DNA from: Granulicella mallensis
GTDB taxonomy: Bacteria > Acidobacteriota > Terriglobia > Terriglobales > Acidobacteriaceae
DNA length: 64,000 nt
NCBI RefSeq assembly: GCF_014203225.1
Contig: NZ_JACHIO010000006.1
Coordinates: 186,001 to 250,000, forward strand
Direction of reading: 5' to 3'
A program made the position numbers and the translations under genes. How positions within the stretch are numbered: the first letter of the stretch is position 1; every line of letters starts with the position of its first letter. Below, one piece after another: positions 1 to 64,000 of this stretch. The notes below the pieces were generated by a model. That model was given only the letters and a program-made list of their open reading frames with translations, searched no databases and was not told the origin of the DNA.

Positions 1-479
1 GGTTGCGTACGACGCTTGCCCAGCGGCATGTAGACCACCATCGCCGCACCCGGCGTGAGGCTCCGCTTGAAGACACGGACCTCGCCGCCGTTCCGACGGC
101 TCCAACGCCCACCCCTGAAGTGCTTGCCCGGCTCGGCAACTCGCTGGCGGAGGCCCTGCGCGCTCTTGCGCCCGAGGACCGCTTCCTGCTGTCGGCGTAC
201 TTTCTCGACCAGCGAACGCTGCTGCAGATCGCGCAACTCCTGCGGGTTCATGAGGCTACCGTCAGCCGCAAGCTGAAACGGCTGACCTCGGGATTGCATC
301 AACAACTGTTGAAACGCCTGCAGGCCTCGGGCATGAACAGGCGAGCCGCGGAAGAGGCACTAGGAACCGATCCGCGCGATCTCACGATCAATTTGCGGAA
401 TCTGCTGCAAACTTCGGCAACTCCAACGTTCTCCAATCAGACAGAAGGCGATAAGACAAAGCCCTCGGTCAAGAAGTAG
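1..479 (+). CDS. ECF-type RNA polymerase sigma factor, C-terminal part (5' truncated by window edge)
   Basis: About 158 residues are visible and the reading frame is open to the left edge, so the true start lies outside the window. The segment LAPEDRFLLSAYFLDQRTL followed by LLQIAQLLRVHEATVSRKL has the helix-turn-helix layout of sigma-70 region 4.2, which contacts the -35 element. After region 4 there is an extra tail of about 55 residues (RRAAEEALGTDPRDL, then a Thr/Ser-rich end) that is longer than in most ECF factors. The stop codon is two bases before the start of the next gene, a zinc-finger membrane protein with the layout of an anti-sigma factor, so the two are probably cotranscribed and form a sigma/anti-sigma pair. 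Family assignment is good; the regulon is unknown. Confidence 0.75.
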   Translation, partial: LRTTLAQRHVDHHRRTRREAPLEDTDLAAVPTAPTPTPEVLARLGNSLAEALRALAPEDRFLLSAYFLDQRTLLQIAQLLRVHEATVSRKLKRLTSGLHQQLLKRLQASGMNRRAAEEALGTDPRDLTINLRNLLQTSATPTFSNQTEGDKTKPSVKK

Positions 480-481
480 AC

Positions 482-1645
482 ATGAGCGATCTTCTCCAAC
501 CCGGCCAACACCTCGAAGCGGACCAGCTCAACGCCTTCCTCGAAGGCGTGCTGCCCGAACACGAGCGCCTGGAGAGCCTTGCGCATCTGTCCGAGTGTTC
601 GCACTGCCGGCAGATCGTCTTTCTTGCCCGGCAGGCCCAGCAAGCGGAAGAGCCTGCACCAGCGAAGGCCGTTCCAACATGGCGCGAGTGGTTCCGGTTC
701 AGCCCGATGTCGATGCTCAGTGCAGCAACGATAGCTGTGGCGTGTGCTCTGATCGTTACCGTATCGCTTCACCTGTACCGCACTGCACAAACGCCCACGA
801 CGATGGAGAACGCGAAGGTCGAACTCGCTCCAAACCTTCCGCCTATTGCGCCGCCAGCAGAAGCAGCGCCCCCTGCACCGCGAAGAGCCTCGCCCAAAGC
901 GGCTCCAGTATCTCCGATCGCTGCCGCTCCTGAACCGGTGGCACCGGCTCCTTCCGGAAAAGCGGAAGATGCGATCTCCAGCTTCAGCAAACGCAGGAGT
1001 GCAACTACGGAACCCGCCATTTCGCCCCAGACTACGAAGCCGACAGCGATGAACGACTTTGTAGCTGCGTCGGCTGGCGCCGTTTCCAACCACGAAGCAC
1101 GCGGTACAGGGATGCTACTGCGCAACAGAACAGCGGCCCCGCTCCAGCCTGCGAAGGCAGCAGCACCTCTGGCTGCAAAATCGAACCCCATAGTAGTAGC
1201 CGCTGCGCCTGCCCTGCCCACGACGACGGAGACGCTGCCTATCGAAGCTCGCACTACGATTCAAGCCACGAACGAGACCGTTGAGGTCAGCGCGGCCCCC
1301 AATGGTGCCATCGACAAGCTGAACGAAGACAATGAGGCTCTGCGTAAGAGATCGAAGGTGCATGCGTTGCCTAGCAATCTACCTTCGGCTGCCTCGGCCT
1401 CCAACGGACGGAGGATGCTTGCCGCAGATACAGCGGGAGCACTCTTCCTCAGCAAAAACGGCGGCAAGCATTGGAAGTCCGTCAAGCCGCAGTGGCAGGG
1501 GAAGGTGATGCAGCTCGCGCTTTCGCCGCGGAGTCTTCAACAACCTGCACTACAAAAGCAAAAGGTAGAGGCGGGCTTTCAACTGACTACTGACTCTGGC
1601 GTGGTCTGGGTCAGCGGCGATGGAGTGCATTGGCAACAGAAGTAG
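482..1645 (+). CDS. Zinc-finger anti-sigma factor-like membrane protein with periplasmic BNR/YCF48-like tail
   Basis: This 387-residue protein has an N-terminal H-x3-C-x2-C motif (H35, C39, C42), the zinc-binding signature of anti-sigma (ZAS) domains, then one membrane span at about 77-98. A long Ala/Pro/Thr-rich linker (about 105-300) would lie in the periplasm. The last 85 residues contain LFLSKNGGKHWKSV and VVWVSGDGVHW, which resemble BNR/YCF48-type propeller blades (S-x-D/N-G-G-x-x-W). It starts two bases after the sigma factor stop. The likely job is to hold the sigma factor at the membrane and release it on an envelope signal; the C-terminal blades could be the sensor. The anti-sigma role is inferred from context and the zinc motif. 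Confidence 0.7.
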   Translation: MSDLLQPGQHLEADQLNAFLEGVLPEHERLESLAHLSECSHCRQIVFLARQAQQAEEPAPAKAVPTWREWFRFSPMSMLSAATIAVACALIVTVSLHLYRTAQTPTTMENAKVELAPNLPPIAPPAEAAPPAPRRASPKAAPVSPIAAAPEPVAPAPSGKAEDAISSFSKRRSATTEPAISPQTTKPTAMNDFVAASAGAVSNHEARGTGMLLRNRTAAPLQPAKAAAPLAAKSNPIVVAAAPALPTTTETLPIEARTTIQATNETVEVSAAPNGAIDKLNEDNEALRKRSKVHALPSNLPSAASASNGRRMLAADTAGALFLSKNGGKHWKSVKPQWQGKVMQLALSPRSLQQPALQKQKVEAGFQLTTDSGVVWVSGDGVHWQQK

Positions 1646-1700
1646 ATGGTGTTACCTGCGGCCTTGTATTGCCGTTGCTTCTCCGCATTGCACAAGCGAC

Positions 1701-3026
1701 CTAGCGAATAAACTCCGGTCTCACCGCCTGTTGCACGAGTTGCTCGAAGGCAGCGAGGCTGCACTGCCCCGTGGCATCCTTACAAAACATCTCAGGCAGC
1801 TCCGATGCGGGCTTGTTCGCCGCAGTAAGTGGCTGCGCCGCGCGCAACTGTGTCAGCGTCTGCAAGGAGTAACGAACGCGCACAGAGTACGTATCGCCAC
1901 GCTGCCAGAGCTCGAAGGCCATCTCCGCTCCCGGCGGAGTATCGTCGCGGCGTCCATCCAGGTTCCAGTGAATGCCGAGCAAGGAAGCCACCCCTGCAAG
2001 GTTGGTATCGTGCCCTGTCAGAATCACGACCTTCTCTCCTACAGACCCAATTGCGCCGTCGATGCCTTTGCCGGTCGCGCCCTGTTCGAGCGTGCGCCGA
2101 ATGTGGTCGAGCAGATTGGAGGCTTCTACCTGCGCAAGATAAGGGGTGCGATGAGCAAGATCGAAGTAGGCAGTGTGCAGAGAAAGCAGCCGCTGCAGTT
2201 GCTGCTCCTGCACCTGGCCCCAGCCGACCTGGTCCGCAGGCAGGCCTTCGGCATACTCCAGCAACAGGTTCTCCGACATGCTGGACCCCACAGACAGCGG
2301 CCCGCGCAGGTCCGCAAGATGATCGCCCTTGCCTGAGGTAATCGCCGGAACAATTCCAGTTACAGACGTTGCCTTCTCTGCCGGGACCTTCGTGCACGAG
2401 GACGGCACGGCTGCGCAGTGATTCAGGATGCGTTGCAACTCGTCCAAAGTAGCTTGATGCTCCCGTGCAGGCGCAGTGGGATCGCCATGCACACGTTCGC
2501 GGAGCGCATCGGCAGCAAGCTGTGCATTGCCTTGAATCACCTTCGCAGCCAGCGGATGAAAGAGTGCATTCTCCGTGCCCTGCGGCAGCGAGTCGATGCG
2601 AACCGTGCAGCCCGGCATCAGACCTTCGGCCAACGCATGGCCGCTGGCGATGGTGCGCTGATCGGAGTCTGCATAGACGTACACCTGATCTGCATCGGCG
2701 CAACCTTGCGGCTGCAACAAGCCTTGTACGGCGAGCTGCGTTCGCTCCCACCCTGCAAACTGTCTTAACAGCAGCGCTCCGCGTGGAGTAAGTTCTCCCG
2801 GAGCAACCGTCCACTTGGGCCAGGGCTTTACAGAGAGGAGGTCTAGTTGCGGATTTGCCTGTGTCGGAGAACGTACGCCATGCCGGCTAAGGATGACGAC
2901 AAGCTTAAGGGTGTCGCCGGAACGAGCAGCGGATTTTGTAGCTTGTGCCGATATCTCAGCAGGGCTTTGCCATAGAACGCATAGCAGAGCCACGCATGCT
3001 GAGATAGAAGGGCGAAACAACTTCAT
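1701..3026 (-). CDS. Secreted histidine acid phosphatase (phytase / glucose-1-phosphatase family)
   Basis: This 441-residue protein has an N-terminal signal peptide (MKLFRPSISACVALLCVLW, ending near SAQ). The catalytic RHGVRSPT motif has the nucleophile at His49, and the distal HD proton-donor motif sits in LTGHDTNLAG (H339-D340). Length and motif spacing match AppA/Agp-type acid phosphatases, which hydrolyse phytate or sugar phosphates in the periplasm. A strong ribosome-binding site (AGGAG, 6 bases before ATG) supports the start. It lies downstream of a TonB receptor gene on the same strand, separated by a hairpin. Together with that receptor and the divergent two-component system it suggests uptake and dephosphorylation of an organic phosphate. 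Substrate is not decided by the sequence. Confidence 0.88.
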   Translation of the reverse strand: MKLFRPSISACVALLCVLWQSPAEISAQATKSAARSGDTLKLVVILSRHGVRSPTQANPQLDLLSVKPWPKWTVAPGELTPRGALLLRQFAGWERTQLAVQGLLQPQGCADADQVYVYADSDQRTIASGHALAEGLMPGCTVRIDSLPQGTENALFHPLAAKVIQGNAQLAADALRERVHGDPTAPAREHQATLDELQRILNHCAAVPSSCTKVPAEKATSVTGIVPAITSGKGDHLADLRGPLSVGSSMSENLLLEYAEGLPADQVGWGQVQEQQLQRLLSLHTAYFDLAHRTPYLAQVEASNLLDHIRRTLEQGATGKGIDGAIGSVGEKVVILTGHDTNLAGVASLLGIHWNLDGRRDDTPPGAEMAFELWQRGDTYSVRVRYSLQTLTQLRAAQPLTAANKPASELPEMFCKDATGQCSLAAFEQLVQQAVRPEFIR

Positions 3027-3091
3027 GTACTTCTCCTGAAAACGACCTTTGACCTTTTATCGATGCAGCGAAAACGCTCCTGAATAAAGAA

Positions 3092-3127
3092 CTTTGAGAG
3101 GACGGATTTCAACTCGTCCTCTCAAAG
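3092..3127 (-). terminator. Hairpin between TonB receptor gene and phosphatase gene
   Basis: A perfect 13-bp inverted repeat (CTTTGAGAGGACG at 3092-3104 and its complement at 3115-3127) with a 10-base loop lies 17 bases after the receptor stop codon and 65 bases before the phosphatase start. There is no clear U-tract, so it may be a terminator, an attenuator or an mRNA-stabilising 3' end. Confidence 0.6.
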
Positions 3128-3144
3128 CAGCAATCCATTCAGAG

Positions 3145-6100
3145 TTACTCGTGTCGCACGAAGTTATACCGAATGCCACCGGTATACGTCGGCTTGTAGA
3201 ACTCACGCTGATTCACGAACTGCGTACTTCCGGTGTAGTAGCCGAAGACTTCGTTGTTGAGATTTAATCCGGAGACGACCGCGCTGAATCCTTTGTAGAA
3301 GCGGTAGCTCGCCTGCGCATCGACCTGGTAGTGGGTCAGAGTGTAGACATCGCCGGAAGGTCCCTTCGGGCCCAGGCCACTAGGGTCGGAGCCGCTGACC
3401 AACGAGGGCGAGGTGTAGTTATAAGAAAAGAGACTCGCCTGGTTGTATGCCAGCCCCGCACGCACCGAGAGCCGCTTGGTGTCATAGGTGGGGCTGAGGT
3501 TCCAGGTGTTGGGAGACTGATCGATCAGCGTCGGATGATCGGTACGCAGGGGGACGCCCTTCTCACGCGAAGCCGTGTAGCTATAGTTCGCGGAGATTCC
3601 CAAACCGCGGAGCAGACCCGGAAGATAATCCAGGTGCTGCTGATAACTAAGCTCGAAGCCATAAAGCCAGGCATTCTGTCCGTTTACAAATTGAGTAATC
3701 GAATCGCCCGGATATTGCGCAAGAACAGTCTGTAAAGCTGCCGGAAAATAGCCGGCAGGAAAGCTGGAGAGGTTGAGACCGCCGGGCAGTACCGTTTCGA
3801 TCTGGGGTGCATTCAGCTGTTTGAAGAAAAACCCTGCCTGAACCAGACCCAACGGATTGAGATAGTCCTCGTACAACAGGTCATAGTTATTGGCATGTTC
3901 GGGCTTCAGATTTGGATTGCCGACAGCAACGGTAACCGGGCTTGCCGTCTGATCTTCTGAAGCGTAAGGCACCAGCTGGTACGGATCGGGCCGGGCAACT
4001 CCACGAGCGTACACGGCGCGCAAGGCGGAGTTCGGCGTAAGCGCATAGCGCATCTGCACGCTCGGCAGCACATCGAGATAGGAGGGATTATTATTGATGC
4101 CCACCGCGCTGTAACAATCTTTAGGAGTAAGAGGCAAGGGGAAGGCACAAGGCACACTGGCTGCGCCACCTTTAGGATCCGAGTAGAAGGTCAGGTTATA
4201 GCCGAAGGTATCCATCTGGGTGGCCTCAAAGCGGAGACCAGTTTGGATATGCAGCTTGCCGAAGTCGATCGTGTTCATCGCGTAACCGGACGTGATGCGC
4301 TCGATGGTGTGAAAGAGATTGGGATAGATATCGGCAGCGGTCTTCTGGCCATCTACGAAGCCGGCAAAGTTCTGTAGAGTATAGGCCTGGACCAGATTGA
4401 AGTCTGAGACCGGACCGAAGTTGCCGCCGAAGTAGTTGCCACTGAAGTAGTCAGTGTTATGAAAGTTGCTTTGCAGTGCGCTCATCAGTGGTGTCGACGA
4501 GCCTGCCTTCGTGGACCAGCCATCATAGACGGTCTCGGTAGAGTCTTGATTCTGATGACCGTTGCTGAACTTGAAACCCATCTCGAAGTTTCCGAAGTGC
4601 CCATTCGAGTTGTAGTTTCTTGCATAGGAAGCCTGGGCTGTCAGGTTCAGCTGCGCGTTCAGGCCCTTCGAAATCGTAATGTCTTTGTAGATCCAGTTGG
4701 CTGAATTCAGCAGCGGCGAGTTGCCGTTCGTATCGCAAGTTCCAAAGTGTGGGTGATACAGATCTGCCTGGCTTGCCGGAGCGTAGTTGCAGCTTACTTC
4801 CGGTCCTACCCACGAAAAATCGGCCTTGGGATTACCAGCGGAATCTACTTCGTAGGAACGCGAAGCGGAGATCTGGTAGGACATCCACTGCTTAGCCTGC
4901 ACATCTCTGCCGCCCAGAATGATGGTTCCAACAGAGGCATTAGGACGTTTGCTGGACGTATAGAACTTGGGAGAGGGCGAGCTAGCCGTGGGGCTGGGCA
5001 ATCCCTTTACCGGATCGATAGCGGCCGACACGGGCTCGTAGTACCACTTATCGCCCCAGTCCTTGAGGTCTGAGTAGAACCCACGTGCATAGATGCTGGC
5101 GTTCTCGCTAAGCCGGTAATCCGCACTGCCCGCAAAGCCATAGCGATAACGGTAATAACGATATTCGCGGATCGTATTGTTGTCATAGAAAGGAGCCGCG
5201 AAGGTAGAAAGTGGATCGAGCGTAGGTTGAATATTATCGATGCCGCGACCGTTGTAATCGTAAGCGGCATTGCCGAGAAGGCCGAAGCGCTTGGTCGCTC
5301 CAAAGCGCTTGCCAACAGTACCGCCCGTTGCATAAGAGGCGCGGCCGTTGAGAATGTTGGTATAGCCACCGTTACCGTAAAGACTGACGGTGGGCTGTTC
5401 CGTGGCTTCTTTTGTACGCAAATTTACCGAGCCGCCAATGCCATCCGCATCCTGGTTGGCGGAGAGCGTTTTGTTCAACTCGATGGCCTCGATCATGTCC
5501 GAGGGAATAACGTCGAGACGTACCTGACGAACAGTCGGTTCGGGTGCGGGAATCGTAATGCCGTCGACCGTAACATTGGTGAGCCGGGGCTCGGTGCCAC
5601 GCACCTGGATGTAAACACCCTCTCCCTCGATGCGGTAGAGCGAGACAGAGGGCAGGCGTCCGATAGCGTCGGCGACATTGGCGTTCGGCAGGCTGGTGAT
5701 GACCTCCGCGGGAAGAACCTGCACGATGTTGTCCGCGGTACGCGTCTCGTTGATGGCCTCGGCCTCGCCGTGCGGGCGGGGTGCGGTGACGAGAATCTCC
5801 TCGCTGTTGGAGGCAACAGCGAGTTTGAGGCTGAGGCTAAGCGCCTGTCCGGAAGCGAGATCTACATTCGTATTCTGCGGTTGAAAGCCGATGTAAGAGA
5901 CCGTAAGGACGTACTTGCCGGAGGGAACTTCGGGCAGAATGAACTCGCCCTGGTCATTCGTAACCACGGTGAGATTGAGCGGAGCCAGCTTGATCTGCGC
6001 GCCGGGAACAGCGCCACCAGAACCATCCGTGACGGAGCCCGAGATGGCGCCTTTACCGGCCCGGATGGCAGATTCAGCAGCAGACTCTGTGCTGGGCTGA

Positions 6101-6207
6101 ATAGCGGTTTTGGCAAAGGCTGTTGAGGAAAGTATTCCCAGCCCCAGCAGGCACAATGCACTGAGGCTCTTCCAATTTCTTATGTCGATCAAATTCAGCA
6201 GCCGCAT
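3145..6207 (-). CDS. TonB-dependent outer-membrane receptor (TIGR01782-like) with carboxypeptidase-regulatory domain
   Basis: The chosen ATG gives about 1020 residues. It is preceded by GAGGA with a 5-base spacer; upstream ATGs in the same frame at 6231 and 6261 lack this. A signal peptide is followed by a CarboxypepD_reg-like beta-sandwich (SGSVTDGSGGAVPGA...), a TonB-box-like stretch (SEEILVTAPR), and a plug domain with NANVADAIGRLPSVSLYR, VYIQVRGTEPRLTNVTVDG and ADGIGGSVNLRTK, which are typical of TIGR01782 receptors. The rest is a 22-strand-type barrel rich in aromatic residues. It probably imports a large substrate energised by TonB. The phosphatase downstream and sensor kinase divergently upstream suggest a phosphorylated substrate; that is inference. 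Confidence 0.92.
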   Translation of the reverse strand: MRLLNLIDIRNWKSLSALCLLGLGILSSTAFAKTAIQPSTESAAESAIRAGKGAISGSVTDGSGGAVPGAQIKLAPLNLTVVTNDQGEFILPEVPSGKYVLTVSYIGFQPQNTNVDLASGQALSLSLKLAVASNSEEILVTAPRPHGEAEAINETRTADNIVQVLPAEVITSLPNANVADAIGRLPSVSLYRIEGEGVYIQVRGTEPRLTNVTVDGITIPAPEPTVRQVRLDVIPSDMIEAIELNKTLSANQDADGIGGSVNLRTKEATEQPTVSLYGNGGYTNILNGRASYATGGTVGKRFGATKRFGLLGNAAYDYNGRGIDNIQPTLDPLSTFAAPFYDNNTIREYRYYRYRYGFAGSADYRLSENASIYARGFYSDLKDWGDKWYYEPVSAAIDPVKGLPSPTASSPSPKFYTSSKRPNASVGTIILGGRDVQAKQWMSYQISASRSYEVDSAGNPKADFSWVGPEVSCNYAPASQADLYHPHFGTCDTNGNSPLLNSANWIYKDITISKGLNAQLNLTAQASYARNYNSNGHFGNFEMGFKFSNGHQNQDSTETVYDGWSTKAGSSTPLMSALQSNFHNTDYFSGNYFGGNFGPVSDFNLVQAYTLQNFAGFVDGQKTAADIYPNLFHTIERITSGYAMNTIDFGKLHIQTGLRFEATQMDTFGYNLTFYSDPKGGAASVPCAFPLPLTPKDCYSAVGINNNPSYLDVLPSVQMRYALTPNSALRAVYARGVARPDPYQLVPYASEDQTASPVTVAVGNPNLKPEHANNYDLLYEDYLNPLGLVQAGFFFKQLNAPQIETVLPGGLNLSSFPAGYFPAALQTVLAQYPGDSITQFVNGQNAWLYGFELSYQQHLDYLPGLLRGLGISANYSYTASREKGVPLRTDHPTLIDQSPNTWNLSPTYDTKRLSVRAGLAYNQASLFSYNYTSPSLVSGSDPSGLGPKGPSGDVYTLTHYQVDAQASYRFYKGFSAVVSGLNLNNEVFGYYTGSTQFVNQREFYKPTYTGGIRYNFVRHE

Positions 6208-6299
6208 TGCAATCCTCAGAAGATGACACATCCGCGGGCGTTGTGTAACGCGGCGGAGCATCGAAATTCAAATTCGTATAGAGCAATGATGGAGGCCAG

Positions 6300-6319
6300 C
6301 GGTGAATGACATTTCACCG
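6300..6319. promoter_or_regulatory. Inverted repeat in divergent promoter region
   Basis: CGGTGAA (6300-6306) and TTCACCG (6313-6319) form a perfect 7-bp inverted repeat with a 6-base spacer in the 219-bp region between the TonB receptor and the response regulator gene. It is a candidate operator for the response regulator or another factor. No experimental support. Confidence 0.35.
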
Positions 6320-6426
6320 TCCTGTAAAAAAGTCCTGAGGTTGGGAGTAGCTCAAACCTATTCACATAGACTTAACACACGAACGATAACGTCGAAAGCC
6401 TGTATCCGGGCGAAAAAGCACACACC

Positions 6427-7149
6427 ATGGAAGCCGCTGGCCCATTTCGAATTTTGGTCGTCGAAGACGATCCGCGCATGCTCGACGTGTTGCGCAGGGG
6501 TCTGTGGGAGCATGGGCATACCGTGATGACGGCCTCTGACGGCGTGGAAGGGCTAACCCTTGCACAGACCTACGAATACGATGTTGTTCTTCTCGATGTC
6601 GGCCTACCCCTGCGCAATGGATACGAAGTAGCCGCAAGCCTGCGCGCGCAGCAGAACCATGCGGTCGTGCTGATGTTGACTGCCTATGACATGGAAGACG
6701 ACATCATTCGAGGCCTCGATCTTGGGGCCGACGACTACATGACCAAGCCGTTCTCCTTCCCGGAACTTCTGGCCCGCATCGGCTCCATCACTCGCCGTCG
6801 CCCATCTGCTCCCAGCGGATTTCTCAAAAGTGGTGAGCTTGTTCTCGACAAGCTAAAACGCACCATCTCTCTTGCCGGAGTTCCGTTGTCTCTTACGCCC
6901 ACGGAGTTTTTGTTGCTGGAGCGGCTCATGGAAGAACCCGGCATCGTCGTCGCCAGGAAGCAGTTGATCGAAAAGGTCTGGGGCACCGATGCGGAAGTAA
7001 GTCCCGGCGCGCTGGATACCTTTATCAACTCACTGCGTGGCAAGCTTAACCATGCGGAGCAACGCAATTTAATTGGCACAGTCCGCGGTACGGGATACTT
7101 CCTCTCCAATGAAACCTCTGCGGTTCCGGAAAAGGGCACGAACGAGTGA
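6427..7149 (+). CDS. OmpR/PhoB-family response regulator
   Basis: The 240-residue protein has a receiver domain (1-120) with acidic residues E13-D14-D15, the phospho-acceptor D57 (VVLLDVGLP), a conserved Thr in LTAYD and Lys in TKPF. A winged-helix DNA-binding domain follows (about 135-230; LTPTEFLLLERL and GTVRGTGYFL), typical of OmpR/PhoB. The last codons overlap the kinase gene by 4 bases (GTGA), so the two are translationally coupled. No clear ribosome-binding site is visible before the ATG. It is divergent from the TonB receptor next to the phytase-like phosphatase, which makes that locus its most likely target. Confidence 0.93.
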   Translation: MEAAGPFRILVVEDDPRMLDVLRRGLWEHGHTVMTASDGVEGLTLAQTYEYDVVLLDVGLPLRNGYEVAASLRAQQNHAVVLMLTAYDMEDDIIRGLDLGADDYMTKPFSFPELLARIGSITRRRPSAPSGFLKSGELVLDKLKRTISLAGVPLSLTPTEFLLLERLMEEPGIVVARKQLIEKVWGTDAEVSPGALDTFINSLRGKLNHAEQRNLIGTVRGTGYFLSNETSAVPEKGTNE

Positions 7150-8555
7150 TACGTCCCTTATCCATCCGGCTGCGGCTTTCGCTCTGGTTCTTTCTCATCT
7201 TCGCCATCGCGATGTTCACCCTCTCCACCACATGCCTCTGGATGGTGCACCGCTGCATCCTGACGATCGAAACTACGGAGCTGCAGCAACGCGTCCGCAG
7301 TATTCAACGTTTTTTCGAGGTACGACCTTCGTCCGTACCTGTCGACACACTTCAAGAGCAGATGGCTTCCATCTACGATGTCACGCACGGCAGCAAGTGG
7401 CTGCAGGTGATCGATCAGGACGGTAAGTGGATCTATCGTTCCAAATCGATCGCTGAGTTATATCCCCATCTGGATCTACCGGGCGCTGTCCCTGCGGAAG
7501 GCATTTACTTCGAATTCAACGCCGAGTCCGTTCCTGTCTGGGCACTCATCAAGCCCATCACCGTCAAAGGCCGCAGTTACACGGTGCAGACCGGCACTTC
7601 GTTAAATAGTAAGCTGATCGTCTTCAACGATTTTCGCCGGCAGTTGATGATCCTTACTCCTACGGTCTTGCTGATCGCGCTCTTAGGCGGATATTGGATG
7701 AGCCGCCAGGCATTGAATCCCGTCGCGGCCATTGAACTGGAAGCTCGGCACATCAACGATAAGAGCCTGAGCTGGCGTCTTCCTGTGTTGGAGACACATG
7801 ATGAACTGGCAGACCTGACACTGACACTCAACCAGATGCTCGACCGCATCGAGGCAGGCTATAAGAGCGTTCGCGAGTTCACCGCTAACGCCGCGCATGA
7901 ACTGCGCTCCCCTATCTCCCTGGTCCGGGCCGAGGTCGAGGTCGCACTCGCCTTTCCGCGCAACGCCGAGGAGTACAAGGATGTCTGCGAACGCGTACAG
8001 GCTGAGTCAGTACGCATGAGTACGCTGATCGACAACCTGCTCTCACTGGCTCGGGCAGACGCAAAGGCAGACGCGCTGCACTTCGAAGCACTCGATCCCC
8101 ACAAGCTTGTGACGGAGCTCGGCAGTAAGTGGACCATGCTGATGCAGCAGCATGGAATCACCTTCGAGGTAGAGTCCCATACTGCCGGAGCTTCTGTCTT
8201 TGGAGATATCCCCAGCCTGCGAAGATTATTGACGATCCTGTTGGACAACGCCGGCAAGTACACACCCGCCGGAGGCCGCGTCACGCTGAAAACCTATCTG
8301 CAAGAGCAGACAATCTTCTTCTCAGTAAGTGACACAGGGATCGGCATTCCCGCAGAGGCTCTGCCCTCTATCTTCAAAAGGTTCTACCGCGGCAATCATA
8401 CCGCACAGATCTCACCAGATGGTGCAGGACTCGGGCTTGCATTGGCCGAAGCTTTGGCGGAGCGGCATGAGACAAATATTCATGTAGAAAGCATGCCGCA
8501 GCAAGGAAGCTGCTTTACCTTCAGCCTGCGGCGACATCCGGCAGAAATTAGATAA
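7146..8555 (+). CDS. Membrane sensor histidine kinase
   Basis: A GTG start overlaps the response-regulator stop (GTGA). The 469-residue protein has two membrane spans (about 12-34 and 158-180) flanking a periplasmic sensor region, a HAMP domain (NPVAAIELEARHINDK), a HisKA domain with the phospho-acceptor in ANAAHELRSPI, and an HATPase domain with N, G1 (SVSDTGIGIP), F and G2 (GAGLGLALAEAL) boxes. All catalytic boxes are present. The arrangement resembles CusS/QseC-type kinases. Signal unknown. A bidirectional terminator lies about 200 bases downstream. Confidence 0.93.
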   Translation: MIRPLSIRLRLSLWFFLIFAIAMFTLSTTCLWMVHRCILTIETTELQQRVRSIQRFFEVRPSSVPVDTLQEQMASIYDVTHGSKWLQVIDQDGKWIYRSKSIAELYPHLDLPGAVPAEGIYFEFNAESVPVWALIKPITVKGRSYTVQTGTSLNSKLIVFNDFRRQLMILTPTVLLIALLGGYWMSRQALNPVAAIELEARHINDKSLSWRLPVLETHDELADLTLTLNQMLDRIEAGYKSVREFTANAAHELRSPISLVRAEVEVALAFPRNAEEYKDVCERVQAESVRMSTLIDNLLSLARADAKADALHFEALDPHKLVTELGSKWTMLMQQHGITFEVESHTAGASVFGDIPSLRRLLTILLDNAGKYTPAGGRVTLKTYLQEQTIFFSVSDTGIGIPAEALPSIFKRFYRGNHTAQISPDGAGLGLALAEALAERHETNIHVESMPQQGSCFTFSLRRHPAEIR

Positions 8556-8759
8556 TACAGCAGAAACTGTGGCGAGCAGTTTCTGCACTTTATTCTTCTC
8601 AGCAGTTTGCCCTTTCCCATGCATGGCTAACTCCGTATGCCGGAAGACTAGTCCGTGCTGGTAGAAATATCCAATCGTCACCAACAACCACCACTGTTGA
8701 AACGGTCGCGTAGGCGGCTCCTACAACAGTAGATTGGCGCATCCTTTTTGGAGAAAAGA

Positions 8760-8820
8760 AAGAGTCTGTCACGGACCGCTACGATGATCTGCAGCGGTCC
8801 GTGACAGACTCTTATTTTTA
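8760..8820. terminator. Bidirectional terminator between convergent genes
   Basis: A perfect 21-bp stem (8760-8780 with 8793-8813) and a 12-base loop, followed by ATTTTTA on the plus strand and by CTTTCTTTTCTCC on the minus strand. It sits between the kinase gene (+) and an Oar-like receptor gene (-). The rest of the 300-base gap (8556-8855) shows nothing convincing. Confidence 0.85.
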
Positions 8821-8855
8821 GCTTTACGCCTTCAGGAATTCAGAGCCTGATTCGA

Positions 8856-11800
8856 TTAGAAAACCAACCGAAGCGAGAACTGACCTACACGTGCGTTAGT
8901 CGATGTACTAGCAATTTGTCCAAAGACTCCTTGAGACGAAGTGAAGTCGGTTCCTGGTGTCGTATTACCCTGGGCATTTGTGAATGCCGGGCGGCTGAAG
9001 GTCGGATGGTTGAAAATGTTGTAGAAGTCTGCACGGAAATTCAAATTCAAACGTCCGTTTGGCAGGATGACAAAGTTCTTTGCAAGGCCACCATCCATCG
9101 TGAAGGCTGAAGGCCCGCGAAGATTATTGCGACTTCCAACAGTCAAACCAATCGGGCCGCTGAAGGCGGCAGCAGCAGCCACAGGATCCGCGAACAACTG
9201 TACCTGGCTGCTCCGGCCGTTGCCGACCTTATGAACATGGGCTTTGACCACACCACGATTACCGTTGAAGATGGCCGGAGCATCTGTGTTGAAGCCGGCT
9301 ACAAAAGCGTTAGAGACCACGTCGAGGGCCACACCGCTACGCCACGCCGGCAGACCAGACAGGCTCCAACCACCAATGGCTTCGTCCAACCAGCGCGGCG
9401 CATTCCCTGCGACCGACTTCCCGCGACCGAATGGCAACGCTACGATGAAGTCCGAAGAGATGATCTGTTGAATGTCAAAGTCCGAGTTTCCACGGCAGCT
9501 ACGCGGATGAACTGCATCGCAAATGAAGTTAACAAGAGTTCCTTGTGCCTGATAATTCGCCGGAGCAGAGGTATTGTCGATCGAATGCGACCAGGTGTAG
9601 TTGACATCGAACTGGATCCCCTGCGACATATTCTTTGTCAGGGTTACCAGTAGACCGTTGTAGCTGGAGAATCCTTTGTTCGTGATCCAGGGGTTGATGG
9701 CAAATTGCGCGCCGACATTAACATTGTTAGGGGTCAGGCCCTCTTCTTCGAGCGCGTTGGCGAAATCAGCGATATCACCCAACTGAAACAGCGAGCCAAA
9801 GTTCGCCAGCAAGAAAGGAGTTGCACCAGAGCCGACAATATTTTCAAACCATGGCTGAGCCGAAACTGTTGAACCAGCCCTGACCTGTCGAGTCACATTG
9901 CCGAATGCCTGCGAAAAGGTCTGACCTGACGCTTTGTCAGTAAAGTCCACGACCTGTGAGGCATCGGCTTGCCCGAGCAAACGACGACCGAGACGACTGG
10001 TCCAATTTGCCCTGAGAAGGAAGTGCCCCGGGAACTCCTGCTGTATTCCAGTTTCAAGATTGATGGAGTAGGGATCCTTAAGAGTTGGATCGACAATATA
10101 GGCCGATCCTGTACCGCTAGACCCGCCGAAAGGGGTTGAACCTGACACAAATGGGGTAAATGGCTTTGTAATGGCCGCCGCTACAGGTAGCGCCGCCGAG
10201 CCAATGGTCAGAGCGGTGCCGGTTCCACCGATACGAGGGCTATTGAGGAGAGCTGCAGTAGGTGTCGATCCCGCGTATTGAATTCCGGCGCTATTCTGGA
10301 ACAAGAATGAACTCTGGTCTTGAATGAAGTTGACCGCATTGATGACAGTGCGATCGTAGACGATTGAAGCAGAGCCATTGACGACTGTTTTGGGCGAAGG
10401 ATTGTACGCGAAGGCGAAACGAGGAGCGAAATCCTTGTAGCTGGGCTGGTAAAGCGGAGCTGCGTGATTTGCTTTACCGCCAAGAGTGTACGTTACAAAC
10501 GGTACAACCGTATCGCCAGCCGTTCCTGCTATGCCTGCCGCCACACGCGCACCGAAGAGCTGATCGAAGGTGAGGTTTTCGTTCGACTGATTGCCGCTCG
10601 TTTCATAAGGCACGGAGTAAAGCTGGTATCTCAGTCCGTAGCTGACGGTAAGGTCCTTTGTGACCTTCCAGGTATCGCCGAAGTATAGCTCCGTCTGATA
10701 GAAGCGATAGTGTCGAGTCGCGCCACTGCCCTCCGGTAAAATATTGCCCTGATTATCAAAATTGTAGTTACTGTTGATGGAACTGATATTACCGAGTGCC
10801 AGAGCAAATGCAGCATCGTAAAGGGTCTTGGCCGTTGTACCGCCGATGTTTGTCGGCCGCAGGTTGGGGGTTAAGGTTGGATTTGCGCTGCTCAAGCCAA
10901 TTTGAACCGTGCTGAAGTCGTTGGTCAGATTGCTGTTGGTTTTAGTGAACTTGAAGGTTCCACCGAATCCAAGATTATGACTACCAACGATCCAGTTAAA
11001 ATCGTCTCGAATTTCGGGAACAGGAACGCGGCGTTTCTGGCTGCCGCTGGCATAAGGTGCGCCTAGCGAACCCAGGCTAAAGTTGACGGGGCTCGTCGGC
11101 GACTTGAACAGCGTGGGGAAATTGAGCTTAGAGATGTTGTCGCCATAATAAAACTGGTTGACCTTGTTTCTGCCGATCTCCCAGATGTGGCTGATGACAT
11201 ACCCGTAGCTGCGATCCTGATAAGGGCTCGTGACAGGATCTGTCGGAAGGATGTTCGCTGACTCGAAGGCATCTTCGCGCTGAATGGTGAAGCGGGCAAA
11301 GATACGCTGCTTGGGGGTCAGGTTGTAGTCGACGCGTCCGACATAGTTGTAAAGCGTATCAGGCTCGGGCTGCGTGAACCGGAATCCCCCGGTATTGATG
11401 CCGTCTGCGGCGATGTAGCTCGGATCGTTCACGTGAGCATTTGCGTAGCGTGCATTGACGAAGGACAGCAGCGATTGGTTGAATCCAATGCCTTGCGGGT
11501 CAAGGGCAGCAACCTGAGCAGAAGTCAACGTTCCGATGCATTGCGGAGTCGAAAAAGCCTTGCTTGTCGCAGCACAGGGGCCGGAGCCATCGCTCGCATT
11601 GGCAAGAATATACTGCAGGCTCCCACTACGGAAGGAGTCCAAAGGCACAACATCTTCAGCGGTTGTGGACTGAATAATGCGCGAGTTATTGAAATCAAAG
11701 AAGAAGAAGAGTTTGTCTCTCAAGATGCGACCGCCCACGTTACCGCCGAACTGGTTCTGGATCAGCGGAGTGCGGGGAAGCCCAGTGTTGTTGTTGAACC

Positions 11801-12590
11801 AGCTGTTCGCCACAGTCGACGTATCGCGGTGATACTCATTGAGGTTTCCATGAAACTCGTTGGTTCCGCTTTTCGTGACAAGCTGAAACTGACCGCCGCT
11901 GCCTGTTCCTGTATTGGCGAGCAATCCAGTGACCGTCCCGCGAAACTCCTGCAAGGAGTCGACTGGTGCACCACCGACAAGGCTAAACCCGGTTGTCGAG
12001 TTTGCACCTGCAGCAAGGTCATTCACATCGATGCCATCGATGGTCACCGAATTCTGATCGGTGCGGGCGCCGGTGAACGCACCAACTCCAGCGGCAACTC
12101 CGGGCTGCAAGGTGAAGAGAACCGCAGGCGAATTACGGCTATAAACCGGCAACTCTTGAAGCAACTGTACGTCAAAATTGTTGCCTATCGTGGCATCGGT
12201 GGTATCCAGCGTAACATTGCTGTTTCCCGCCTGGACCTCAACCTGCTGATTGACGCCCACAAGCAGCTTCGCATCTTGAGTACGTGTAATGCCAACTTGC
12301 AGAGCAACGCCCTGAACTTTCAATACCGAAAAGCCCTCGTGCGCGAAGGTCACACTATAACCCTGAGCGGGAGTCACATTGGGAAAGTCATAGGTACCTT
12401 GAGCATTTGACGTCTGCTTGTAGCTGACGCCAATCGCTGCGTTGGACAGCGTAACCGTCGCCCCCGAAACAACTGCACCTGTTACATCGGTAACCGTACC
12501 GATCATCGACGAACTGTCCTGCGCTAACAAGAAAGCAGGAGCCGAAAGGAAGAGCACCAAAAGGGCAAATTTCGCGATCCAATTTCGCAT
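8856..12590 (-). CDS. Oar-like TonB-dependent receptor with carboxypeptidase-regulatory domain
   Basis: The 1244-residue protein has a signal peptide (MRNWIAKFALLVLFLSAPAF, ending near LLAQ), an N-terminal CarboxypepD_reg domain (about 27-110, IGTVTDVTGAVVSGATV), a plug with QNSVTIDGIDVND, and a long C-terminal barrel ending in Phe (FSLRLVF). Such Oar/Cna-B type receptors are strongly expanded in Acidobacteria and are thought to import carbohydrate or other polymers, or to act in surface functions. It stands alone with its own leader region. Substrate cannot be deduced. Confidence 0.92.
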   Translation of the reverse strand: MRNWIAKFALLVLFLSAPAFLLAQDSSSMIGTVTDVTGAVVSGATVTLSNAAIGVSYKQTSNAQGTYDFPNVTPAQGYSVTFAHEGFSVLKVQGVALQVGITRTQDAKLLVGVNQQVEVQAGNSNVTLDTTDATIGNNFDVQLLQELPVYSRNSPAVLFTLQPGVAAGVGAFTGARTDQNSVTIDGIDVNDLAAGANSTTGFSLVGGAPVDSLQEFRGTVTGLLANTGTGSGGQFQLVTKSGTNEFHGNLNEYHRDTSTVANSWFNNNTGLPRTPLIQNQFGGNVGGRILRDKLFFFFDFNNSRIIQSTTAEDVVPLDSFRSGSLQYILANASDGSGPCAATSKAFSTPQCIGTLTSAQVAALDPQGIGFNQSLLSFVNARYANAHVNDPSYIAADGINTGGFRFTQPEPDTLYNYVGRVDYNLTPKQRIFARFTIQREDAFESANILPTDPVTSPYQDRSYGYVISHIWEIGRNKVNQFYYGDNISKLNFPTLFKSPTSPVNFSLGSLGAPYASGSQKRRVPVPEIRDDFNWIVGSHNLGFGGTFKFTKTNSNLTNDFSTVQIGLSSANPTLTPNLRPTNIGGTTAKTLYDAAFALALGNISSINSNYNFDNQGNILPEGSGATRHYRFYQTELYFGDTWKVTKDLTVSYGLRYQLYSVPYETSGNQSNENLTFDQLFGARVAAGIAGTAGDTVVPFVTYTLGGKANHAAPLYQPSYKDFAPRFAFAYNPSPKTVVNGSASIVYDRTVINAVNFIQDQSSFLFQNSAGIQYAGSTPTAALLNSPRIGGTGTALTIGSAALPVAAAITKPFTPFVSGSTPFGGSSGTGSAYIVDPTLKDPYSINLETGIQQEFPGHFLLRANWTSRLGRRLLGQADASQVVDFTDKASGQTFSQAFGNVTRQVRAGSTVSAQPWFENIVGSGATPFLLANFGSLFQLGDIADFANALEEEGLTPNNVNVGAQFAINPWITNKGFSSYNGLLVTLTKNMSQGIQFDVNYTWSHSIDNTSAPANYQAQGTLVNFICDAVHPRSCRGNSDFDIQQIISSDFIVALPFGRGKSVAGNAPRWLDEAIGGWSLSGLPAWRSGVALDVVSNAFVAGFNTDAPAIFNGNRGVVKAHVHKVGNGRSSQVQLFADPVAAAAAFSGPIGLTVGSRNNLRGPSAFTMDGGLAKNFVILPNGRLNLNFRADFYNIFNHPTFSRPAFTNAQGNTTPGTDFTSSQGVFGQIASTSTNARVGQFSLRLVF

Positions 12591-12700
12591 TTTGAGTAAA
12601 TCTCCTCGAAAATGAAACTACTTATAGACCCGGCGAACGGGAGCAATAAGGAAATGAACCAGCCTTCCGTGAAAGATGCTGGTGTACAAGTTGGGCCTGG

Positions 12701-12726
12701 ATTGCTGTATTTAGAGATACAGCAAT
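12701..12726. promoter_or_regulatory. Operator-like palindrome upstream of Oar-like receptor
   Basis: ATTGCTGTAT (12701-12710) and ATACAGCAAT (12717-12726) form a perfect 10-bp inverted repeat with a 6-base spacer, about 110 bases before the receptor start. Its size and AT-rich character fit a dimeric regulator site. Regulator unknown. Confidence 0.45.
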
Positions 12727-13076
12727 TCACATGCCAAACGCCCGGTCAAATAGAACTTTTACGGGAGCGTTAAGTCTCGGTAAATTGAGGTTGTGCTGAA
12801 ATTTATTGAGTAGGCATCAAAAAGAAGTTCCGTATTGTGCATCCGGATACAGGAAATGGGATTTCCGTCTGAGGATCCTACCGATGTGTGCTTTTTTGAT
12901 TACCGAAAGAGACCTCTGTTCCTCAGGCCCCTGCCTGATTCATCCGGCAAAAGAGAGTGTAGTGGCCAGTGTTTTGTTGATTGCTTCCTGTCGCACTCTC
13001 GGAATCCGGGCCATTCTTTAAAACATGCGGAGAGGTTCAGGTAACGGTGCACCAGTAAAACACGAGAACGGATTTA

Positions 13077-13106
13077 TGGAGAAGTCGAAATCTTACGACT
13101 TCTCCA
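13077..13106. terminator. Hairpin, 11-bp stem
   Basis: TGGAGAAGTCG (13077-13087) pairs perfectly with 13096-13106 around an 8-base loop. It lies 30 bases from a second, longer hairpin, downstream of the receptor gene at 13315 read on the minus strand. No U-tract on the minus strand. Confidence 0.45.
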
Positions 13107-13136
13107 TTTCCTTCGAACAATCCGCATTTGTCTCCT

Positions 13137-13177
13137 GAACTTCAAAGAGGCGCCCCCAGGGCGCCTCTTTGAAGTTC
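13137..13177. terminator. Long perfect hairpin, 19-bp stem
   Basis: GAACTTCAAAGAGGCGCCC (13137-13155) and its exact complement (13159-13177) enclose a 3-base loop. It lies about 140 bases after the stop of the receptor gene on the minus strand. Very stable, but without a U-tract, like several other hairpins in this window. Confidence 0.6.
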
Positions 13178-13314
13178 AACAATGATCAGGACTCGGACAA
13201 CATCTCGTCTACGAACAACAGCTTGTCAAGTCCAGTTCCCAGAGCGACGAGGCTTACGCCCGTAGTCTGACAGAAGAAGTAATTGAAAGGACCCCTTCGG
13301 CTGCGGTCGCGGTA

Positions 13315-16300
13315 TTAGAACAGGATCTTGCCCGTGAAGAGCAGGTTGCGTGTTCCCGTTCCCGGGGTATTCAAATTCTGGCTCCCAGAACCGAGATTTT
13401 GAGAATAGTTATTGAAGAATGAACCGCCGCTAAATGCATAGTTAGATAGTTCGTTACCAGGAGTTCCATAGAAGGCACGGTTTAACACGTCAAACGCGTC
13501 TACTTCCAGGCGGAAGGTGAATCGTCCGGTGATCTTCGTGTCTTTAATAATGCTGAGGTCGGCATTGTTGCTGGTGTCGCCACGCAGGGTGTGGCGTCCC
13601 GTACCAGGGTAAGGATTACCCAGAATATTGGCTGCCAGTTGATTGTTTGCGATAAAGTGAACCTGCGAAGCAGAAACCGGAGCCCCAGACGCATAATCTA
13701 CAAGGACTGGTGCCGAGTATGTTGCTACACCAGTCGCGCTGACCGCAGTGGTGGTGTCGGTGTAGATGCCTAGAGTCCCGATAGGCGCCTTTGGATTGGA
13801 GAGAATTGGGCGAGCAACGTCCAAACCAGGAAAGTTATTTTCAAAGGGAATATCGCTATAGGAGTTAGTGGTCCGCGCGTCACCCGGATTCGCTTGACGG
13901 AGCGCACCCGAACCTGCGGTATTAGCTACCGGAGAGCCGTTGGTTATTCCTTGATAGTCGGTATAGGTCTGTCCGCTGGCATAGGTCCAGATCGTATTTG
14001 CGCTCCAACCATTCACCAATTTGTCTGCCCAGTCTTTGCCGGTATGGAGTTTGGGAAACGCGTACAGGAAGCTAATGCTGGCAACATTGGGGAAATCAAG
14101 CGAACTGTTTGCACGCTCGCCAAGATTGATGTCGAGTGGGTTCTGCGCATAAGCAATTGTGCTTCCGCCCTGGTTTGAGCCGCCGGCGTTTGAATAGACC
14201 TCGTCGGAGTTATCAATATTATGACTCCAGGTATACGCGAAGGTCGCGGTTATACCGTGGTAGCTTTGCGTCGTAAGGTTCGTTTGTAAAGACTGGTATT
14301 GGGAAAAAGCTGTATTCTTTACCGCGCTTACAGAGGTTTCGCCGCAGTTCAGGAACCCTGCATCAGCTCCGCCAAGTGCGGCGCTGCCTGGGCAAAGACT
14401 GCTGGGATTGACCACATTGGGGAAGGCAGCCGCGACCGGCGCGAGATACGGATTGGCGTTGATTGACTGAAATTGACCGCTGGTGTGGTTGCCCACATAA
14501 CGGATCTCAAATACGGCCGAGTTGCGAATCTGATATTGCACTCCCAGCGTGTACGTCTGGCCTACAGGAAAGCGGAAGTTCGAGGGGACGAAGGATTGGG
14601 CGTCCAGGCCAGGGTTTCCACCGGTCGGGAGCTGTGTAGCAATCTGCTGTTGAACCGTGGTGAAGGTTGCCGGCCCCGAGGGAAAGCAGTTTGTGCTGCC
14701 GAACGCGCAATTAACAGCTCCGGCGAGGACAGCCGGCGCAGCTTGAGCGACATTCTCAACGATGTTCTGGAATTGCGGATCGACGTTGATGGCATAGGCG
14801 CCGCGGACCACCAACTTCCTATTGAAGTCAGGATTATAAGCGAAACCGAGGCGAGGCTCGAAGTTTTTGTAATAGTTGTTGACGCGTGAAGCGGTAGTCA
14901 GGGAGAGTGGCAGCGCCGTGCTCCAGTTGGGATTCGGGCCAGTCTGTTGGGCCACGGTATCGCTATTGATTTTGTTGATCGGCTCTCCGTAAAACTCCCA
15001 GCGCAGCCCCAGATTTAAGGTGAGGTTTGGGGTAGCCTTCCAGTCGTCCTGGAAGAAGAGAGACACATCGTATTCATCTAACGGAATTGTCGGATTGCCC
15101 TTCGCCACACCAACGGTGCAGGTTGCGCAGCCACCGCCAAGGAAGTCGTCCAGCGTATCAAACATGTAGGTTCCGGCTGAATTAGGGAGAAAGACATTCG
15201 GCGCGTGTGTATCGTCAAACTCGCCGCCGAAGGTAATCGCATGCTTCCCAACCGACCAGGTAGCAATATCCTGTAGCTGCCCGACCTTGACTACACGCCC
15301 CTGCGGAAAGGCGGAGTTAAGCCCCAAGGAGGTGAAGGTATCGCCGCTTTCGAGTGTGAGCTGGTTGATGCTCGTTGGGCAGTTCGCAAAAGAGGTAATC
15401 GTGCAGTTGGGAAAGCCACCGCCCTGAAAGCCTGAGCTGCTCTGCTGGAAGCTATAACGGAGTTGATCGACCCAGTGCGGTCCGAAGGTATGCGTGATAT
15501 CTGCGCCCACCGAATGAGTCACGCCTGTGACGTTGACATAGCCGCCGTTCGCGACGGTCTGAAACGGGGTGACCGGATTATCTTGATACAGATAACGGAG
15601 AAAGACATGGTCCTTGGGGGTAGCCTGCCAGTCAAGACGTCCCAGATCTTCCTGATCGCTTGTCAGCGAGGGTATCTGACGGCCAAATTGGGCCATCGGG
15701 ATCGAAACCGTTTTGCCGCCACTGGTCACACTTTCATTCGCGGCCGCAGTCACCTGGCGTGGATTACCGCCCGTCACGGCGTACGGGCTTAGCTCTTGAA
15801 GATAGGCAACTCCAGGGCTGCCTGGAAAAGCGGTTGCGAGTGCGGCGAGTCCGGCCGGTGTCGGGAAGAGCTGCCCCTGGCTAGTCGTAAGAGCGCCATT
15901 TTCGCGGAATTTGTACCAGTATGTAGAACCGAAGGCGAAGAGCTTGTCCTTGATAATTGGACCGCCAAGGGTGCCGCCATAATAGTTGTCTACGTAGCGG
16001 GGAACGACGGTAGATGCACAAGGGTTCGTATCAGTGGAAATCTGTCCTTGAGCACAAAACCCAAACTGTGGCCCCTTGGAAGTTCCCTGTTGCAGTGAAC
16101 TGGTGAAATTGCCTGAGTATTTGTAGATAGCCGAGCCGTGCCAGGCATTGCTGCCGGACTTGGTAATGTAGTTGATGACCGAACCTGCGTTACGGCCATA
16201 CTGGGCGCTAAAGCTGTTCGTGATGACTTGGACCTCGGCCAGAGCATCCTCATTCCCGAAGAACACCTGGGGACCAGCGATCGTCGTATCGTTGTTCGAC

Positions 16301-16995
16301 TGGCCATCAATCTGGAAGTTGTTGGCGCGTCCGCGCTCTCCGTTGACCGAGAAACCGACACCGTTGGTGTTGGAGAATCGATCGGCGCCTGTATTGACAA
16401 CTCCAGGGATCAGTAGAGCCACCTCATCGAAGCCGCCCGCGAGGGGAAGTTGTGAGACCTGCTGAGAACTGAACGTCGTCGTGACTTGTGACTGGCTTGT
16501 TTCAAGAAGATTCGCGGCAGCGGAGACATCCACAACTTGCCCCGCGCTGCCAGGAAGCAGCTTCTGCAAACCCAATCCCTGCTCTTTAGCGGAGGAAACT
16601 TGAATATTGTTAAGCGTGAGAGTAACAAAACCGTCGCTGGAGATAACGACGGTATAGGTGCTGATTGGCAGATCTTTAAAGCTAAAGCTGCCATCCCTTC
16701 CAGCGGTCGTTTTGCTGCTCACATTCCTCGCTGTATCCCTAGCCGTTACCACTGCACCAGGAATAACAGCCCCAGTCTGGTCGGCTACAGTTCCTGAAAT
16801 GTTTCCAGTGTTAATACCCTGAGCATGGGCCTCTTTGTGCAGGAACGGCGCAGCCATCACGAGAGCAAAAACAGCCATCATCGTGAAGCCGAAAGAACGG
16901 AAAGGACGCACCGAACCTCTTCCGAACAACGTTTTAGGCGAATTGTAGTGTCGAACGGCAGGGGAGGGAGAGAAGGTGCCAAAGATCCGTTTCAT
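13315..16995 (-). CDS. Oar-like TonB-dependent receptor with carboxypeptidase-regulatory domain
   Basis: From the ATG at 16995 the protein has about 1226 residues. An in-frame TTG at 17013 is less likely. A long basic N-region precedes the hydrophobic signal segment (FTMMAVFALVMAAPF...), cleaved near AHAQ. The CarboxypepD_reg domain (ISGTVADQTGAVIPGAVV) is followed by a plug (GFSVNGERGRANNFQIDG and NDTTIAGPQVFFG) and a barrel ending in Phe (LLFTGKILF). It is a different subtype from the neighbour at 8856 but has the same architecture. Alone in its transcription unit. Substrate unknown. Confidence 0.92.
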   Translation of the reverse strand: MKRIFGTFSPSPAVRHYNSPKTLFGRGSVRPFRSFGFTMMAVFALVMAAPFLHKEAHAQGINTGNISGTVADQTGAVIPGAVVTARDTARNVSSKTTAGRDGSFSFKDLPISTYTVVISSDGFVTLTLNNIQVSSAKEQGLGLQKLLPGSAGQVVDVSAAANLLETSQSQVTTTFSSQQVSQLPLAGGFDEVALLIPGVVNTGADRFSNTNGVGFSVNGERGRANNFQIDGQSNNDTTIAGPQVFFGNEDALAEVQVITNSFSAQYGRNAGSVINYITKSGSNAWHGSAIYKYSGNFTSSLQQGTSKGPQFGFCAQGQISTDTNPCASTVVPRYVDNYYGGTLGGPIIKDKLFAFGSTYWYKFRENGALTTSQGQLFPTPAGLAALATAFPGSPGVAYLQELSPYAVTGGNPRQVTAAANESVTSGGKTVSIPMAQFGRQIPSLTSDQEDLGRLDWQATPKDHVFLRYLYQDNPVTPFQTVANGGYVNVTGVTHSVGADITHTFGPHWVDQLRYSFQQSSSGFQGGGFPNCTITSFANCPTSINQLTLESGDTFTSLGLNSAFPQGRVVKVGQLQDIATWSVGKHAITFGGEFDDTHAPNVFLPNSAGTYMFDTLDDFLGGGCATCTVGVAKGNPTIPLDEYDVSLFFQDDWKATPNLTLNLGLRWEFYGEPINKINSDTVAQQTGPNPNWSTALPLSLTTASRVNNYYKNFEPRLGFAYNPDFNRKLVVRGAYAINVDPQFQNIVENVAQAAPAVLAGAVNCAFGSTNCFPSGPATFTTVQQQIATQLPTGGNPGLDAQSFVPSNFRFPVGQTYTLGVQYQIRNSAVFEIRYVGNHTSGQFQSINANPYLAPVAAAFPNVVNPSSLCPGSAALGGADAGFLNCGETSVSAVKNTAFSQYQSLQTNLTTQSYHGITATFAYTWSHNIDNSDEVYSNAGGSNQGGSTIAYAQNPLDINLGERANSSLDFPNVASISFLYAFPKLHTGKDWADKLVNGWSANTIWTYASGQTYTDYQGITNGSPVANTAGSGALRQANPGDARTTNSYSDIPFENNFPGLDVARPILSNPKAPIGTLGIYTDTTTAVSATGVATYSAPVLVDYASGAPVSASQVHFIANNQLAANILGNPYPGTGRHTLRGDTSNNADLSIIKDTKITGRFTFRLEVDAFDVLNRAFYGTPGNELSNYAFSGGSFFNNYSQNLGSGSQNLNTPGTGTRNLLFTGKILF

Positions 16996-17462
16996 TCTTT
17001 TTTGCGACTCCAAAACTTGTAGATCGGACGTAAAGGTACAAAAGAACCAAGGAAAGCCCGGTCAGTTAATGACGAACAACTTCAAAGGTCGAGGCCCAGC
17101 TACCCAAGCGGAACTGCAATTCTCATGCCAAATCACTTTCCAATCGAGGCCACTCATGACGCCCATATAAATAGACTTTGAAATGATTGTCAGAAGATCT
17201 GGCGAATTGACCGGGTGACAAGATCTCAAATCACACATAAAAATACAAAAAACTGAATTGTGCCGCCGGACCATAGCGGTCAAGTATGGTTTGCCATACA
17301 GAAGGCCGGGGTCTGCTTTCTGCGTATGCGAACTCAATAGCCGAAAGGAACTTGCAGTAGTCGCGAAGAGAGATCTTGATGCGACATTGCGCCTGCGGAT
17401 GAATTGCAGGTTCCTCTTTCCATTCAGAACGAACGGATGAAGAGCCAGGGCAGAATCCAGCC
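16996..17462. other. 467-base upstream region of receptor gene, no gene seen
   Basis: The region between the receptor start and the end of the SDR gene is AT-richer than its surroundings and is presumably promoter and leader for the receptor. I see no protein with family resemblance, no tRNA and no clear hairpin. Confidence 0.5.
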
Positions 17463-18224
17463 TTACAGGTTCAGCTTTTTGAACACGCGCTCGGGGATCG
17501 CGCGAATCACTGTCATGATGACCCGCCAGATTCCCGGCACATAGACCACATCCGTGCCCTTGTCGATCGCCTTCACCAGCGTTGCAGCGACCTTTTCGAC
17601 GTCGGCAAACTTTTCGCTGCCCTTCATCGACTGCGTCATCGCCGTCTTCACCGGTCCCGGCTTGATCGTCATGACGCGTACGCCTTCGCGGTCGATCCTG
17701 TTTCTCAGCCCATCGACGAACGCCGTCAGTCCAGCCTTCGACGAGCCATACACGTAGTTCGACTTGCGGCCGCGCTCTCCTGCTACCGACGACAGCACCG
17801 CCAACGTCCCGGAGTGGCGTTGCGCACAGTAGTTCGCCAGCCACGTAAGCAGGCTGGCCGGAGCAACGAGGTTCGTATGCAGAATCTGACCGGCCTCGGC
17901 AAAGCCGCGCTCGGCTTTCTGCTGGTCACCCAGCACTCCCAGCGCGAAAAACGCAATATCCAACCCCGCCAGCGAGTTGATTGCGTGTGCCATCAGTTCG
18001 GGGTGGATGGCGGTATCGTCAAGATCGGCAACAGCGCTATCTATATAAGAGGCACCGCGCGTGCGCAGGTCGGCGGCGACCGCAGCCAGCCGGTCGGAGT
18101 TGCGCGCGACCAGAAAGAGACTATCGCCGCGCTCGGCCCAGAGGCGGCAGCAGGCTTCGGCAATCCCAGAGGTCGCACCCAGTACCAGGATGCGTTTCGG
18201 AGCAGGATTACTGCTAGTGGTCAT
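17463..18224 (-). CDS. dprE2: Short-chain dehydrogenase, DprE2-like
   Basis: The 253-residue protein starts at an ATG whose codon overlaps the stop of the FAD-oxidase gene by 4 bases (ATGA). The Rossmann motif is ILVLGATSGIAEACC, the catalytic tyrosine and lysine lie in YVYGSSKAGL, and Ser is in VLSSVAGERG. This is the fold of DprE2, which reduces the keto intermediate made by DprE1 in epimerising decaprenylphosphoryl ribose to arabinose in mycobacteria. The order and overlap with the upstream DprE1-like gene match that pair. Whether the substrate here is a polyprenyl-phosphate sugar is inference. A general SDR is the fallback call. Confidence 0.8.
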   Translation of the reverse strand: MTTSSNPAPKRILVLGATSGIAEACCRLWAERGDSLFLVARNSDRLAAVAADLRTRGASYIDSAVADLDDTAIHPELMAHAINSLAGLDIAFFALGVLGDQQKAERGFAEAGQILHTNLVAPASLLTWLANYCAQRHSGTLAVLSSVAGERGRKSNYVYGSSKAGLTAFVDGLRNRIDREGVRVMTIKPGPVKTAMTQSMKGSEKFADVEKVAATLVKAIDKGTDVVYVPGIWRVIMTVIRAIPERVFKKLNL

Positions 18225-19624
18225 CGCGCTCCTCCCCTGGAGGAGGGATAGCCGGCAGTGACGCGTTCCCAGAAGCTGGATGTCAGCGCCGGGTCTTTGT
18301 AGCGGCTGAACCGCTCCCACTGAGGATAGAACTCCTGGAACTGCGGCGCGGTCATGCGAGCATCTTTGGCCGGATAGAGCCGTCCGCCGAACTCGCGCGT
18401 CATCTCCGCAAGACGATCAAAGAGCGCGAAGCTCTTCTCGGGCTTGATGGGGAAATCGAGCGCAAGCGTGATGCCGGGCTTGGGGAAGCTCATCATGCCG
18501 GGCGATTGCACATTGCCGAACGCCTTGAGCACAGCAAGAAAGCTGGCGAGGCCGGACTTGGCAACCTCCGTCAGAATCGCCACCGTCCCTTCGCGTGCGT
18601 GCTCCCACGGAATGGCGTACTGAAACTGCAGCAGGCCGCGCTTACCGTACATGCGATTCCAGTGCAGCACGGCATCCAACGGATAGAAGAACGGTTCGTA
18701 GTCCTGTAGTGCCGTCACGCGTTTCTTCATCTGCTTATTGAAGTAAAGCCCATTGAACGCGCCGACGGTCGCACCGTTCAAGGCGAAACCTGGCAGTTCA
18801 AACGGGAAGACGAGCTTGGGTTTGGCCGATGGCTCGAGCGGCCCAGGCACCTGAGAATGGTCACCCTGCATAAAGATGCCGCGGCAGAAGTTCTTTCCTG
18901 TCGAAGTCACATCGACCCAGCTCACCGTGTATTCGATGTGTTCGGCCTGCTGGGTGAGATCGAGGAACTCGTCGATGCCATGAAACTGGATGCCCTGGTA
19001 GTCGATCATGCGGCTGACGATGGGCTTGAGCCGCACCTGCGCCCAGGTCATCACGCCGGTAAGGCCCATGCCGCCGATGGTCGCGGCAAAATAGTCAGGG
19101 TTTTGGGTCGGGGTGCAGTGCATGCGGGCGCCGTCGGAACGGACCAGTTCGAACTGCGTGATGTGATTGCCGAACGTCCCGGCGGTGTGATGGTTTTTAC
19201 CGTGGATGTCGTTGGCGATGGCCCCGCCCAGGGTGACGTACTTCGTTCCCGGCGTAACGGGCAGAAAGAAGCCACGCGGCACGGCAAAATCCAGAATCTG
19301 CGCCAGAGTAATGCCGGTTTCGGCGGTCAACAATCCAGTCGCTGCATCGAACCCCAGCAGGCGGTTCATCGAGGTCGTCTGGAGCAGTGTTCCGTCTTTC
19401 AGCAGGCAGACATCGCCATAGCTGCGTCCCATTCCTACCGCTAAAGCCCCGTGGTGAACTCCATCGATTGCCCGAGGAAAATCTCCCTGCCAGTGCAGTG
19501 GGACAACCGTCGCCCCGTAAGTGGGATAGCGCCCCCAGGACTCAAACGGCGGCACACCGTCGAAGGGCGGCTCCTGATCGACGGAGGTTGCCGGGGGAAA
19601 CTGGAGTTCGGCTGAGGCAGGCAT
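18221..19624 (-). CDS. dprE1: FAD-dependent oxidase, DprE1-like
   Basis: From the ATG at 19624 the protein has 467 residues, the size of DprE1 (about 461). It shows the vanillyl-alcohol-oxidase/FAD_binding_4 signature: GMGRSYGDV, PGTKYVTLGGAIANDIHGKNHH, and FGNHITQFELV, which are very close to mycobacterial DprE1 as I remember it. Near the C terminus, PGITLALDFPI aligns with the DprE1 segment that carries the benzothiazinone-target Cys387, here Ala; the catalytic-site Lys (K418 in Mtb) is kept in LYPAKDAR. It is followed with a 4-base overlap by the DprE2-like SDR. Predicted to oxidise a polyprenyl-phospho-sugar at C2. The longer open frame upstream runs through a palindromic repeat and is not used. 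Confidence 0.82.
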   Translation of the reverse strand: MPASAELQFPPATSVDQEPPFDGVPPFESWGRYPTYGATVVPLHWQGDFPRAIDGVHHGALAVGMGRSYGDVCLLKDGTLLQTTSMNRLLGFDAATGLLTAETGITLAQILDFAVPRGFFLPVTPGTKYVTLGGAIANDIHGKNHHTAGTFGNHITQFELVRSDGARMHCTPTQNPDYFAATIGGMGLTGVMTWAQVRLKPIVSRMIDYQGIQFHGIDEFLDLTQQAEHIEYTVSWVDVTSTGKNFCRGIFMQGDHSQVPGPLEPSAKPKLVFPFELPGFALNGATVGAFNGLYFNKQMKKRVTALQDYEPFFYPLDAVLHWNRMYGKRGLLQFQYAIPWEHAREGTVAILTEVAKSGLASFLAVLKAFGNVQSPGMMSFPKPGITLALDFPIKPEKSFALFDRLAEMTREFGGRLYPAKDARMTAPQFQEFYPQWERFSRYKDPALTSSFWERVTAGYPSSRGGAR

Positions 19625-19704
19625 GTCTACAGGATAGCCGATGACGGGGGTCGAACAGGCTATGAGAGTACATGGCAATTGCATATGTTTTTGCTGTTGC
19701 CTGT

Positions 19705-19860
19705 TTTTCGTCGTCATCCTGAGCCCCCGCATTCTGCACGATGCCAGATGGAGCGAACGCGGCCGTTCACGCCTTGGGTGATGAAAAGCTTGCAGAGCCG
19801 AGATGAATTGGCGATCCCAATACGGGGGTCCTTCCCGATGGCTCAGGATGACGACGAAAA
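19705..19860. repeat. Intergenic element with perfect 20-bp terminal inverted repeats
   Basis: TTTTCGTCGTCATCCTGAGC at 19705-19724 is exactly complementary to 19841-19860. The 116 bases between contain no gene. The CATCCTGAGC core is a frequent intergenic palindrome in many bacteria. It lies in the 306-base gap between rplT and the DprE1-like gene. No target-site duplication is seen at the borders. Confidence 0.7.
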
Positions 19861-19930
19861 GCGGATAACGATGACCCAAAAGAGAAGGGCGTGGCCGAAG
19901 CCACACCCATCTTGTCCTGCCTGCGGAAAG

Positions 19931-20308
19931 TTACGCCGCAACCTTCTTGGCGCTCTCGAGCCCGGCCTTGGCCTGCACAGCGAGTGCGGCAAAACCTGCG
20001 GGATCGTTGGCAGCGATGTCGGCGAGGATCTTGCGATCGAGACCGTTGCCAGCCTTCTTGAGGCCGTTGATGAACGTCGAATAGCTCATGCCGTTAATGC
20101 GGGCCGCGGCGCCGATGCGCACGATCCACAACGAACGGAACTGCCGCTTCTTCTGTTTGCGGCCGATATAGGCAAACTTCAGGCCGCGTTCAACGGCTTC
20201 CTGGGCTGCCTGATAGAGCTTGGATTTCGTGAGGAAATAGCCACTCGCGCGCTTGAGAATCTTTTTGCGGCGGTCGCTGCGTTTGGTACTCCGTTTTACA
20301 CGGGGCAT
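19931..20308 (-). CDS. rplT: 50S ribosomal protein L20
   Basis: The 125-residue basic protein begins [19 protein letters not shown] and continues with [34 protein letters not shown] and [17 protein letters not shown], all diagnostic of L20. GGAG lies 6 bases before the ATG. L20 binds 23S rRNA early in 50S assembly. rpmI lies upstream on the same strand, with an unusually long 270-base spacer; the usual infC is not next to them. The C terminus is a little longer than usual. Confidence 0.98.
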
Positions 20309-20578
20309 GTCATTCTCCTTTTGCGTACTGCGTTCAAGCGGCTGGAGGTAAGGGTCGCATTCTCGTCTCAATCAGAACTAGTGGGTGTCCTGAAAGAGCG
20401 TGGAGAGAATGACGATGGTGTGGCCTCTTCACTCGCCTACAACTTCGAATCTCAGTGGGTTGGCTTTGGCCTAACCCAGGGGCCTCAACGCTTGAGCGGC
20501 CCTTTGTGCTGTCAAAATCGACAGAACGGCTTGATTCGAAAAACTCTACAAACTTCTCTACGCTTCGGCTTTTAAGCC

Positions 20579-20776
20579 TTACGCGTAGGGAAGCATACGG
20601 GCGACCTTGGGGGTATCCGCCACCGAAACGAGAACGATCTTTCCAAGCTTGCTCTTGGTCTTGGTCGCCTTCGAGGTGAGGATATGGCGCATCTTCGACT
20701 GGCCGCGCTTGAACTTGCCGGTACCAGTCTTCTTGAAGCGCTTGGCCGCGCCTGAGTGTGTCTTCAACTTTGGCAT
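20579..20776 (-). CDS. rpmI: 50S ribosomal protein L35
   Basis: The 65-residue protein begins [20 protein letters not shown] and contains GKFKRG and [11 protein letters not shown], the conserved L35 sequence. It is the first gene of a rpmI-rplT unit. In most bacteria infC precedes it, but here the upstream neighbour is a divergent M13 peptidase gene, so infC must be elsewhere or outside this transcription unit. Confidence 0.98.
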
Positions 20777-20917
20777 GGGGTTCCTAACAGAACTACTGCT
20801 ATTTACAACAGCGATCAGTATAACAGATGTGAGAGGGGGGCTCCTCCAAAACAAGGCATCCGCTCCTGAGAACCACTGCTCCCCAGGCGTTGTAGGATGG
20901 CTCTCACTGGAGAACTT

Positions 20918-22981
20918 ATGCTCTCGAAACCTCTGCTTGCCATGGCGCTCGCCGCGGCCGTCCTTTGTCTTTCTTCACAGCCTCTTTCGGCTCAACAGCC
21001 AGCCGCGCCACAGCCACTGCTGGCGATGCCCTACTCGCCCTCGCTCGATGTCACGAGCCTCGACCGCTCGGTCGATCCCTGTGTGGACTTCTACAAGTTC
21101 TCCTGCGGCGGCTGGATGAAGAACAACCCGATCCCCTCCGATCAGGCCGCGTGGGACGTCTATTCCAAGCTCGCCAATGAGAACCAGCAGTTCCTCTGGG
21201 GCATTCTCGTGGCAGACGCCAAAGCCACCAACCGCACGCCTGTACAGCAAAAGGTCGGCGACTACTTTGCCGCCTGCATGAACACTTCGGCCATCGACGC
21301 GCTTGGCGATAAGCCGGTGCTGCCTGAGCTGGCAAGAATCGATGCCCTGAAGACTCGGCCTGAGCTGCTCGCCGCACTCACGCGCCTGCACCACGAGTAC
21401 GCCGGCAGCTTCTTCTTCGGCTCTGGCACAGACCAGGATGCCATCAACTCGTCCGTCATGATCGTTAGGGTGGGAGCGGGAGGGCTCGGTTTACCCGACC
21501 GCGATTATTACTTGAAGACCGATGACAAGAGCGTCAAAATCCGCGAGCAATATATTGCGTATATTCAGCAACTGCTGGTTCTTACTGGTGAGTCTGAAGA
21601 GAAGACCAAGGCCGATGCCGCTGCAATCCTACGCATAGAGACTACCCTGGCCAAGGCATCGTTGACCCGCGTCGAACGCCGCGATCCGCATAACACGTAC
21701 CACATGATGACCGTCGCCGAACTTGCGAAGCTTGCGCCTTCGATCGACTGGCCGCTCTACTTCAAGACACAGGGAGTCTCGGACGTGGAGAAGCTGAACG
21801 TCTCTCAGCCGGCGTTCCTGAAGACCGTCGAAGCCGAACTCTCGACAGAAGACGTAGCAGCGCTGCGAGCTTACCTGCGCTTTCATCTGCTGACTGCCGC
21901 CGCGCCTTACCTCGCGCATCCGTTCGAGCAGACCAACTTCGACTTCTACTCGAAGACGCTGCGCGGCATTCCCGTAATGCCTCCGCGCTGGAAGATTTGT
22001 ACGCGCGCAGTTGATGGCAACCTTGGCGAGGCCCTGGGGCAGGAGTTTGTGAGGCGCACCTTCTCCGCCGACATGAAGGGCCGCACGCAGCTCATGACCG
22101 AACAGATCGAGACAGCCATGCAGCAGGAGATCGAGGGACTGCCCTGGATGAGCCCGGCAACCAAGCAGGAAGCGCTGCGCAAGCTGCATGCTATCCGCAA
22201 CAAGATCGGCTATCCCGAGCACTGGCGCGACTACTCCGCGCTTGAGGTCAAAGCGGATGACTATGCCGGCGATGTCCTGCGCGCCTATCGTTTCGAGGAC
22301 GCGCGCCAGTGGCACAAGCTGGGCAAGCCGGTCGACCTGACTGAGTGGAATATGACCCCTCCAACCGTGAATGCCTACTTCAACGACCGAATGAATGACA
22401 TCAACTTCCCTGCCGGTGTTCTGCAGCCACCGCTGTACGATTCGAAGCTGGACGACGCGCCGAACTACGGCGACACAGGCGGCACCATCGGCCATGAACT
22501 GACGCACGCCTTCGACGACGAAGGACGGCAGTTCGACGCCAAGGGTAACCTGCGCGACTGGTGGACTCCCGAGGACGCGAAGGGCTTCGAAGACCGCATC
22601 AACTGCATTCGCGACCAATATGCCGGCTATGTCATCGTCGACGACACGCACATCAACTCCAAGCTGACCAGTGGCGAAGACGTCGCCGATCTGGGCGGGG
22701 AGTTGCTGGCCTATATCGCCTGGAAGAAACAGACCGAGGGCGTGAAGCTGACCGACGTCGAAGGCTTCACCCCGGATCAGCGATTCTTTGTGGGCATGGC
22801 GCAGTGGGCCTGTGAGAACGAACGGCCGGAGAACCTGCGGGTACATGCCGCGACCGATCCGCACTCACCCGGGTTTGCGCGCATCAACGGCGTGGTGTCG
22901 AACATGCCGGAGTTCCAGAAGGCCTTCGGCTGCAAGGCAAGCCAGCCGATGGTGCATGCACCGTCGTGCCGGGTCTGGTAG
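20918..22981 (+). CDS. M13-family zinc metallopeptidase (neprilysin / PepO-like), secreted
   Basis: The start is the ATG preceded by GGAG with a 5-base spacer, giving 687 residues with a signal peptide ([20 protein letters not shown]). The Peptidase_M13_N domain begins at [25 protein letters not shown]. The active site is [12 protein letters not shown] (HExxH at 526-530), the third zinc ligand Glu and the Asp are in [17 protein letters not shown], and the substrate-binding segment is [22 protein letters not shown]. The family-typical C-terminal CxVW end is present (SCRVW). It degrades small peptides in the periplasm or outside the cell. Monocistronic, divergent from rpmI. Confidence 0.96.
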
Positions 22982-23061
22982 CACCGTACTGAGGCTTGAA
23001 GTCGTAGCCGCGGCCGGAAGCAGATTTCCTTTGGGGATGACAGAAAAGAGGCAAGACCATA

Positions 23062-23101
23062 CCGTCGCATCTGGTAGCTCGAGTGCTACCAGATGCGACG
23101 G
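23062..23101. terminator. Perfect 17-bp hairpin overlapping the vapC stop codon
   Basis: Bases 23062-23078 are exactly complementary to 23085-23101 with a 6-base loop. The stop codon and last codons of the toxin gene lie inside the right arm. It lies between the convergent M13 gene and toxin-antitoxin pair. No U-tract follows on either strand. Confidence 0.65.
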
Positions 23102-23472
23102 ACACCGAAAGAATCCAACGCAGAGTCGATGCTAATCACGGGTATATCCAGCGCCAACGCTTGGGCTGCGATCATACGGTCGAACGGGTCACCGTGCTCC
23201 CCAACGAGACGGCCGGCGCGGAGTGCCGTTTCGGTATCGATAGACAGCAAGGTGTATCCAGCGGCATCCATATCGTTGAGGAATTCACGTTCGAACTCTT
23301 CCGCGAAAGGAAGCTTACCAAGACGTACCTTCGTTGCGATTTCCCACGCAGAGGCTGCAGAGACAAGCAACTCAACGGATTCGTCAGAGATGATTGCTGC
23401 AGCCTTATGACTAAGTTTTTCTGGAGTGAGTGCCGCCCAGAGAAGAGCTTGCGTGTCGAAAAGGAATCTCAC
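23086..23472 (-). CDS. vapC: PIN-domain ribonuclease toxin (VapC-like)
   Basis: A GTG start overlapping the antitoxin stop by 4 bases gives 128 residues beginning VRFLFDTQALLWAALTPEKL. The PIN-domain acidic residues are seen in FLFDTQ, in SAWEIATK and in GDPFDRMIAAQA, with a further Asp near the end (ISIDSALDSF). This subfamily (PIN_Sll0205-like) has the SAASAWEIATKVRLGKLPF signature. It would cleave RNA when not bound by its antitoxin. The last codons lie in a strong hairpin. Confidence 0.92.
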   Translation of the reverse strand: MRFLFDTQALLWAALTPEKLSHKAAAIISDESVELLVSAASAWEIATKVRLGKLPFAEEFEREFLNDMDAAGYTLLSIDTETALRAGRLVGEHGDPFDRMIAAQALALDIPVISIDSALDSFGVRRIW

Positions 23473-23708
23473 TCGCTTATGCCGTCCCAACCCTTTGGCA
23501 AGGGTTCCCAAAAAGCGTCTCCCAATTCAAATCCAGGTGTTTCACGAACACCCAGCCGTTTCTTCTTGGGAATTGGTTCAATCCCTTCCAACTTCGCAAC
23601 CGGGGTCTTGTCGCGGCCGGAGGTAATAATGACCGTTTCCCCGGCCTGCGCCTTCTTCACGAGGCTGGAGAGGTTTGTTTTAGCTTCAAAAATCGTTGCT
23701 GTAAGCAT
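23469..23708 (-). CDS. Antitoxin, Phd/YefM-like
   Basis: The 79-residue protein begins MLTATIFEAKTNLSSLVKKA and continues AGETVIITSGRDKTPVAKL, the DNA-binding fold of prevent-host-death (Phd/YefM) antitoxins. The C-terminal tail (GFELGDAFWEPLPKGW) is the part expected to wrap the toxin. It precedes the PIN toxin with a GTGA overlap. It should neutralise the toxin and autorepress the pair. Confidence 0.92.
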   Translation of the reverse strand: MLTATIFEAKTNLSSLVKKAQAGETVIITSGRDKTPVAKLEGIEPIPKKKRLGVRETPGFELGDAFWEPLPKGWDGISE

Positions 23709-23888
23709 GTCGCCCTCTCAATCTGCTAATCAATCTTAGCTAAGATAAAACCGCCTGTCCAGCAGGCCTCTAACCTCAAGAAATCGCTGTACGCTCATCA
23801 CATTTACATCACAAAAACAGGCTTCTTGCTCTAAACTGGCTCCGTTTCAAATACCAAGCAAATAAAGAAGTGAACCTTGGAGGAAGTT

Positions 23889-24653
23889 ATGGAGATAGCG
23901 CTTTCACGGCGTTGTATTGCCGAGTTCTTTGGAACATTCTGGTTAGTCTTCGGCGGTTGCGGAGCAGCGATTCTAGCCTGTGGGTTTCCAGCGTTTGGCA
24001 TCGGTTTTGTCGGTGTTGCGCTCGCCTTCGGCCTGACCGTGCTGACGATGGCCTATGCCATCGGACATATCTCCGGTTGCCACCTCAACCCTGCCGTCAC
24101 ACTGGGCCTCGTCGCCGGCAAGCGCTTTCCGGCCAAAGAGCTTCTTCCCTACTGGATCTCGCAGGTAATCGGCGGCATTGCCGCGGCTGGCGTGCTCTAT
24201 GTCATCGCCTCCGGCAAAACGGACTACGCGGTGGGCGGCTTTGCCTCCAACGGCTACGGTCCCGCCATGCCGGGCGGCTTTGGGTCACCCGGCGGCTACA
24301 GCCTGATCGCCTGCCTGGTAGCCGAGGTCGTGTTGACCTTCTTCTTCCTGGTAGTGATTCTGGGCGCAACCGACCAGCGCGCGGCCAAGGGATTTGCACC
24401 ACTGGCGATCGGCCTCTGCCTGACGCTGATTCACCTCATCGGCATCCCGGTGACCAACCTCTCCGTCAACCCGGCGCGCTCGACCGGTCCGGCTATCGTT
24501 GCCGGCGGATTGGCCCTGCAGCAGTTGTGGCTGTTCTGGGTCGCTCCGCTGGTGGGAGCCGCCATTGCAGGCATCTTCTATAACGCGGTACTCGCGGAAC
24601 ATGAAGTGCCTCCTGTAACAGAAGAGCCGGTAACGTACGCGGCATCCGCCTAA
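23889..24653 (+). CDS. aqpZ: Aquaporin Z-type water channel
   Basis: The start ATG at 23889 follows GGAGG with a 5-base spacer and gives 254 residues. Six membrane spans and both NPA loops are present ([10 protein letters not shown] and [10 protein letters not shown]); the N-terminal [19 protein letters not shown] and the His in SGCHLNPAV are typical of the water-selective AqpZ group. It is monocistronic and ends at a classical intrinsic terminator. Function: rapid water flux across the inner membrane. Confidence 0.96.
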
Positions 24654-24677
24654 AACAACAAATACCCCGCTCAGAAG

Positions 24678-24705
24678 CCCCCGAGTCTGCCGCTCGGGGG
24701 TTTTT
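24678..24705 (+). terminator. Intrinsic terminator of aqpZ
   Basis: CCCCCGAG (24678-24685) and CTCGGGGG (24693-24700) form the stem with a 7-base loop, directly followed by five T residues. This is the best canonical rho-independent terminator in the window. Confidence 0.93.
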
Positions 24706-24910
24706 GCTGTTTAAGAAGTCCTGGGACATCGGCTAAACCCTTCAATCTACGCCTTTTGTTCCCTTCCAGAGAGCCCCTTCGGCGCTTCGAAAACGGGCGG
24801 GCGCGTGCTATACTTAGGTGTCGACAACACCAGCAAACAGCCTGTATTTTCAAGGGTTTTTGCGCCCTTTCCCGATCGGTTCCCAGCCCTCTGGAGAGCC
24901 AACCGGATAA

Positions 24911-27574
<2,664 letters not shown>

Positions 27575-27627
27575 CTCGCTGTATTTGTAGCTTGACGTAT
27601 ATCGCGATCACTCGTGAAACATAAGCT

Positions 27628-27672
27628 GAAACATCGGGCGAGCTCATTCTTCATGAGCTCGCCCGATGTTTC
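27628..27672 (+). terminator. Hairpin downstream of gyrB
   Basis: A perfect 20-bp inverted repeat (27628-27647 with 27653-27672) with a 5-base loop, 54 bases after the gyrB stop. No U-tract. It fits a strong 3' end structure. The rest of the 281-base gap up to the globin gene shows nothing else. Confidence 0.7.
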
Positions 27673-27855
27673 GTTCAGTCAGAAATTGCGTAGCGTGTTT
27701 ACCCGATTCATTCGATGAGAGGATGGGGCTGAAATCACCTTGGCGTAGTGATCAGAACCCTCGAAAAACGCAAACGTTAGTTTCGGCTCTGATTGAGATC
27801 TATCCGATTTCGCACCGCCCGTAAAATCGATACCCACTAAAAACTCGCGGCACAT

Positions 27856-28356
27856 TCAGCTACGGTTTGGGTCGGATGTTTCCGGTTCGGGCTGGTAAGG
27901 CCCTCCTGGGACACCCCAATTCCACTCGGGCATGGGAGCTTCTTCAATGCGGGTATCGGATGGAAGCGCAGAATTGATGACAGCAAGGCGAGAACCCCAT
28001 TCCAGGTATGCGACAAGCGCGGACCGAAACTCCGGATCGGAAGGAAGATTCAACTCATCAGCCGTTTCGAGGAGGAGCCGCACCCAGTGTTGACGCTGCT
28101 GCTCCGTGATGCCTTTTCCGAGGTGATGGCGAATCATCGCAGCATGTCCACCGTGCTGCGATGAATACTCAGCAGGACCACCCAGAACTTCGGCGATGAA
28201 TTTGGCGACGTGCTCGAAGTGGGCCGGATCCATGTGGCGGAATAGGGGTTCGAGGATGGGGTCGGCCGGCACCTTCTCGTAGAAGCGCTCTATAAGCGCA
28301 GAAAGAGCTTCTGAACCACCGAGCCATTGGTAGAGTGTAGGAACCTGTGAAGCCAT
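27856..28356 (-). CDS. Group II truncated haemoglobin
   Basis: The 166-residue protein has the 2-on-2 globin fold: LYQWLGGSEALSALIERFY (helices A-B), PLFRHMDPAHFEHVAKFIAEVLGGP, and AAMIRHHLGKGITEQQRQHW, where the proximal His lies in RHHLGK and the G8 Trp in HWVRLLL. The C-terminal MPEWNWGVPGGPY tail occurs in a bacterial subgroup of these globins. It binds O2 or NO with haem. It starts 48 bases downstream of the epimerase gene stop and may share that transcript. Precise role unknown. Confidence 0.92.
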   Translation of the reverse strand: MASQVPTLYQWLGGSEALSALIERFYEKVPADPILEPLFRHMDPAHFEHVAKFIAEVLGGPAEYSSQHGGHAAMIRHHLGKGITEQQRQHWVRLLLETADELNLPSDPEFRSALVAYLEWGSRLAVINSALPSDTRIEEAPMPEWNWGVPGGPYQPEPETSDPNRS

Positions 28357-28404
28357 ACCGAATTTTAGCCAGTATTGCGTCGATCTGCCGTCAAATCCCA
28401 GGCG

Positions 28405-29544
28405 TCATAAACCCGAACTTTGTACGCTTTGAACGATTCCTTTCGCGCGCAGGCCTGCCTCGGCCTTCGAGAAATAGTCTTCGACCGCACCCTGCGTCCT
28501 GATCCAGTCGATATAGCGCGCGATCCCCTGCTCGATCGTGGTCCTGGGTTCGTATCCGATCGTGCGAATGCGGTTGATGTCTGAGATGAGCGAGCGAATC
28601 TCTCCGGGCCGAAACTCCCCTCTCGCCAGCGGTGCGAGCTTTACGCCGAGTTGGTTCGCGATGATACCAGCGAGGTCGCGGACGCTGGTCGCCCGCCCGC
28701 TGCCGACGTTGGCGGCCAGACCATCCAGCTTATCGGTAGTGGCCGCAAGCAGGTTGGCGCGCGCGATGTCTTCTACGAAGCACAGGTCCCGGGTCTGGCC
28801 GCCGTCTTCATACATGATGGGCGGCTGGCCATTCAGGAGGCGCGTGCAGAAGATGGCGATCACTCCGGTATAGGGATTGAAAAGTGACTGGCGCGGGCCA
28901 TAGGTACAGGAGTACCGCAGTGCGACTGTCGGGATTCCTGTCTGCTTCCCCCAGAGCAGCACAAGACGCTCTTGATCGACCTTCGTCAGGGCGTAGACCG
29001 TTTCACCCCCGCCCGGCGTGGCCTCCGGGGTCGGGATGGAAGTCGTAGGCTTGCCGCAGATTGGACAGTGCACGCTGAAATCACCCGCGCGGAGCTGTTC
29101 GGCGGGACGCAGCAAGGGAACGACGTGGCCATGCTCCGGGCAATTCGCCGCACCTTCGCTGTACACCGCCTGCGAACTTGCCACGAGGACTTTGCGAATG
29201 GGCAGGTGCTGGTCGCGAATGATCTCCAGCATCTGTGCGGTGCCGAAGCTATTCACCAGGACATACTTCGCCATCTCCGGCATATAGCCGCCGTAGGCAG
29301 CCTCATGGAAGACAACATCGATATCCATCAAAGCGGAGTGCATCGTCTCGTAGTCCTGCACGTTACCCTGGCGAAACTCTGCCGCTGGATTGACCCACTC
29401 AGGCTTGCCGTTCTTGTGGGTCTGCGGCTCCAGGTTGTCGAGTATGCGAACGGTCCAACCTTCGCTCAGGAGGAGGTCAACGATGTGAGAGCCGATGAGG
29501 CCTGCGCCTCCGGTGACAAGTGCGCGTTTTTGATGTGCAGCCAT
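28405..29544 (-). CDS. NAD-dependent sugar-nucleotide epimerase with zinc-knuckle insert
   Basis: The 379-residue extended SDR has the dinucleotide motif TGGAGLIGSH, DNLEPQTH, and the active-site Y184-x3-K188 in ETVYALTKVDQERL, as in UDP-glucose 4-epimerase relatives. Between the Ser and the Tyr of the active site is an insert with Cys135 (and His138/His140), Cys160 and Cys163 (HCPICGKPT), which looks like a zinc knuckle. It is the last of five closely packed genes for sugar modification. Probably epimerises or dehydrates a nucleoside-diphosphate sugar; substrate unknown. Confidence 0.85.
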   Translation of the reverse strand: MAAHQKRALVTGGAGLIGSHIVDLLLSEGWTVRILDNLEPQTHKNGKPEWVNPAAEFRQGNVQDYETMHSALMDIDVVFHEAAYGGYMPEMAKYVLVNSFGTAQMLEIIRDQHLPIRKVLVASSQAVYSEGAANCPEHGHVVPLLRPAEQLRAGDFSVHCPICGKPTTSIPTPEATPGGGETVYALTKVDQERLVLLWGKQTGIPTVALRYSCTYGPRQSLFNPYTGVIAIFCTRLLNGQPPIMYEDGGQTRDLCFVEDIARANLLAATTDKLDGLAANVGSGRATSVRDLAGIIANQLGVKLAPLARGEFRPGEIRSLISDINRIRTIGYEPRTTIEQGIARYIDWIRTQGAVEDYFSKAEAGLRAKGIVQSVQSSGL

Positions 29545-29600
29545 AGGTGTGTCCTGGAATGGGTTGAAGAGCGAAGCTCTATAGAGCCCTTGCGAAGAAA

Positions 29601-30317
29601 CTAGGTAGATCGAGAGAATGCAATGCGAAGCAGCACCGCCAATATCCGTATCCCGGTCTTAAAACTGGCAGCGAGATTGCCCGATACTTTGCTGACTCCG
29701 CCCTTTCTGCATTGGTAGTCGACGGGAATCTCCTGTACGCGGAGATGCTGTTGCGCCGCCTTGGCCTGCATCTCCAAATTCCAACCGTAGGTCATCTCTG
29801 ACATATTGAGCTGTTGTAATGACGACCGGCAAATAGCCCGGAATGGCCCCATATCGGTATAGCGGATGCCGTACAGCATGCGAAGAAGAAGCGAGACCAG
29901 ATGCCCCGCGAAGACCTGGCTAGCCAGCATAGAGCCTGGCTCACGATGTCCCCGGAGTCGTGAACCAATGGCAAAGTCTGCTTCGCCAGCTTCGAGAGGA
30001 GCGACCAGACGAGGAAGATCCGCAATGACGTCACTGCCATCGCCATCCATAAAAACCAGGATCGTACTCGTTGCGAGGGCGGCATCGGAGCCGGCTTTAC
30101 AGGCTGCGCCATAGCCCCGTGGCGAGGTGATGACGCGCGCTCCTGCCGCGGCTGCAATCCTGGCAGTGTCGTCCGTCGAGCCGTTGTCGATGACGATGCA
30201 TTCTGCGATGAGCGGCCACGGCATCGAGGCAACGACCTGACCGATGGATTCCTGCTCATTGAGCGCGGGAATGATGACGGAGATCTTCGAGCCGTTCATG
30301 TTGTCGAAGGCACTCAC
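29601..30317 (-). CDS. Family 2 glycosyltransferase (dolichol-phosphate-mannose-synthase-like)
   Basis: The GTG at 30317 overlaps the stop of the upstream gene (GTGA) and follows GGAGG by 7 bases, so I prefer it to the ATG at 30299; this gives 238 residues. The GT-A fold shows ISVIIPALNEQESIGQVV, VIDNGSTDDTARIA and the metal-binding FMDGDGSD. MGPFRAICRSSL and YGWNLEMQAKAA are typical of DPM1/GtrB-like enzymes that load a sugar on a polyprenyl phosphate. It is followed by the epimerase gene and preceded by a membrane glycosyltransferase, which may use the lipid-linked sugar. Confidence 0.9.
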   Translation of the reverse strand: MSAFDNMNGSKISVIIPALNEQESIGQVVASMPWPLIAECIVIDNGSTDDTARIAAAAGARVITSPRGYGAACKAGSDAALATSTILVFMDGDGSDVIADLPRLVAPLEAGEADFAIGSRLRGHREPGSMLASQVFAGHLVSLLLRMLYGIRYTDMGPFRAICRSSLQQLNMSEMTYGWNLEMQAKAAQQHLRVQEIPVDYQCRKGGVSKVSGNLAASFKTGIRILAVLLRIAFSRST

Positions 30318-31753
30318 GCTCGATCCTCCGTTGCCGGTCTGGGATAGGGAGGCTTGGGAGAGGGATGAAGGATAGGCCAGCGGCGCAGGACGATATCCAG
30401 TACGAACGCGAGCAACACGCTGCCGTAGAGCATCTTGTTGAGCAGAAACTGCAACGGCCCAGTGCCTACCGCGATCGCCGTCGTGCACAGATAGAAGAGA
30501 CCGCAGATATAGGCGAAGACGGTAATATCCGGCACGAGCGCGAGGAAAGGAACGAGCCACGCGACATACCAGGGATAGTGCGGCGAAAAGAGCAGCATCA
30601 ACGCAAGTGCGAGCGCGAATGCCGGGACCAGAAAGTCAGCATCGGCGGGAAGGCCGAAGCGGCGGGTCTGTCCTGTCTCTACCCTCGGCCACACTGGACT
30701 GCAGCAGGTTCGCCAGCACCAGATCATCAGCGTAGTGAAGACCAGGGCGACAAAGGCCAGGTAGGGTTTGCTGGAGAGATTGTGCAGGCCGGGTACGTGC
30801 TGCGTGAGTTCCAGCAGGAAGTAGCGTGTGCCGGTATCCATGCCTTCCTCCTGGACGTAGCTTCCCAGGAAACCAAAGACGCCCAGGCCCACGCTGGAAT
30901 AACACGCGTAACCCAGAGCAACCACTCCGGCGACGGTCGCGGGCATTCTGTACTCGCCGCGACGGAAGAGCGCGGGGAGCAGCACGAGGGGATACATCTT
31001 CGTCATGATTGCCAGACCGAGAAAGAGACCGGTAAGGAGGGGCTGCCTGCGATATCGAGCAAGGAGAGCAAGCGCGATGAAGGCCATGGCGGCGGAGTCG
31101 AGATGGCCGGAGTTGCCGATCTCCCAGACCAGCAGCGGACACCACGCGTAGAGCAGGGACTGCTCACGGCGAACGCCCAGTTCGCGCAAGAACTCCAACA
31201 GCGCATACAAGGTAAGGCCTTCGAACAGGATCATCGCCAGTTTCATGAACGTCACCGTGGGGTTGAGGAAGGTGACGATGTAGAAGATGAACTGCGCGAC
31301 CGGCGGATAGATGGTGTGCGCATAGTCGCGGCGATTGATGTGATCGAAGAGGTCCTGGTTGGGCGCACGCAAAAACTTAAGCGCCGGATCACCGGGCACA
31401 TAGCGATAGGGCGAGATGTGCGAGTGTTGCACCACACCATCCCAGGCGTAGCGGTAGATATCGGAAGAAAGATACGGAGCTGGAAGCAGCGTGACGAGCC
31501 GAAAGGCAATGGCGAACGCCAGGATGATGCCGAAAGTATAGCGGTTGACCGGTTGCGTCAAAATCACCAGCACCGCCAGCGCGTAGAGTATCGCGGACCA
31601 ACCGGAGACCCCGGAGAACCCGATAGTGAAGTGGCTGAATTCGCTGACGAGCTGTCGTGTGAGGAGGAGCAGTCCTGAACCGATGAGAATCAGCACGGCA
31701 TTCGTCAGCCAGGGTCGCGCATAGGACCAGCGTCTTGTGGGACCGGAACTCAC
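30314..31753 (-). CDS. Multi-spanning membrane glycosyltransferase (GT-C fold, mannosyltransferase-like)
   Basis: The 479-residue protein starts at a GTG overlapping the preceding stop (GTGA). About eleven membrane helices are seen. The first periplasmic loop carries SSDIYRYAWDG, the acidic motif of polyprenyl-phosphate-dependent GT-C enzymes (DUF2029/GT87-like). IYPPVAQFIFY and GLAIMTKMYPLVLLPAL are also typical. It would transfer a sugar from a lipid carrier on the outer face of the inner membrane. The GT2 gene next to it is a plausible donor-making partner. Acceptor unknown. Confidence 0.82.
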   Translation of the reverse strand: MSSGPTRRWSYARPWLTNAVLILIGSGLLLLTRQLVSEFSHFTIGFSGVSGWSAILYALAVLVILTQPVNRYTFGIILAFAIAFRLVTLLPAPYLSSDIYRYAWDGVVQHSHISPYRYVPGDPALKFLRAPNQDLFDHINRRDYAHTIYPPVAQFIFYIVTFLNPTVTFMKLAMILFEGLTLYALLEFLRELGVRREQSLLYAWCPLLVWEIGNSGHLDSAAMAFIALALLARYRRQPLLTGLFLGLAIMTKMYPLVLLPALFRRGEYRMPATVAGVVALGYACYSSVGLGVFGFLGSYVQEEGMDTGTRYFLLELTQHVPGLHNLSSKPYLAFVALVFTTLMIWCWRTCCSPVWPRVETGQTRRFGLPADADFLVPAFALALALMLLFSPHYPWYVAWLVPFLALVPDITVFAYICGLFYLCTTAIAVGTGPLQFLLNKMLYGSVLLAFVLDIVLRRWPILHPSPKPPYPRPATEDRA

Positions 31754-32508
31754 TTGCCGGCTCCAAAGAGATCGAGGAGAAACCTGCGGCTATGCGGAGC
31801 AGAGTAACCGGGCATCCTGGTAAAGGGTGGGGGTATCTCTCCAAGCAGTTCATCGCGGAGAAGATTCAGCGTCTCTCCGTCGTCGACGTCGTACCAAAGT
31901 GGAAGCTCCACGAGTTCGATCCCCGCGCTGGTAATGGCGGAGACGGTTTCCGCGTAGACCGTCGAAGTGCTCCAGTGGATGTTCGCGAAAGGTTCAGGAT
32001 GAGGGGCTTTCAAGCCGATGAGGTAGTATCCGCCATCGTTGGAAGCGCCGAGCACGATACGGTCGCCGGGGCGGTTCAGTTCTTCCACCGCCTGACGAAA
32101 GGCTTCGGCAGGAACGGTGGGTGAATCCGAGTCGATGAGGCAGACCGCGCCGAAGCCGCAGAGGAGGATGTCCTCAGCCGCAGCCAGCAGCCGCTCTCCA
32201 AACCCCTCTCCACGCTGCGCAACGAGGGCGAAGTCTTCGGGGAGCAGACCGTCGAACAGGCTTTCGTCGCCCACTGGGGTATAGGAGATCAGCCCGGCTG
32301 CCTGGTTCGTCCCGGCGACCTCCGCGATGTTTTGTGTCGTATCCCGGAGAAAGCAGACGTTCAGCGCCGCGGACTGCTCGAGCGTCAGCGGTGGCGACAG
32401 GCGAGTTTTTACCTTACCCGGCCGTGGAGCCTTGGCCATGACGGCGAGAGCGCACTTCGATTTAAGCGAGGAATCCGTGCACGATGGAACGAGGAGCGTA
32501 TAGGGCAT
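31750..32508 (-). CDS. TIGR04282/DUF2064-family glycosyltransferase-like protein
   Basis: The 252-residue protein shows the CofC/GT-A-like pattern LAVMAKAPRPGKVKTRLSP, then VCLIDSDSPTVPAEAF and IVLGASNDGGYYLIGL, which define the DUF2064/TIGR04282 family. Some members are placed in arsenosugar synthesis, but others occur in unrelated sugar clusters. Here it begins immediately after a methyltransferase gene and overlaps the membrane glycosyltransferase gene by 4 bases. Probable nucleotidyl or glycosyl transfer; an arsenic role is not supported by the neighbours. Confidence 0.85.
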   Translation of the reverse strand: MPYTLLVPSCTDSSLKSKCALAVMAKAPRPGKVKTRLSPPLTLEQSAALNVCFLRDTTQNIAEVAGTNQAAGLISYTPVGDESLFDGLLPEDFALVAQRGEGFGERLLAAAEDILLCGFGAVCLIDSDSPTVPAEAFRQAVEELNRPGDRIVLGASNDGGYYLIGLKAPHPEPFANIHWSTSTVYAETVSAITSAGIELVELPLWYDVDDGETLNLLRDELLGEIPPPFTRMPGYSAPHSRRFLLDLFGAGK

Positions 32509-33249
32509 TCAGGAGGTACTCCGGCTGGGCTGCTCAGCCTGCAATTCGCCCTTTTGACAGATCGCATACTGGTACCAGTCATCGTAATGCACATCGACCG
32601 AAGCCCAGGAGGGTGTCCGCACCAGCTCGACGAAATCGGCAGACGGCATGACCTCCGCCTGCTGCGGCTCTCTGTATTTCGCGACAGGGCTGGTCGTCAA
32701 GCGAGCCAGGAGCCACATGGCACCGAGCGGCACCCGGGTTCTGAAGCCGGAGGTCGGCTCTGCGATAAAACATCTTCCGCCTGGACGCAGCACCCGGAAG
32801 ATCTCCGCGAGAACGGCTTCTTTGTCGGGAACGATGAGGAAGAGGCGGGAGACGATGACGGCATCGACAGAGTGCGGTAGCTCCTTCAGAGCCTGCGCAT
32901 CGCCTTCGATGAAGGTGCAATTGTGCAGCCGAAGATTGCTGGCCCGCTCCCGCGCTCGCTGAATAAGGCGTTTAGACAGGTCGATGCCGGTGGCCGTAAT
33001 CTGCGGATACTCTTTAGCAAACCGGCAGGCATAGAGGCCAGGACCGCAGCCGAGTTCGAGGATCCTGGTTCCGTCCGCAGGAGTACCGGTCGGAAAGAGC
33101 GCGTTTGTAATTTCAGGGGTGTGGTCGCGAAACAGGTACTCTCTACAAAGTGCATAGAGCCAGTGACATCGCTCAAACAAGCTTTCTGGCGGAGGCAAGG
33201 CCTTTTGGCCGGTGAGATCGTATTGGCTTGAACCCATGGTTGAACTCAT
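32509..33249 (-). CDS. Class I SAM-dependent methyltransferase
   Basis: The 246-residue protein has motif I ILELGCGPGLYACRF, motif II acidic residue in TGIDLSKRL, and motif III in RVLRPGGRCFIAEP. It is the first gene of a five-gene minus-strand operon (methyltransferase, DUF2064, GT-C, GT2, epimerase) with gaps or overlaps of 0-4 bases up to the GT2 gene. It may methylate the sugar or lipid built by its neighbours; the substrate cannot be read from the sequence. Confidence 0.88.
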   Translation of the reverse strand: MSSTMGSSQYDLTGQKALPPPESLFERCHWLYALCREYLFRDHTPEITNALFPTGTPADGTRILELGCGPGLYACRFAKEYPQITATGIDLSKRLIQRARERASNLRLHNCTFIEGDAQALKELPHSVDAVIVSRLFLIVPDKEAVLAEIFRVLRPGGRCFIAEPTSGFRTRVPLGAMWLLARLTTSPVAKYREPQQAEVMPSADFVELVRTPSWASVDVHYDDWYQYAICQKGELQAEQPSRSTS

Positions 33250-33342
33250 CTGATTTTTTCTAAGGATTGGGACGGGCCCGATAAACCGCAGGATAGTCTT
33301 ACTGGACCTGTCCTGCTTCTACGCTGCGGCGATTCCGTTTTT

Positions 33343-34791
33343 TCATAACCCTGCGTACCAGTCGTATCCGAGTTTGGTCCAATAGTCGTCCGGTTTCTCG
33401 TTCGTATAGCTGATCAGCCCTATCCGCTTGATCTGCTTGTAGCCGTACTTCGTAGGCATGTGCAGGCGGAGCGGAGCTCCGTGAAACTGCGTCAGGGGTG
33501 CGCCCATCATCTCTGTGACCAGCAGCGTCTGCGGGTGGCGGCAGACATCGAGGTCATAACCGGTATAGTAGTCGCCGTCCGGTGTCTCCATGTAAACATA
33601 CTTTGGCTCCTTGCCCTCAATCAGGGCAGGCGGATACGCCTCAAGGAAATCCGCCATGCGTACTCCAGCCCAATGCACGATCTCGCTCCAGCCTTCGATG
33701 CACTTGAATTGAGTCACCAGTTCGTGACGAGGAAGCTTCAGGATGTCTTCCATCGTCAGCAACAGTCCGGGCGTACCCGGCATAAGGGTGCTGCTGCTTT
33801 CGCCGGCCTCTTCCCGCCCGCGAGGCATGCGGCGGCCGATGCTCTCTTCCGCAGCCTTGGCCTGACCGAGCATGGGCTCCGGGGCCATCTTCTCGGCGGT
33901 GCGGGCATTGGGATCCACCTTCGTGTCATGGCCCTGGTCTTCATGGCTGGCTTCAGCTACGTATTGGTACTCCCAGGCAGTCACATCCGTCGTGAATCGC
34001 GGATGTGCCGCAGCATCCTGCATACCGACCAACTGCAGCCGCCAACCTTGCGGCGCCAGCATCTTCTTCAGACCGAAGACACCGTTTACGCGAAGATCTT
34101 TCGCCGCTTTGAGCGGATAGGTGGGTGCAAGCGCGCGGTCACCCGATACGGCTCGCGAGATAGCCGCGTTCGTCCTGAAGGCATCACGGAGGGGAAACCG
34201 CTGCATCCCGACACCAGGGCTCCGGTCAATCCAGCGATAAAACCCATAGCCCGCAGCCGCGGCAATGGAAGCGCCAATGAACGAACGGCGGGTGTGCCTG
34301 CGCGATTCAGCCAGAACGGCAGCGTCGGCAATCGCTCTCTGTTCCAGATCATCGTCTGGATTCTCTTCCGCTTCTTCGACCGCCACCAGCTCAACTGGAG
34401 GCGCATCGCCATGTTGCGTCGCCGTTGGCGGAACGGAGATCGGTGCAGGCGGCTTTGCCGTCAATTCAACAACGGGCTCCCTTGACACAGAAGGAGAGGA
34501 TTCCTTCGGGGCTGGCTGAGACTCTGGTGCTGGTGCAGCAACGATATCGTCTGGCTTTGCGATGGCGGCTTCAAGCGATTTCTCAACAGGCGCTTCGGAT
34601 GATTTCGCCGCAGCCGTCTCGGCTGGTGCTGCAGCAGCCACTTCGGCTGGCTTCGCAGTAACCGCGTCGTCTGGCTTTGCAGCAACCTCAGGCGGCCCGG
34701 GTTGTGGAGCCTCTACCTTCTGAACCTCTAAAGGCTTCTGAGACTCTACGGGTTTCTGAGACTCTGGAGATAACTTTTTCTCTTCGCTCAT
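33343..34791 (-). CDS. Tat-exported molybdopterin oxidoreductase (sulfite oxidase / MsrP family) with low-complexity N-terminal domain
   Basis: This 482-residue protein has the molybdopterin-binding fold of the sulfite oxidase family in its C-terminal half. The Mo-ligand Cys is C364 in FKCIEGWSEIVHW, followed by YVYMETPDGDYYTGY and GAPLRLHMPTKYGYK. A twin-arginine motif (HTRRSFIG, R168-R169) with a hydrophobic segment lies not at the N terminus but after about 165 residues of Ala/Pro/Lys/Glu-rich sequence, so that tail would stay cytoplasmic. The ATG overlaps the cytochrome b gene stop by 4 bases. The pair resembles MsrPQ/YedYZ: a periplasmic Mo enzyme fed by a haem membrane protein. Substrate unknown. 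Confidence 0.87.
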   Translation of the reverse strand: MSEEKKLSPESQKPVESQKPLEVQKVEAPQPGPPEVAAKPDDAVTAKPAEVAAAAPAETAAAKSSEAPVEKSLEAAIAKPDDIVAAPAPESQPAPKESSPSVSREPVVELTAKPPAPISVPPTATQHGDAPPVELVAVEEAEENPDDDLEQRAIADAAVLAESRRHTRRSFIGASIAAAAGYGFYRWIDRSPGVGMQRFPLRDAFRTNAAISRAVSGDRALAPTYPLKAAKDLRVNGVFGLKKMLAPQGWRLQLVGMQDAAAHPRFTTDVTAWEYQYVAEASHEDQGHDTKVDPNARTAEKMAPEPMLGQAKAAEESIGRRMPRGREEAGESSSTLMPGTPGLLLTMEDILKLPRHELVTQFKCIEGWSEIVHWAGVRMADFLEAYPPALIEGKEPKYVYMETPDGDYYTGYDLDVCRHPQTLLVTEMMGAPLTQFHGAPLRLHMPTKYGYKQIKRIGLISYTNEKPDDYWTKLGYDWYAGL

Positions 34792-35579
34792 CGGTGACTC
34801 CGCCGTTCCGCCTCAATCGAAGGAGCTTCCGCTCTCTGGATCTCTCTCCCGCTGACCATGGCTCGAAAGTTGTTCCATCCCGCCAGGATCACCTGCAGTA
34901 CATGAACGACAAAGAAGCCCAGAAAGCTCATCGTGATCCAGAAATGCAGCCATCGGGCCATCTCATAGCCACCCAGCAGAGTTGTGAGCCAGTGTGCCTG
35001 TGTCGGCTTGTAGATGGCCAGGCCCGTCACGAGCATGCCCACTCCCATCAGGATGACGGAGGTATAAGCGATTCGTTGTGCACCGTTGTACTTCGTCTGT
35101 GCAGGCAGCCCCTTCCTCAGATGAAGGTCGACCAGAGTGACCTGAATCGCGTCTCGCAGGCTGCGGCGTTCGGGTACAAGAAAGCGCCACTCCCCTGAGA
35201 ACGAGGTATAGAGCACGTACAGGAGCCCATTCAGGCCGAAGATCCACATAAAGAAGAAGTGATAGCCAAGCCCCTGCGTTACGGAGTACGGCACATGAAG
35301 CTTCTGGTAAAACCAGTCTGGAAACAATCGGATGAGGGTAAACTTGCCGATCCCCACGCGATAGATGGCATGTGGGTGCCGATAGGCATTATCCGAATCG
35401 TTCCAATAGATAAGAATGCCGCTCCAGATCATCGTGAACAGCACAGGGAAATTGATCCAGTGCATCCAGCGTATGGCAAGAGGATGCTTTCGTTCGAGGC
35501 GGATGGACGCATTGAGGGGCGCAGGCGCGGATGGAAGGATGTCGCTCGAATCATTGTCGTATTTGGACTTTATGACCAT
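34788..35579 (-). CDS. Membrane cytochrome b (cytochrome b561 / thiosulfate-reductase type)
   Basis: The 263-residue protein has four to five membrane spans. Candidate haem-b ligands are His in HPLAIRWMHWINFPV, in GLGYHFFFMWIFGLNG, and in RWLHFWITMSFLGFFVVHV, matching the Ni/Fe-hydrogenase I-type cytochrome b domain (cytochrome b561 family). It precedes the molybdopterin enzyme with an ATGA overlap and should pass quinol electrons to it, or take them from it. Confidence 0.88.
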   Translation of the reverse strand: MVIKSKYDNDSSDILPSAPAPLNASIRLERKHPLAIRWMHWINFPVLFTMIWSGILIYWNDSDNAYRHPHAIYRVGIGKFTLIRLFPDWFYQKLHVPYSVTQGLGYHFFFMWIFGLNGLLYVLYTSFSGEWRFLVPERRSLRDAIQVTLVDLHLRKGLPAQTKYNGAQRIAYTSVILMGVGMLVTGLAIYKPTQAHWLTTLLGGYEMARWLHFWITMSFLGFFVVHVLQVILAGWNNFRAMVSGREIQRAEAPSIEAERRSHR

Positions 35580-35820
35580 GAGACTACGTCCCTTTTGAGA
35601 TCGATTGCATTAAACACACCCAAGCCAGCCCCCATGTACCAGCGGCGCAATCTCCCCCTTTGGGGGAATACAGGAACGCATGGGATCTTACAACCTTCGA
35701 CGCTCAACCCGCCCCAAGATTACAAGAAAAATTTGGCGTTCTACCAGGAGCCCCTTATTGTGCCCTGTCCGTTTGGGGACAGTCCACACAATTCCCCGCA
35801 ATGGCGACAAGATGCGCGTC

Positions 35821-35880
35821 TTTCTTGTCGAACGGAGCATCCTTGAGAACGCGCTGGATGTAAAGAACCTCGACATCTAA
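35821..35880 (+). pseudogene. Remnant of the 3' end of a gyrB-like gene
   Basis: Bases 35845-35880 encode [11 protein letters not shown] followed by a stop, identical to the last 11 residues of GyrB in this window (27539-27574); 34 of 36 bases match, the two changes being synonymous. Homology may extend upstream through a VER/VES segment with a small deletion. No gyrB sequence is visible further upstream, so this is only the tail. It is followed 20 bases later by a hairpin, as a true gene end would be. Confidence 0.75.
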
Positions 35881-35900
35881 GTTGAATACAAATAAAAATA

Positions 35901-35925
35901 GCTGCGAGAGTTCATCTCTCGCAGC
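35901..35925 (+). terminator. Hairpin after gyrB-like remnant
   Basis: GCTGCGAGAG (35901-35910) pairs with CTCTCGCAGC (35916-35925) around a 5-base loop. It lies 20 bases after the stop codon of the gyrB-like remnant and probably is the terminator inherited with it. Confidence 0.6.
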
Positions 35926-36088
35926 CATTCTCATCTCTCTAAGTTGACACGTAAAGTGAAATTACGAGTCGACTGAGCCTGCGATCAGATTCCTTGCGCT
36001 GCAATACGCGGACGATCTGTCACCCATCGCATCCCAATCTTGTTCTCTTTCCTTCCGATACTCAAGAGTCTGAGCTTGATGTCAGCCG

Positions 36089-36889
36089 TTACGGCTCGTG
36101 TCTTCGCACGACTTCACATGCCGCAAGCAAGAGCACAGAGGAGATTGCGAAACACGCGATCAAGCCGATCCAGGGCAACGTCCCATTAGACAACTGAGAG
36201 GTGGGGTTGATGCTTGCCGTCGCACTCATTACGTCGAAGACATTCCAGCCCTGCAGTGTGTGTGCTTTGTAACTCAGAAAGATACAGCTAAGCAGACAGA
36301 TTCCAACAACAGCCGCCGTAAACTCTCCTGCGAAGATCTCCGACAACAAGAGTCCGAACGCAACGATCACCAGCCCAGCGGCCCCCATAACCGCTCCAAA
36401 GAATAGAGCCTGTGAGGCAGGATAGGATTGGCCAACGAATCTTGACGCGATCGAGATCAGAAGCGACGGTATGACTCCGAGTGCAAAAGCCTCCAGGCCC
36501 GTGATGCCCGCACGCAATAGGAATAGGCGGGTCTTCCTGATAGGTAGCCCTAGAGTAAAGAGGCCAGCCCCTGAACTTTTCTCTCTAGAGAGACCGCCGA
36601 GTGTCAGTACGAACGCTCCTAGAATCCAAAGTCCCTGGAGCGCGTAGTGAAAGAGACCGCTCCATACATAGGCTGAATAAGCCAAAGGTTTATCGGGTAG
36701 TCGTGCGTTGTAGCGACTCAAAAAGCTTGGACTGGAAGCGACTGCATAAACCACCAGTGCCAGCAGGAGAGAGAGCGCGGCCGCGAAGCGCCCTCGGGTT
36801 TCTTTCCAGTACCGCCAAATCAGAGCAACCGTGGGCGATGTAAACTTGCCTTGCGCAGTTGAGGGTTTAGTAGTCAACGCGGTCTCCAT
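36089..36889 (-). CDS. ABC-2 type transporter permease
   Basis: The 266-residue protein has about six membrane spans, a cytoplasmic N-terminal segment and the ABC-2 feature GLSREKSSGAGLFTLGLPIRKTRLF, in which the S-G-x-x-x-x-T-L-P pattern is kept. It overlaps the upstream permease gene by 23 bases and is the last gene of the GntR-ATPase-permease-permease operon. With its partner it would form the membrane part of an exporter. Substrate unknown. Confidence 0.88.
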   Translation of the reverse strand: METALTTKPSTAQGKFTSPTVALIWRYWKETRGRFAAALSLLLALVVYAVASSPSFLSRYNARLPDKPLAYSAYVWSGLFHYALQGLWILGAFVLTLGGLSREKSSGAGLFTLGLPIRKTRLFLLRAGITGLEAFALGVIPSLLISIASRFVGQSYPASQALFFGAVMGAAGLVIVAFGLLLSEIFAGEFTAAVVGICLLSCIFLSYKAHTLQGWNVFDVMSATASINPTSQLSNGTLPWIGLIACFAISSVLLLAACEVVRRHEP

Positions 36890-37658
36890 AGAAAGCCGTG
36901 ATAGACAGGCACAGCCCAGTTAGCCCCCATGCCACGAATAGAGCGATCCATGGAAAGGACGTCCAGGTAATCTGCCAAGGTCCAGCCATTGCATGTCCGA
37001 CATCCAGGTACTGCAACCATGTGGTCTTGTTTAGGTCTCGTTCATTCTGCATGTAGTTCTGTAGCAGCAGATAGGGAACACCGAGAACAATGAGGGTCAC
37101 CAGCAGCGAAGTGTAGTTGCCCGGCGCCAGGGAGTAGCAGAGATTACCAATTGCGAGCAAAAACACTCCAGCGCCTACCATCAGCAGAGTATGCAGAATT
37201 AATTGGGTCAACGAATAGTCTTGATGAATAACCCTGGAGCCGATGACGACCACTACAACTGCAAAACATGCGACAGAGAGGGCCTCCAGAAGGGCTACGG
37301 CCAAACGGGAGAATAACCACTGTCGCCGACTCACTGGGAGCCCCAAACTGAAGAGGACAGTACCGCTGCTTCTTTCCCGGATCAAACCACCGAATGCGAA
37401 CAGCAATGCGAAAAGAGCCCAGACCTGCTGAAGATAGTTGTCGTACAGATAGTGCCAGAGATACCAGCTGTAATGGTTAATACCCAAAGGCATCCAGGCG
37501 CCGTGGTAGCCTTTCGAGTCTGCCAGTTCGTGAGCCCACATCTTTACCAGCCATGCATGCTGTTGCAGATAGAAGATGCAGACAATGGTTACGGCGATCA
37601 GACCTGCAAAGAAACGCACTCTAGTTTCGATCCAGGCCTTGTAAAGCAGCATGTTCAT
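36867..37658 (-). CDS. ABC-2 type transporter permease
   Basis: The 263-residue protein has about six membrane spans and the motif GLIRERSSGTVLFSLGLPVSRRQWL, shared with the next gene; the two permeases are diverged paralogues. It overlaps the ATPase gene by 4 bases and the second permease gene by 23. Such YtrBCDEF-like pairs export antibiotics, lipids or peptides, or act in cell-envelope stress. Substrate unknown. Confidence 0.88.
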   Translation of the reverse strand: MNMLLYKAWIETRVRFFAGLIAVTIVCIFYLQQHAWLVKMWAHELADSKGYHGAWMPLGINHYSWYLWHYLYDNYLQQVWALFALLFAFGGLIRERSSGTVLFSLGLPVSRRQWLFSRLAVALLEALSVACFAVVVVVIGSRVIHQDYSLTQLILHTLLMVGAGVFLLAIGNLCYSLAPGNYTSLLVTLIVLGVPYLLLQNYMQNERDLNKTTWLQYLDVGHAMAGPWQITWTSFPWIALFVAWGLTGLCLSITAFYGDRVDY

Positions 37659-38545
37659 GACCGCACCTTCACCTTCTCAAGAAATACCTCTTTGAGGGTC
37701 AGGGGCAGCACATCAATACTTCCGGCTTTCAGCATTCGCACATGCTCCAGAATTGAGTCGAGGTGATCACTGGCTACAAGGGTCACAGTTCTTCCCTCAA
37801 TACGTGCTTTCTCGATGCCCGGCAGCCTGAAATCACGTTCCTCAACGGGCTCAGGAAAGACCGCTTGAATATGCTTGTATCTCTCCTTGACCTCATCCAT
37901 AGAAGCGTCGAGCACCAGTTGTCCGCGATTAATCATCAACACGTGATCGGCAACCTGCTCCACTTCACCGATCTGGTGAGATGAGAAGAAGATGGTTGTG
38001 CCTTGAGCCGCAAGCGAAACTACAATTTGTAAAACGTCTTCGATTGCGACCGGATCCAGACCCTCCGTAGGCTCATCAAGGATGAGGAGTTTGCACCCAC
38101 GCGCAAAGCCCAACAGAAGAGCCAGTTTTGTGCGCATCCCCTTCGATAACTGTCTAACCTTACGGTCGAGCGGCAGTTCGAACCGATCAAGAAGCTCCTG
38201 CTCAAACCGCTCATCCCACGTCGGGAAAAAGGCACGCGTAAAGCGGATGAGCTCCGCAACTGTCATGTAATCGTAAAGACGCTTGTCCTCAGCAACGAAG
38301 GCTACCTTCTGCCGAATGATCAGGCTCTCCGCTTCGTTGCTTATGGAGTGACCGAATATGCGCCCCTTACCCGATGTCGGGTGAACCATGCCGAGAAGCA
38401 TCTTGATGGTGGAGCTTTTACCAGCACCATTTTGCCCCAGAAAAGCACACACCGCACCCTCTGACACGGATAGATCCAAGCCGCGCACCGCTTCATGCGT
38501 ACCGTAGGACTTCTTCAATTGCTGCGTTTCGATTACGTGTGCCAC
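37655..38545 (-). CDS. ABC transporter ATP-binding protein
   Basis: The 296-residue protein has Walker A GQNGAGKSSTIKML, signature LSKGMRTKLALL, Walker B LLILDEPTEGLD and the H-loop in FFSSHQIGEVEQVADH. The signature Q-loop region is in AFVAEDKRLYDYM. A C-terminal extension of about 80 residues follows the ATPase core. It begins two bases after the GntR gene and overlaps the first permease gene by 4 bases. It powers the exporter formed by the two permeases. Confidence 0.95.
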   Translation of the reverse strand: MAHVIETQQLKKSYGTHEAVRGLDLSVSEGAVCAFLGQNGAGKSSTIKMLLGMVHPTSGKGRIFGHSISNEAESLIIRQKVAFVAEDKRLYDYMTVAELIRFTRAFFPTWDERFEQELLDRFELPLDRKVRQLSKGMRTKLALLLGFARGCKLLILDEPTEGLDPVAIEDVLQIVVSLAAQGTTIFFSSHQIGEVEQVADHVLMINRGQLVLDASMDEVKERYKHIQAVFPEPVEERDFRLPGIEKARIEGRTVTLVASDHLDSILEHVRMLKAGSIDVLPLTLKEVFLEKVKVRS

Positions 38546-38547
38546 CG

Positions 38548-38931
38548 CTACCTCCTTTGGAACTCATTGGCTAAAGCCGCCTCAACAAGCCGGCGAATCT
38601 CTCCCTCACGAAGACCTTGCTCTCTCAACCTGTCTACGAACTCCTGAGTAAGTTGTTGTGCATCCCTTATTTCGCCGGTCTTCGCCTTGCGTCGGCTTGA
38701 AGAGACGAACACTCCGAGCCCGTGATGAATCTCAAGGACTCCTTCGTTTTCGAGCTCTCGATAGACCTTGATGATCGTGTTGGGATTCATGACTAAAGTC
38801 TCTGCGAGGCTGCGTATGCCTGGCAGTTGATCTCCCGTTACGAGCGCGCCCGTCTCAATCGCATGGCGAATCTGCTCTTTGAGCTGGACGTAAATTGGAA
38901 CACCAGAGGACGGATTGGGTTTTCTAAACAC
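38548..38931 (-). CDS. GntR-family (YtrA subfamily) transcriptional regulator
   Basis: I place the start at the GTG at 38931, giving 127 residues beginning VFRKPNPSSGVPIYVQLKEQ, the usual N terminus of YtrA-type regulators. The winged helix is AIETGALVTGDQLPGIRSLA through MNPNTIIKVYRELENEGVLE. The short C-terminal dimerisation part is typical of YtrA. It is the first gene of the ABC exporter operon. The GTG lies inside a perfect palindrome and nothing like a ribosome-binding site precedes it, so the message may be leaderless and the operon autorepressed. Confidence 0.9.
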   Translation of the reverse strand: MFRKPNPSSGVPIYVQLKEQIRHAIETGALVTGDQLPGIRSLAETLVMNPNTIIKVYRELENEGVLEIHHGLGVFVSSSRRKAKTGEIRDAQQLTQEFVDRLREQGLREGEIRRLVEAALANEFQRR

Positions 38932-38954
38932 TGTGCTATTGATATAGCACAGTG
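38929..38954 (-). promoter_or_regulatory. GntR operator overlapping promoter and start codon
   Basis: CACTGTGCTAT (38929-38939) and ATAGCACAGTG (38944-38954) form a perfect 11-bp inverted repeat with a TGAT spacer. On the minus strand a TTGTGG hexamer, a 17-base spacer and TATATC could be -35 and -10 elements, with the palindrome covering the -10 element and the GTG start. This fits autorepression by the GntR protein and a leaderless start. Confidence 0.7.
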
Positions 38955-39074
38955 AAACTGTATCCACAAAATTTTTATCTGGGCAGGACAACGGGAAAGG
39001 TACAGGAGGGGGACTTCGACTCCTACTGCGGCGCCGTCAAGAGGGCAGACAGCAGGATCTGGGTGCAGGAGACA

Positions 39075-40931
39075 TCAAACGGCATTCCAGCGAAGGGAGC
39101 TCACCTGGCGCATACCGCGAAGAGCATTGCACAGAAAAATGCCGTCTGCCGATTCGAGGTCTTCGAGATGAAGGACTCGCTCCTCTGCCGACGCATTGGT
39201 TTCGAGAAGATGACGGCGGAAGATTCCAGGCAAGACACCCGAGCTTATAGGTGGAGTTATAAGCTTGCCTTCGCGGAGAATGAAGATATTGCTGATTGCC
39301 CCTTCCGTCACCTCTTCCCTCTCGTTGAGGAAGAGGACCTCATCGAAACCATCGGCGCGGGCCTCGGAGAAGAGACGTTCATATCGTTCGCGGCGTGTTG
39401 TTTTGTGCCGCAGGAAGACATCGTCAGAGGAGGTACGTTCCGAGGAGATGCGGACAGAACAGGTCGATTGGCCGGGTTGAAAGGCTGTGGCCGTAATCGT
39501 CGCCTTGCCGGCAGAGTCCAGCAGCAACCGCACGCGATAGTGTTCTCCGGAGGGAAACGGATGCGCCCGCTCAAGGAGTTGTCGCGTGATCGATGCGCGA
39601 TCAAAGGAAAACTCGAAGTACGATGCGGACGATTCCATGCGATCCAGGTGCATGGGCAGAAGAGCGTACTCTCCGTCCCAGAGCATCGTCTCGATCAGTT
39701 GAAAGGCCGGCCCTGGCCGGGACAGGAAACTTGCCTTGAGCTGGCACTCCCTGTACTCGTCCGCAGGAATCGAATCTGCCACGATACCGCCGCCAACACC
39801 CATCCGGACTCGTCCGTCCTTGAGGACAAGAGTTCGAATCGCGACATTGAAGATCGAGGATCGATCCGGCGCAATGAAACCGATGGCTCCGGTGTAGATC
39901 TCCCGAGGCTTCTGTTCCAGTTCACGAATGATCTGCATCGTCCTGATCTTTGGGGCTCCCGTGATGGAACCGCTGGGGAACAGGCTTCGAAAGATGTCGT
40001 AGTATCCGAGCTCAGCCCGAAGTGTTCCAGAGATCGTCGAGGTCATCTGGAGAAGAGTTCTGTACTTCTCAACCGAGAAGATGTCCTCGACCTGGACGCT
40101 TCCCATGGTGCAGATGCGGCCAAGGTCATTGCGAAGAAGGTCGACAATCATCACATGCTCGGCGCGATTTTTTTCGTCCTGCTGCAGTCGCGCAGCGGCC
40201 TCGACATCCTCTCTGGAATCGCGGCCTCGGGGCATCGTGCCCTTCATGGGGCGAGTCACGATCCGGCCGTCCTCAATGCGAAAGAACAGCTCCGGCGAGA
40301 AGGAGAGGATATGGTTCCCGTCCACGTTCAGGAAAGCACTATAAGAAACCGGCTGTCGAGGTAAGAGTTCGGCAAAGAGCTCCGTAGCGGACAGCTTTGT
40401 CCGGGCATCGACAGTATCCGTGAAGTTCACCTGATAGGTATCGCCTGCCCGTATGTAGTCCTGAATTCGTTCAATCCTTGCGCAGTATTCGGCTTCTGAG
40501 ATCGTCAGAAAGGTTTGTTCCGGAAGCATCTCCAACAGATTGCCGGATTCGTTGGAGGCAGGTTGAGCCGCCTTGCCTTCTTCACCACTCATCTGGTGGT
40601 GATGGACGAGCGGTTCCCGGTAAACACCGAACCAGGCCAAGGGCAGTTCTGATGAAGCCGGTGCTACATTCTCCAAAGACTGAAAGTGATATCCGCATTC
40701 ATAGCCGACAAATCCGGCGACATAAAAGCCCTCGGCTAGCGCGTCTTCAAGCTCGCGGAAGAGAGCCGGGATTTCGTCAGGTCTGGATGAAGACAACACT
40801 CGAACAGGATGGAGAAAGAGAAGGCTCTGCCGATTTCCTGGGTCGAAGCGTGAGGTCTCAAGGAGGACTGAGTCGGCGGTCTCGGCAACCATCGAATGCC
40901 ACTGCTTCGGAACCCTTGACCACTGACCCAC
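39075..40931 (-). CDS. pabB: Aminodeoxychorismate synthase component I fused to aminodeoxychorismate lyase (PabB-PabC)
   Basis: A GTG preceded by GGGAG (5-base spacer) gives 618 residues. Residues about 1-375 are the chorismate-binding domain: GDTYQVNFTDTVDA, FSPELFFRIEDGRIVTRPMKGT, MIVDLLRNDLGRIC, FPSGSITGAPKIRTM and MGVGGGIVADS. The C-terminal part (about 395-618) is a class IV PLP fold lyase (FQLIETMLWDGEYALLPMHL; RHKTTRRERYERLF with the PLP lysine; GFDEVLFLNEREEVTEGAISNIF). The fusion converts chorismate to p-aminobenzoate for folate, needing a separate glutaminase (PabA). It lies 48 bases downstream of a radical SAM gene on the same strand. Confidence 0.95.
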   Translation of the reverse strand: MGQWSRVPKQWHSMVAETADSVLLETSRFDPGNRQSLLFLHPVRVLSSSRPDEIPALFRELEDALAEGFYVAGFVGYECGYHFQSLENVAPASSELPLAWFGVYREPLVHHHQMSGEEGKAAQPASNESGNLLEMLPEQTFLTISEAEYCARIERIQDYIRAGDTYQVNFTDTVDARTKLSATELFAELLPRQPVSYSAFLNVDGNHILSFSPELFFRIEDGRIVTRPMKGTMPRGRDSREDVEAAARLQQDEKNRAEHVMIVDLLRNDLGRICTMGSVQVEDIFSVEKYRTLLQMTSTISGTLRAELGYYDIFRSLFPSGSITGAPKIRTMQIIRELEQKPREIYTGAIGFIAPDRSSIFNVAIRTLVLKDGRVRMGVGGGIVADSIPADEYRECQLKASFLSRPGPAFQLIETMLWDGEYALLPMHLDRMESSASYFEFSFDRASITRQLLERAHPFPSGEHYRVRLLLDSAGKATITATAFQPGQSTCSVRISSERTSSDDVFLRHKTTRRERYERLFSEARADGFDEVLFLNEREEVTEGAISNIFILREGKLITPPISSGVLPGIFRRHLLETNASAEERVLHLEDLESADGIFLCNALRGMRQVSSLRWNAV

Positions 40932-40979
40932 AAAATCTCCCGTCTGCCGATAGATTGATCATCGATGATAGATCCTCTT

Positions 40980-42005
40980 CTAAAGTATTTTGAATGGAGA
41001 TGCTTCTGGGGACTGTCTTGGTTTTGGCGAGAGTTTATTCCGCAGCCCTCTCCACCCCTTGCCCAATCGATCCGAGGCCATAAAGAGATGGCCGGCCGTA
41101 AGCGGCCCGATCACACGATGATGGCCGACAGCAGCTAACCCCATGGAAGCGATGCAGCCACAATTCTCGCAATCGGGATCTCCACCGAATTGGCAGGGCG
41201 TGATCTGCGTCTTCAGATCTGCCGAGATCGTCTCGGTTGTCTGCGCAAAGATGCACTCACCTGGGCTCTTCGGCGGAGAGGCGATCTCCTGAATCACCCT
41301 CTCGTGCATATCAAGGATCGGATAACTCTTCCGTAAGCGTTGCAGGTCAGCAAGTACAGAGGCTCTTTGCGAGGTCGTGAGGATCTCCGGGTCAGTGGCG
41401 CCGCGTTGAGGGGTGAAGAGACTGAACCATACCCTCACAATCTCCGGCTGCGCACTCCAGAAACGCAGAAACTCTTCCAGGTAGCCTTCACGGTCTGCAA
41501 TCTGGGAGGTGATGGTGCAATGAATGGTGATTCTGGCGCCACGGATGTTCTTCAGTATCCGTTCATAGGTGGCTGGCTTGCGCCGTTCATCGTGCTCCGG
41601 TTGCAAGCCATCGATCGAGACCACAACGTTCAACAGTTTGAACTGAGTCCACGAGCTCGGAATAGTTCTGAAGGCGCTCGTGACGATCTGCGTGTGGATT
41701 CCGCGGCTCTCCAAGTGAGGCAGCAGTAACTCAAGCTCACGATGTCGAACGAACGGATCTCCGCCTACAAGAGACACATGGAGCGGTTTGCGTTCATCGA
41801 TCAGAGCAAGCACTCTCGTGACCAGCTCCTCTCCTTTGAAGTCGGAGAGCTGACGCAACTGCATCTCGTTTCCAAGATGGGCCGCATCGAAGGCATAGCA
41901 TCCCGGACACCGTAAGGGACATTCCTTGGTGATCTCGATCGACAGCGAAGGGGACCGGCCAGCCAGAATCGTCGACCAGGCTTGGAGCACCTCTGAAGTT
42001 TTCAT
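40980..42005 (-). CDS. Radical SAM protein with C-terminal Cys cluster
   Basis: The 341-residue protein has the CxxxCxxC motif at C29, C33 and C36 (ECPLRCPGCYAF), which binds the radical-forming 4Fe-4S cluster, and SLVGGDPFVRH, the GGD/E-type SAM-binding strand. A second Cys group near the C terminus (GECIFAQ, then TPCQFGGDPDCENCGC) resembles a SPASM/auxiliary iron-sulfur region. AGGA lies 5 bases before the ATG. It precedes the pabB-pabC fusion by 48 bases and may be cotranscribed. Substrate unknown; possibilities include lipid or peptide modification. Confidence 0.85.
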   Translation of the reverse strand: MKTSEVLQAWSTILAGRSPSLSIEITKECPLRCPGCYAFDAAHLGNEMQLRQLSDFKGEELVTRVLALIDERKPLHVSLVGGDPFVRHRELELLLPHLESRGIHTQIVTSAFRTIPSSWTQFKLLNVVVSIDGLQPEHDERRKPATYERILKNIRGARITIHCTITSQIADREGYLEEFLRFWSAQPEIVRVWFSLFTPQRGATDPEILTTSQRASVLADLQRLRKSYPILDMHERVIQEIASPPKSPGECIFAQTTETISADLKTQITPCQFGGDPDCENCGCIASMGLAAVGHHRVIGPLTAGHLFMASDRLGKGWRGLRNKLSPKPRQSPEASPFKIL

Positions 42006-42367
42006 GCTTGTCCTAATATGGCCCGCAAGCCATTAGCAATGAACAAAATACTGTAGCGACCTGTGTGGACCACGAGACCAGGAATTTTTCCAGCCTCGGA
42101 GCGATCAGAGGTTAGATGCAGCGAAAGCGCTAAAGTAGGCGTCATTGAAACGGAACCTCCGGTTCAGCGAACGGTTCGTCGGGCGCGGCGGCGAACCGAA
42201 CCACTAGATAATTTTCTCATTCGTGATGGCAAACGATCGACCGCCTGTGCCTGCAATGCCGAATGGGACAGATGTGACCGATCTGGTTATAGAGACCGCG
42301 ATGGCTCAAAACAGGCCGGGGAGTAGCTTACAGGTTAGATGCAGCGATAGAGAGAAAGCGCTGCCAT
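42006..42367. other. 362-base gap with 16-bp direct repeat
   Basis: The region upstream of the radical SAM gene holds a direct repeat AGGTTAGATGCAGCGA at 42109-42124 and 42332-42347, and the 14-mer GCTAAAGTAGGCGT (42129-42142) that recurs upstream of dnaB. An open stretch from 42226 (+), beginning MANDRPPVPAMPNGTD, looks partly coding but runs into the opposite gene without recognisable homology. I see no firm gene. Confidence 0.45.
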
Positions 42368-44476
42368 CTATTCGGAGGGTGGGACGTAAAGCTGCATCTG
42401 AACATGGATTGCCAGGTCCAGTAGTGAAGAGGAGAGGCGCAGCCCTGTGGCAGAACTTCCTTGACCACGTCCCTGGGCTTCATGTGTCGCTTGCTTCATT
42501 GAATACAGAAGCTGCCTGTCTCCAGGATCGATCGTCTCAACGAAGACCTCCGGATATCGTTCGATGGTGTACGCGGCTCCAAGGAGAATCGCTGAAGAAC
42601 GATGCTTCACGTCATCGACCAGCTCAGCATACTGCTGCGGATCGTTTGTCGTGCCATATTGGAGCAGTCCAGTCTTCACAAGAAGATAGGCTCGCAGTTG
42701 AGGCAGAAAGGACTCAACGCAGTGAGTCATAAATATCTCGTGCTGATTCTTTGGGAAAGACTCGAAGACTGAAAGATCGGAAAGGGTACGAATCTTATCG
42801 AAGTTGCGATTGATGCGATCACACTCGGCTTGAAAGCGACGCATCTTGTGCCGTTGCTCAACATCGCTCGAATGATCCAGTTGCGCGACATCCCGGATTG
42901 CCGTCAAGAGGATAGCCCGCATCGTCGCCGTAGCCGAGCGTGACCACAAGTGATCGAAGAAGAGCCACATCGCAATAATCCCGAGAACGATTCCGAGAAT
43001 CGCATCGCGGGCCGGAACCAGTGAGGTATTCAAGGTGAAGCGATTGAGATTGGTGAGGTCATAGGCCAGCACAATCTGAAATCCAAGATAAGCCAGGCGA
43101 GGACTCGACGTAGCCGCCCAGGCTCCGATTGCCATCACAAAGGCAAAGAGAAGTGTGTACTCAGCAAGAGAATCGATCTGCGGCAGAATTAACGTCTGCG
43201 CTCCAAAACCGAGAATGCAGGCTCCGAGAAAGAAGCCCGCGAACCGAAGCAATTGCTTGTGCCGTGTTGCGCCTGTATTCGTAAGAGCTGTAAGGATGCA
43301 GGTCGTCACCGATCCTGCCAGAAACATCCACCCGAGGCTCATGTAAAAGAGATAGCAGGCCATCGCGCTCAGGGTTCCACGAATGGCAAACTTGAGATGC
43401 TCCGGGTTACTGAAAGCATCCTCCTGAAAGATGCCCATCTTCTGCTGCTCGCCAGGTTCAGGCAAGTGATGATGCGGGGTTGGGTCACTGTCGGAAAAAC
43501 TTTCGGCGATCAGCTCAACATTTCTCTCAAGTTCGGCCAGCATCGGATTCGCGTGTTCATGTTCGCCGGAAAGCTCGAACCAGTCAGGCGCCTCCTCCTT
43601 TACAAGTCTTAACCGGATTCCCGCTATATTCTGTGCGATCGAATTGCAGCGAACGACATCGGACGGCGATAGAAGGCGGACTGTTTCCCCGAGGTTCACA
43701 GAGAGTTCTATGAGCTGTCCGGACAAGGCAACAACGGTTGCAAGTTGAGACTTGTAGGAGTTGTCGTAACTCGAATGAGCAAGGAGTTCTCGGAGGTCTC
43801 CGGTGCCCCTCGTTGCATAGCGCCCTAGCTGAAGCCTGAGCGAAGCGATGTCGGCATCGATATCGCCACCTTTGCGCAAGAGTTTTTCTGCCAGGATGAG
43901 ACGCTGTTGAATGCCATCGAGCACAGCGTCCGAAGGGTGGGTCTGGGCGAAGACTGTTTCGATGAGGGCCGAGATCGCACAACCCATCAGAATGGAGAGC
44001 AGCGTGTACAGGGTGAGCGTCACGCGTGTCGCCGGCGACGCCCCCGTATCCCATAGGGTCATCGCTGAGGCGATCAACACGCCCAGAGCCACGGCCGCGT
44101 CGTAGAGCTTCATCGCGCTGATGAGATAGAAGACAGCAAAGAGGTTTGCCATCAGCCAAAAGAAGTGCAGGAAGGGCGAGCCCGCGAAGAGCATTGCGCC
44201 AAGGATGATCTCCGCCGCACCGAGTGTGCAGGCAATCGATGTTCGTAGCGCAGATCGGCGTGTTGCTCGCGGGCTGTCGCGTGAAAGCAGCAGTGGATAG
44301 TAGGCTCCGAGCGCAGCAGCGGGGATGCGAAAGACCATCACCAAAACCATCACCGAAGTGCAGGCGAGCACAATTCTGAATATCAGCGAGAGCCTGCCGG
44401 GATACATCGCAAGCTCCGCGCGAACTACTTTTGCGGCCCGACTGATCGACGGAAAGGCCTGAAGGGTTCGAGACAT
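42368..44476 (-). CDS. FUSC-family inner-membrane efflux component (MdtO/AaeB-like)
   Basis: The 702-residue protein has two blocks of about six membrane helices (about 25-180 and 370-520), each followed by a cytoplasmic helical region. This is the duplicated layout of FUSC proteins such as MdtO, YccS and AaeB. It lies 8 bases after the HlyD-family gene in an operon with TolC-type, YtcA-type and HlyD-type genes, the same set as E. coli ytcA-mdtN-mdtO-mdtP. It is the likely exporter subunit for aromatic acids, dyes or antimicrobials. Confidence 0.92.
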   Translation of the reverse strand: MSRTLQAFPSISRAAKVVRAELAMYPGRLSLIFRIVLACTSVMVLVMVFRIPAAALGAYYPLLLSRDSPRATRRSALRTSIACTLGAAEIILGAMLFAGSPFLHFFWLMANLFAVFYLISAMKLYDAAVALGVLIASAMTLWDTGASPATRVTLTLYTLLSILMGCAISALIETVFAQTHPSDAVLDGIQQRLILAEKLLRKGGDIDADIASLRLQLGRYATRGTGDLRELLAHSSYDNSYKSQLATVVALSGQLIELSVNLGETVRLLSPSDVVRCNSIAQNIAGIRLRLVKEEAPDWFELSGEHEHANPMLAELERNVELIAESFSDSDPTPHHHLPEPGEQQKMGIFQEDAFSNPEHLKFAIRGTLSAMACYLFYMSLGWMFLAGSVTTCILTALTNTGATRHKQLLRFAGFFLGACILGFGAQTLILPQIDSLAEYTLLFAFVMAIGAWAATSSPRLAYLGFQIVLAYDLTNLNRFTLNTSLVPARDAILGIVLGIIAMWLFFDHLWSRSATATMRAILLTAIRDVAQLDHSSDVEQRHKMRRFQAECDRINRNFDKIRTLSDLSVFESFPKNQHEIFMTHCVESFLPQLRAYLLVKTGLLQYGTTNDPQQYAELVDDVKHRSSAILLGAAYTIERYPEVFVETIDPGDRQLLYSMKQATHEAQGRGQGSSATGLRLSSSLLDLAIHVQMQLYVPPSE

Positions 44477-44484
44477 AGTGATCC

Positions 44485-45702
44485 TTACCGGACGATGACA
44501 TTCGCAACCTGCCCAACGCGCAGGACCGAAGGCGGTGGATCGAGGATGCGGATGCGCACGGGATAACGCGACGCGAGTCTCACCCAGTTGAGGGTGCGCT
44601 GCACATCAGGCAGCCCGGAAGCCAGTTTGCCGACGACATCGGGATCCGGAGTGACGCCGTATCCGACGCTCTCCACGGTGCCGTGAAGTTTCGTCTTCGA
44701 GTCGGACATCAGATATACGTCGACTGACTCACCGGGCGTGATATGGCTGAGCTGGGATTCGCGAAAGTTAGCAAGTGCCCACCAGGTGCGGCTATCGATC
44801 AGCGTAAACACCTGCTGACCCACCTTGGCGTACTGTCCTTCGGAGATGGTCAGGTTCGTGACTCGCGCATCGAACGGAGCTACGACACTGCACTGCTCGT
44901 AGTTGTATCGCGCCAGCCTGACTGCGGCAGCGCGGCTTTCCCTTTGCGCAATCAGTGGAGCGAGAACCAGGACGGAGTGTTCCGACTCGTTCACCTGGGC
45001 TTCACTCTGAGTCTTCTGCGCGACCGCCTGCTGTCTTTGCGCAGTTGCCGCGAGCAGCTTTGCTTTGGACAAAGTAAGCTGCGACTCCGATTGCTGTACT
45101 GCTGCAGTCTTTGCGTCTGCAAGCGTGCGAGCACGATGCACATCGTCGGTTGTGACAAAGCCCTTAGCGAGCAGCGGCTCGATACGATGCAGATTGCCGG
45201 AAGCGTACTCAGAGTCAGCCCGGGCCTGTTTGACGGCTGCTTCAGCCTCGGAGATCCCGGCTTCACTCACTTGTATCTCATCGTCAGCACGAACCTCGTT
45301 CGCCAGAGCAGCTTGCCTTCCGGCCGTAGAGACCTCGACATGGCTTACCTGCGATGAGATCTGCCGTGATTCATTTTCGATAAGGCCTTCGAGTTGCTCC
45401 TGCGCGGCAAGGGCACTCTGCAGAGCATAGAGGTAGGGCCGATCGTCGATCTTATAGAGAAGTGTGCCCTTCTTTACGAAGTCGTTATCGTGCACAGGCA
45501 GCTCTACGACCGGCCCTTCGACCAGCGGCGCCATGCCGATAAAGTTGGCAGTAACTTCAGCATCGTCCGTCCTCGGCTGGGTCGTTACGCGGTGCATGAC
45601 CATACCCCCCGATATCAACGCACCTACAAGGATGCCTGCGCTGATGAGAGTGCCACGATTGGTTCGTTGCGATTGTTCGTCGATTCCGTTCAAGGGACTC
45701 AA
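44485..45702 (-). CDS. HlyD/EmrA-family periplasmic adaptor (MdtN/AaeA-like)
   Basis: The 405-residue protein has an N-terminal membrane anchor (about 17-40), a biotinyl-lipoyl-like half motif (VEGPVVELPVHDNDFVKKGTLLYKID), a long coiled-coil hairpin (about 85-240, rich in Ala/Glu/Gln), and a barrel domain (APFDARVTNLTISEGQYAKVG). It joins the inner-membrane FUSC protein with the outer-membrane TolC-like channel. It begins 7 bases after the ytcA-like gene. Confidence 0.94.
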   Translation of the reverse strand: MSPLNGIDEQSQRTNRGTLISAGILVGALISGGMVMHRVTTQPRTDDAEVTANFIGMAPLVEGPVVELPVHDNDFVKKGTLLYKIDDRPYLYALQSALAAQEQLEGLIENESRQISSQVSHVEVSTAGRQAALANEVRADDEIQVSEAGISEAEAAVKQARADSEYASGNLHRIEPLLAKGFVTTDDVHRARTLADAKTAAVQQSESQLTLSKAKLLAATAQRQQAVAQKTQSEAQVNESEHSVLVLAPLIAQRESRAAAVRLARYNYEQCSVVAPFDARVTNLTISEGQYAKVGQQVFTLIDSRTWWALANFRESQLSHITPGESVDVYLMSDSKTKLHGTVESVGYGVTPDPDVVGKLASGLPDVQRTLNWVRLASRYPVRIRILDPPPSVLRVGQVANVIVR

Positions 45703-45709
45703 TGCCTCA

Positions 45710-46006
45710 CTAATTGAAGAAGATGATCCAGAGCGTGCAGCTCAGGAAGCTGATCAGACAGGAATAAACAACAGGCAGTGGCCAGAGCTCCGTCACCAAC
45801 TTTGTTTTGGTGAACACTGCATGGACCACAGCCGTCAGTGCCGTCGCGACAGCGAAGCAGACAATCCAGGAAGGAAAGTACGAACCGAGGAGATTGAATG
45901 AGGGTGAGTAGGAACAGCCGCTCACACCAAGAATGACAAGCGTCGTGAGAACGAGAGTGGCGCATCTTCCGAGCGGCTGTCTGCGATTCGGCGATAACTT
46001 GATCAT
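45710..46006 (-). CDS. ytcA: YtcA-family lipoprotein
   Basis: The 98-residue protein has a lipobox (LGVSGC, Cys at about position 31) and two further membrane segments (WIVCFAVATALTAVVHAVF and PLPVVYSCLISFLSCTLW). YtcA-family members sit next to FUSC-type pump genes, as in E. coli. It overlaps the TolC-like gene by 4 bases and precedes the adaptor gene by 7. It may assist assembly of the pump; biochemical role unknown. Confidence 0.88.
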   Translation of the reverse strand: MIKLSPNRRQPLGRCATLVLTTLVILGVSGCSYSPSFNLLGSYFPSWIVCFAVATALTAVVHAVFTKTKLVTELWPLPVVYSCLISFLSCTLWIIFFN

Positions 46007-47466
46007 GGGGTTTTACCTTTCGGGTGTTGTGCCAGGAGGTCGCCGGTCCTGAACGCGAGACTGGTGAACGACTGCAGGACCCGTGTGCGCGCGGTGACAT
46101 CGAGAGCTCGGGCCCGTGCAAGATCGCGCTCCGCATTCAAGACATCCAGCAGGTTGCGCACACCGTCCTTGTACGACTCAACCGCCGCCGAATGAGATTC
46201 GGTAGAAGCCGTGAGCAACGCAGCCGCAGCTTTCCGTTGTTCTAGCGCGGTAACGGCATCCTCATAGCTGGCCCAGACGTGGTCGGCTATCTGATCCTCG
46301 TGCTCGTGCACAGCGTTCTTCGCCGCGGCTTCCTCCGCCTTTGCCTGCGAGATGCGGTTCTCCCGGCGCAGGCCATCGAAGATGGTCCATTTGAGCGAAA
46401 GACCCGCCTCGTAGGTTCGGGTCTGTGCATAGGTTCCCGGAAAGGGGTCCTGTTGTCCCCACGCACGAACCCAACCCCCTTCGCCTTCAAAGCTTAGCGT
46501 CGGGAAATAGGCGGAGGTGGTGTGAGCTACCTCCGCATGGGCAGCCTCGACCTTTGCCCTTTCGGCAAGAAGATCCGGGCGCTGCTGGTAGGCGCTTGCA
46601 ATCGCATCTTCTACGGACTGATCCAGAGCATCGGGAATGTGCAGGTCATCCAGTTCCTGGACCTTGAAGGAGTGAGTGGGCTGGGCAGCAATCGCTGTCG
46701 CCAGATCTCCGAAGGCAGTCTTCTCCGCGCCAATCGCACTCTGCAGATCGTAGTTAGCCTTTTCTTTTTCTGCGTGGGCTTCAAGAAGGTCCGGCAGTGT
46801 GGCCAGGCCGTTGTTGCGTCTCTCCTGCGCGGCTTCATCCAGAGCCTCCGCATCGCTGAAATTCACTTCCGCTGCTGCCCGTAATCCGCTGGCGTTCAGG
46901 AGAGCGTAGTACGCCTGACTGACCTGTTGAATCAGTTGGAGGTGTGCGTCATTGAAGCTCAGATTCGCAGCGACCAGCTTTGCCTGCGTTGCTGTAATTT
47001 CAGATCGGCGGGCACCGAAGTCGACCAGGGTGTAATCGAGGTGGACAGCGGTAGCAAAGAGACCGATATCCTGAACGACGAAGGCGTTATAGAGGAGCGG
47101 CGGGGTGTTGTAATTTTTGCCCGTGGCGAACGCGAACAGCGTCGGATAGAGCTCGCTCTTCGCGATCCCCACCGCTGCCGCACTCGCCTTGGCGTGGTTC
47201 CAGGCCTCTTTGGTCGTTGGGTTGTTGGATTCGGCGATGTCGATCAACTGTCCCAAGGTGTAAGCATCGGCTGCGTCCAACTCCGCTTCGCCATGCGTAA
47301 CGGTGGGAACGTACTTCTTCAGCACCGTCGCAGAGGGCTGCCAGGGAGCATCCGGGAGATTCGGGGCACGCTGGCTCCATGCCTGGGGAGCTACAGCGCA
47401 GAGGATGAGCAGAGGCCACGTCAGGCTTGACTTCAGTACGTTTCTAGCAAGAGACATCACAAGCAC
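46003..47466 (-). CDS. TolC-family outer-membrane efflux channel (MdtP-like)
   Basis: The 487-residue protein has a signal peptide (cleaved near AWSQ) and two repeats of OEP helical domains (DAYTLGQLIDIAESNNP; SYEDAVTALEQRKAAAALL, SYKDGVRNLLDVLNAERDL). It is the first gene of the four-gene pump operon. A 137-base region divides it from the divergent AraC gene. Confidence 0.94.
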   Translation of the reverse strand: MLVMSLARNVLKSSLTWPLLILCAVAPQAWSQRAPNLPDAPWQPSATVLKKYVPTVTHGEAELDAADAYTLGQLIDIAESNNPTTKEAWNHAKASAAAVGIAKSELYPTLFAFATGKNYNTPPLLYNAFVVQDIGLFATAVHLDYTLVDFGARRSEITATQAKLVAANLSFNDAHLQLIQQVSQAYYALLNASGLRAAAEVNFSDAEALDEAAQERRNNGLATLPDLLEAHAEKEKANYDLQSAIGAEKTAFGDLATAIAAQPTHSFKVQELDDLHIPDALDQSVEDAIASAYQQRPDLLAERAKVEAAHAEVAHTTSAYFPTLSFEGEGGWVRAWGQQDPFPGTYAQTRTYEAGLSLKWTIFDGLRRENRISQAKAEEAAAKNAVHEHEDQIADHVWASYEDAVTALEQRKAAAALLTASTESHSAAVESYKDGVRNLLDVLNAERDLARARALDVTARTRVLQSFTSLAFRTGDLLAQHPKGKTP

Positions 47467-47561
47467 TAGCTTGTCGTGAAAGGTACTCGATGGTCTTGTA
47501 CGATAGTGCGCTTGCTCTTTTTCAAGGGAGATAAGTGGCCCATTTGCCTAGAGTTAGATCA

Positions 47562-47619
47562 CTGCGATCTGGCTCACAATTCACGCCCTGCTAGACTTAA
47601 TTTGTGAGCCAGATCGCAG
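47562..47619. promoter_or_regulatory. 18-bp inverted repeat spanning the AraC start
   Basis: CTGCGATCTGGCTCACAA (47562-47579) is the exact complement of 47602-47619, with a 22-base spacer. The right arm contains the GTG start codon of the AraC gene (47604). It could be a pair of operator half-sites for the AraC protein controlling both its own gene and the divergent pump, or an RNA hairpin covering the start if transcription begins upstream. Confidence 0.75.
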
Positions 47620-48557
47620 ATGTCGATACGGGCGGACCAGAGCAAGTCCCGGTCTCTACGAGGTTAAGTACGCATGAGGTGCTCGTGCGCTCCCAGGAGA
47701 CAACGCCTCTAGGTCCGGGGGACAAAGCGCGAATCTGGCGCCATCCGGGACTCGAAGATGTCGAAGTGCTACAGGGTTCCTATCAGAATTACGAGTTTGC
47801 CCAGCACTTTCATACTGTGCCTGCTATCGGTGTCGTAGACCGCGGAGCGATGAGTACCTATTGTCAAAATGCCACGCATATTCTCCCCACAGGAACGGTA
47901 TTCCTACTCAACCCGGGTGAAGTTCATGCTCCGAAGTCTGCCACTGAAAACGGTTGGGGCTTGCGAGTGATCTACCTTGAGAAGGAGTTCTTTCAGAGCC
48001 GAGCGGAGGACCTCGGATTTGAAGTCCCACAATTTGTGAAACCGTTTGTGCAGGATGCTGCTCTCGCAGCAAGCCTGCTACGACTGCATCGCAAACTGGA
48101 GAGGGACGCGGACACTCTCAACATCGAGAATGATCTGGCGGATGTGTTTACTCACCTGAGCGAACGACACATACGTGAGCCGAGACATGATTCGGCTATT
48201 CGGGACGAGCGGAACAAGATCCTCCGCGTCAAAGACTATCTCCATAGCTACTACTGGAAGAACATCAGCGTTGAAGATCTGGCCGAAATCGCACAGCTCA
48301 GCCGCTTTCACCTGATGAGAACCTTTCGGCGGGACGTAGGCCTCTCTCCCCATGCCTATCTGACCCAGATTCGAGTCGAGGCGGCGAAAAAACTCCTGAG
48401 CGAGGGGGCTTCGATTGTGGATGTTGCGAGTGACATCGGATTTACAGATCAGAGCCATTTCACCCGCCACTTTAAGCGAATGACAGGAGTCACACCCGGA
48501 CAGTACCTTCCGCAGTGGCGTCCGAATCAGGGCCTCGCTCATAAGCTCGCCGAATAG
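47604..48557 (+). CDS. AraC-family transcriptional regulator
   Basis: The 317-residue protein has an N-terminal cupin-like AraC_binding domain (QNYEFAQHFHTVPAIGVV and FLLNPGEVHAP) and two C-terminal HTH motifs (ISVEDLAEIAQLSRFHLMRTF; IVDVASDIGFTDQSHFTRHFK). The start is a GTG with no clear ribosome-binding site and lies inside a long inverted repeat. It is divergent from the efflux operon and probably activates it in response to a ligand bound by the cupin domain. Confidence 0.94.
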   Translation: MSQIADVDTGGPEQVPVSTRLSTHEVLVRSQETTPLGPGDKARIWRHPGLEDVEVLQGSYQNYEFAQHFHTVPAIGVVDRGAMSTYCQNATHILPTGTVFLLNPGEVHAPKSATENGWGLRVIYLEKEFFQSRAEDLGFEVPQFVKPFVQDAALAASLLRLHRKLERDADTLNIENDLADVFTHLSERHIREPRHDSAIRDERNKILRVKDYLHSYYWKNISVEDLAEIAQLSRFHLMRTFRRDVGLSPHAYLTQIRVEAAKKLLSEGASIVDVASDIGFTDQSHFTRHFKRMTGVTPGQYLPQWRPNQGLAHKLAE

Positions 48558-48594
48558 ACGGCGTGTTTCGTCGCATCGCGGCGGCAACTGCACG

Positions 48595-49620
48595 TTATTC
48601 CTCCGAAAAGAAACCATTCACAGGTTCGGTCACGGCGAAGGTGAGGCCTGTGCTCTCCGCGAAACCTTGAAAAACAAGCTCACCGGTCGGAGCGAAGGCA
48701 AGGAAGGCCGACGTATTTACCCGATGATCGTTCCACACCTTCAAGATCTTTTCTGCGGCCATGTCCACAAACCATGCTCTCCCATAAGGAGCTCCGCCGG
48801 GCTTGCCTGCTTCCTGCACAATCAGGTAGTGCCCATCACTGGTCATCGTGAGTTTTCCGGGAGGGATATCGAAGACAGTGATCTTCCGGGAAGATACGTC
48901 CACGGCCGCCAGGCGGTCACCATTTGCACCAGATACCCGGAGCACGACCTCTCCGGCTGCTTGCATCAGAGGCTTGGAGAGGAGCAGCTTGCCCTGCCCA
49001 TAAGCTGAGTACGGCAGGAGGCCCTCGCCGTGATACTGGGCCAAGTCAAGCCAGCCCTCATGGCTCCCAGTCTGAAGACCTGCGAGATGAATGGAGTGAT
49101 CCACACCACCAACACCGGCTCTCCCATCGGCTTCGGCCGGGATGGCTGCACCAGCAGTGAGCTTCATGTACCCACGTGTAAGGTCGACAAGCACTGCGCC
49201 TGATCTTCCGCGAACGAAGCGAGGAGAGGCGTCCTCTTCGAAGGCTTCGGGGAGCGGCCGCGACGCAACCACTCGGAACTCTGGAACGGAAAATGCGATC
49301 CAGGTATAAGTGCGGCGCACCCGATCCGAAACAATGGTCTGGGCCTGCCGGTCGGCAGGACTGTACATCATTGCGTCCAGATCGCAAAAGGCAGTGCGGG
49401 GGCTTTCTGCGGGGACCAGCTTCGTGCGATTTGAAAGCAAGATCTCCTCGATCGTTTGCCCGTTGGTGAGATCCACTTTCACGACAGTGTTGCAGGAAAG
49501 CTCATAGAGAAAGCGCGGCGGTCCGCTCCGTTGCGCCGGCGCGGTGCCACATAGAAACAACAGCACGGCGGCGATGACAATCCACCTCGGGATATAGCCG
49601 ATTAACAGGTCCCGCCTCAA
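48595..49620 (-). CDS. Secreted propeller-like protein of unknown function, next to lysozyme-like protein
   Basis: A TTG preceded by GAGG (6-base spacer) gives 341 residues with a signal peptide (YIPRWIVIAAVLLFLCG, cleaved near APAQ). The rest alternates short beta-strand blocks such as GNGDR-like and SDGHYLIVQE, suggesting a propeller; I do not recognise a named family. It begins 17 bases after a gene for a lysozyme-like protein and 3' to an Hcp-like gene. A periplasmic protein directly downstream of a peptidoglycan-hydrolase gene is the usual place for an immunity protein, so that is a hypothesis. It is convergent with the AraC gene. Confidence 0.6.
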   Translation of the reverse strand: MRRDLLIGYIPRWIVIAAVLLFLCGTAPAQRSGPPRFLYELSCNTVVKVDLTNGQTIEEILLSNRTKLVPAESPRTAFCDLDAMMYSPADRQAQTIVSDRVRRTYTWIAFSVPEFRVVASRPLPEAFEEDASPRFVRGRSGAVLVDLTRGYMKLTAGAAIPAEADGRAGVGGVDHSIHLAGLQTGSHEGWLDLAQYHGEGLLPYSAYGQGKLLLSKPLMQAAGEVVLRVSGANGDRLAAVDVSSRKITVFDIPPGKLTMTSDGHYLIVQEAGKPGGAPYGRAWFVDMAAEKILKVWNDHRVNTSAFLAFAPTGELVFQGFAESTGLTFAVTEPVNGFFSEE

Positions 49621-49637
49621 AACTGCCTCATTTTCTA

Positions 49638-50795
49638 TTAAGGGTTAATGATCCTGCTGTTGAGAACATGCGAAACATAGTCCGGACCGCCAGGAATGGT
49701 TTCCTTCCCATGTTTATTCTTATGCAGCAAGGAGTGATCGCGCCACCATTTGAGCCGATCATCCTTGGTGTTCTCATACCAGGACGCCGTAGCGGTGGCC
49801 GCATTCTTTTGTTCCTGTACGACCAGAACGGGATTCTGAGGATCGGCGCGATCTAAGGTGGCATTGTGCTCAAATAAATACTCGCGCTGCGGCTTGTGAT
49901 GAGGCTTGGGCGGGGCAGCATCCGGATCGATGATGCCCGGACCATATCCATTGAACGCGCGAATGCCTTCACGACGGATCTGCTCCTCGGTAGGTGCCGG
50001 CAGTGTGATCTGGAGATCGGGCGGCGGTTGCACCGGGCCAGGCAGTGCGCCAGGAAGAGGAATGGCCGCTTTACGGGCTCGTGCCTCGTTATACTCGCGC
50101 ACGTACCGTTTGAATTTGGCGCTCTGAGGATATGCCTCGAGATGTTGTCGAGCGCTTTTTAGTTTGCTGTTCAGTATCTTCATCCCCCCGGCGAGATTGG
50201 CCTTCCAACTCCAGATCTCGTCATCGGTCGGGCGTGGATACGTGATCTGCGTAAGACCTACACCGCCCAGTTTATCTCCGCTGAATAGCGGGTACCCGGC
50301 CACGAGCCCCCGGCTCTCAAACTGCCGCGTTCGCGATTCAACACGGATAATTTGCACCATAGTGTCGGAAGCTCCGCTCCGAAGGAGCATCTGCTCGGAT
50401 ATAGGCAAGGCAGAGCCGAGAATCAACAGCCCCTGGCTCTCCGCCTTCAGCAAATCTTTCCCAACGTTGACACTGACAGAAACGGAAAGATCTCCCCCTC
50501 GTATCTTCGTGAAGGGAATGGTAAATACGGGCCCCTGAGTAAGTACAGAGATAGGAGGGTGCATGATAATACGTCCTTCCGCCAAAGGAACCTTAACCGG
50601 CTTCATCACGAGTGCCACCCTCCAGTTGTACCGAAGAGCGGCGAGATCCGTTGCCACCACATTGAAAACGGTTGCAGTCACACGGATAGCAGGCATGCTG
50701 TCGTCGAGACTAATGCGAAAAACGGGACCTGGCGGGTCGAACGTAAGTTCGACTCGAGGATCATTGGCTGATCGCGTAGGCGTCTGCGGTGCCAC
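49638..50795 (-). CDS. Lysozyme/transglycosylase-like protein with Ig-like N-terminal part
   Basis: A GTG preceded by GAGGA gives 385 residues and no signal peptide. Residues about 15-130 look like a beta-sandwich. From about 145 comes IIRVESRTRQFESRG, then LFSGDKLGGVGLTQITYPRP and IWSWKANLAGGMKIL. The Glu-Ser followed by GVGLTQIT resembles SLT/goose-type lysozyme active-site motifs (E-S... G-x-x-Q-I). A Pro-rich linker and a C-terminal region with REYLFEHNATLD and ASWYENTKDDRLKWW follow. Absence of a signal peptide with an Hcp-like gene 57 bases upstream fits a peptidoglycan-degrading effector delivered by a contractile system. The call of a lysozyme fold is by eye only. Confidence 0.6.
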   Translation of the reverse strand: MAPQTPTRSANDPRVELTFDPPGPVFRISLDDSMPAIRVTATVFNVVATDLAALRYNWRVALVMKPVKVPLAEGRIIMHPPISVLTQGPVFTIPFTKIRGGDLSVSVSVNVGKDLLKAESQGLLILGSALPISEQMLLRSGASDTMVQIIRVESRTRQFESRGLVAGYPLFSGDKLGGVGLTQITYPRPTDDEIWSWKANLAGGMKILNSKLKSARQHLEAYPQSAKFKRYVREYNEARARKAAIPLPGALPGPVQPPPDLQITLPAPTEEQIRREGIRAFNGYGPGIIDPDAAPPKPHHKPQREYLFEHNATLDRADPQNPVLVVQEQKNAATATASWYENTKDDRLKWWRDHSLLHKNKHGKETIPGGPDYVSHVLNSRIINP

Positions 50796-50852
50796 AAGTA
50801 TTCCTCACGAAGGATGGGAGAGCGAACCTCACGTGCAGCTCTATGCGGATGG

Positions 50853-51266
50853 CTAATTACTTAGGCGCAGGTCAACGAAGTGCTGAGCATCCAGCGCTGG
50901 CTGCAAGTTGAGGCTGAGCGTGTGGTTTGAACCATCGCCACTCCCTGTACTCCAGTGATTAATCCACCCCTTGAAGGAGTAGGTGCAGATCGCGTCCTGC
51001 TGACTTTCGTCCTGCCAAAACTCGACTTTTATATCCTTTATCTTGTCCCTGGTCACAACGTTTGCAAGGTTATAGAGATGTTGCACCATCGAGAACGGCA
51101 GATTGACATTGTCGTGCATATCGACACTTACCTGGATACTGCAGCTAAGGCTTCCCATCGTCGGCATGCCTGACATGTCAGTCATGGTAGCTAAGGATAC
51201 GTTTGCAGTGAATGCGTTGAACTTTTGTCCATCAATTGTCACGGTCGTTACGGAGGGTTTCGCCAC
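50853..51266 (-). CDS. Hcp/TssD-like tube protein
   Basis: From the GTG at 51266 (GGGG 9 bases upstream; an in-frame TTG at 51272 is the alternative) the protein has 137 residues. It is mostly beta strand, with DMSGMPTMGSLSCSIQVSV, IKVEFWQDESQQDAICTYSF and WINHWSTGSGDGSNHTLSLN. This pattern (G-x-P, a Gly-Ser-rich strand, a central W, a final alternating strand) resembles Hcp/TssD tube proteins of type VI secretion systems. No other type VI genes are in the window. GC content in the two lines I counted is about 44%, well below the neighbours. It could instead be a phage-tail-tube relative. Confidence 0.5.
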   Translation of the reverse strand: MAKPSVTTVTIDGQKFNAFTANVSLATMTDMSGMPTMGSLSCSIQVSVDMHDNVNLPFSMVQHLYNLANVVTRDKIKDIKVEFWQDESQQDAICTYSFKGWINHWSTGSGDGSNHTLSLNLQPALDAQHFVDLRLSN

Positions 51267-51597
51267 AGTCAATCGCCCCTAACTACAGTAATATCGTGCT
51301 ATAAATCTGAGGTGGTACTTGGCTCCTGATAACGTCAATCCCCGAGAGCAAGTGCAGGATATCAGCACCTTCTAAAAACCCGCAACACTCCCGGCCTTGA
51401 ACTATGGGCTGCATTGTTTGAGCCCTGGGAAGAAGGGCTATACCTTCCCCATGGGTGCCTATCCCAAGCCGAACGTACGCAGTGAAGAGCCACAGCTGGC
51501 CGAGATCATTGAGATCGGCAGCCGTCAGGCTGTGCGTTTGCCTGACAGCTTTCATAACGATTGAGTTCCCTTCTCGCGGCCATTCTATTTCGTATCG
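51267..51597. other. 331-base gap, possibly decayed coding sequence
   Basis: No convincing gene. On the minus strand a 90-codon frame (51283-51555) ends 10 bases before the Hcp-like gene but resembles nothing. On the plus strand one frame reads LAPDNVNPREQVQDISTF, a stop, then LNYGLHCLSPGKKGYTF and GAYPKPNVRSEEPQLAEIIE up to a stop at 51564, with coding-like codon use. It may be a relict gene. Confidence 0.35.
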
Positions 51598-51966
51598 TTA
51601 TCGTCCAGCAGCGAGATAGTTTCCTTCGAGCGAAGGAAGAATCTCCAACACCTCAAAGTAGTAATCCCAGAACTTCGTCTCGCGCAGGTGATCGCAGATC
51701 CACTGCCAGGCCGAGAGATCTTTCGTCTCCCAGAACAGCACGTCAGTTGCCCTGGCCGAAAAAGCTTCAGCATCAAAGTAGCGCATCGTCACCTCGGGCC
51801 GTTTGACGAGCAATGGAAGCAGCTCTTCTTTCAGGAAAGCGGTGCGGTCAGCCGTGGCCAGTTCCAGCCAGTGGCGGGTGCTCTTTACCAGCATGAAGAT
51901 GTGCAGCGTCTTTGGATCGTCCTCGTGCTCTGGAAGGACTGCGGACGGAATCGTGTTTTCGTTCAT
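51598..51966 (-). CDS. Darcynin-family protein
   Basis: The 122-residue protein contains LHIFMLVKSTRHWLEL, FLKEELLPLLVKRPEVTMRYFDAEAFSARATDVLFWET and RETKFWDYYFEVLEILPSLE, the sequence pattern of darcynins, a small family of unknown function. Start ATG at 51966. It is divergent from a TetR gene with 31 bases between them and is presumably controlled by it through the palindrome at the TetR start. Confidence 0.88.
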   Translation of the reverse strand: MNENTIPSAVLPEHEDDPKTLHIFMLVKSTRHWLELATADRTAFLKEELLPLLVKRPEVTMRYFDAEAFSARATDVLFWETKDLSAWQWICDHLRETKFWDYYFEVLEILPSLEGNYLAAGR

Positions 51967-51983
51967 TGTGTTTCTCCTGTACT

Positions 51984-52004
51984 TATAATGTGAGCAAATG
52001 CTCA
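51984..52004 (+). promoter_or_regulatory. TATAAT box and TetR operator at the TetR start
   Basis: A perfect TATAAT (51984-51989) lies 8 bases before the ATG (51998), and TGAGCA/TGCTCA (51991-51996 and 51999-52004) form an inverted repeat around the start codon with a 2-base spacer. No ribosome-binding site is seen. This fits a leaderless, self-repressed gene. Confidence 0.7.
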
Positions 52005-52657
52005 GAAAACAAACTCGCGTTTCCCGGCGCGGCCGCAAGCCTTCGGCACCCTCCTTAAAGCTGCGTCGCAGCCCGCTCCAGGCGCGTTCGGCTGAGACGA
52101 TAGCAGTCATCCTCGAAGCGTCTACTCAGATTCTGGGGACGCGCGGACTTGCCGCATTCAACACCAATGCCGTCGCGGAACGCGCAGGCGTAAGCGTTGG
52201 CTCGCTCTATCAGTACTTCCCAGGCAAGGAGGCGATCCTTGCCGCACTGCATCAGCGCTATGAAGAACGGCTGCTCCACTCCGTTACGTCGAGCCTCACA
52301 GCCACTCACGGCAAAGAGCTCTCGGCACGCCTTCCGGCGTTAGTCAACGCACTGATCGATGCCCACATGTTCTCGCCTGCACTGCATCGCATTCTCGAAT
52401 CCGAAGAGAGCCGTATCTCCGCCGAAGGAGAGGCAGTAAGCTCCATCGGGAGTGCGGTTCACAAGAGCGTTGTCCGAATGCTGCGCGAGCACAAGGTCCG
52501 CATCTCTGGGGTCTCTGTCCCGGAGGCTGCGGAAGACCTCAGCCGCATCGCTCGCGCACTGATCGATGCAGCGCTGGCGAACAACACCGGAGTTGTAACT
52601 GCGCGGCATCGGCGACGAATCGCTCGGGCACTGCTTGCGTATCTCCACACCGACTAA
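51998..52657 (+). CDS. TetR-family transcriptional regulator
   Basis: The 219-residue protein has an N-terminal basic segment, then the TetR HTH (AVILEASTQILGTRGLAAF, AVAERAGVSVGSLYQYFPGK) at about 30-80 and a helical ligand-binding domain. It is divergent from the darcynin gene and is the likely repressor of that gene and itself. The ligand is unknown. Confidence 0.93.
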   Translation: MLRKQTRVSRRGRKPSAPSLKLRRSPLQARSAETIAVILEASTQILGTRGLAAFNTNAVAERAGVSVGSLYQYFPGKEAILAALHQRYEERLLHSVTSSLTATHGKELSARLPALVNALIDAHMFSPALHRILESEESRISAEGEAVSSIGSAVHKSVVRMLREHKVRISGVSVPEAAEDLSRIARALIDAALANNTGVVTARHRRRIARALLAYLHTD

Positions 52658-52671
52658 AGCTGATCCAGCAG

Positions 52672-53115
52672 CTACTGCTTCCGCAGGAACACGTGCATCG
52701 GAATCACTTCCACCTTGTTGATGCCGGCCTTTACGCTGGGATCGTTCTCAGCCATCGTATGAGCTTCAGCCTCGCTCGCGACTTCGATGATGGCCATGCC
52801 GAAGATACCCTTTGGGTCATGCACCGGCCCAATGATCAACACCTTGCCTGTCTTGTACAGATCGGCCCAATAGGCGGCGTGCTCTTCCATTACCTCTTGC
52901 TCATGAGCGTTCATGTCCACGGCGAAGGTTGGGCGCGGAGGCGTCAGGCGGATATAGAACTGAAGCTTCGCCGCACTGGCGGAAGCACCGGAAGCAGCCG
53001 TTCCATTCTGCGCCGTTGCCGTTCCTGCACAGACAAGCGCGCAGAGGGCCAGAAGCACTGCGCACACAACTCGCGGAAGACGAAGAGATCTCATACGCAG
53101 CAATGTAGCAGGCAT
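52672..53115 (-). CDS. YCII-domain protein with signal peptide
   Basis: The ATG at 53115 (AGGG 4 bases before) gives about 147 residues; 53094 is an alternative. A signal peptide (VVCAVLLALCALVCAG, cleaved near ATAQ) is followed by an Ala/Ser/Gly linker and a YCII-like domain: MEEHAAYWADLYKTGKVLIIGPV, GIFGMAIIEVASEAEAHTMAENDP. YCII domains often lie in dienelactone hydrolase or muconolactone isomerase-like contexts; export is uncommon. It is divergent from the amidase gene. Function unknown. Confidence 0.82.
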   Translation of the reverse strand: MPATLLRMRSLRLPRVVCAVLLALCALVCAGTATAQNGTAASGASASAAKLQFYIRLTPPRPTFAVDMNAHEQEVMEEHAAYWADLYKTGKVLIIGPVHDPKGIFGMAIIEVASEAEAHTMAENDPSVKAGINKVEVIPMHVFLRKQ

Positions 53116-53153
53116 CGAACCCTTGCGGCACGGCGGCAATGCAATAATTTCGC

Positions 53154-55091
53154 ATGACCTTCGACGCCAACGCACCGTCAGCAGGCCTCGCCCGCCGACG
53201 TTTTCTCGCTGTCTCCGCCGCCGCCGGACTGGGCGGAACGCTGTTCCCGGGGACTTTGTTCGCCCTTGCCACGCAGCCTTCGGCCGGTTCACCTCCTCCT
53301 GCCAACGAAAGTATGGAAGCACAACCCGACCTGCGCGGCTGGCCTGCTATTACGCCGGAGATGATCGACGCGGCAGCAGCCATCGCGGCGATCAAACTTA
53401 GCAACGAGCAAAAGCAGATGATGCTCGATGGACTCACCGGTCAGCGCAACTCGGCCTTGCGGGTGCGCACCCTGAACCTCGCCAATAGCGTTGCGCCTGC
53501 GGATGTCTTCAACCCTGTACCCACTGGAACGCCCCTTCCTCATGCAACAGCGCCGCTCCCGGTGAAGCTCGGAACCGCACCGAGCATCTCTGGAATCACT
53601 TCCGCTGCTCTCTCCTCCCAGGAAGACGCCGTTGCCTTTGCAACAGTGCGGCAACTCGGCGAAGCACTCCGTCTGCGCAAGCTCACCTCCGTTGCGTTGA
53701 CGAAGATGTATCTCGCTCGCCTCAAGCGTTACGATCCGTCGTTACACTTCGTCATCACACTGACGGAAGAACGTGCTCTGGCACAGGCCGCGCAGGCTGA
53801 CCGCGAGATGGCTGCAGGAAAGTATCGCGGCCCGCTGCATGGCATTCCCTGGGGCGCTAAAGATCTGCTCGCGGTGAAGGGTTATCCAACGACCTGGGGC
53901 GCGGCAGGATTCGAGGAACAGCACTTCGACGAAGACGCCGAGGTAGTGAAACGTCTCGATGCCGCAGGTGCGGTCCTGATTGCGAAGCTCTCCATGGGCG
54001 CGCTGGCCCAGGGCGATCTGTGGTTTGGCGGACGCACACGCAACCCCTGGAATCCACGGCAGGGTTCGAGCGGAAGCTCCGCCGGTTCAGGCTCCGCGGT
54101 CGCAGCGGGCTGCGTTGGCTTTGCGATCGGAACGGAGACTCTCGGTTCAATCTCCAGCCCCTCTACCCGTTGCGGCGCGACAGGCCTGCGGCCAAGCTTT
54201 GGGCTCGTCCCGCGCACCGGAGGAATGGCGCTGACGTGGTCGATGGATAAGATCGGCCCCATCGCGCGCTCGGTCGAAGACTGTGCGCTCGTACTCAATG
54301 CGATCTATGGGCCGGACGGCCACGATCAGAGCGTACAGCCCGCGCCGTTTCATGCGGACCTCACGCTCGACATACGCAAGCTGCGCGTGGGGTATCTGAA
54401 GTCTGCGTTCGATCTACCGGTCTTTCAGCCGTTGCCTGCGGAGGCGGCCGATAAGCTCTCTGCCGCCGAGCGTGCAGACCGGGAGCAGGAGCATCGCAGA
54501 GACTTCGACCGAAACCTCTACGATGCAAAACTTGCCGCGGCTACGCTCGATCGGCTGCGAGCGATGAACGTTACGCTTACACCAGTCGAGATGCCGACCT
54601 TCCATTTTTCGGCATTGCTCAATGTGCTTAGCGCGGAAGCGGCTGCGGCCTTCGACGAACTCACAATCTCCGGGCGCGATGCTCTGCTCACCGGGCAAAA
54701 ATCCTATGACTGGCCTAATGGATTTCGCACCGCGCGCTTTATCTCCGCAGTCGACTACATCCAGGCTCAGCGTGCTCGCACCCTGGCGATCGCCGCGATG
54801 CACAAGCTCTTCCTCGACTTCGACGTGATCGTCACTCCCAGTAGCGGAGCGCAGTTAACCGCGACAAACCTCTGCGGGCAACCTGCGGTGATTGTGCCCA
54901 ACGGCCTGCGCGGCGAAGACGCACCAGCGTTCTCCGCCGGGAAAGACGAGTGGCCCGACTATGGCGGCCCAGGCACTCCTGTATCCATCACCTTCCTGGC
55001 GCCGCTTTATGGCGAAGCCAAAGCCTGTGCGCTCGCCGCTGCCTATCAACAGAAGACCGGCTTCCATCGGCTGCATCCGAAGCTGGGGTAA
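53154..55091 (+). CDS. Tat-exported amidase signature-family enzyme
   Basis: The 645-residue protein has a twin-arginine signal (LARRRFLAVSAAAGLGG) and a long N-terminal region. The amidase signature shows catalytic Lys236 (GIPWGAKDLLAVKG), the cis-Ser in the GSSGSSAGSG loop (304-313), and the Ser332 nucleophile in TETLGSISSPS. This is a serine-cis-serine-lysine amidase acting outside the cytoplasm. Substrate unknown. It is not GatA, because it is exported and alone. Start ATG is 38 bases from the divergent YCII gene. Confidence 0.92.
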   Translation: MTFDANAPSAGLARRRFLAVSAAAGLGGTLFPGTLFALATQPSAGSPPPANESMEAQPDLRGWPAITPEMIDAAAAIAAIKLSNEQKQMMLDGLTGQRNSALRVRTLNLANSVAPADVFNPVPTGTPLPHATAPLPVKLGTAPSISGITSAALSSQEDAVAFATVRQLGEALRLRKLTSVALTKMYLARLKRYDPSLHFVITLTEERALAQAAQADREMAAGKYRGPLHGIPWGAKDLLAVKGYPTTWGAAGFEEQHFDEDAEVVKRLDAAGAVLIAKLSMGALAQGDLWFGGRTRNPWNPRQGSSGSSAGSGSAVAAGCVGFAIGTETLGSISSPSTRCGATGLRPSFGLVPRTGGMALTWSMDKIGPIARSVEDCALVLNAIYGPDGHDQSVQPAPFHADLTLDIRKLRVGYLKSAFDLPVFQPLPAEAADKLSAAERADREQEHRRDFDRNLYDAKLAAATLDRLRAMNVTLTPVEMPTFHFSALLNVLSAEAAAAFDELTISGRDALLTGQKSYDWPNGFRTARFISAVDYIQAQRARTLAIAAMHKLFLDFDVIVTPSSGAQLTATNLCGQPAVIVPNGLRGEDAPAFSAGKDEWPDYGGPGTPVSITFLAPLYGEAKACALAAAYQQKTGFHRLHPKLG

Positions 55092-55114
55092 GACGTAGAG
55101 CAGGTTGTGTATAG

Positions 55115-55324
55115 GTGTGGTGAGTCTTTAGTTCGTTGAAGAACCAGCGTTACCGCGAAGCGCGAAGCGCAAACCGTGACGCTTTAGCGTCGCGGGGCGG
55201 AGGGAGCCGTGGTCTTTAGGCCACGGCTCCCTCCGTCTCCCTGATGCTGAAGCATCAGGGAACGCGCGCTTCGCGCTGTACTGAACAGACCTTCATTCTT
55301 CAACGAACGAAAGACTCACCACAC
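55115..55324. repeat. MITE-like 210-bp element with 29-bp terminal inverted repeats (copy A)
   Basis: The left end (55115-55143) and right end (55296-55324) match as an inverted repeat at 28 of 29 positions, beginning GTGTGGTGAGTCTTT. TAG flanks both ends (55112-55114, 55325-55327), a possible 3-bp target duplication. The inside is a chain of nested hairpins: GTGACGC/GCGTCGC, a 12-bp-class stem with GGAGGGAGCCGTGG, and CCTGATGCTGAAGCATCAGG. Its core (55160-55286) recurs in modified form at 60344-60588. No coding potential. Confidence 0.75.
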
Positions 55325-55362
55325 TAGACAGCAGTGATTGCTTCTGAAACCGAATAGAAAGA

Positions 55363-55384
55363 GGCCCGGGATTAAACCCGGGCC
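55363..55384. terminator. Bidirectional terminator between convergent genes
   Basis: GGCCCGGG (55363-55370) and CCCGGGCC (55377-55384) with a 6-base loop, followed by TTCTTT on the plus strand and by TCTTTC on the minus strand. It separates the amidase gene from the BamE-tail protein gene. Confidence 0.75.
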
Positions 55385-55408
55385 TTCTTTGAAGCAACAG
55401 CAAAGCAG

Positions 55409-57019
55409 CTACTGGATGTCGCTCACTTTGCCTGATATGAAAGTGATCTTCATGTCCTTATAGACATAGATCGACTTGGTGCCGAGATTGACGATGCGGG
55501 TCGGTTCACCCAGCGCGGCTTTCACATCGGCGATGGATTGCCCCGGAGTGATGTTGATCGAGGCAGGCGGTGCTGCTGGCGCCGGTGGTGGCGGTGTATC
55601 GGTCGCCGCTGCTGCAGAGGGGCCAGAGGCAGTGGCACTCGTCAACTCCTGCTCCGACTGATCGGCCTGCTTCGACTCGGCGAGCAACTCCTGCTCTCCG
55701 CCCGGTTCAGGCGCCGGCGCGCCCTGGGTAAAGGCAGCATCGACCGGAGCGGCCATTGCCGAAGGAGGAGCGGTGGGCAAACCACCCTTGCCCTGCTTAG
55801 TCTGCAGATCGGCGAGTCCCTGGTCGAGTGTCTCGCGCATGTGGTTCTGCATCTCCTGCAGGTCTTCGAGCGGGACGTTGACGACAGCCATCTTGCGGCA
55901 CTCGTTGCCGCCCTTGCTCGACATCACCGTCAGCATGGCTTCAGAAGCATCGGCCGCTGGCGGCGTGGTGAGCTGCAGGACATCGCCGTCGGTAACGGCA
56001 CACTCCTGCCCGGTAGTTGTATCGACGACATCGACCTCAGCTCCGGCGACGAAGGAGTGCACCTGCCCATCGCTGAGCTGGCGGGCGATGCTGCTGGAGT
56101 TGGGATCGGGAGCCTGGCCCTGCATGTTGAGCTGCGCTTCACTGTTCTCCAGTGCAAGCTGGCGCTGCACCTCGTCCGCAACCATCTGCTTCACGTCGGG
56201 ACTGAGCGGAGAGACATCGGCCCCAAGTGGCGGCGGCGGACCAGCAGCCGCAGCAGCTTCATAATTGGCCTCCAGTGACTGCGAGATCATGTAGTCCGTA
56301 AGCCAGAGCGCAGGCGAAGCATACACCGGATAGGGCGTAAAGTAACCGCCGTAGTAGCCGTACCAGGGGTTGACTCCAAAGCCCCAGGCATACGGCACCG
56401 GCCGCAACCAGGGATGGTACGCCCAACCGTAGAAGCCCACCGAATAGAAGCGATACGGCGCGTAGACCTCAAAGTGCACGCCATGAAAGAAGTACGGATT
56501 ATAGAAACGGTTATAGGCGCGGCCGTGGAAGTAATAGACACGGCGCGCGAACTCATGACCGTGAAACGAATAGGGATGCGCAATGTACCCGGCCCGTCCG
56601 CGCTCATAGACGAGGCGAGAGTGGTCGGCGCGCTCTACAGAGATGCGACGACCGCCGCCCGCGAGGTTGTGGTGGATGTCCATGCCGCGCCCCGGATCGT
56701 GAAAGTCGGCGGGACGGCCATTGGGGCGCATGCGGACAGCGCCTCCATTGGCAGTGCGAACCTCGCGATCACGCGCCGGCCCGGGGTGAGACATGGGCCC
56801 GCGTGCAGCAAGCGGATGCGAAGCCGTGGTGGGATGGACGCCGCCTGTTGTGGGACCATGCGCAACCGTCGCCGGATGCGCGCCGGATGCGGCAGGATGG
56901 GCCGCAGGCTTGGGTGCTGGTTTGGAAGCCTTTTTCTGCGCCTGAAGCGCCAACCCGCTGGACAATGCCAGTAAGGCGATCGTGCAGCAACGAAGACGAA
57001 GCGGAGAGAGATGCAGCAT
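55409..57019 (-). CDS. Secreted aromatic-rich protein with BamE-like C-terminal domain
   Basis: The ATG at 57019 with AAGGA upstream gives 536 residues. A signal peptide is followed by an Ala/Pro/His/Thr-rich stretch and a Tyr/Phe/Trp/Gly-rich region (about 165-255, for example NPWYGYYGGYFTPYP), then a region with VDTTTGQECAVTDGDVLQL and a Pro/Ala-rich linker. The last 52 residues (NITPGQSIADVKAALGEP then YKDMKITFISGKVSDIQ) resemble the BamE/OmlA fold. The same tail closes the next gene upstream, with which it forms a two-gene unit. No family with known function was recognised. Probably in the periplasm or outer membrane. Confidence 0.72.
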   Translation of the reverse strand: MLHLSPLRLRCCTIALLALSSGLALQAQKKASKPAPKPAAHPAASGAHPATVAHGPTTGGVHPTTASHPLAARGPMSHPGPARDREVRTANGGAVRMRPNGRPADFHDPGRGMDIHHNLAGGGRRISVERADHSRLVYERGRAGYIAHPYSFHGHEFARRVYYFHGRAYNRFYNPYFFHGVHFEVYAPYRFYSVGFYGWAYHPWLRPVPYAWGFGVNPWYGYYGGYFTPYPVYASPALWLTDYMISQSLEANYEAAAAAGPPPPLGADVSPLSPDVKQMVADEVQRQLALENSEAQLNMQGQAPDPNSSSIARQLSDGQVHSFVAGAEVDVVDTTTGQECAVTDGDVLQLTTPPAADASEAMLTVMSSKGGNECRKMAVVNVPLEDLQEMQNHMRETLDQGLADLQTKQGKGGLPTAPPSAMAAPVDAAFTQGAPAPEPGGEQELLAESKQADQSEQELTSATASGPSAAAATDTPPPPAPAAPPASINITPGQSIADVKAALGEPTRIVNLGTKSIYVYKDMKITFISGKVSDIQ

Positions 57020-57071
57020 AAAGATCCTTCTGAGGACGGAAGTAGGCCTGCGGTGCGTTGGCCCGTTGATG

Positions 57072-57848
57072 CTACTGAACATCGGTAACCTTGCCATTGA
57101 CGAAGGTGACCTTCATGTCCTTGAAGTACTCAATCTCTTTGGTGCCGAGTTTGACGACACGATCTGGCGTGCCAAACGCTGCCTTTACCTGGTCCTTGGT
57201 CTGGCCGAGTGAGATGGTGGGCGGCGCTGCGGCCGGTTCATCCGGTGGCGGCGGTGGCGGAGCGATGGGCACTGGAGGCGGCGGCGCAGGGGCGCTGGGA
57301 GCAGCGGCGACAGGCTGCGATGCTCCCGATCCGGAAGCCGAGATCACTTCAGAGATACGGCTCAGCATCACGTCGGGCGGCGGCATCGGCTGCTTCTTAT
57401 CGACGGGGAACTTGAGGGTTCCCATGTAGCGAATGTTGTTGATGGGGTCCGTCAGGAGCAGGAGATAGACGCCATCGGGCTTAACATCAACGTCGATCAG
57501 CCAGCACTTTTCGCCGGAGACAAACGTGCGCCTGTCGGCGCTGTTCGGACCGCTGGCCATTACGGTCGAAAAACCCGAAAACCCACCGAGGTTGAACTTG
57601 CCGTCATGGTAAGAGAGCGTGTGGCCCAGCTTGCCGCCGGTAACCGTAAACAGGATCATGCCCGACTTCAGGAACGTGATTACATCACCGGCCGTAACGA
57701 CATCTGTGTCGTCGGCCGTGGCCTGCGTCAGGTGATACCTGGCAACGACTGCAGCTTTGACGGCTCCCTGGGGATCAAGCGTCTGGGCAGTGAGGGCGAG
57801 GGGAAACGAGACGAAAAGGCACAAGAAAGCGAATAGACGCCGGTTCAT
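57072..57848 (-). CDS. Secreted protein with Pro-rich linker and BamE-like C-terminal domain
   Basis: The ATG at 57848 (GAGG 10 bases upstream) gives 258 residues with a signal peptide (MNRRLFAFLCLFVSFPLAL). An N-terminal domain (about 22-170) of unknown type is followed by a Pro/Ala-rich linker and the final TISLGQTKDQVKAAFGTP through YFKDMKVTFVNGKVTDVQ. This tail is a clear paralogue of that in the next gene, 52 bases downstream. The domain pair suggests two proteins that meet the same partner. Function unknown. Confidence 0.72.
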   Translation of the reverse strand: MNRRLFAFLCLFVSFPLALTAQTLDPQGAVKAAVVARYHLTQATADDTDVVTAGDVITFLKSGMILFTVTGGKLGHTLSYHDGKFNLGGFSGFSTVMASGPNSADRRTFVSGEKCWLIDVDVKPDGVYLLLLTDPINNIRYMGTLKFPVDKKQPMPPPDVMLSRISEVISASGSGASQPVAAAPSAPAPPPPVPIAPPPPPPDEPAAAPPTISLGQTKDQVKAAFGTPDRVVKLGTKEIEYFKDMKVTFVNGKVTDVQ

Positions 57849-58171
57849 TTGAAACATACCTCGAAAGACATCTCGGAGAATAGTTACAGTGAAAAAATGC
57901 AGCTTGTAAAAATATGAGGCTAGTATATGCCGCGATACCCGCTGTGGCAGCCAATTTCTCATCTGTTATCGAGCCCAATTTACCGGCAGTTCACAGTGCT
58001 GGGACCGTGCAAACCGCGCCATCAAAGGACTGGAAGCTTTCCAAGAGGTACAAATAATCGGCTCTTGAAGAAGGGTGTAAGGATTTTGCGGCACATCCGT
58101 CTGCCCTTTTAAGGAGACGTATGTGCCGGAATCGATAGCACATCGTCATTCCGAAGGAGTATTCACCCCGC
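57849..58171. other. 323-base divergent region with imperfect palindrome
   Basis: No gene. It carries the divergent promoters for the BamE-tail gene pair and the Met/His-rich outer-membrane protein gene, and the inverted repeat at 58089-58128. Confidence 0.5.
58089..58128. promoter_or_regulatory. Imperfect 14-bp inverted repeat upstream of Met/His-rich protein gene
   Basis: CGGCACATCCGTCT (58089-58102) and AGACGTATGTGCCG (58115-58128) match as an inverted repeat at 13 of 14 positions with a 12-base spacer, about 45 bases before the start of the gene. Candidate operator; a metal-responsive regulator would fit the protein but is not proven. Confidence 0.45.
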
Positions 58172-59584
58172 ATGCGGCTGTTGATTCAAATTTCGTCGGT
58201 TCTCTTTCTCGCCTCGACTCTGCACGCCCAGGTGCCCATGCCGCAGATGGTCATGTCTGCCCATACCTTGATCGAGGCAGAGCAGCAACACGGCTCGTCG
58301 GGAACGAGCATCGAACCCGCAAGCACGCCCGTCCCGATGCTGATGTTCGATCACGATGGCTGGCGGCTGATGCTGCACGCCAATGCCTTCGCCGCGAACA
58401 CGCAGCAGCAGGCCGACTCACCGCGCAATCGCGATGCCTTCTTCTCCACCAACTGGATCATGCCGATGGCGCAGCACAAGCTGGGGGCGGGCGATCTGAC
58501 CGTACGCGCGATGTTTTCGTTTGAGCCGGGAACAGTAGGCGGCCGCAACTACCCGGAGCTCTTTCAGCAGGGCGAGACGGCCTATGGTGCGCCGATCGTC
58601 GACGGCCAGCATCCGCACGATTTCTTCATGGAGATCGCTGCGCTGTACGACCTTCCGCTCTCGCACAACACGCTGCTTTCGCTCTATGCCGCTCCCATCG
58701 GCGATCCGGCCATCGGGCCGACGGCCTACCCCCATCGTCAGTCAGCGAGTGAAGATCCTATCGCAGCACTCGGGCATCACCAGGAAGACTCGACGCACAT
58801 CGCATTCAATGTCGTGACGGGCGGACTGACCTATCGCTGGGCGCGCGTTGAACTCTCGGGCTTTCATGGCGGAGAGCCGAGTGAAGACCGCTGGCACTTC
58901 GAGCCCTCTCCGAATGGCCACGCCATCGATTCCGTTTCGACACGGCTCACCGTCTCACCCACGCCGGACTGGTCGGGGCAATACTCCATCGCACACATCA
59001 CCTCGCCCGAGGCGCTCTATCCCGGCGAAGACCAGGCTCGCCAGACTGCAAGCGTGATGTATCACCACACGTTCCGCGCAAAGCCCATGACTGGCATGGG
59101 CGGCATGAAGATGGACGGCATGGCGGACATGCCAGGAATGGACATGAGCCATGCGTCGCAGTCAGCCTCCGCGATGCCCGCGATGAACATGGCTGCGGAA
59201 CCCACGACCGATCTTTCGACGACGTTCGTCTGGGGACGCACGCGTTCGTTCAGCGACAACAGCAAGGAAAACAGCTACCTCGCTGAAGCTCTGCTGCGCT
59301 TTGCCGACAAGAACTATATGTGGACGCGCCTCGAAAACGCAGGCCGCTCGAACGAGCTGCTGCTCACGCCTGGAACCCAGTTGCCCGCAGGGTTCGAGGA
59401 GTCGCCCCTAGGCCATGTCGCCGCGTATACCTTCGGCTACGACCACGACATCGCGCTGGGCTCGCATCTTCTGGCTGCGCCGGGAGCTCAGGTCACGGTC
59501 TATCGCACACCGCAGGCGTTGCGCGGAATCTATGGCGATACGCCTACGGGTGAGGTTTTGTTCGTGCGATTTCGCTTGAGATAG
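58172..59584 (+). CDS. Outer-membrane beta-barrel-like protein with Met/His-rich loop
   Basis: The 470-residue protein has a signal peptide (MRLLIQISSVLFLASTLHA). The body shows repeated amphipathic strands and ends in an Arg/Phe pattern (VLFVRFRLR), as in outer-membrane barrels. At about 308-345 is a loop with GMGGMKMDGMADMPGMDM, and N-terminal HDH and HPHD motifs occur, so Cu or other metal binding is likely. I do not recognise an exact family; it resembles porin-like proteins in copper-handling loci. No copper genes are adjacent. Start has GGAG 12 bases upstream. Confidence 0.7.
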   Translation: MRLLIQISSVLFLASTLHAQVPMPQMVMSAHTLIEAEQQHGSSGTSIEPASTPVPMLMFDHDGWRLMLHANAFAANTQQQADSPRNRDAFFSTNWIMPMAQHKLGAGDLTVRAMFSFEPGTVGGRNYPELFQQGETAYGAPIVDGQHPHDFFMEIAALYDLPLSHNTLLSLYAAPIGDPAIGPTAYPHRQSASEDPIAALGHHQEDSTHIAFNVVTGGLTYRWARVELSGFHGGEPSEDRWHFEPSPNGHAIDSVSTRLTVSPTPDWSGQYSIAHITSPEALYPGEDQARQTASVMYHHTFRAKPMTGMGGMKMDGMADMPGMDMSHASQSASAMPAMNMAAEPTTDLSTTFVWGRTRSFSDNSKENSYLAEALLRFADKNYMWTRLENAGRSNELLLTPGTQLPAGFEESPLGHVAAYTFGYDHDIALGSHLLAAPGAQVTVYRTPQALRGIYGDTPTGEVLFVRFRLR

Positions 59585-59601
59585 CGTGACGTTCTACAGC
59601 G

Positions 59602-59719
59602 AGCAACAGCAAAAGCCTTGACGCAAAGGTCGCAGAGGAAAAACGCCAAGTTTCGCCACGTAACCTTGGCGAAACTTGGCTCTCTTTGCGACCTTTGCGT
59701 CAAGGCTTTTGCTGTTGCT
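59602..59719. repeat. 118-base nested palindrome, 33-bp arms
   Basis: The outer arms (59602-59634 and 59687-59719) are exactly complementary, starting with GCAACAGCAAAAGCC. Inside is a second perfect stem, GCCAAGTTTCGCCA (59645-59658) with 59667-59680. It lies between convergent genes and could be a terminator or a repetitive palindrome. GCAACAGCAAA also occurs near 55394 and, reversed, near 19690, next to the other repeats. Confidence 0.75.
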
Positions 59720-59742
59720 TGTTCTTTACCTATTGCACGGAA

Positions 59743-60225
59743 CTACGCGCCTTTCGCCAGTTCCGCCTTCACTAATTCGCTGACCAGCTTGCCATCCGCA
59801 CGAATACCATCAGCGAGAATTCGTTGCTGCGCAACCTTCATCACCGCACCCATGTCACGCGGACCGGGGCGTGTGCCGCCATTGTCTTTGGTGATCTGCT
59901 CCACCGCGCCCTGCACGGTAGCGAGAATGTCGTCCGCGCTCGCGGCCTTCGGCATGTAGGCGTCGATCAGTTCGATCTCTTCCTGCTCTTTGGCAGCAAG
60001 TTCGGGGCGACCGCCCTTGGTAAACTGTTCGATCGATTCACGGCGTTGCTTCAGCAGCGTTGTGATGATGGACTGCTCTTCTGCATCGGTCAGCGGCTCG
60101 CGCTTATCGATCTCCTTCGACTTGAACGCCGACTTCACCATACGCAGCGTCGTCAGTTTGTCCGCTTCCTTCGCCTTCATCGCCGTAATAATGTCCGCGC
60201 CGATGCGCTCGCCAATCTGTGCCAT
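59743..60225 (-). CDS. GatB/YqeY-domain protein
   Basis: The 160-residue protein has the YqeY pattern: ADIITAMKAKEADKLTTLRMVKSA, KRRESIEQFTKGGRPELAAKEQEEI and GGTRPGPRDMGAVMKVAQQR. It shares this domain with the tRNA-binding part of GatB and is thought to act with tRNA-dependent amidation or tRNA handling. Length is typical (about 150). Confidence 0.93.
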   Translation of the reverse strand: MAQIGERIGADIITAMKAKEADKLTTLRMVKSAFKSKEIDKREPLTDAEEQSIITTLLKQRRESIEQFTKGGRPELAAKEQEEIELIDAYMPKAASADDILATVQGAVEQITKDNGGTRPGPRDMGAVMKVAQQRILADGIRADGKLVSELVKAELAKGA

Positions 60226-60617
60226 TGTGATCCTCCAACCGAGTCAAGCTTAACAGTATTCCATTTGGCTTCGACCTTTAGAGCAGTTCCACATTTGCCG
60301 GCCTTCGTTGCTCGAAGCCGTACGCAATGACGTGGCTCTAGTAGCGCGAAGCGCAAACCGTGACGCTTTAGCGTCGCGGGACGGAGGGAGCCGTAGCCTT
60401 TAGGCTACGGATAAGGGGCAGACGAGAATCGGGCTTTAGCCCCGGGTCTTTTGTCCGCAGCCGAAAGAAGGCCCGGGCCTAAAGGCCACATCTTTGCCAA
60501 GCCTCTATTTCCGTAGCCTAAAGGCTACGGCTCCCTCCGTCGCCCTGATGCTGAAGCATCAGGAAAGGCGCTTCGCGCTGTGCTGAACGGGTCATCATTT
60601 TCAACGAACCACATACC
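60226..60617. other. 392-base gap holding mosaic repeat copy B
   Basis: No gene. The region is made of the palindromic mosaic element listed at 60344-60588 with short flanks that resemble those of copy A (TTTTCAACGAAC at the right). Confidence 0.6.
60344..60588. repeat. Expanded mosaic palindromic element (copy B)
   Basis: The left and right parts match the core of the element at 55160-55286 with one change in about 50 bases at the left and a few at the right. In the centre, where copy A has one stem, copy B carries extra hairpin modules: GTAGCCTTTAGGCTAC, GGGCTTTAGCCC, GGCCTAAAGGCC and GTAGCCTAAAGGCTAC. All modules share a CTTTAG or CTAAAG loop-side motif. No coding sequence. Confidence 0.75.
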
Positions 60618-61391
60618 TCAACCGTGTGTTCCAAATCTTCCTGCGTTGATCCAATACCTCGTAGCGAGTGTCACGGACCCGTTCTCCTCATGTTGAGCAA
60701 AGTACTCCCGCAACTTCTCTTCAAAGGCCCTGAACTCTGCCGATTCGGGCAACGGAGCGTGAGAGAGCGACAGCGTAAAACCACGCAGTGCCTCCCAGCC
60801 AATCTGGATCTCTCCCCGAACTTCTTCATGGCAAAATTCGCCACCCACAAACAGGTCTTTGAGTCGCTCGTACTTGGTGTACTCCGCATGCGTGCCCCGG
60901 CCGTTTACGGTGTAGGGACGAAGAACCTCTTCGTAGGCTTCATTCTCTTTACGGCCATCTTTAGATCGCCCGAACGCAACCACCGCAATCCATCCCTCCG
61001 GCTTCAGGACACGCCGGAACTCGCGCATCGCCGAATCGAGATCGAACCAGTGCAGGGCGCGGCCCACGCTCAACATCTCTACCGAAGCGTCCTCGAGCCC
61101 CGTGGCCTCAGCGGTTCCATTCACGACGGTCAGAGCCGCGTTGCCCTCGTGAAGCCGCACACAAGCCTCTCGCATCTCCGCATTCGGCTCGACCGCAATC
61201 ACGCGGTTGCCGCCCGCCAGGAACACATCGCTCAACATGCCGGTTCCCGCTCCAACATCGGCCACGGTCCACGCCGGCTGCAACCCACACCAGTCCCTGA
61301 GCCGTGGCAGCACAATCATGGGATCGTAGCGTTCGCGATATTCAGCGTAGGCCGCTACCCTTCCCGTAAACTTCTCGACGTTCTCGCCCAT
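60618..61391 (-). CDS. Class I SAM-dependent methyltransferase
   Basis: The 257-residue protein begins EKFTGRVAAYAEYRERYDP and shows motif I VADVGAGTGMLSDVF, the acidic EPNAEM of motif II, and RVLKPEGWIAVV of motif IV. It resembles the Methyltransf_11 group with the YxRxRP-like N terminus of small-molecule methyltransferases. It is divergent from the aminotransferase gene and not linked to an obvious pathway. Substrate unknown. Confidence 0.9.
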   Translation of the reverse strand: MGENVEKFTGRVAAYAEYRERYDPMIVLPRLRDWCGLQPAWTVADVGAGTGMLSDVFLAGGNRVIAVEPNAEMREACVRLHEGNAALTVVNGTAEATGLEDASVEMLSVGRALHWFDLDSAMREFRRVLKPEGWIAVVAFGRSKDGRKENEAYEEVLRPYTVNGRGTHAEYTKYERLKDLFVGGEFCHEEVRGEIQIGWEALRGFTLSLSHAPLPESAEFRAFEEKLREYFAQHEENGSVTLATRYWINAGRFGTHG

Positions 61392-61491
61392 GCCCTATTA
61401 TCTCTGTCTTTACAAAGAGATTTGAAGACCTGGGAAGCTGTCCGATTACAGGCTGTCTGCTGCGAAACAACTCTGTCGCTAAAATAGAAGC

Positions 61492-62688
61492 ATGATCCGC
61501 AAGACGCGTCTCTTCACTCCTGGTCCGACTCCCCTTCTTCCCGCCGCGCAGTTCGCCATGGCCGCTGCCGACATCCACCATCGCACTCCCGAATTTCGTG
61601 CACTTTACCTGCGGGTTCTCTCGCAGCTCAAGGAGTTTGTCGGGACCAAGAACGACGTCATCATCCTCTCCAGCTCCGGTACCGGAGCCATGGAGGCCGC
61701 GGTCTCCAACCTCACCTCGCCCGGCGATCGCGTGCTGGTGCTCTCGGCCGGCAAGTTCGGCGAGCGCTGGACAGCTCTCGCCAAGGCCTTCGGCTGCGAG
61801 GTCGATCTCGTCTCCGAGCCCTATGGCAAGACCTTCGACCTGGACAAGGTAAAGGCCGCGCTCAAGCTCGAGACCCGCGCGGTCTTCGTGCAGGCCAATG
61901 AGACCTCCACGGGCGCTCGCCACGACATGGAAGCGCTCGCCAAGCTGCTGAAGGACCAGAAGTCCGAGGCACTGCTCATCGTCGACGGCATCACCGGCCT
62001 CGGCACCACGCACCTCGACATGGATGCCACCGGCATCGATGTGCTCATCGGCGGCTCGCAGAAGGCCGTGATGATTCCTCCCGGACTCAGCTACCTGGCC
62101 GTCAGCCAGCGCGCCTGGGACCGCATGGAAGCCACCTACAACCCGCGCTACTACTTCGACCTGCGCAAAGAGCGCAAGAACGCGAAGAACGGCGAGAGCG
62201 CCTATACCCCGGCGGTCGCATTGATCGCGGCACTCGGAGCGGCACTCGACTGGATCGCGGCGCAGGCGGCGACTCCCGAAAACCCGGCAGGCTCACTCGC
62301 CGAGGGCCGCAAGAAGCTCGTCGACAACGCCGAAACCATCTCCGCGATGACTCGTGCAGCCGTCGAAGCGCTCGGCTTCAAGCTCTTCAGCGACGCCCCC
62401 GGCGCAGCCGCCACGGCGGTGTACGCCCCCGAGGGAGTAGACTCCGGAGTAATCGTCAAGGAGCTGAAGTCGCGTTTTGCGGCGGTCATCACCAACGGCC
62501 AGGGCGAGATGAAGGGTCAGATCTTCCGCATCGCTCACCTGGGCTTCTTTGACTATATGGACACCATCGCGCTCATCGGCGCGCTGGAACAGGTCGTCGT
62601 GAAGTCGCTGCCGCAGCTTGGTGCAAAGTTCGGCGATGGACTCATTGCAGCCCAGAAGGTCTACGTCGAGCGCACGACCAAAGCGTAG
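61492..62688 (+). CDS. Class V aminotransferase (alanine-glyoxylate / serine-glyoxylate type)
   Basis: The 398-residue protein begins MIRKTRLFTPGPTPLLP and has HHRTPEFRALY, SSSGTGAMEAAVSNL, the PLP-contact Asp165 in LIVDGITGLG and the Schiff-base Lys191 in IGGSQKAVMIPPGL. These are typical of the SgaA/AGXT-like branch, which can act on serine, alanine, glyoxylate or phosphohydroxypyruvate. It may serve serine or glycine metabolism. Alone, followed by a terminator. Confidence 0.93.
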   Translation: MIRKTRLFTPGPTPLLPAAQFAMAAADIHHRTPEFRALYLRVLSQLKEFVGTKNDVIILSSSGTGAMEAAVSNLTSPGDRVLVLSAGKFGERWTALAKAFGCEVDLVSEPYGKTFDLDKVKAALKLETRAVFVQANETSTGARHDMEALAKLLKDQKSEALLIVDGITGLGTTHLDMDATGIDVLIGGSQKAVMIPPGLSYLAVSQRAWDRMEATYNPRYYFDLRKERKNAKNGESAYTPAVALIAALGAALDWIAAQAATPENPAGSLAEGRKKLVDNAETISAMTRAAVEALGFKLFSDAPGAAATAVYAPEGVDSGVIVKELKSRFAAVITNGQGEMKGQIFRIAHLGFFDYMDTIALIGALEQVVVKSLPQLGAKFGDGLIAAQKVYVERTTKA

Positions 62689-62700
62689 TGATCTGCCAAA

Positions 62701-62732
62701 GAAAGAACGGCGGCTTGCGTCGCCGTTCTTTC
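62701..62732 (+). terminator. Hairpin after aminotransferase gene
   Basis: GAAAGAACGGCG (62701-62712) pairs perfectly with 62721-62732 around an 8-base loop, 12 bases after the stop codon. The 3' arm ends in TTCTTTCC. Confidence 0.75.
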
Positions 62733-62902
62733 CGCAGTCATGTCCACAGCTTTTACAGAGCGTCACCTGCTTCAAGTGCTTGCGCAAGAGTAGTTTCACG
62801 TTTTTTCCGATAAACACACAGATCAACCTTTGTCCCAACTAATAGTCAAAGACCCAGGGCTAAAGTAGGCGTTCACCGTTTTCACAAGAGTAGAGTGTTA
62901 CC

Positions 62903-64000
62903 ATGAAAAATTCCGCAGAGAATAGGCAGTACCCGAGCGAACACAATTTCGCCGATGGACTTCCTCAATCAATGCACGCTGAGGTTACTATTCTCGGCGC
63001 GATGTTGTTGGATGCGGTAGCTATTCTAGACGCAACAGCCAAATTGCACATTGATGACTTTTCCATTGACTCTCATCAACGTATCTACAAGGCAATCCTA
63101 GCCCTACTTGAAGCGGGATATGCCGTCGATTTAATCACTGTTAGTGAAGCCCTCTCAAAAACCAAAGAACTAGACAGCATAGGAGGCATGGCATATCTCG
63201 CCTATCTAAGCGAGGGAATTCCACGGCATCCTGCTATCGAGTCCTATGTTCGTATCGTTAAGGACAAGAGCCTTCTTAGACAGTTGATCAATATATTCGA
63301 TTCTGGAATAGGTTTGGCTATTGATCAGGCCGATGAAGCTACGACCATCCTTAATAATGTGGAAGAACGGCTCGCAGAAGTGGCTGATTCCGCAATTCAG
63401 CGAAACTTCTCAGGTATTGCCGAGATCGTCGCTAGCTCATTCGGCTCCATCGACGCTCTTTACGAACAGGGCCGTGAAGTAACCGGCTTGGCCACTCACT
63501 ATATTGAATTTGACAAGATGACCAGCGGCCTACAGCCCAGCGAACTCATCATCATCGCGGCTCGTCCGTCCATGGGTAAGACCGCTTGGGCCGTAAATAT
63601 TGGGCAAAACTGTGCGGTGAAGGATGATAAAGTCGTCGCCTTATTCTCTCTTGAAATGTCAAAGGAATCGCTACTACGACGCATGTTGGCCAGCGAATCT
63701 GCAGTCAGCTCGCGCAAGCTACAGACTGGATTTATTCCGCGAGAGGACAAGGGTAAGCTAATTGATGCCTTGCAACGCTTGGTCGAGTCAAAATTGTTCA
63801 TTGACGATACACCTGGCATCACACTGGCAGAGATGCGCGCCAAGTGCAGACGCCTCCTTCAGCAGCAGAAAGGGCTTGACCTAATCATTATCGACTACCT
63901 GCAGCTTATGACCGGCTCGGCGAGCAGTTCGCAGAAGAAGTTCGAAAACCGTACCCAGGAAGTCAGCTCAATCTCGCGCGGCCTTAAAGCATTGGCCAAA
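62903..64000 (+). CDS. dnaB: Replicative DNA helicase DnaB, 5' part (cut by window edge)
   Basis: An open frame of 366 codons runs from the ATG at 62903 past the right edge. The N-terminal domain (MHAEVTILGAMLLD, FSIDSHQRIYKAI, GGMAYLAYLSEGIPRH) and the RecA-type domain with Walker A AARPSMGKTAW (Lys226), SLEMSKESLLRRML and Walker B LIIIDYLQLM are those of DnaB. It unwinds DNA at the fork. The gene is visibly AT-richer than the aminotransferase next to it (for one line 42% against 67% GC), so it may be a second copy or carried by a mobile element starting beyond the edge. Confidence 0.95.
   Translation, partial: MKNSAENRQYPSEHNFADGLPQSMHAEVTILGAMLLDAVAILDATAKLHIDDFSIDSHQRIYKAILALLEAGYAVDLITVSEALSKTKELDSIGGMAYLAYLSEGIPRHPAIESYVRIVKDKSLLRQLINIFDSGIGLAIDQADEATTILNNVEERLAEVADSAIQRNFSGIAEIVASSFGSIDALYEQGREVTGLATHYIEFDKMTSGLQPSELIIIAARPSMGKTAWAVNIGQNCAVKDDKVVALFSLEMSKESLLRRMLASESAVSSRKLQTGFIPREDKGKLIDALQRLVESKLFIDDTPGITLAEMRAKCRRLLQQQKGLDLIIIDYLQLMTGSASSSQKKFENRTQEVSSISRGLKALAK

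Follow-up and report, generated by a model that had tools for sequence, protein, structure and literature searches.

Orphan (auxiliary) hcp islands, in which an hcp gene outside the main T6SS cluster lies next to toxin and immunity genes while a T6SS is encoded elsewhere in the genome, have been defined previously (PMC13098142). The Tse3-Tsi3 pair of Pseudomonas aeruginosa consists of a T6SS muramidase with a goose-lysozyme/SLT fold and its immunity protein (PMC3792639). The subtype iii T6SS of Bacteroidota is described as lacking DotU/TssL (PMC4793230, PMC10781749). Two PDB entries, 9qpe (Hcp3-Tce1) and 9vnd (Hcp2-Hcp3-Bte1), are complexes in which individual Hcp paralogues are paired with individual effectors. 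T6SS-linked toxins of acidobacteria are already in print (PMC3482391), and there was no paper devoted to the T6SS of Acidobacteriota among the literature matches listed. Our comparisons with these systems refer to the available parts of the cited sources.

We analyzed a 64,000-nucleotide stretch of DNA from Granulicella mallensis (the window), in which an earlier note had pointed to three minus-strand genes in a row as a possible tube-cargo-immunity module. The trio is very probably an orphan hcp-effector-immunity island, supplying tube, toxin and immunity protein for a divergent T6SS encoded on another contig (C4). As in the islands already described, the hcp gene lies away from the main cluster, predicted toxin and immunity genes are adjacent to it, and there are resident T6SSs in the genome (on contigs C4 and C9). 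Islands of this kind are known; the present one is set in a non-canonical acidobacterial T6SS. It differs from those in PMC13098142, as available, in that its Hcp comes from a divergent family of acidobacteria and scores below the cut-off of Pfam TssD, and in that the orphan Hcps lie on one branch apart from the core Hcps and follow cargo class. The support is computational, comprising the Hcp fold, an operon that recurs in a second genus, co-occurrence with a C4-type sheath, and invariant lysozyme-type motifs.

The three collinear ORFs are listed in Table 1. Their starts are of the GTG or TTG type, as previously noted, and each is preceded by a purine-rich stretch resembling a ribosome-binding site. 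The gaps between hcp and the effector gene, and between the latter and the gene for the 341-aa protein, are 57 and 17 bp, respectively, and all three genes have relatives. GC content is 49.8% for hcp, 55.4% for the effector gene and 58.2% for the 341-aa gene, with 56.7% for the window. Lines of about 44% GC had been remarked upon in the first gene, and 60-bp lines there do fall to 43%, but because other parts of the window have lines as low as 35% this is a weak sign of transfer.

Table 1. Positions in the window of the three genes and of the features assigned to their products
Feature	Positions	Strand	Description
Orphan hcp (tssD-like) tube protein	50853..51266	-	137 aa, GTG start
Predicted effector	49638..50795	-	385 aa, GTG start; Ig-like N-terminal plus lysozyme/SLT-like domain; signal peptide not seen
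Ig/PKD-like N-terminal domain of effector	50409..50768	-	Residues 10-129
Candidate catalytic Glu153, ES motif	50337..50339	-	End of helix (144-154 in model); Glu in 16/16 aligned members
GVGLTQ, residues 178-183	50247..50264	-	Counterpart of SLT G-L-M-Q motif; G178, V179, G180, Q183 in 16/16
N282-G283 (FNG)	49947..49952	-	Possible counterpart of SLT AYN-G; 16/16 members
Predicted periplasmic immunity protein	48595..49620	-	341 aa, TTG start, putative signal peptide
Putative signal peptide of 341-aa protein	49528..49620	-	Hydrophobic stretch then APAQ, by eye and hydropathy

When the AlphaFold model of the 137-aa protein was used in a Foldseek search, rows 1-7 were all Hcp chains, and some of the best matches by fold were Hcps from Bacteroidota. 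The predicted structure has the β-barrel tube fold of Hcp, which bears out the description of the protein as Hcp/TssD-like. With curated profiles, PF17642 (Pfam TssD) gave an E of 0.12 and 12.7 bits against a cut-off of 25.8, PF05638 was not matched at E up to 1, and there was no match in NCBIfam. The start at 51266 is consistent with the relatives, which are about 137 aa long and begin with MAxPS. Compared with relatives, dN was 0.14-0.18 and dS was saturated; judged from these sequences, the Hcp is under purifying selection. A scan of genome contigs placed 24 of 37 Hcp relatives inside T6SS core clusters, beside TssB/C/E/F/G/K-type genes, i.e., the homologues are not confined to phage tails, a restriction that had been considered earlier.

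The predicted effector gave nothing usable in Pfam, NCBIfam or PHROGs and no usable sequence match to PDB chains, the best hit of a profile search being an unrelated chain with an E of 1.8. There were at least 15 relatives besides the protein itself (best 7997 candidates scored), and all 16 aligned members share the E, GxGxxQ, N and NG residues without variation. On the basis of these motifs and a weak profile match, residues 130-385 are predicted to form a lysozyme/SLT-like domain, in line with the earlier note, which had recognized an SLT/goose-lysozyme-like motif. The profile match was obtained with hhalign against SLT proteins (20 selected with a motif pattern from 31 fetched SLT loci), where GVGLTQ paired with GLMQ with a score of 24.8, a probability of 7% and a P of 0.005; none of 100 column shuffles at the same setting reached that score. 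A different match-column setting, to which the shuffles do not apply, gave a probability of 0.7% and a P of 0.08. Motif equivalence beyond E and GxxQ was judged by eye, as was the comparison of FNG with AYN-G, which falls outside the hhalign alignment. The spacing from E to Q is 30 residues, versus 18 in the SLT protein compared.

The AF2 model of the effector had a pLDDT of 85. Ig-like and similar domains filled the rows of Foldseek and VIA-align searches with it, and there was no lysozyme among the matches listed; these searches are uninformative for residues 130-385, and a library of viral structures gave no better result. The Ig/PKD-like domain is a possible Hcp-binding or loading domain. 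No 11-residue stretch exceeded a hydropathy of 1.6, which agrees with the protein being signal-less, as proposed.

The 341-aa protein had no usable match in Pfam, NCBIfam or PHROGs. Signal peptides were assessed by hydropathy and by eye; 11-residue mean hydropathy from residue 14 was 3.4, i.e., strongly hydrophobic near the N-terminus, where a signal peptide had been suggested. One relative besides the protein itself was returned by a protein search. A relative in Terriglobus albidus, which was 33% identical (blastp, small set) and was also found in a genome search (E 1e-20, in two pieces), has a hydrophobic N-terminus and is encoded directly after the effector. From gene order, motif, export signal and co-occurrence, the 341-aa protein is the probable periplasmic immunity partner. 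The trio is like Tse3-Tsi3 (PMC3792639, as available) in having a lysozyme-type toxin (here predicted), an exported immunity partner and presumed delivery by a T6SS. It differs in the Ig-like domain in front of the effector and in the 341-aa length of the immunity candidate, and the effector was not matched to Tse3 by sequence, since no PDB chain matched.

The tube-cargo-immunity order is not peculiar to G. mallensis, because the complete trio recurs in another genus, in T. albidus. Among 150 family genomes, three have effector relatives, and these are also the three with immunity relatives; in every case the effector gene comes immediately after that of an orphan Hcp. One of these genomes (G088) has the trio split over two contigs, the immunity relative lying on a different contig from the rest, close to its end and next to a transposase-like gene. 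When the search was extended to 396 genomes across the phylum, the effector family was present in four, i.e., our own, G128, and two with distant matches, G236 and G276. In G236 the matching frame is 646 aa long, and the protein encoded after it has a hydrophobic N-terminus; the match in G276 (E 1e-9) lay inside a 4009-aa open frame, in which the motif was not found again.

Other orphan Hcp loci also adjoin candidate toxins. Next to 11 of the 23 orphan Hcp loci there was a gene that passed the Pfam cut-off for Amidase_2, Muramidase or Phage_lysozyme, and in all 11 the peptidoglycan hydrolase gene was followed by one for a protein with a hydrophobic N-terminus (the line was drawn at 1.9, and L052, at 1.8, is borderline). 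Two of the 23 carried RNAse_A_bac with a CdiI_2 immunity protein, which has no hydrophobic stretch and so suits a cytoplasmic target. At L089 and L092 the toxin gene runs on the strand opposite to that of hcp, and these are therefore not single operons. Two orphan loci lack such support, namely L055 (a shortened Hcp, followed by what reads as an SDR gene) and a further locus in our own genome, on C19 (with a 247-aa neighbor of no family).

These loci bear on the alternative that the trio is an orphan hcp island whose toxin is something other than a glycoside hydrolase, with a different fold and activity in residues 130-385 and a coincidental ES/GVGxxQ motif. It would fit the finding of a Pfam lysozyme match in 0 of 16 members, the weakness of the hhalign match, and fold-search rows that cover the Ig-like domain. 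Nevertheless, we consider it unlikely, given the invariant residues, a best hhalign alignment that falls on the SLT catalytic motif at a score unmatched by shuffling, the presence of peptidoglycan hydrolases over cut-off at roughly one in two of the remaining orphan loci, and an immunity partner that is probably periplasmic.

Seeing no sheath, baseplate or ClpV gene in the window, the earlier note had described an orphan island and proposed a genome-wide search for contractile genes. That search revealed two T6SSs, one divergent (C4) and one canonical (C9); the island is thus an orphan as to the window, but a machine that matches it, the divergent T6SS, is encoded on a contig elsewhere in the genome. 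The C4 cluster has TssC (PF17541; E 8.5e-20, 71.5 bits, cut-off 25), TssG (PF06996; 5e-15), TssK (PF05936; 4e-7), VgrG (PF04717; 1e-26), a ClpB/ClpV-type AAA+ protein and two Hcps, which are 55% and 49% identical to the window Hcp. The window Hcp family occurs in 7 of the 150 family genomes and C4-type TssC in the same seven, three of which have no orphan Hcp.

DotU/TssL is part of the machine in T6SS subtype i, and the C4-type machine departs from this: five of its seven carriers gave no DotU/TssL match (E 1e-5), and in our own genome the sole DotU match over the cut-off sits at C9. It resembles subtype iii (PMC4793230, PMC10781749, as available) in this lack, in the PF17541 TssC and in the Bacteroidota Hcps among the fold matches. 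It differs in occurring in Acidobacteriota, in having no TssNQOPR-type Pfam match among the cluster proteins scanned, and in its neighboring genes, which encode FHA-like proteins, vWA proteins and a complete operon for ubiquitin-like conjugation (E1, E2, Ubl candidate, RING-like), as seen in all seven genomes examined. A link between a T6SS and such an operon was not found in the literature searched.

The trio might instead serve the canonical C9 machine, which has a VipB sheath and DotU in the same genome. We regard this as very improbable: the C9 Hcp is a PF05638 protein that looks unrelated, and a search with the window Hcp did not match it even at an E of 10; G088 and G128, two of the three effector genomes, have trio genes and no DotU match, and therefore no sign of a TssL-bearing T6SS; and the window Hcp family (E 1e-5) was present in 0 of 19 genomes with DotU but without a C4-type sheath. 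An eCIS or phage-type carrier was rejected, because Phage_sheath_1 (PF04984) had no match in our own genome at E 0.001 (the control was positive in 3 of 14). Although phage tail tubes share the fold and tied with Hcp within 1 Z in VIA-align, one Hcp relative is annotated as a phage tail protein, and the first gene has a somewhat reduced GC content, a chance cluster, or the remnant of a decaying prophage in which the first protein is tail-tube-like, is scarcely credible and was rejected, given the Hcp-only leading Foldseek rows, the purifying selection, the relatives in T6SS cores, the recurrence of the trio, and the identity of the scanned neighbors (AraC-type, OEP and Darcynin).

In a tree of 74 tblastn hits, reduced to 65 rows plus the window Hcp by dropping identical or badly sized frames, orphan and core Hcps were split on one branch (support 97/90). 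Counted on 22 of the 23 orphan rows (L055 excluded), cargo class required 7 changes (the least being 6) and 0 of 200 shuffles were as low, whereas genome required 13 and 60 of 200 shuffles were as low; single-member labels were left out, so that 18 of the 22 rows counted for cargo and 20 for genome. The orphan Hcp tree thus tracks cargo class better than genome, with labels that were assigned after seeing the tree and near-copies (L023/L024; L020/L021/L091) that favor cargo clustering. The LT label and those of L037, L051 and L092 were given by reading (LysM apart), the GH19 of L092 being below cut-off, and the GH24, RNase A and LT cargo pairs did not form single groups. The cargo Hcps are apparently dedicated, a pairing that would parallel those in 9qpe and 9vnd as available, although the effectors differ.

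In the mechanism we propose, the Hcp paralogue would form or join the inner tube of the C4 T6SS and carry the 385-aa protein. On firing, the latter would reach the periplasm of a neighboring diderm cell, where its lysozyme/SLT-like domain may cleave peptidoglycan. The exported 341-aa protein, in the periplasm of the producer, would block toxin arriving from sister cells, presumably by binding it.

A wider picture, which we offer tentatively and as a possibility rather than an expectation, is that Acidobacteriota have their own T6SS lineage, in which sheath and tube resemble those of Bacteroidota, most carriers have no TssL, and FHA-like and vWA proteins are accompanied by the ubiquitin-like conjugation operon. 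Each effector would travel in a cognate, cargo-specialized Hcp; such Hcps would have arisen once from a core tube protein and diversified with the toxin, tubes would be built from both core and cargo rings, and machine parts or cargo might be tagged by the ubiquitin-like system.

Acidobacteriota are abundant in soil, and a matched predicted toxin, antidote and tube protein can now be named for them. The machine that would carry these combines Bacteroidota-type parts with a neighboring ubiquitin-like operon. Because Hcp follows cargo better than genome, a general question about the T6SS becomes testable, i.e., whether Hcp paralogues select cargo, and single genomes here offer natural cognate and non-cognate Hcp-effector pairs.

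The earlier note had placed three minus-strand genes in a row here, all with GTG or TTG starts, and open reading frames with just such starts were found (see table). They are separated by gaps of 57 and 17 bp, and a purine-rich stretch lies ahead of each of the three starts. ARAGORN detected no tRNA genes in the window, and a domain scan of the nearby AraC-type, OEP and Darcynin ORFs revealed no phage or secretion-machine domain.

Coordinates of the trio (window positions) and of features at other loci
Feature	Location	Strand	Start codon
Orphan Hcp-like gene	51266 to 50853	minus	GTG at 51266
385-aa gene (predicted effector)	50795 to 49638	minus	GTG at 50795
341-aa gene (predicted immunity protein)	49620 to 48595	minus	TTG at 49620
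Divergent operon, own contig C4	L011:1444-5107		
302- and 245-aa proteins, own contig C4	L015:7792-9462		
Five-protein tandem, own contig C33	L009:5814-9217		
Orphan Hcp locus, Granulicella sp. S156	L051:3697-9104		
Relative of 341-aa protein, G088:C38	L132:6918-9242		
Distant effector-domain relative, G236:C112	L141:2332-5070		

The trio had been described as an orphan island. It does stand apart from any T6SS cluster, but a search for contractile machinery across the genome (6.47 Mb, 52 contigs; window at G000:C6:186001-250000), proposed earlier as a check, located T6SSs on contigs C4 and C9. The order of genes on C4 is FHA-like (E 0.002, below cut-off), vWA, TssB-like (PF05591, E 0.009, below cut-off), TssC (PF17541, E 8e-20), two Hcps, TssE-like and TssF-like (both named from gene order, without a Pfam match), TssG (PF06996), TssK (PF05936), a ClpB/ClpV-type AAA+ protein, an FHA protein, a PP2C phosphatase and VgrG (PF04717). 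With the two C4 Hcps, the window Hcp shares 55% and 49% identity. Contig C9 (L012-L013) carries a second, canonical T6SS with VipB, a PF05638 Hcp and DotU, its remaining genes being named from reading only; a search with the window Hcp at E values up to 10 did not pick up the Hcp of C9. No PF04984 sheath protein was found in a profile search of the genome.

A divergent operon adjoins the C4-type T6SS, both on C4 and at L133-L138. It encodes a ThiF/E1 protein (PF00899, E 9e-14), a RING-like protein (Prok-RING_1, E 0.015, below cut-off), a ubiquitin-like candidate of 93 aa ending in NG (without a Pfam match), an E2 (UQ_con, E 5e-4, below cut-off) and a Ser/Thr kinase. Relatives of the E1, E2, ubiquitin-like and RING proteins lie beside the T6SS in all seven C4-type genomes, and the kinase in five of them; the ubiquitin-like candidates are 62-87% identical. 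Bacterial E1/E2/ubiquitin-like operons as such are known (PMC1779556, available part), and no description of their association with T6SS was recognised among the literature matches listed (subscription papers outside the scope). Some genes past VgrG and a Gp5-like protein, C4 also encodes two proteins (302 and 245 aa) that lack a Pfam match and are possibly of immunity type; G128, taken as Terriglobus albidus, has a 30% relative of the former, likewise several genes past a VgrG.

Among 150 Acidobacteriaceae genomes, the window Hcp family was present in seven, and C4-type TssC in exactly those seven. This co-occurrence is partly built in, because core Hcps sit within the TssC cluster, and its informative part is that all 143 remaining genomes lack any copy of the family. 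Four carriers (G000, the own genome, with G066, G088 and G128) have orphan copies; in G098, G117 and G130 every copy is a core one. DotU occurred in 21 of the 150 genomes; of the seven carriers of the C4-type sheath, G000 and G117 have it, and the other five, G088 and G128 included, gave no match. The effector family was found in three of the 150 (G000, G088, G128), each time immediately after an orphan Hcp, and relatives of the 341-aa protein were found in these three genomes too. Recurrence of the trio elsewhere, another check suggested earlier, was thus observed: it is complete and in order in G128 (effector 46% and third protein 33% identical, the latter with a hydrophobic N-terminus), and split across contigs in G088. 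There, the effector's contig (L087) ends just behind the effector, and the third gene lies on a different contig, near its end and beside a transposase-like gene (by reading), an arrangement that an insertion element breaking the locus could have produced.

In the effector model (pLDDT 85), residues 10-129 form an Ig/PKD-like domain, and the part beyond residue 130 is mostly helical. Nine residues (E153, G178, V179, G180, Q183, N200, R279, N282 and G283) do not vary across the 16 aligned members. As in SLT/goose-type lysozymes, a Glu at a helix end is followed by GxGxxQ and then NG, although the E-to-Q spacing is longer in the effector. When a profile of residues 128-385 was compared with 20 SLT proteins from related genomes, the alignment (score 24.8, P 0.005, probability just 7%) fell on the E motif and on GxxQ. 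After column shuffling, 100 SLT profiles all stayed below 24.8 (best 22.6, mean 13.3), and the reversed profile scored 11.3; with another match-column setting, which these shuffles do not cover, the score was 17 (P 0.08). None of the 16 members had a Pfam lysozyme match, and the PDB gave no sequence match for the effector better than E 1.8. Fold searches with the model landed on its Ig-like domain; judged by sequence, the region after residue 130 is likely to be lysozyme-like. A distant relative of this domain, in G236 from the phylum-wide search, lies within a 646-aa frame, and the protein encoded next has a hydrophobic N-terminus; the ORF list of this 5-kb contig showed no Hcp.

A contig scan yielded 37 Hcp loci: 24 in core clusters, 11 orphan and two VgrG-linked (L020 and L021, of one shared arrangement). 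Over cut-off, the neighbours of orphan Hcps were Amidase_2 at L088, L023, L024 and L025 (L023 and L024 being near-identical copies within one genome), Muramidase PF11860 at L052, L093, L091, L020 and L021, and Phage_lysozyme at L030 and L026. RNAse_A_bac with CdiI_2 immunity occurred at L089 and L090, the SLT-like effector family at three loci, LysM or lytic-transglycosylase-like proteins at own C33 and L090 (by reading, the C33 LysM being a Pfam match), and GH19, below cut-off, at L092. Neighbours without a family occurred at L037, L051 and own C19, and L055 had no cargo candidate. The hydrolase and the gene after it lie upstream of Hcp at L091, L020, L021 and L026; at L089 and L092 toxin and Hcp are on opposite strands. 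Next after each of the 11 Pfam-confirmed hydrolases comes a protein whose N-terminus is hydrophobic (1.8 at L052, at least 2.0 at the other loci), whereas the CdiI proteins next to RNases have none above 1.3; the immunity class therefore suits the predicted target compartment. On C33, an orphan Hcp and the LysM enzyme are followed by a tandem of five related proteins, each hydrophobic at its N-terminus (by reading), which may be an immunity array. At L051, an orphan Hcp is accompanied by a 340-aa protein without a family, by three hydrophobic proteins related to one another, and by VgrG; the 340-aa protein may be a membrane-targeting toxin with immunity copies.

In an IQ-TREE phylogeny of 66 Hcps (43 core and 23 orphan, the latter from contig-scan loci, family genomes and the window), a single branch split orphan from core sequences (support 97/90; 96% of 200 bootstrap trees). 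The root is a midpoint, so the split carries no direction of descent. Over 22 orphan rows, cargo class required seven changes (minimum 6; shuffled mean 12.5; 0/200 as low), a count that near-copies favour and that uses labels assigned once the 66-Hcp tree was known, while genome of origin required 13 (minimum 6; shuffled mean 14.1; 60/200 as low). The amidase, SLT-like, VgrG-linked muramidase and muramidase Hcps each formed single groups; the GH24, RNase A and LT pairs did not. The simplest reading is that Hcp and its toxin move and evolve jointly. Hcps of L044 (DYJN01000050.1), titled Arcobacter, grouped beside a Bryobacteraceae contig, and this contig is probably mis-binned or mislabelled.

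Islands that combine an orphan hcp with an effector-immunity pair are already known as a kind, and those in the available text of PMC13098142, which also mentions one T6SS on an Acidobacteriota plasmid, are analogues of the trio. T6SS-linked toxins in acidobacteria appear in a table of PMC3482391, and PMC4793230 reports T6SS subtype iii from Bacteroidetes only. An acidobacterial T6SS lineage with PF17541 TssC, one split dividing cargo from core Hcps and an Hcp phylogeny that follows cargo are apparently new; among the matches listed for acidobacterial T6SS (subscription papers outside the scope), no description of these features was recognised.

We propose that the orphan Hcp would carry the 385-aa protein inside the tube of the C4-type T6SS, for which the Hcp-effector complexes 9qpe and 9vnd are analogues by their entry titles. 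The enzyme would then cleave peptidoglycan in the target's periplasm, and the 341-aa protein would shield the producer's own, a pair resembling Tse3-Tsi3 (PMC3792639, available part). That the trio combines Hcp-borne delivery by the C4-type T6SS with a peptidoglycan-cutting enzyme and periplasmic immunity seems to us highly probable.
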